Source: JBBIVP01 sp037439705 [NCBI: bacterium] (GTDB taxonomy: Bacteria; JBBIVP01). From it: a stretch of DNA of 15,299 nucleotides. The notes under the pieces are model-generated. The model was not told the DNA's origin. It ran no database searches and saw only the letters and a list, made by a program, of their open reading frames with translations. A program made the translations under genes and the position numbers. Shown here one piece after another: positions 1 to 15,299 of this stretch; the first letter of the stretch is position 1; each line of letters opens with the position of its first letter. The stretch lies in assembly GCA_037439705.1 (NCBI GenBank), contig JBBIVP010000029.1, positions 1 to 15,299 of the forward strand. The letters are read 5' to 3'.

Positions 1-189
1 TCTTAGCTTCTTCTATTTCTTTTGACAATTTTTCAATTGTTCTATCTTTCTCATTTATTTCCTTCTTAGCTTCTTCTATTTCTTTTGACAATTTTTCAAT
101 TGTTCTATCTTTCTCATTTATTTCCTTCTTAGCTTCTTCTATTTCTTTTGACAATTTTTCAATTGTTCTATCTTTCTCATTCATTTTAT
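1..189. repeat. 63-bp tandem repeat (three copies, continues off the left edge)
   Basis: Three head-to-tail copies lie at 1-63, 64-126 and 127-189. Copies one and two are identical. Copy three differs from copy one at three positions, all in its last eight bases. The unit is exactly 21 codons of the minus-strand methyltransferase/coiled-coil gene, which is three heptads, so gain or loss of a copy keeps both the reading frame and the heptad register. In each unit Ile occupies the same position of all three heptads. The identity between copies points to recent duplication or gene conversion. The number of further copies beyond base 1 is unknown. Confidence 0.97.
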
Positions 190-1279
190 TTTTAACTTTT
201 TCTAATTCCTCTGCGAATTTTTTAACAATTTCTTCTTTTTCTTCTATTATCTGTCTTTGCAGAAATGAACGCTCCTCGTCCAATTTTTTCCGTTCCATCC
301 TTTCCGTTTCAACTTGAGCGCACAATTTCTTCAGTTCTGGCTCGTTTGCCCAAAAATCATTTCTTATAACATTAGCAGATTCAGTTTTTGCAAGAACTTC
401 ATTCTTATATTGGGGCTTGCGAATGAGCACAAGGACAAGGTCATCCAATGTGCTCATAGGAATGAGCTGGTTGAACTTTTTAGAACTCATGTGAAGGAAA
501 AGGCTCTCTTCACCTGGAACAAAGAAGAAGTTTATCTCCTGGGCACTTCCGAAGATGTTTTTTTCGTTTTTGAAGAAGTTATCAGGATTATAAGCCTCTA
601 AACAATGAATAAAAGGTTTATAACCCTTCTTTTTCATAATTCTCACCAGGCGGGTTCCATGTTCCATTGAGAGGCATTCTGCATATACAAGCGGACGAAA
701 ATGCTCCAGAATGCTATCACTTCCTTCAATAATTTCACTCTCCATACCTTCAGCATCAATTTTTATGAGCCTGCATTTTTGCAATTTAAATTCATCAAGA
801 GGAACTACCTCAACTGCTATTCCGGAAGATTCGTTTTGATTCATACCGCTCTTCCCAACAAGGGAAAATGCTCCAGGGTTATCCTTTAATTCTGATGAAA
901 ATTCACTAATCTGTAGAATTTTTTTCCCCTTCCCCAGTGCAACATTTAAGATTCTAACATTCGATAGGTCATTTTGTCTTATATTCATTTCTAAAACCTT
1001 ATAAGCAATGGGATTTGGCTCAAAAGCATAGACTAATCCACTTTCTCCTACATGGCGGGCAAAAGCAATGGTATGTGTTCCTATGAAAGCGCCTACATCT
1101 ACAACAATATCCCCTTTTTTAAGGAAATCCAGAAGGAAATCTATTTCCTGTTGTGCCCATTCACCATATTCTTTCAGCGAGCGTCCAATTATCATATCTG
1201 ACTTAAAATAGGAAATCATCCCATACCGCCAGGATTTAGTTTCCAGCAATTCAGCAAAGTTTACTTTTTCTAAAACCAT
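1..1279 (-). CDS. FkbM-family methyltransferase with C-terminal repetitive coiled coil (partial, 3' end off window)
   Basis: The frame is open from the ATG at 1279 to base 1 (426 codons seen). Residues about 45-200 form a class I SAM-dependent methyltransferase of the FkbM type. The SAM-binding motif I is VDVGAFIGTHT (residues 60-70), the acidic end of strand 2 is AFEPNP (85-90), and the family's LIKIDAEGMESEI segment is at 171-183. A linker follows to about 310. From there to the window edge the chain is a Lys/Glu-rich coiled coil, which becomes an exact 21-residue repeat from about residue 366. FkbM enzymes O-methylate sugars or polyketides and often sit in polysaccharide loci, so a glycan substrate is inferred, not shown. 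An in-frame TGA 17 codons upstream and no other ATG, GTG or TTG between fix the start. No Shine-Dalgarno lies at normal distance; a GGGAG is 15 nt away. The gene follows ispG on the same strand after 52 bp. More domains, for example a glycosyltransferase, may follow the coiled coil. Confidence 0.9.
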   Translation of the reverse strand, partial: MVLEKVNFAELLETKSWRYGMISYFKSDMIIGRSLKEYGEWAQQEIDFLLDFLKKGDIVVDVGAFIGTHTIAFARHVGESGLVYAFEPNPIAYKVLEMNIRQNDLSNVRILNVALGKGKKILQISEFSSELKDNPGAFSLVGKSGMNQNESSGIAVEVVPLDEFKLQKCRLIKIDAEGMESEIIEGSDSILEHFRPLVYAECLSMEHGTRLVRIMKKKGYKPFIHCLEAYNPDNFFKNEKNIFGSAQEINFFFVPGEESLFLHMSSKKFNQLIPMSTLDDLVLVLIRKPQYKNEVLAKTESANVIRNDFWANEPELKKLCAQVETERMERKKLDEERSFLQRQIIEEKEEIVKKFAEELEKVKNKMNEKDRTIEKLSKEIEEAKKEINEKDRTIEKLSKEIEEAKKEINEKDRTIEKLSKEIEEAK

Positions 1280-1285
1280 AAGAAA

Positions 1286-1313
1286 ATTATAACACTCCCA
1301 AATTATTTCTCAA
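1286..1313 (-). promoter_or_regulatory. sigma-70-type promoter giving a near-leaderless mRNA
   Basis: On the minus strand a -35 TTGAGA (1308-1313) is followed by a 16-nt spacer and a perfect -10 TATAAT (1286-1291). The -10 is preceded by a TG one base upstream, as in extended -10 promoters. Only six bases separate the -10 box from the ATG at 1279. A start at the usual distance would therefore fall on or next to the A of the ATG, so the methyltransferase mRNA would have essentially no leader. This fits the missing ribosome binding site. It is a sequence match only. Confidence 0.6.
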
Positions 1314-1322
1314 AAGAAATAA
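1303..1322 (-). other. perfect 8-bp inverted repeat after ispG (possible weak terminator or operator)
   Basis: TTATTTCT (1303-1310) and AGAAATAA (1315-1322) are perfect inverted arms around a 4-nt loop. The element starts 9 bp beyond the ispG stop in its direction of transcription. The stem is AT-rich, and on the minus strand only TTT follows before GGG, so it is a poor intrinsic terminator. It overlaps the -35 box of the methyltransferase promoter, so a protein-binding role is equally possible. Confidence 0.4.
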
Positions 1323-1331
1323 CAAAAACCC

Positions 1332-2393
1332 CTACCATTCCTCCACAATTTTCATTACTTCCTTGATCAAATTTTTTGGTTCAACTTTTTTGAACTTTTT
1401 TCCTTTAATGTACAGGAGGAATGAGTTCTTTCCGCCGACAATTCCTATGTCTGCAAATTTTGCCTCTCCGGGACCATTCACCACACATCCCATAACAGCA
1501 AGAGTGATTGGTTTTTTAATAAATAGTGTTCTTTTTTCAATCTCATCCGCAATTTTCTGGACATTCACCTGACATCTTCCACATATAGGGCAGGCAATTA
1601 CCTTTACTCCCTCAAATTTTTTCAGTCCGAGGGAATTCAATATGTAGATTCCAGCAAGAACCTCAAATAATGGGTGGGTTGGTAGGGAAACCCTTATTGT
1701 ATCACCTATGCCTTTTGATAGGAGGATTGTCAATCCAACTGCAGACCTTATGCTTCCTGAGAATGATGTTCCTGATTCGGTGATTCCTGTGTGAAGCGGA
1801 ACATCCGTTTCAGAGGAAAACAGGATGTTTGTTGATACTGTTATAATTGGGTCAGTAGATTTTATTGAAACCTTGAAGTTTTTGAAACCGAGCTTATTTT
1901 CCAGAAAATCAGTCCATTTTTTTGCACTGAATGATAGGGCGGGAGGTGAAGGACTCCCGAATTTTTCAAGGACTTCTTTTTCAAGTGAACCAGCATTTAT
2001 TCCTATTCTCAGGGGGATTCCGTAATCCTGTGCTTTTTTAACTATCATTTCAACGAATTTTTCTCCTCCGATATTTCCGGGATTTATCCTCACACAATCA
2101 GCACCTGCTGAGATGACATCAAGGGCGAGTCTGTAATTGAAATGGATGTCTGCAACAAGTGGAATAGGAGAGTTCTTTTTTATCCATTCAAATGCTGAGA
2201 TTGCTCTTTCATCAGGGACTGCAAGCCTTATTATCTCACATCCTGCTGAATGGCACTTTTTTATCTCCTCAAGAGTCTTTTTCCTGTGGTGGGTAAATGT
2301 TTTTGTCATTGTCTGAACCGATATTGGCGCATCACCGCCCACAGGAACATTTCCAACGAAGATTTTTCGTGTTATTCTTCTTTTTATCTCCAT
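1332..2393 (-). CDS. ispG: 4-hydroxy-3-methylbut-2-en-1-yl diphosphate synthase (IspG/GcpE)
   Basis: This is the cytosolic iron-sulfur enzyme of the MEP isoprenoid pathway. It reductively converts methylerythritol cyclodiphosphate to HMBPP. The 353-residue length is that of the compact bacterial form, without the plant-type insert. The N-terminal TIM barrel shows PVGGDAPISVQTM (residues 17-29), LVADIHFNYRLAL (79-91) and CVRINPGNIG (100-109). The [4Fe-4S] ligands are visible in the C-terminal domain: Cys268 and Cys271 in CPIC, Cys303 in MGCVVNGPGE, and the family's glutamate ligand Glu310. The Cys271-Cys303 spacing of 32 fits the Aquifex-type enzyme. The start ATG at 2393 overlaps the end of the lipoprotein gene by 10 bp and has a good AAGGAAGGA Shine-Dalgarno, so the two genes are probably translated from one mRNA. 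All key residues are present, so the protein should be active. Confidence 0.97.
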   Translation of the reverse strand: MEIKRRITRKIFVGNVPVGGDAPISVQTMTKTFTHHRKKTLEEIKKCHSAGCEIIRLAVPDERAISAFEWIKKNSPIPLVADIHFNYRLALDVISAGADCVRINPGNIGGEKFVEMIVKKAQDYGIPLRIGINAGSLEKEVLEKFGSPSPPALSFSAKKWTDFLENKLGFKNFKVSIKSTDPIITVSTNILFSSETDVPLHTGITESGTSFSGSIRSAVGLTILLSKGIGDTIRVSLPTHPLFEVLAGIYILNSLGLKKFEGVKVIACPICGRCQVNVQKIADEIEKRTLFIKKPITLAVMGCVVNGPGEAKFADIGIVGGKNSFLLYIKGKKFKKVEPKNLIKEVMKIVEEW

Positions 2394-3478
2394 CTCTCAA
2401 ATCCTTCCTTTAATGCGTGGTAACCGGGTTTTTTTGTTCCATCAGGTCTTATCACTCCCCAGAATGGTTCAACCTCCTGAAGACCCTTTATTTCCTCTTT
2501 TTCTGATGTGATAAATGTAAAATATAAAAATCCAGTTCCTCCGTTTTCAAATGTAGAATCAATGGCATCCCTTATGTATATTGCCTGATTTTCTTCAGAA
2601 AATTTTCTTTTTGGGGGAGAAGTTGGATACCCTGTTTCAAGAACGATAACCGGTTTTTCAGGGAAGAGGCGAACTGTTCTTCCAACCCTCTTTCCAACCT
2701 CTCTTCCATAAGTAGGTTCACCTATTAAGTAGTTCGGATATGCATCAAGTCCTATTATGTCAAGGTATCCATACCATCTTTTTATATCATTTATAAAATG
2801 AAGGTCTGTGTGAAAGTTGTGTGTTGTTTTTGCTTCAGGGTCTTCCTCCTTTACGGCGAGATAGAGAGATTTTATGAGCGAATCAAGAAATTCCCAGTCA
2901 CACCATGCATCTCCTTCCCTCCATCCCCAGGCAACAGTTTCGCATGCCACATTTAGTTCGTTTTCTATCTGCCAGATTTTTACAAAATTTTTTAACCTTC
3001 TAACTGCAATTTTTGCAAAGGCATAATTCAGGTCTATGTATCTCTCCCTCCCAACAATATCCGGATACGCCCTTTTGCCGGCTTTTTCCTTCATACAACC
3101 TTCTTCTGAAATAAAAGGCAAACTTCCATTATACCCCACTCCGATAGCCCCTATAATTGATATTCCGCTTTTCTTTAAGGTTTTTAAGGTTGTCTCAATG
3201 AGAGACCAGTCTCCTTTTTCAAATTGATTAAACGAGTCTTCACACGGGTCTATTTTTTCTTTAACAGCAATAATTGGAATTGCCATTCTAAACCAGTCCG
3301 CTCCAATTTCCTTTAATTCCTTTGCAAATAATTCTGTTTTTTCCTCCTGATTTTCTCCCTTTATAACTTCGGGATACCATGGACCTCCTCCGCTGAATCC
3401 GAGAATTCTCTTTTTTTCCTCACCGCAGGAAAGAAAAAGAAGGAGGAAAATCTGAAGGAAAATTTTTCTCCACATCAT
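2384..3478 (-). CDS. lipoprotein with TIM-barrel glycoside hydrolase-like domain
   Basis: The product is 364 aa from the ATG at 3478, or 363 from the adjacent ATG at 3475. It begins with MMWRK, a hydrophobic stretch and FLSC, a plausible lipobox with Cys18 as the lipidated residue, so it is probably anchored in an envelope membrane and faces the periplasm or surface. The rest resembles a clan-A (beta/alpha)8 glycosidase. A strand ending in IWQIENELN gives a candidate acid/base Glu174, VIVLETGYPTS gives a candidate nucleophile Glu281, and LDIIGLDAYPNY lies between them. This is the usual order and spacing for GH5/GH53-like enzymes; I cannot assign a family or substrate. The open frame extends to 3586, but the extra 36 residues overlap the preceding gene and lie before the signal peptide, so I exclude them. 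The start lacks a clear Shine-Dalgarno, and a TTG nine codons upstream is an alternative. It sits 32 bp after the coiled-coil gene and overlaps ispG. Confidence 0.75.
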   Translation of the reverse strand: MMWRKIFLQIFLLLFLSCGEEKKRILGFSGGGPWYPEVIKGENQEEKTELFAKELKEIGADWFRMAIPIIAVKEKIDPCEDSFNQFEKGDWSLIETTLKTLKKSGISIIGAIGVGYNGSLPFISEEGCMKEKAGKRAYPDIVGRERYIDLNYAFAKIAVRRLKNFVKIWQIENELNVACETVAWGWREGDAWCDWEFLDSLIKSLYLAVKEEDPEAKTTHNFHTDLHFINDIKRWYGYLDIIGLDAYPNYLIGEPTYGREVGKRVGRTVRLFPEKPVIVLETGYPTSPPKRKFSEENQAIYIRDAIDSTFENGGTGFLYFTFITSEKEEIKGLQEVEPFWGVIRPDGTKKPGYHALKEGFERWR

Positions 3479-3510
3479 TCTGTTGAAGAACTTTTTTGAT
3501 ACCAAAAACC

Positions 3511-3872
3511 TTATTTGAGAAATTGCCCTATTGCAAGAAGGATGCTTATAATTGTTCCGAATAAGGCAAGCGTCCCAACCGTCCATTTGATAAGAGATGT
3601 CATCCTCTCATACATTCTATCAATTCTTTCATTTATCAGGTCAATCCTTTTATTTATCAGGTCATTTATCCTGTCAAACCTCTCATTCATCTCCTTCCTC
3701 AATTCCTTCACATCCATCTTCAACTCTGCTACATCCCTCTCAAGTAACTCAAGTCTTGAAAGAACCTCTCTGAATTCCTCTCTTGTTACCCGGTGCAATT
3801 TTATCTTCTCTACAATCATAGCCTCAAGTTCCTCAATTCCATCTCCCCGAGTTTCTCCCTTAAAACAGGCAT
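3511..3872 (-). CDS. small coiled-coil protein with C-terminal membrane anchor; apparent N-terminal frameshift
   Basis: The intact part (ATG at 3819, 102 aa) is a Glu/Arg-rich heptad coiled coil (residues about 14-75) ending in one transmembrane segment (WTVGTLALFGTIISILLAIG), a type common in thermophile and hyperthermophile genomes with no known function. The 3819 ATG has no ribosome binding site of its own. A strong one, AGGAGG at 3878-3883, sits 5 nt before an ATG at 3872. That frame reads MPVLREKLGE and then ends after 18 codons at a TGA overlapping the 3819 ATG. One extra base near 3842-3846 (a GGGG run and GAG) would join MPVLREKLGE to DGIEELEAMIVEK in the main frame, giving a natural protein of about 120 aa. 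Either the sequence lacks a base, the gene carries a frameshift, or the 18-codon frame is a coupled leader. Function is not recognised. Confidence 0.65.
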
Positions 3873-3892
3873 CTTATCCTCCTTTTTCTTTC

Positions 3893-3922
3893 ATTTTAAC
3901 AAATTTCCAGTAAAAAATACAA
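3893..3922 (-). promoter_or_regulatory. candidate promoter of the minus-strand operon
   Basis: On the minus strand TTGTAT (3917-3922), an 18-nt spacer and TAAAAT (3893-3898) precede the AGGAGG ribosome binding site (3878-3883) and the ATG at 3872. It is the best -35/-10 pair in the divergent 3873-4026 gap for this direction, but the -35 box is weak and AT-rich DNA yields such matches by chance. Confidence 0.35.
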
Positions 3923-3976
3923 ATGGATTGACTTTCAGGAAGCGGATTTCCCAAAACCCTGTCAATTGCATTTTGC

Positions 3977-4005
3977 TTGAATATCAAAAGGAAATTTAAT
4001 AAAAA
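3977..4005 (+). promoter_or_regulatory. candidate promoter of the ompH-lpx-rml-ugd operon
   Basis: TTGAAT (3977-3982), a 17-nt spacer and TAAAAA (4000-4005) lie upstream of a strong AAGGAGG (4015-4021) and the ompH ATG. This would give a very short leader. Alternative pairs using TTGCTT at 3974 with TAATAA or TTTAAT are also possible, so the exact boxes are uncertain. The nine downstream genes show no other obvious promoter because their ends overlap or nearly touch. Confidence 0.35.
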
Positions 4006-4026
4006 TTTTTAAAAAAGGAGGTTCTG

Positions 4027-4539
4027 ATGAAAAAATTGAGCTTTTTTGGGTTAATGGTTTTATTTTTGCCAGTTTATTCTATTGCAGAAACAAAAAAAAT
4101 TGGATATGTGGACATGCAGGCTGTTCTTCTCAAATCCAAGGCTGGAAGGGATGCAAAGGCTATTCTTGATAAAGAAAAAGAGGAGAAGAAGTCAACTCTT
4201 GACAAGATGAAAGAAGAGATTGAAAAATTGCAGAACGATATATCCAGGCAGAGCCTCGTTCTTACAGAGGAAAAGAGGAAGAAGATGGAGGATGAACTGG
4301 CAGTGAAGAAGCAGAACTTTTTGAAACTTCTGCAGGATTATGAAATGGAACTTCAGAAGAAAGACCAGGAGTGGACGGAAAAAATTTTGAAGGAAGTGGA
4401 AAAGGTTATATACAAAATAGGTAAAACAGAGGAATACGACATGATCGTTGAAAAGTCATCGGTTCTTTATGCCCCTGAGTCCTACGATATTACCGATAAG
4501 GTGATAAAGGAGTATGACAAAACCTATTCAACAAAATGA
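4027..4539 (+). CDS. ompH: OmpH/Skp-family periplasmic chaperone
   Basis: This 170-aa protein matches the OmpH/Skp family in size and layout. It has a Sec signal peptide with likely cleavage at SIA/E (after residue 20), the family's first strand KKIGYVDMQAVLLKS (residues 23-37), a long charged helical hairpin rich in Lys and Glu (about 40-135), and a closing strand segment around EEYDMIVEKSSVLYA. Skp trimers hold unfolded outer-membrane proteins in the periplasm on the way to the BAM complex. The start has AAGGAGG 5 nt upstream. The gene often lies between bamA and lpxD; here lpxD follows with a 26-bp overlap, but no bamA lies upstream, where a divergent promoter region is found instead. Family assignment is secure; chaperone function is inferred from family. 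Confidence 0.93.
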   Translation: MKKLSFFGLMVLFLPVYSIAETKKIGYVDMQAVLLKSKAGRDAKAILDKEKEEKKSTLDKMKEEIEKLQNDISRQSLVLTEEKRKKMEDELAVKKQNFLKLLQDYEMELQKKDQEWTEKILKEVEKVIYKIGKTEEYDMIVEKSSVLYAPESYDITDKVIKEYDKTYSTK

Positions 4540-5515
4540 AAAAACCCTTAAGGAGATAGCAGAACTCTTTAAGGGAAGGGTTGAAGGCGATGGTGAGAAA
4601 ATCATAAAAGGGGTGAATTCCCTTGACGAAGCGGGAGAAGAGGATATTTCTTTTCTCTCAAATCCTAAGTATATTGAGAAGGCAAGGAATTCAAAGGCCG
4701 GAGCCATCCTCGTTCGTGAGACCGAAGGGCTTGAAGGAAAAAATCTGGTGATAGTGGATGACCCATATTTAGCGGTTTCCATTCTCCTTGATGAATTTTA
4801 TCCTTCAAAGAAGGAGTTTGAGGGGATAAGTTCACTTGCTTTCATCCATCCATCAGCCTCCATCGGTAAGGGCGTGTCGGTTCTTCCATTTTCTTACATA
4901 GGTAAAAACACAAAAATAGGTGAAAATTCTTTCATAACTTCACATGTATATATCGGAGACGAGGTGGAAATTGGAAGGGAGTGCATTATATATCCGATGG
5001 TTTCTATCTATTCTTTCTCTTCAATTGGTGAGAGGTGCATCATTCACTCAGGTGCTGTGATAGGCTCGGATGGATTTGGATATGCCTGGGATAAAGACCA
5101 TTACAGAAAGATCAATCATATTGGAATGGTTGTGATAGAGGATGAGGTGGAGATAGGTTCAAACACAACAATTGACAGAGGAACATTCGGTGAAACAAGG
5201 ATTGGAAGGGGAACAAAAATTGACAATCTCGTTCAGATAGGGCACAATGTAAAAATTGGGAAAAACTGTATAATAGTAGCACAGGTGGGAATTTCTGGAA
5301 GCACAGAAATAGGTGATAATGTCATGATAGGAGGACAGGTAGGAGTCGTCGGGCATATAAAGATAGAGGACGATGCGAAGATAGGAGCAAAATCAGGGGT
5401 TCACAGGGATTTGAAAAAGGGCGAGATTGTGAGCGGAATTCCTATTCTTCCTCATAAAGAATGGCTGAAACTCAACCTTATATTTCAGAGGCTTCTTAAG
5501 AAACAAGAATGGTAA
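4514..5515 (+). CDS. lpxD: UDP-3-O-acylglucosamine N-acyltransferase (LpxD)
   Basis: LpxD adds the second 3-hydroxyacyl chain (amide-linked) in lipid A synthesis, using acyl-ACP in the cytoplasm. The 333 residues show the expected order. The N-terminal uridine-binding domain contains TLKEIAEL (11-18), GVNSLDEAGEEDISFLSNPKY (33-53) and a stretch ending in FIHPSASIGKGV. A left-handed beta-helix of hexapeptide repeats follows (about 110-310), with GSDGFGY at 184-190 and the general-base histidine His244 in QIGHNV. A helical tail (WLKLNLIFQRLLKKQ) closes it. The ATG at 4514 lies inside ompH and AGGAG is only one base before it, so translation probably depends on ribosomes finishing ompH. No other ATG, GTG or TTG starts in frame before the conserved TLKEIAEL. 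The stop overlaps lpxA by 7 bp. Confidence 0.96.
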   Translation: MTKPIQQNEKTLKEIAELFKGRVEGDGEKIIKGVNSLDEAGEEDISFLSNPKYIEKARNSKAGAILVRETEGLEGKNLVIVDDPYLAVSILLDEFYPSKKEFEGISSLAFIHPSASIGKGVSVLPFSYIGKNTKIGENSFITSHVYIGDEVEIGRECIIYPMVSIYSFSSIGERCIIHSGAVIGSDGFGYAWDKDHYRKINHIGMVVIEDEVEIGSNTTIDRGTFGETRIGRGTKIDNLVQIGHNVKIGKNCIIVAQVGISGSTEIGDNVMIGGQVGVVGHIKIEDDAKIGAKSGVHRDLKKGEIVSGIPILPHKEWLKLNLIFQRLLKKQEW

Positions 5516-6288
5516 AAATTGACCCAAGGGCAATCGTTTCTCCTGAAGCGGATATAGGTGATGGCTCTCAGATAGGACCCTTTGCAATCGTGGAAAAAGG
5601 AGCAGTTATTGGAAGAAATTGTTCCATAGGTGCTTATGCCTGTATCTACGGAAGGGTGATTATGGGGAACGACAATGTAGTTTATCCCCATGCATCAATT
5701 GGTGCTGAACATCAGTTTTTGAGGTTTAAGGAGCATCAAGGAGAGGTTATAATTGGACACAGAAATGTATTCAGAGAATTCGTAACAGTTCATCCGGGAA
5801 CACCAGAGGGAGATAATAAAACGATAATCGGAGATGACAACTACTTTATGATAGGAGTTCACATTGCACACGATTGCAGGATAGGGAACAGAAACATTTT
5901 TGCTAACCTTACTTCATTAGCGGGATTTATTGATGTCCAGAACGATGTCAATTTTGGAGGTATGTGCGGAATCCATCAGTGGACGAGAATAGGTTCATAC
6001 GCCATGATTGGAGGGGGGACGATGGTTACGATGGATATACCTCCATTCTGTCTGGCTGCTGGCAACAGGGCAGAACTTCATGGCATCAATGAAATTGGAC
6101 TGAAAAGGAGAGGATTTGAAGCGGAAAGAATTTCAAAACTCAAGAAAGCTTACAAAATTCTATTTTTAAGCGGTTTTTCTCTTGAGGAAGGGCTAAAAAG
6201 GGTTGAGGAACTTGGAGGAGAGGATGTGAGTTTATTAGTCCAGTTCATAAAAAATACAAAAAGGGGAATCCTCCCTGCGGCAAGGTAA
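5509..6288 (+). CDS. lpxA: acyl-ACP--UDP-N-acetylglucosamine O-acyltransferase (LpxA)
   Basis: LpxA catalyses the first step of lipid A synthesis, moving a 3-hydroxyacyl chain from ACP to the 3-OH of UDP-GlcNAc. Its 259 residues are the typical length. They comprise hexapeptide beta-helix coils from the start to about residue 180 and a helical C-terminal domain beginning near GLKRRGF. The catalytic motif HIAHDC carries His118 and the general base His121 (His122/His125 in E. coli). HQW aligns with the E. coli HQF, and the residue aligned with E. coli Gly173, which sets acyl length, is also Gly, suggesting that long (about C14) chains can be accepted; that is inference by alignment. The ATG overlaps lpxD and has only a weak Shine-Dalgarno, again suggesting coupling. 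fabZ and lpxC, frequent neighbours in other phyla, are absent. The next gene starts one base after the stop. Confidence 0.96.
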   Translation: MVKIDPRAIVSPEADIGDGSQIGPFAIVEKGAVIGRNCSIGAYACIYGRVIMGNDNVVYPHASIGAEHQFLRFKEHQGEVIIGHRNVFREFVTVHPGTPEGDNKTIIGDDNYFMIGVHIAHDCRIGNRNIFANLTSLAGFIDVQNDVNFGGMCGIHQWTRIGSYAMIGGGTMVTMDIPPFCLAAGNRAELHGINEIGLKRRGFEAERISKLKKAYKILFLSGFSLEEGLKRVEELGGEDVSLLVQFIKNTKRGILPAAR

Positions 6289-6289
6289 A

Positions 6290-7069
6290 ATGGAGAAGGT
6301 GATTTTTGAAAAAAGGGATGGAATTGGATGGTTGTGGATTAATCGTCCAGATGTCAGAAATGCCATTGATAAAGAAACTGCAATAAGGATGAGGGAAATA
6401 ATACTCTCTTTCCATAAAGATAGAGATGTTCGCCTCCTTGCCATATCTGGAAAGGGAGATAATTTTTCATCCGGGGCAGAGCTCAAAAAGGAAGATGGTG
6501 TTGATGGAGTATCAGGTTCCCATGAGGTTAGAATAAGGAGCATTTACCAGGGAATAATTCTTGCAATAAGGGACTGTCCGAAACCGGTAGTGGCACTCGT
6601 TAAGGGATATGCTGTTGGTTTTGGATGCGATATCGCTCTTACCTGCGATTTGAGGCTTGCATCAAGAGATGCAAAATTTTCGGAAATTTTTGTTTCCCTT
6701 TCCCTTGTTCCGGATGGAGGAGGCTCTTATAACCTTCCAAAAATTGTAGGTCTGGGAAGGGCACTTGAACTTATGTTTACCGGAAGGTTTGTTTCTGCTG
6801 ATGAAGCCCTTTCAATGGGACTTGTGAATGCAGTATACGACGATGAGGCTTTTTATTCCTCCACAGAAAAATTTCTTAAAGAGATAGCGGAAAAATCTCT
6901 TTTTGCCCTTGAAAGAATAAAAAGGGCTGTTTATTCATCCATTCATGAGAATTTTATTGAATCCCTTGTTAGGGAAGCAAAATTTCAGGAAGAATGCATT
7001 CTTAACGAAGATTTCAAAATCAAGTTAAGGGAATTTTTTGAAAAAAAGAAAGGAGGAAAAGGTGCTTAA
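6290..7069 (+). CDS. enoyl-CoA hydratase/isomerase (crotonase) family protein, PaaG-like active site
   Basis: This 259-aa protein is a full-length crotonase-fold enzyme. The two oxyanion-hole segments are clear: NFSSGAEL (58-65) and GYAVGFGCDIALTCDLRLAS (106-125). The two glutamates that define true enoyl-CoA hydratases are not kept: the first position is Asp114, the second falls on a hydrophobic residue. Instead VPDGGGS (140-146) places Asp142 where PaaG-type and delta3,delta2-enoyl-CoA isomerases carry their catalytic Asp. I therefore expect a double-bond or epoxide isomerase-like reaction on an acyl-CoA rather than hydration. It starts one base after lpxA and overlaps rmlA by 8 bp, so it is co-expressed with lipid A and sugar-nucleotide genes. 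A role in shaping acyl chains for lipid A is possible but unproven. The substrate is unknown. Confidence 0.88.
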   Translation: MEKVIFEKRDGIGWLWINRPDVRNAIDKETAIRMREIILSFHKDRDVRLLAISGKGDNFSSGAELKKEDGVDGVSGSHEVRIRSIYQGIILAIRDCPKPVVALVKGYAVGFGCDIALTCDLRLASRDAKFSEIFVSLSLVPDGGGSYNLPKIVGLGRALELMFTGRFVSADEALSMGLVNAVYDDEAFYSSTEKFLKEIAEKSLFALERIKRAVYSSIHENFIESLVREAKFQEECILNEDFKIKLREFFEKKKGGKGA

Positions 7070-8135
7070 GGGGCTTATACTTTCAGGAGGAAAGGGGACG
7101 AGGTTGAGACCTATAACCTATACATCGGCGAAGCAGTTGATTCCAATTGCAAACAAGCCTGTTCTCTTTTATGGAATTGAAGCACTTGTTGAAAGCGGAA
7201 TTACGGATATTGGAATTGTGGTCGGGCATACAAAGGATGAAATAATGGAATGTGCGGGTGATGGTTCAAACTGGGGTGCCCATTTTACCTACATATATCA
7301 GCCAGAACCACTCGGACTTGCCCATGCGGTTATGATATCAGAGGATTTTATAAAGGATTCTCCTTTTGTTATGTATCTTGGAGATAACCTTATTCTGGGA
7401 GGAAAAAAATCCCTTGTGGAGGATTTCAAAAAAAGCAATGCCAATTCGTTCATCCTCCTTGCAAGGGTAAAGGACCCGAGGCAATTTGGAGTGGCTGAAT
7501 TAAAGGATGGAAGGGTGGTAAGGCTTGAGGAGAAACCGAAGGAGCCAAAAAGCGACCTCGCTCTTGTTGGCGTTTACATATTTGATAAAAACATCTTCAA
7601 GGCTGTAGAAGAGATAAAGCCTTCATGGAGGAATGAACTGGAGATAACAGATGCAATTCAATGGCTCGTTTCAAACGGTTATGATGTCCGTCCTCACATA
7701 GTTAAAGGGTGGTGGAAGGATACAGGCAAACTTGAGGATTTGCTGGAGGCGAACAGAATGGTTCTTGATTCCTTTGATGTGGAGGTGGTAAACAGGGGGA
7801 AAATAGATTCTTCATCAGATGTTCAGTTCAAGGTTGTAATTGAAGAAGATGCGGAAGTGAAGAACAGCACAATTCGTGGTCCTGCAATTATTGGAAAAAG
7901 GACAAAGGTAATAAATTCATATATAGGTCCATTCACATCTATTCATGACGATGTCTGGATTGAGAACTGCGAGATAGAACATTCAATTGTTCTTTCAGGT
8001 TCAAGGATTGTGAATATACCGGGCAGAATTATTGACAGCCTCGTGGGAAAGAATGTTTCCATTTCGACCGAAGAGAAATCTCCAAAGGCTCACAGGTTTC
8101 TTCTTGGAGATCACAGCAAGGTTGTGATAAAGTAA
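7062..8135 (+). CDS. rmlA: glucose-1-phosphate thymidylyltransferase, long form
   Basis: RmlA makes dTDP-glucose from dTTP and glucose-1-phosphate, the entry step to dTDP-rhamnose and other dTDP-deoxysugars. I choose the GTG at 7062 (357 aa) because AGGAGG ends 5 nt before it and the protein then begins directly with the nucleotide-binding strand. A further in-frame ATG at 7038 would only add eight charged residues lying inside the crotonase gene. The nucleotidyltransferase motif SGGKGTRLRP is at 8-17, AKQLIPIANKPV follows with Lys24, and the metal-binding Asp is at YLGDN (Asp108). After about residue 245 a left-handed beta-helix tail with isoleucine-rich hexapeptides (IEEDAEVKNSTIRGPAIIGK) marks the long form rather than the 290-residue short form. 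The rml order here is A-C-B-D. Confidence 0.94.
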   Translation: MLKGLILSGGKGTRLRPITYTSAKQLIPIANKPVLFYGIEALVESGITDIGIVVGHTKDEIMECAGDGSNWGAHFTYIYQPEPLGLAHAVMISEDFIKDSPFVMYLGDNLILGGKKSLVEDFKKSNANSFILLARVKDPRQFGVAELKDGRVVRLEEKPKEPKSDLALVGVYIFDKNIFKAVEEIKPSWRNELEITDAIQWLVSNGYDVRPHIVKGWWKDTGKLEDLLEANRMVLDSFDVEVVNRGKIDSSSDVQFKVVIEEDAEVKNSTIRGPAIIGKRTKVINSYIGPFTSIHDDVWIENCEIEHSIVLSGSRIVNIPGRIIDSLVGKNVSISTEEKSPKAHRFLLGDHSKVVIK

Positions 8136-8155
8136 AAAAATAAAAGGAGTGAAAA

Positions 8156-8611
8156 ATGATAGACGGAGTAAAAACAAAAAAGCTTAGGGTGATTCCCGAC
8201 GAAAGGGGAAGGCTTATGGAGATTTTGAGGTCGGACGATGAGTTTTTTATAAAGTTCGGTCAGGTTTATGTAACCACTGCATATCCCGGGGTTGTGAAGG
8301 CGTGGCATTACCACAAAAAACAGTATGATAACATAACATGCATCCATGGAATGGTTAAACTCGTTCTATACGACCCGAGAGATGGTTCACCTACAAAGGG
8401 TGAGGTGAATGAGTTTTTCATAGGGATTCACAATCCCCTTCTCGTTCACATTCCTCCATTTGTTTATCACGGATTTAAGTGCATCTCAGAAAGTGAAGCA
8501 ATAGTTATGAACTGCCCCACAGAGCTCTACAATTACAATGAGCCAGATGAGTTCAGGGTGGATCCAAAAAGCAAAGAAGTTCCATACAACTGGGAGAGGA
8601 TTGAGAGGTGA
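8156..8611 (+). CDS. rmlC: RmlC-like dTDP-4-keto-6-deoxyglucose epimerase (short cupin form)
   Basis: This 151-aa cupin occupies the rmlC position between rmlA and rmlB. It is about 30 residues shorter than classical RmlC (about 180) and belongs to a divergent branch. The usual GLHYQ is replaced by AWHYHKKQYDN, which keeps the catalytic-type histidine. LYDPRDGSPTKGE corresponds to the conserved DLR..SPTFG region, PPFVYHGF to the P.G.AHGF segment, and LYNYNEPDEF to the Tyr-containing segment before the C-terminal Asp. Epimerisation at C3 and C5, or at C3 only, would feed RmlD, so the end sugar could be L-rhamnose or an isomer. AAGGAG at 8144-8149 precedes the ATG by 6 nt, and the stop overlaps rmlB by 4 nt (GTGA). 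Confidence 0.8.
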   Translation: MIDGVKTKKLRVIPDERGRLMEILRSDDEFFIKFGQVYVTTAYPGVVKAWHYHKKQYDNITCIHGMVKLVLYDPRDGSPTKGEVNEFFIGIHNPLLVHIPPFVYHGFKCISESEAIVMNCPTELYNYNEPDEFRVDPKSKEVPYNWERIER

Positions 8612-9609
8612 AGGTTCTTGTTACAGGAGGAGCAGGATTCATAGGCTCAAATCTCGTTCGCTTTCTCATTGAAAATACAGACTGGGGAGTGATTGTTCTT
8701 GATAAACTCACATACGCAGGAAACCTTGAAAATCTGAAGGGGCTTGATTCAAATCCCAGGTTTAAGTTTGTAAGGGGAGATATAGTGGACAGAAAAACGG
8801 TTGACAGCTGTATGAAAGGAGTGAGAATAGTATTTCATCTGGCCGCGGAGAGTCATGTTGACAGAAGCATATTAAGGCCACAGGATTTCGTTATCACAAA
8901 TGTTTTAGGAACCCATATCCTTCTTGAATCTGCCCTATTTTTTAAGCCCCACCTATTCATAAATGTTTCAACCGATGAGGTTTACGGCTCTATAAAAGAG
9001 GGAAGTTTTAAAGAGGATTCTCCACTTTCTCCCTCTTCTCCCTATTCAGCCTCCAAGGCTTCCCAGGACCTTCTGGGTCAGGCGTATTTCAAAACCTTTT
9101 CCCTTCCGGTTATTACAACGAGATGCTCAAACAACTATGGTGAATATCAGTTTCCTGAAAAACTGATTCCCCTGACAATAACTAATGCGCTTGAGGGAAA
9201 GCGGATTCCGGTTTATGGAAATGGAGAGAACATAAGGGACTGGATACATGTTAAAGACCATGTGAAAGCCATTTACCTTATTTCTCAGAAAGGAAAACCG
9301 GGAGAGATCTACAATATAGCAGGAAAATGTGAGAAAAAAAATATAGATGTGGTGAAAAAAATTCTAAAAATACTCGGTAAGGATGAAAGTTTAATAAAAT
9401 TTGTGAAGGACAGACCCGGACACGATTTCAGATATTCAATGGATACAAGCAAAATAGAGAGGGAAATAGGATGGAAGCCGGAGATAGAATTTGAGGATGG
9501 TCTTCAAATGACCATTAAATGGTTCATTGAAAACAGAGGATGGTGGGAGAGAATAAAGAGCGGAGAGTATATGAAATTTTATGAGGAGTGGTATGGCTCA
9601 AGGCTTTAA
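8608..9609 (+). CDS. rmlB: dTDP-glucose 4,6-dehydratase
   Basis: RmlB converts dTDP-glucose to dTDP-4-keto-6-deoxyglucose with bound NAD. It is an extended short-chain dehydrogenase of 333 residues. The Rossmann motif TGGAGFIGSN is at 6-15. LDKLTYAGNLENL (31-43), FHLAAESHVDRSI (76-88), the active-site STDEVYG (121-127; Asp123 and Glu124) and YSASK (146-150; Tyr146 and Lys150) follow. RCSNNYGEYQFPEK and the YGNGENIRDWIHV segment complete the family signature. The start is GTG, overlapping the rmlC TGA, with GAGAGGA 7 nt upstream. All catalytic residues are present. The 3' end overlaps rmlD by 17 bp. Confidence 0.96.
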   Translation: MKVLVTGGAGFIGSNLVRFLIENTDWGVIVLDKLTYAGNLENLKGLDSNPRFKFVRGDIVDRKTVDSCMKGVRIVFHLAAESHVDRSILRPQDFVITNVLGTHILLESALFFKPHLFINVSTDEVYGSIKEGSFKEDSPLSPSSPYSASKASQDLLGQAYFKTFSLPVITTRCSNNYGEYQFPEKLIPLTITNALEGKRIPVYGNGENIRDWIHVKDHVKAIYLISQKGKPGEIYNIAGKCEKKNIDVVKKILKILGKDESLIKFVKDRPGHDFRYSMDTSKIEREIGWKPEIEFEDGLQMTIKWFIENRGWWERIKSGEYMKFYEEWYGSRL

Positions 9610-10459
9610 AAGGCTCGTCATAACGGGCGCAAAAGGAATGCTCGCTTCCTACCTCGTTGATAAATTGAGGAGAGAGGGGTTTGGAGATTCAATTTTTCCA
9701 TTTTCAAAAGAAGAACTTGATATCACAGATGGAGATTCGCTGAAAAAAATTCTTTATGAGATAAAGCCTGATGTTCTCGTAAACTGTGCTGCCCTCACGG
9801 ATGTGGATGCCTGTGAGGAGGAGTATAAAAGGGCGTTTAAGGTAAATGCCCTTGGACCAAGGCTTCTTGCAAGGTTTTCAAACGAACTCAACTTCAAACT
9901 TATTCACATATCCACTGATTACATATTTGATGGAAAAAAGAAAGAGTTATACACCGAGGAGGATTCTCCCAATCCAGTGAACCTTTACGGAAGGTCAAAG
10001 CTTGAGGGAGAAAGGTGGGTTCAGAATTCAAAGAATTTTTTGATAATAAGGACATCTTGGCTTTTCGGAAAGGGAAAAATGAACTTTGTAGGCTTTCTTT
10101 TTGAAAAACTCAGAAGTTCAGGAGAGGTTCGGGTGATAAAAGACCAGATAGGTTCACCAACCTATGCAGATGACCTCGCAAAAGTTATAATTGAACTCAT
10201 AAGAAAGGGGGTCAATGGGATAATAAATGTTGCCAACGAAGGATTCTGTTCAAGGTATGAAATTGCAAGAAAGGTTATGGGATTGATGAAGACAGATGCA
10301 GTTATTTATGAGCTTCCCCAGGAGGAAATGAAGAGACCCGCAAGAAGACCCCTTTTCACTCCATTAAGTCTTGAAAAATTAAAATCCCTTGGAATTTTTA
10401 TGAGAAGGTGGGAGGATGCTGTTGAGGCCTATATTGAGGAATTAAAAAGGGAGGAATAA
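9593..10459 (+). CDS. rmlD: dTDP-4-dehydrorhamnose reductase
   Basis: RmlD performs the NAD(P)H-dependent last step to dTDP-L-rhamnose. I choose the ATG at 9593 (288 aa, MAQGFKRLVITGAKG) because GAGGAG at 9583-9588 lies 4 nt before it; an ATG four codons upstream would sit before that site. The Rossmann motif TGAKGML (11-17), VNCAALTDVDACEE, the active-site Thr108 in STDYIFDG, YGRSK with Tyr132 and Lys136, and RTSWLFG are in the order of the family. The gene overlaps rmlB and directly abuts ugd, whose ATG begins at the base after the stop codon. Because the upstream cupin is a divergent RmlC, the stereochemistry of the final deoxy sugar should be treated as probable, not certain. Confidence 0.93.
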   Translation: MAQGFKRLVITGAKGMLASYLVDKLRREGFGDSIFPFSKEELDITDGDSLKKILYEIKPDVLVNCAALTDVDACEEEYKRAFKVNALGPRLLARFSNELNFKLIHISTDYIFDGKKKELYTEEDSPNPVNLYGRSKLEGERWVQNSKNFLIIRTSWLFGKGKMNFVGFLFEKLRSSGEVRVIKDQIGSPTYADDLAKVIIELIRKGVNGIINVANEGFCSRYEIARKVMGLMKTDAVIYELPQEEMKRPARRPLFTPLSLEKLKSLGIFMRRWEDAVEAYIEELKREE

Positions 10460-11749
10460 ATGAAGATATGCGTTATTGGAACGGGTTATGTAGGGCTTGT
10501 GACAGGTGTATGCCTTTCAGATAGCGGAAATGAGGTTGTAGGATATGATATTGATGAGAAAAAGATAGAGATGCTCAAAAGTGGTGAAACTCCAATCTAT
10601 GAGCCATTCCTTAAGGAAATGCTAATAAGAAACATTCAGTTAAAAAGGCTCTCTTTTACCAATAACCCTGAAACTGCCTTGAGAGACAAAGAACTGGTAT
10701 TCATCGCAGTTGGAACCCCTTCAAAGAAGGATGGAAGCCCTGACCTAAAATTTTTCTGGTCAGCAGTAAAAACAATAAAAAATTTTTCAAAACCTGGAAC
10801 GATTGTTGTTGTAAAGAGCACTGTTCCAGTTGGAACATCTGACCTCGTTCAGAAAAAACTTGGAAAGAATTTTAAGGTTTTATCAAATCCAGAGTTTTTG
10901 AAGGAAGGAAGCGCTGTTGAGGATTTCTTAAGACCCGACAGGGTTATAATAGGTGGTGAAGATGAGAGGGCAATTGAGGTTTTAAAAACCTTACACCTTC
11001 CCTATGTTAGAACTGGAAATCCAATCCTCATTATGGAAAGGAGAAGCGCTGAGATGACAAAGTACGCATCAAATGCCATGCTTGCATTGAGGGTTTCTTT
11101 TATGAATGAGATTGCAAATCTCTGCGAAAGACTTGGAGCGGATGTGGAATGCGTGAGGAAGGGTATAGGAACAGACAAAAGGATTGGCTCAAAGTATCTT
11201 TTTCCAGGAACTGGATATGGAGGAAGTTGTTTTCCAAAGGATGTTCAGGGATTAATATCAATGGCGAAATCCTCTGGATACAATCCATTTCTTATAAAGG
11301 CGATTGAGGAGGTGAACAAGAAACAGAAGGAGATTCTTATAAAAAAGGCAGAGGAGCATTTTAAGATCCTCAAGGGAAAGAGGTTTTGCGTATGGGGGTT
11401 ATCCTTCAAACCAAATACAGACGATATGAGGGAGGCGCCATCCATAACTGTTATAAATGGATTGTTAAGGAGGGGAGCAATTGTTACTGCTTACGACCCT
11501 GTTGCAATGGAAAAAGCAAAGATGATATTTAAAAAGAAGATATGTTTTGGAACTGATATGTATTCTTCTGCTGAGGGAGCGGATGCAATTTTTCTCATAA
11601 CAGAATGGCAGGAGTTCAGGCTTCCAGATTTCAAGAGATTGAAAAAGATAATGAAAACTCCCGTGATATTTGATGGAAGAAACATATACGAACCGAAGGA
11701 GTTAAAGAAAGAGGGCTTTATTTACTATGGAATTGGAAGATTGGCATGA
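10460..11749 (+). CDS. ugd: UDP-glucose 6-dehydrogenase
   Basis: Ugd oxidises UDP-glucose to UDP-glucuronate with two NAD, supplying acidic sugars for LPS core, O-antigen or capsule. The 429 residues show the NAD-binding Rossmann start MKICVIGTGYVGLVTG, the AVGTPSKKDGSPDL loop (83-96), STVPVGTS (120-127) and NPEFLKEGSAVEDF (143-156). AEMTKYASNAMLA carries Lys201 and Asn205. The catalytic cysteine is Cys257 in GYGGSCFPKD. The C-terminal UDP-binding domain starts near GLSFKPNTDDMREAPS. A related UDP-sugar dehydrogenase, such as UDP-mannuronate-type, is less likely because the motifs are of the UDP-glucose class. AAGGGAGG lies 5 nt before the ATG. It is the last gene of the run; no convincing intrinsic terminator follows. 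Confidence 0.95.
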   Translation: MKICVIGTGYVGLVTGVCLSDSGNEVVGYDIDEKKIEMLKSGETPIYEPFLKEMLIRNIQLKRLSFTNNPETALRDKELVFIAVGTPSKKDGSPDLKFFWSAVKTIKNFSKPGTIVVVKSTVPVGTSDLVQKKLGKNFKVLSNPEFLKEGSAVEDFLRPDRVIIGGEDERAIEVLKTLHLPYVRTGNPILIMERRSAEMTKYASNAMLALRVSFMNEIANLCERLGADVECVRKGIGTDKRIGSKYLFPGTGYGGSCFPKDVQGLISMAKSSGYNPFLIKAIEEVNKKQKEILIKKAEEHFKILKGKRFCVWGLSFKPNTDDMREAPSITVINGLLRRGAIVTAYDPVAMEKAKMIFKKKICFGTDMYSSAEGADAIFLITEWQEFRLPDFKRLKKIMKTPVIFDGRNIYEPKELKKEGFIYYGIGRLA

Positions 11750-11766
11750 ATTTTGCAACAAAAATA

Positions 11767-11813
11767 GAAATTTAAAATTTCGCTTGACAGATGTTTTCTT
11801 TTTTTGTTAAAAT
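11767..11813 (+). promoter_or_regulatory. strong sigma-70-type promoter with AT-rich palindrome just upstream
   Basis: A perfect -35 TTGACA (11784-11789), an 18-nt spacer and TAAAAT (11808-11813) form the best promoter match in the window. Directly upstream, 11767-11781 is a perfect inverted repeat (GAAATTT, one base, AAATTTC) in a position where an A/T-rich UP element or an operator would lie. A start near 11820 would give a leader of about 95 nt for the large secreted protein. Together with the AGGAGGTG ribosome binding site at 11903-11910 this suggests high expression; that is inference. Confidence 0.65.
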
Positions 11814-11865
11814 TGACTTATAGGAATGTGGAAAATGGAGAATTTAAAGTTCCAACCCAACAATT

Positions 11866-11879
11866 GGTGGTTTACCACC
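11866..11879 (+). other. leader hairpin in the 5' UTR of the large secreted protein
   Basis: GGTGG (11866-11870), a TTTA loop and CCACC (11875-11879) form a GC-rich 5-bp stem in otherwise AT-rich leader sequence. It is not followed by a T-run, so it is not a terminator. It may stabilise the mRNA or be a binding site. No known riboswitch was recognised in the leader. Confidence 0.4.
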
Positions 11880-11915
11880 TTAAACTATATAAAAAAACAA
11901 AAAGGAGGTGTCAAG

Positions 11916-14900
11916 ATGAAGCGATTGTGTGAAGTGCTTGTAGCGGTAGGAGTTGTTCTCCTCGCAGCAAATCTCTATGCGCATACCACAATCCAGAAGG
12001 GACCTCAGCTGCCATCAGCAACAGGCAACCTTCAGTCAGACTACGGAAGATCCTATGTTGACCTTGAGCCAACCATAATGGGGGTGAGGCTCACAAATGC
12101 GGGTCTTGACTATCTGGAAAGGCTGATAAACGATGTGCTTCAAGACCCCAATCTCCTTGAATATGTGGATTGTATTGTCAAAGGGATGCTTGATGCAGAC
12201 ACAGGAGATGGAACCGATGAGGTTGAGTGGAACCTCCAAACGGATTCCTGCGATGATACAGGAGGGCGGTATGACCCTGGAGCCGTTCTTGAGCCTACCT
12301 GTATCTCTGTCCCGATTGTTGGAAGCTTCTGCCTTATGCTTCTGGTTATGGATGACCCACTTGATACAGGAGATAGAATATTGGAATGGCACATTAATAC
12401 TACAACTAACATAGGGGATGATTTTCCAAGGCTTGATTTTGTTCCTGATACGAGGACGAACAAGATTCTTCGTTATGCTGGTGAATCAGATGCAGCACAC
12501 GATTACGATGACTCCCTTGATTTGAGGATTTACATAGCAGATATAATCCTTGATACAGTTTTTACAAATCCAACCCCAATCACAACCCCCCAGTATCCAT
12601 CAGCAACATCAGATACCTGCTCATCAACCCTTCAGGATGGCCCAGCATGCCTTGGAGATGCAACCTGCGGGGAGCAGGATGTCCAGGATTACTACGACCC
12701 AGCAACAGACATATCAAACTATGTAAATGCATGGGCAAGGCTTGTTATTGGTTGCTATGACGGACCAACAGCTGGACTTGACCCTGCTGAACAGATTGCA
12801 GAAGACCTCTGTTCAGGCACACAGGCACCACTCATTCTATCAACATCAATAAGGGCTGGTCTTTCCTATGATGATAGAACACACATAAATTATTCTGCAG
12901 ATGATGGCTCTCCTGATTCGGGCGCATGGTGCGACCCTGATAGGGACGCAGATAACGATTTTGGCTTAAACGGATGCCATTTAAAGGCACTTGATGTGAA
13001 CATTGCTGGTTTAGACCTCTATGCAAATGTTTATTTTCAATTTGACAGGAACGCTAACAGGGTATGCGCAACCTGTCCTGATGTATTTGGTGATAGGGTG
13101 GGTGATGGATTGACTGAATTTACAGGTAATCCAGGCCCTTCAAGCTGTTGTGGTGCAGCTAACAATGACTGCTCTACATTTTCTACGGAGGTGAAGGCTT
13201 TCTGTGACAGGAATGGAAACGACCTCTGTAATGATCCTTACGATGACCCGAATTACAATCCTACACAGCAGGTAGCAGGACTACTTCCATTCCTTGAGGC
13301 ACAGGTAATGGCAAGGCTTCAGGATGTATTCACATGCGATTGTTTATATGGAACATTCCCTGGTGGAAACGATGGAGATATATGCACACCAGATACAAAT
13401 GAGTGCGTAAATCCACAGACAGGACAATCAAGGGCAGGAACAAATGCCACCTGCGGTGATGAGGATTATCCTGCAAATGACCCTGGTTGCGTTGGTTATT
13501 ACCTCGCATCAACATTGAGAATGAACCTATCACCAACCCTTGACACAATATCCTTTGATCACCCACTAACCTCTGCAACAGACCCGATATACATAGATGC
13601 TGGAATAAGAACAGATATGTGGGCAGATTCGGTTGGCGTTCTTCTTCCAGGAGACCTCGGTCTTGACCTTTATTATACCTGGAATGGAGGAACAGAAACC
13701 GCACCAAACCTTGAGCCAATGACATCTTGCGTTACCCTTCAAACATTTGCTTCACCACAGTACACTGGACCAATCACACCCGTTGTATCTGAGCTCTGCT
13801 ATGATCAGAGGTACTTCAACCTTCCTGGATATTCCTGTACAGTAACAGAGATGACAACAGGTGTTGAAGGTTCTGATGAAGTATTTAATTCAGACCAGGC
13901 AACTGCTGAGTTCAAGCCATATAAGGTCAATCCTCAGCCCGCAACAACAAACGCATATACATATCACCTCGGTCTCGGAATCCATCACAACTTCTTCTCA
14001 AGGGCTATAACATCTATTATAAAATCAGGTGCTCTTTGCCTCACAATAAACGGAAATACTCCAACTATTGGGGAATTTATAACAGGTATACTCAATACAG
14101 GAACATTCGGTCTTCTTATGCCAAAACTTTCAGAGATATACGGTGATGATAATTATATGGAAATAAGGCTCGTTCCATCCTTCAAGAGACCAGAGCCCGC
14201 AGATTATGGTCCTGACTTTGAAACAGCATTCCCACCACAAACAACTGGTCCTCTTACACCCTTCTCCGATAAAATTGGGGATGTTCCATTCATACTTACT
14301 GGTGGATATTCAATAGCAGTCTTGAACCCAAACTATCCTCAATTCCCAACAGCTGTAACAACAGATACAGCGGACCTGACAGTTGGAATTCCTCACTTAA
14401 GACTCGACTTCCATGTGGTTGATGATGTAGGAGATGCAAATAGGGCATTCGGTCTTGACTTCGGAATGCTACTCGGCGTTGACCTTGAACTATTAAGGGA
14501 TGATTCAGCATTTGATCAGAGAACATTCCCGGGCGGTATAACAATGGTAACCGGTAGAATTATACATGCTGGTGTGAGCCTCTCATCAGCAGTTAACTAC
14601 TACCTTGAATACTATGAGGCACTTTCAGGACTTGGAAGACAGGATCTCAATTCAATCCTTTCAAACCTCATCCCAACAATACTTTCAATGGCAATAGGCT
14701 TAACAGCGGACATCGGACTTGACCTCGGAGCAGTCCTTCCTGTTCCACTGACAATAAGGACGGTTGATGATGGCGTATGCACAGGTCCAAACCAGGCTGC
14801 TAACCCTGGACAGACCTGTCCAGCTGCATCAATCCTTCCATACGGACCTGCGAGACCATTGATGCCTGGCAGCGCAATCACATGGAATGCACCCCTTTAC

Positions 14901-15299
14901 ATGCTATCAGGAACAAATGGTGGGCTCGTTGAAATAAAGGCAACAGACTTCAACCTCATCAATCCCTCTGACTGGCTTGGAATCTTCTTAAGGCTTGAAG
15001 GAAGACTGAATGCTCTTGCACTTATTGAGATGCTTGAGGGAGGTATACTTGATAGTCTCCTTGGAGGTCTTGGTTTGAGCCCGTCTGCTGGATTCGATGG
15101 CTTCAATCCACCAGAAACAAGGATAATCCCTGCTGAAAAACTATCCGCAATGGATGCGGGATTTGTCTTTGATGCATATGATGATTATGATACAGGCGAT
15201 ACAGTGAGATATGCATGGAGGCTTGATAAAGGCTTCTGGACACCATTCACAAACATAAGGAATGTTTCTTTCAGCCACCTCTATGAAGGAAATCACATC
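11916..15299 (+). CDS. large secreted Cys/Asp-rich protein, possible BPI/TULIP-like lipid-binding fold (partial, 3' end off window)
   Basis: The frame is open for 1128 codons to the window edge. A Sec signal peptide (charged start, hydrophobic core, likely cleavage LYA/H after residue 22) sends it out of the cytoplasm. The mature part holds 30 cysteines, is rich in Asp, Gly, Thr and Pro, and has few Lys, unlike its neighbours. Segments resemble BPI/LBP/CETP proteins in order: GVRLTNAGLDYLERLINDVL (56-75) like the first helix; LLPFLEAQVMARLQDVFTC (456-474) like the N-barrel's second helix with its cysteine; YHLGLGIHHNFFSRAITSII then KSGALCLTI (683-711) like the start of the C-barrel; and DLNSILSNLIPTILSMAIG (910-928) like its closing helix. 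Asp-rich loops (D93-E104, D340-D348) look like calcium sites. From about residue 1069 (YAWRLDKGFWTPF at 1099-1111) an Ig/FN3-like domain begins. The start has AGGAGGTG 5 nt upstream. Secretion is clear; the fold call is tentative. Confidence 0.85.
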   Translation, partial: MKRLCEVLVAVGVVLLAANLYAHTTIQKGPQLPSATGNLQSDYGRSYVDLEPTIMGVRLTNAGLDYLERLINDVLQDPNLLEYVDCIVKGMLDADTGDGTDEVEWNLQTDSCDDTGGRYDPGAVLEPTCISVPIVGSFCLMLLVMDDPLDTGDRILEWHINTTTNIGDDFPRLDFVPDTRTNKILRYAGESDAAHDYDDSLDLRIYIADIILDTVFTNPTPITTPQYPSATSDTCSSTLQDGPACLGDATCGEQDVQDYYDPATDISNYVNAWARLVIGCYDGPTAGLDPAEQIAEDLCSGTQAPLILSTSIRAGLSYDDRTHINYSADDGSPDSGAWCDPDRDADNDFGLNGCHLKALDVNIAGLDLYANVYFQFDRNANRVCATCPDVFGDRVGDGLTEFTGNPGPSSCCGAANNDCSTFSTEVKAFCDRNGNDLCNDPYDDPNYNPTQQVAGLLPFLEAQVMARLQDVFTCDCLYGTFPGGNDGDICTPDTNECVNPQTGQSRAGTNATCGDEDYPANDPGCVGYYLASTLRMNLSPTLDTISFDHPLTSATDPIYIDAGIRTDMWADSVGVLLPGDLGLDLYYTWNGGTETAPNLEPMTSCVTLQTFASPQYTGPITPVVSELCYDQRYFNLPGYSCTVTEMTTGVEGSDEVFNSDQATAEFKPYKVNPQPATTNAYTYHLGLGIHHNFFSRAITSIIKSGALCLTINGNTPTIGEFITGILNTGTFGLLMPKLSEIYGDDNYMEIRLVPSFKRPEPADYGPDFETAFPPQTTGPLTPFSDKIGDVPFILTGGYSIAVLNPNYPQFPTAVTTDTADLTVGIPHLRLDFHVVDDVGDANRAFGLDFGMLLGVDLELLRDDSAFDQRTFPGGITMVTGRIIHAGVSLSSAVNYYLEYYEALSGLGRQDLNSILSNLIPTILSMAIGLTADIGLDLGAVLPVPLTIRTVDDGVCTGPNQAANPGQTCPAASILPYGPARPLMPGSAITWNAPLYMLSGTNGGLVEIKATDFNLINPSDWLGIFLRLEGRLNALALIEMLEGGILDSLLGGLGLSPSAGFDGFNPPETRIIPAEKLSAMDAGFVFDAYDDYDTGDTVRYAWRLDKGFWTPFTNIRNVSFSHLYEGNHI

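What the first reader, a model, noticed from the sequence alone, without database searches (positions are those of the whole stretch)
11916..15299. Giant secreted bacterial protein with a candidate BPI/LBP-like (TULIP) two-barrel fold
Four short segments match, in the right order and roughly the right roles, the helix and strand landmarks of BPI-type proteins: an N-terminal GLDYLERLI-type helix (56-75), an LPFLEAQVMARLQDVF helix ending at a Cys (456-474), an HLGLGIHHNFFSRAI...SGALCLTI block (683-711) resembling the opening of the C-terminal barrel, and a late DLNSILSNLIPTIL helix (910-928). BPI/LBP bind LPS in animals. A diderm bacterium that places such a protein next to its own lipid A and O-antigen sugar genes, under a strong promoter, could use it as an extracellular or periplasmic lipid/LPS carrier. 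The match is by eye and could be convergent amphipathic patterning.
Basis: partly seen in the sequence, partly recalled or inferred. Interest (0 to 1): 0.75.

Follow-up and report, generated by a model that had tools for sequence, protein, structure and literature searches.

The report
Bacterial secreted protein resembling animal BPI
A large protein secreted by an unidentified bacterium carries, in the same order, weak but better-than-chance traces of the two-barrel lipid-carrier fold of animal immune proteins such as BPI, which would hint at a bacterial version of that lipid carrier, but its fold and function are not yet shown.

Summary
The ORF is real: 11916-15299 (+), 1128 codons, open at the window end, with a good ribosome site and a Sec-like signal peptide (by eye). 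The whole protein matched no Pfam or NCBIfam family at E<=10, no relative was found, and AlphaFold2 without relatives failed (pLDDT 31), so the fold is unproven. Yet a gap-tolerant chain alignment to a BPI+LBP+CETP profile beats chance: 0 of 2000 letter shuffles, 2 of 2000 block-30 and 6 of 2000 block-80 shuffles reach it, and none of 192 matched unrelated comparisons. CETP loaded with the same inserts scores somewhat higher. Strict gaps, CETP alone, each half against the whole protein and hhalign are not significant. The LPS-carrier idea is not supported: the protein is strongly acidic (53 K+R, 151 D+E), BPI's N barrel is basic, and a promoter-like site separates the gene from its neighbours. 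Bacterial two-barrel TULIPs are already predicted (DUF4403), but this protein does not hit that model. Best reading: a secreted BPI-like double-TULIP lipid carrier enlarged by Asp/Cys-rich loops; confidence 0.42.

The parts
11784..11813 (+). promoter-like site TTGACA-18-TAAAAT with TG before the second hexamer
   Evidence: 11 of 12 positions; 1 found, 1.2 expected in shuffles
11902..11909 (+). ribosome binding site AAGGAGGT upstream of ATG 11916
   Evidence: by inspection
11916..15299 (+). P0001, secreted protein of at least 1128 residues, cut off by the window end
11916..11981 (+). Sec-like signal peptide MKRLCEVLVAVGVVLLAANLYA (residues 1-22), no lipobox
   Evidence: by inspection; no signal-peptide program was run
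12081..12140 (+). residues 56-75, GVRLTNAGLDYLERLINDVL, candidate first helix of TULIP-N (56-69 against BPI 4-19)
   Evidence: loss 9.6, above all 20 control tiles
12987..13082 (+). residues 358-389, LDVNIAGLDLYANVYFQF..C..C, candidate TULIP-N strand (BPI 103-133)
   Evidence: loss 14.6, above all 20 control tiles
13269..13343 (+). residues 452-476, QVAGLLPFLEAQVMARLQDVFTCDC, candidate last helix of TULIP-N (452-472 against BPI 150-170)
   Evidence: loss 7.1, equal to the highest control tile
13512..13619 (+). residues 533-568, candidate start of the inter-barrel segment (533-556 against BPI 181-200); weak
   Evidence: loss 5.1, below the highest control tile
13956..14057 (+). residues 681-714, candidate opening of TULIP-C (BPI about 252-283)
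   Evidence: one search agrees only for 703-714; (loss 7.1, equal to the highest control tile)
14079..14180 (+). residues 722-755, with LNTGTFGLLMPKLSEIYGDDNYMEIRLV (BPI about 292-316)
   Evidence: loss 5.5, below the highest control tile
   Evidence: loss 0.3
15111..15299 (+). residues 1066-1128, looks like the start of an Ig-like repeat (RYAWRLDKGFWTPF...EGNHI), cut by the window end
   Evidence: recognised from memory; Pfam gave only a sub-threshold KdgM match there, E 0.015

Best explanation
P0001 is most likely an exported protein whose residues ~45-1040 form two tandem TULIP barrels in the BPI order (TULIP-N ~45-480, linker ~480-670, TULIP-C ~670-1040), enlarged by about 560 residues of Asp-, Gly- and Cys-rich loops, with an Ig-like stalk starting near 1066. 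Its two hydrophobic pockets would each hold a lipid, so that it carries or presents lipids outside the cytoplasm, perhaps at the cell surface. Shown: a signal-like N-terminus, collinear similarity beyond chance for residues 56-755, the acidity, native codon usage. Inferred: both barrels (the second above all), lipid binding, disulphides and calcium loops, the place in the cell.
For: Chain alignment to BPI+LBP+CETP: 0 of 2000 letter, 2 of 2000 block-30 and 6 of 2000 block-80 shuffles reach it; putting residues 641-1045 first drops it from 130.9 to 98.8. 0 of 56 unrelated proteins and 0 of 136 unrelated profiles reach its z values; an earlier set of 33 agrees. The N profile on the N part gives z 3.85/2.14, on the C part -0.74/-1.28; the C profile on the N part 0.58/-0.17. 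Segments 56-75 and 358-389 lose more than any of 20 control tiles when shuffled. Positive control: CETP with the same insert load scores z 5.1-6.9 (letters) and 4.4-6.8 (blocks) against BPI+LBP over three trials and two gap settings; P0001 there 3.9 and 2.6, or 4.4 and 3.0. That loaded CETP (one trial) keeps only E 2e-4 in a single HMMER comparison with this thin profile, P0001 0.05, so thin-profile and library scans can miss such a member; Pfam's deeper models may be more sensitive. HMMER and hhalign put their best local matches on the same order. Both alignments put Cys 419 and 490 opposite BPI Cys 135 and 175.
Against: No TULIP family hit for the whole protein or four fragments, though HMMER's filters drop most matches above E 0.1; no fold from AlphaFold2. 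Strict gaps give z only 0.5-2.6. Each half profile against the whole protein is not significant (N 0.86/0.48, C 1.25/0.15); C half on the C part 2.0/0.82; linker 1.58/1.32; CETP alone as profile -1.14/-1.35; with raw single-sequence profiles, a less matched null, the 78 unrelated ones reach 5.0 (letters) and 3.11 (blocks). LBP-loaded control scores far higher, z 40. hhalign: 4 of 60 shuffles reach the whole protein's score, 6 of 60 the N part's, 47 of 60 and 31 of 60 the two C parts'. Moving residues 773-1045 to the front leaves 127.6, moving the last 123 leaves 133.1; shuffling 773-1045 costs 1.5, so most of the C barrel has no sequence support. Eight gap settings besides the first were tried over (the one repeats one of these).
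Confidence: 0.42

Rival explanations
1. An unrelated large secreted surface protein, rich in Asp/Cys loops with an Ig-like C-terminus, whose amphipathic helices and strands fall by chance in the BPI order.
For: No TULIP family hit; no confident model; the signal depends on cheap long gaps and is missing from residues 773-1045; hhalign not significant; Asp- and Cys-rich make-up; the only weak hit over the tail is a porin model, KdgM E 0.015, below its cut-off.
Against: Block shuffles keep local helices and strands yet reach the score in only 2 of 2000 and 6 of 2000; 0 of 192 unrelated comparisons reach both its z values. The controls are proteins of one bacterium, mostly not large secreted ones.
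Confidence: 0.43
2. A bacterial-lineage TULIP, that is a far outlier of DUF4403 or a kindred two-barrel family, resembling BPI only through the shared fold; lipid carrier in the envelope.
For: DUF4403 is predicted to be a two-barrel TULIP, with BPI-N as its strongest eukaryotic match (PMC6791001, passages and section 8); P0001 comes from a bacterium with lipid A genes.
Against: No Pfam hit to DUF4403 (PF14356) at E<=10; more than twice its ~460 residues; no lipobox, while 66% of DUF4403 are predicted to be acylated. I had no DUF4403 sequence to compare with: none in the 6 records searched of 9 asked, nor in 14 control genomes.
Confidence: 0.1
3. An LPS-binding carrier working as BPI does, serving the neighbouring lipid A and O-antigen pathway.
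For: Neighbours lpxD, lpxA, rmlABCD-like and ugd on the same strand.
Against: BPI's first 200 residues have 28 K+R against 12 D+E, P0001 residues 40-480 have 22 against 77; LBP (23 against 21) and CETP (18 against 20) are near neutral, so charge alone speaks against the BPI manner, not against every lipid. Separate promoter-like site.
Confidence: 0.05

Closest known systems
BPI / LBP / CETP (PF01273 + PF02886; 1bp1, 4m4d, 2obd)
   Same: Order of helix and strand landmarks up to about residue 755, signal-like N-terminus, Cys opposite BPI Cys 135 and 175 in both alignments
   Different: No Pfam hit; about 560 residues of inserts; strongly acidic; bacterial; Ig-like tail (from memory); no sequence support for most of the C barrel
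DUF4403 (PF14356), predicted bacterial pseudo-dimeric TULIP (PMC6791001)
   Same: Would be an exported two-barrel TULIP of a bacterium with lipid A genes
   Different: No hit to the model; more than twice as long; no lipobox; Cys-rich. Sequences not compared
YceB / DUF1439 (3L6I)
   Same: Would share the TULIP fold
   Different: Single small barrel, often a lipoprotein (PMC5507252, PMC6791001); not compared here by sequence

Membership tests
BPI/LBP/CETP (PF01273, PF02886) | Score above the Pfam gathering cut-off | tested here: not met
   No hit for the whole protein or four fragments (only Lantibiotic_a E 0.48 and KdgM E 0.015 appeared, both below cut-off). Not filed as a member.
BPI/LBP/CETP (PF01273, PF02886) | Two tandem elongated barrels, each with a lipid pocket | tested here: inconclusive
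   Models without relatives have pLDDT 30.7 and 31.6
BPI/LBP/CETP (PF01273, PF02886) | Collinear landmarks of the N and C barrels | tested here: inconclusive
   Beyond chance over residues 56-755; absent for 773-1045; weak under strict gaps
BPI/LBP/CETP (PF01273, PF02886) | Disulphide between elements 5 and 6 of the N barrel (BPI) | tested here: inconclusive
   Cys 419 and 490 fall opposite BPI Cys 135 and 175 in both alignments, but residues 23-1128 hold 30 Cys, so chance is likely; that the BPI pair is 135-175 is recalled
BPI/LBP/CETP (PF01273, PF02886) | Basic N barrel used for LPS (BPI; LBP and CETP are near neutral) | tested here: not met
   22 K+R against 77 D+E in residues 40-480
DUF4403 (PF14356) | Score above the Pfam cut-off | tested here: not met
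   No hit at E<=10
DUF4403 (PF14356) | About 460 residues, mostly predicted to be lipid-anchored | tested here: not met
   Over 1100 residues, no lipobox by eye; family traits from PMC6791001
TULIP superfamily | Six-element barrel and beta-meander interface seen in a structure | not testable with these tools

The most novel reading that the evidence does not exclude
A bacterial two-barrel TULIP that shares ancestry with animal BPI/LBP closely enough to leave collinear sequence traces over the N barrel, the linker and the opening of the C barrel, enlarged with acidic disulphide-rich loops and an Ig-like stalk: an extracellular bacterial counterpart of BPI/CETP that would place the origin of the pseudo-dimer in bacteria.
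Probability: 0.28. Interest if true: 0.7.

Novelty: new variant of a known kind. Interest (0 to 1): 0.46.

Why it matters
Whether the BPI/CETP two-barrel pseudo-dimer arose in bacteria is argued but not settled in the TULIP papers I saw (PMC5507252, passages; PMC6791001, abstract, passages and section 8). A secreted bacterial protein with sequence-level traces of BPI itself, rather than only the fold, would be a direct lead. It would also add an extracellular lipid carrier to the envelope biology of an uncharacterised bacterium.

Tried and rejected
Relatives: genome contigs with P0001 and with IspG, viral contigs with P0001 and three fragments, phages with P0001 and plasmids with P0001 and two fragments gave no relative; fragment hits had E 2 or worse. 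The one hit of the whole protein, in an Aeromonas record (E 0.2 over the plasmid collection; E 5e-4 for that record alone), lies in an ORF that Pfam names a recombination directionality factor-like protein, E 1.7e-40, so it is a chance match. One search covered 6 of 9 records asked; besides that hit it gave two weaker ones, E 0.08 and 0.15. These pattern-based scans reach close relatives only. IspG gave no organism: 76 records, all under 60% identity, at most 47.8% among the 40 listed.

PF02886 and PF01273 were sought in one record and 14 control genomes without a match, which says little. PDB searches with P0001 and a 269-residue C-terminal piece gave nothing. The profile that includes P0001 returned the three families it was built from and two chance hits, so it is no evidence. 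Two AlphaFold2 jobs without relatives failed; I ran no fold search on models that poor. NCBIfam and Rfam gave nothing, PHROGs one hit at E 0.32.

Recent transfer from a eukaryote: not favoured. GC3 is 0.354 (12 neighbours 0.30-0.47) and AGA/AGG make up 37 of 40 Arg codons, as in most neighbours; the higher GC comes from codon positions 1 and 2.

Full report
What is there. The window holds an opposite-strand block (an FkbM methyltransferase, ispG, a weak glycosidase-like protein) and a same-strand run of skp/ompH, lpxD, lpxA, an enoyl-CoA hydratase, an rmlA-like nucleotidyltransferase, rmlC-, rmlB- and rmlD-like genes and ugd (ispG named). After a 166-base gap with a promoter-like site comes ORF 11916-15299, called P0001, 1128 codons, still open at the window end. 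ATG 11916 follows AAGGAGGT. Residues 1-22 look like a Sec signal peptide without a lipobox. This is by inspection; no signal program was run.

Is it in a known family? Pfam, NCBIfam and PDB sequence searches at E<=10 gave nothing for the whole protein. Pfam on four fragments gave nothing for the two barrel regions and two sub-threshold hits elsewhere, Lantibiotic_a E 0.48 and KdgM E 0.015. No relative was found in genome contigs, viral contigs, plasmids or phages. No whole genome is held for the window. Two structure predictions without relatives were useless, pLDDT 30.7 for residues 672-1045 and 31.6 for 28-1045.

Testing the BPI resemblance. I took BPI, LBP and CETP letters from the Protein Data Bank, averaged them into a profile and aligned P0001 with cheap long inserts, since P0001 is twice as long. 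The score is 130.9. It is reached by 0 of 2000 letter shuffles, 2 of 2000 shuffles of 30-residue blocks and 6 of 2000 of 80-residue blocks; putting residues 641-1045 first gives 98.8. Against the same profile, 56 unrelated proteins of 600 residues or more (from 40 stretches of one Aeromonas record, overlapping frames dropped) reach z 2.83 (letters) and 1.96 (blocks) at most, while P0001 has 4.49 and 3.66. P0001 against 136 unrelated profiles of matched depth reaches at most 2.56 and 2.85. An earlier run with 33 controls agrees, at most 1.97 and 1.90.

Where the signal lies. Shuffling one segment costs 9.6 for 56-75, 14.6 for 358-389, 7.1 for 452-474, 5.1 for 533-568, 7.1 for 681-714, 5.5 for 722-755 and 0.3 for 908-951. 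Twenty control tiles lose 0.2 on average, sd 2.7, at most 7.1. By region: 56-480 costs 23.4, 481-671 14.8, 672-772 9.6, 773-1045 1.5. Both alignments put Cys 419 and 490 opposite BPI Cys 135 and 175.

Positive control. CETP with the same load of shuffled inserts scores z 5.1-6.9 and 4.4-6.8 against BPI+LBP in three trials under two gap settings. P0001 scores 3.86 and 2.57 (4.35 and 3.02 under the second setting) there, and 2.75 and 1.90 (3.27 and 2.35) against BPI+CETP. LBP so loaded scores about 40 (letters). One loaded CETP keeps E 2e-4 in a single HMMER comparison, P0001 0.05. So a true member at CETP's distance would look a little better than P0001 and could escape a library scan.

Results against. 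With strict gaps z is 0.5-2.6. As single profiles BPI gives z 3.6/2.6, LBP 2.5/1.9, CETP -1.1/-1.4; each half profile against the whole protein is not significant; the C half on its own part gives 2.0/0.8; of 78 unrelated raw single-sequence profiles the highest z are 5.0 (letters) and 3.1 (blocks). hhalign of the whole protein has E 0.12, and 4 of 60 shuffles reach it; for the C parts 47 of 60 and 31 of 60 do. HMMER gives E 0.02 for one comparison. Moving residues 773-1045 to the front leaves 127.6. The second barrel is thus supported only by its opening.

Function. P0001 (23-1128) has 53 K+R, 151 D+E and 30 Cys; BPI's first 200 residues have 28 K+R and 12 D+E, LBP and CETP are near neutral there. 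LPS binding in the BPI manner is therefore unlikely. Several D-x-D type loops suggest, from memory of calcium loops, metal-stabilised loops, untested. GC3 and Arg codons match the neighbours, so the gene is at home in this genome.

Literature. TULIPs in bacteria were described as YceB, with two-barrel forms suggested but without evidence in 2017 (PMC5507252, passages). In 2019 DUF4403 was predicted to be a full pseudo-dimer like BPI (PMC6791001, abstract, passages and section 8). So a bacterial double TULIP is not new in kind. BPI-like proteins are also reported in diplomonads (PMC4967989, passages). Six searches of the held open-licence library listed no BPI-type protein of this size and make-up in a bacterium; I saw 13 of 13, 20 of 68, 20 of 3,903, 7 of 7, 21 of 21 and 1 of 1 titles, so this is a weak statement.

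Verdict. The resemblance is better than chance over residues 56-755, the fold is plausible but unproven, and the LPS-carrier function is not supported.

Noticed in passing
window 1-222 (protein 2-1279, - strand): The FkbM-type methyltransferase ends in a stretch of 63-base (21-residue) near-identical repeats, 3.5 copies, 93% matches, coiled-coil-like by eye, running off the window.
   Followed up: no
window 4027-7069: skp, lpxD and lpxA follow each other directly without fabZ between lpxD and lpxA; an enoyl-CoA hydratase gene follows lpxA.
   Followed up: no
window 7038-8135: The rmlA-like nucleotidyltransferase has a C-terminal extension with weak hexapeptide / left-handed helix matches.
   Followed up: no
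window 2384-3508, - strand: Weak glycosidase-like protein (Glyco_hydro_42 E 0.0016, Apiosidase E 0.009, both below cut-off); FLSCGEE looks like a lipobox by eye.
   Followed up: no
window, 13 genes: AGA/AGG make up most Arg codons in nearly all genes (10 of 18 in the FkbM gene), and IspG is at most 47.8% identical to the 40 listed plasmid-collection records, pointing to an uncharacterised lineage.
   Followed up: partly
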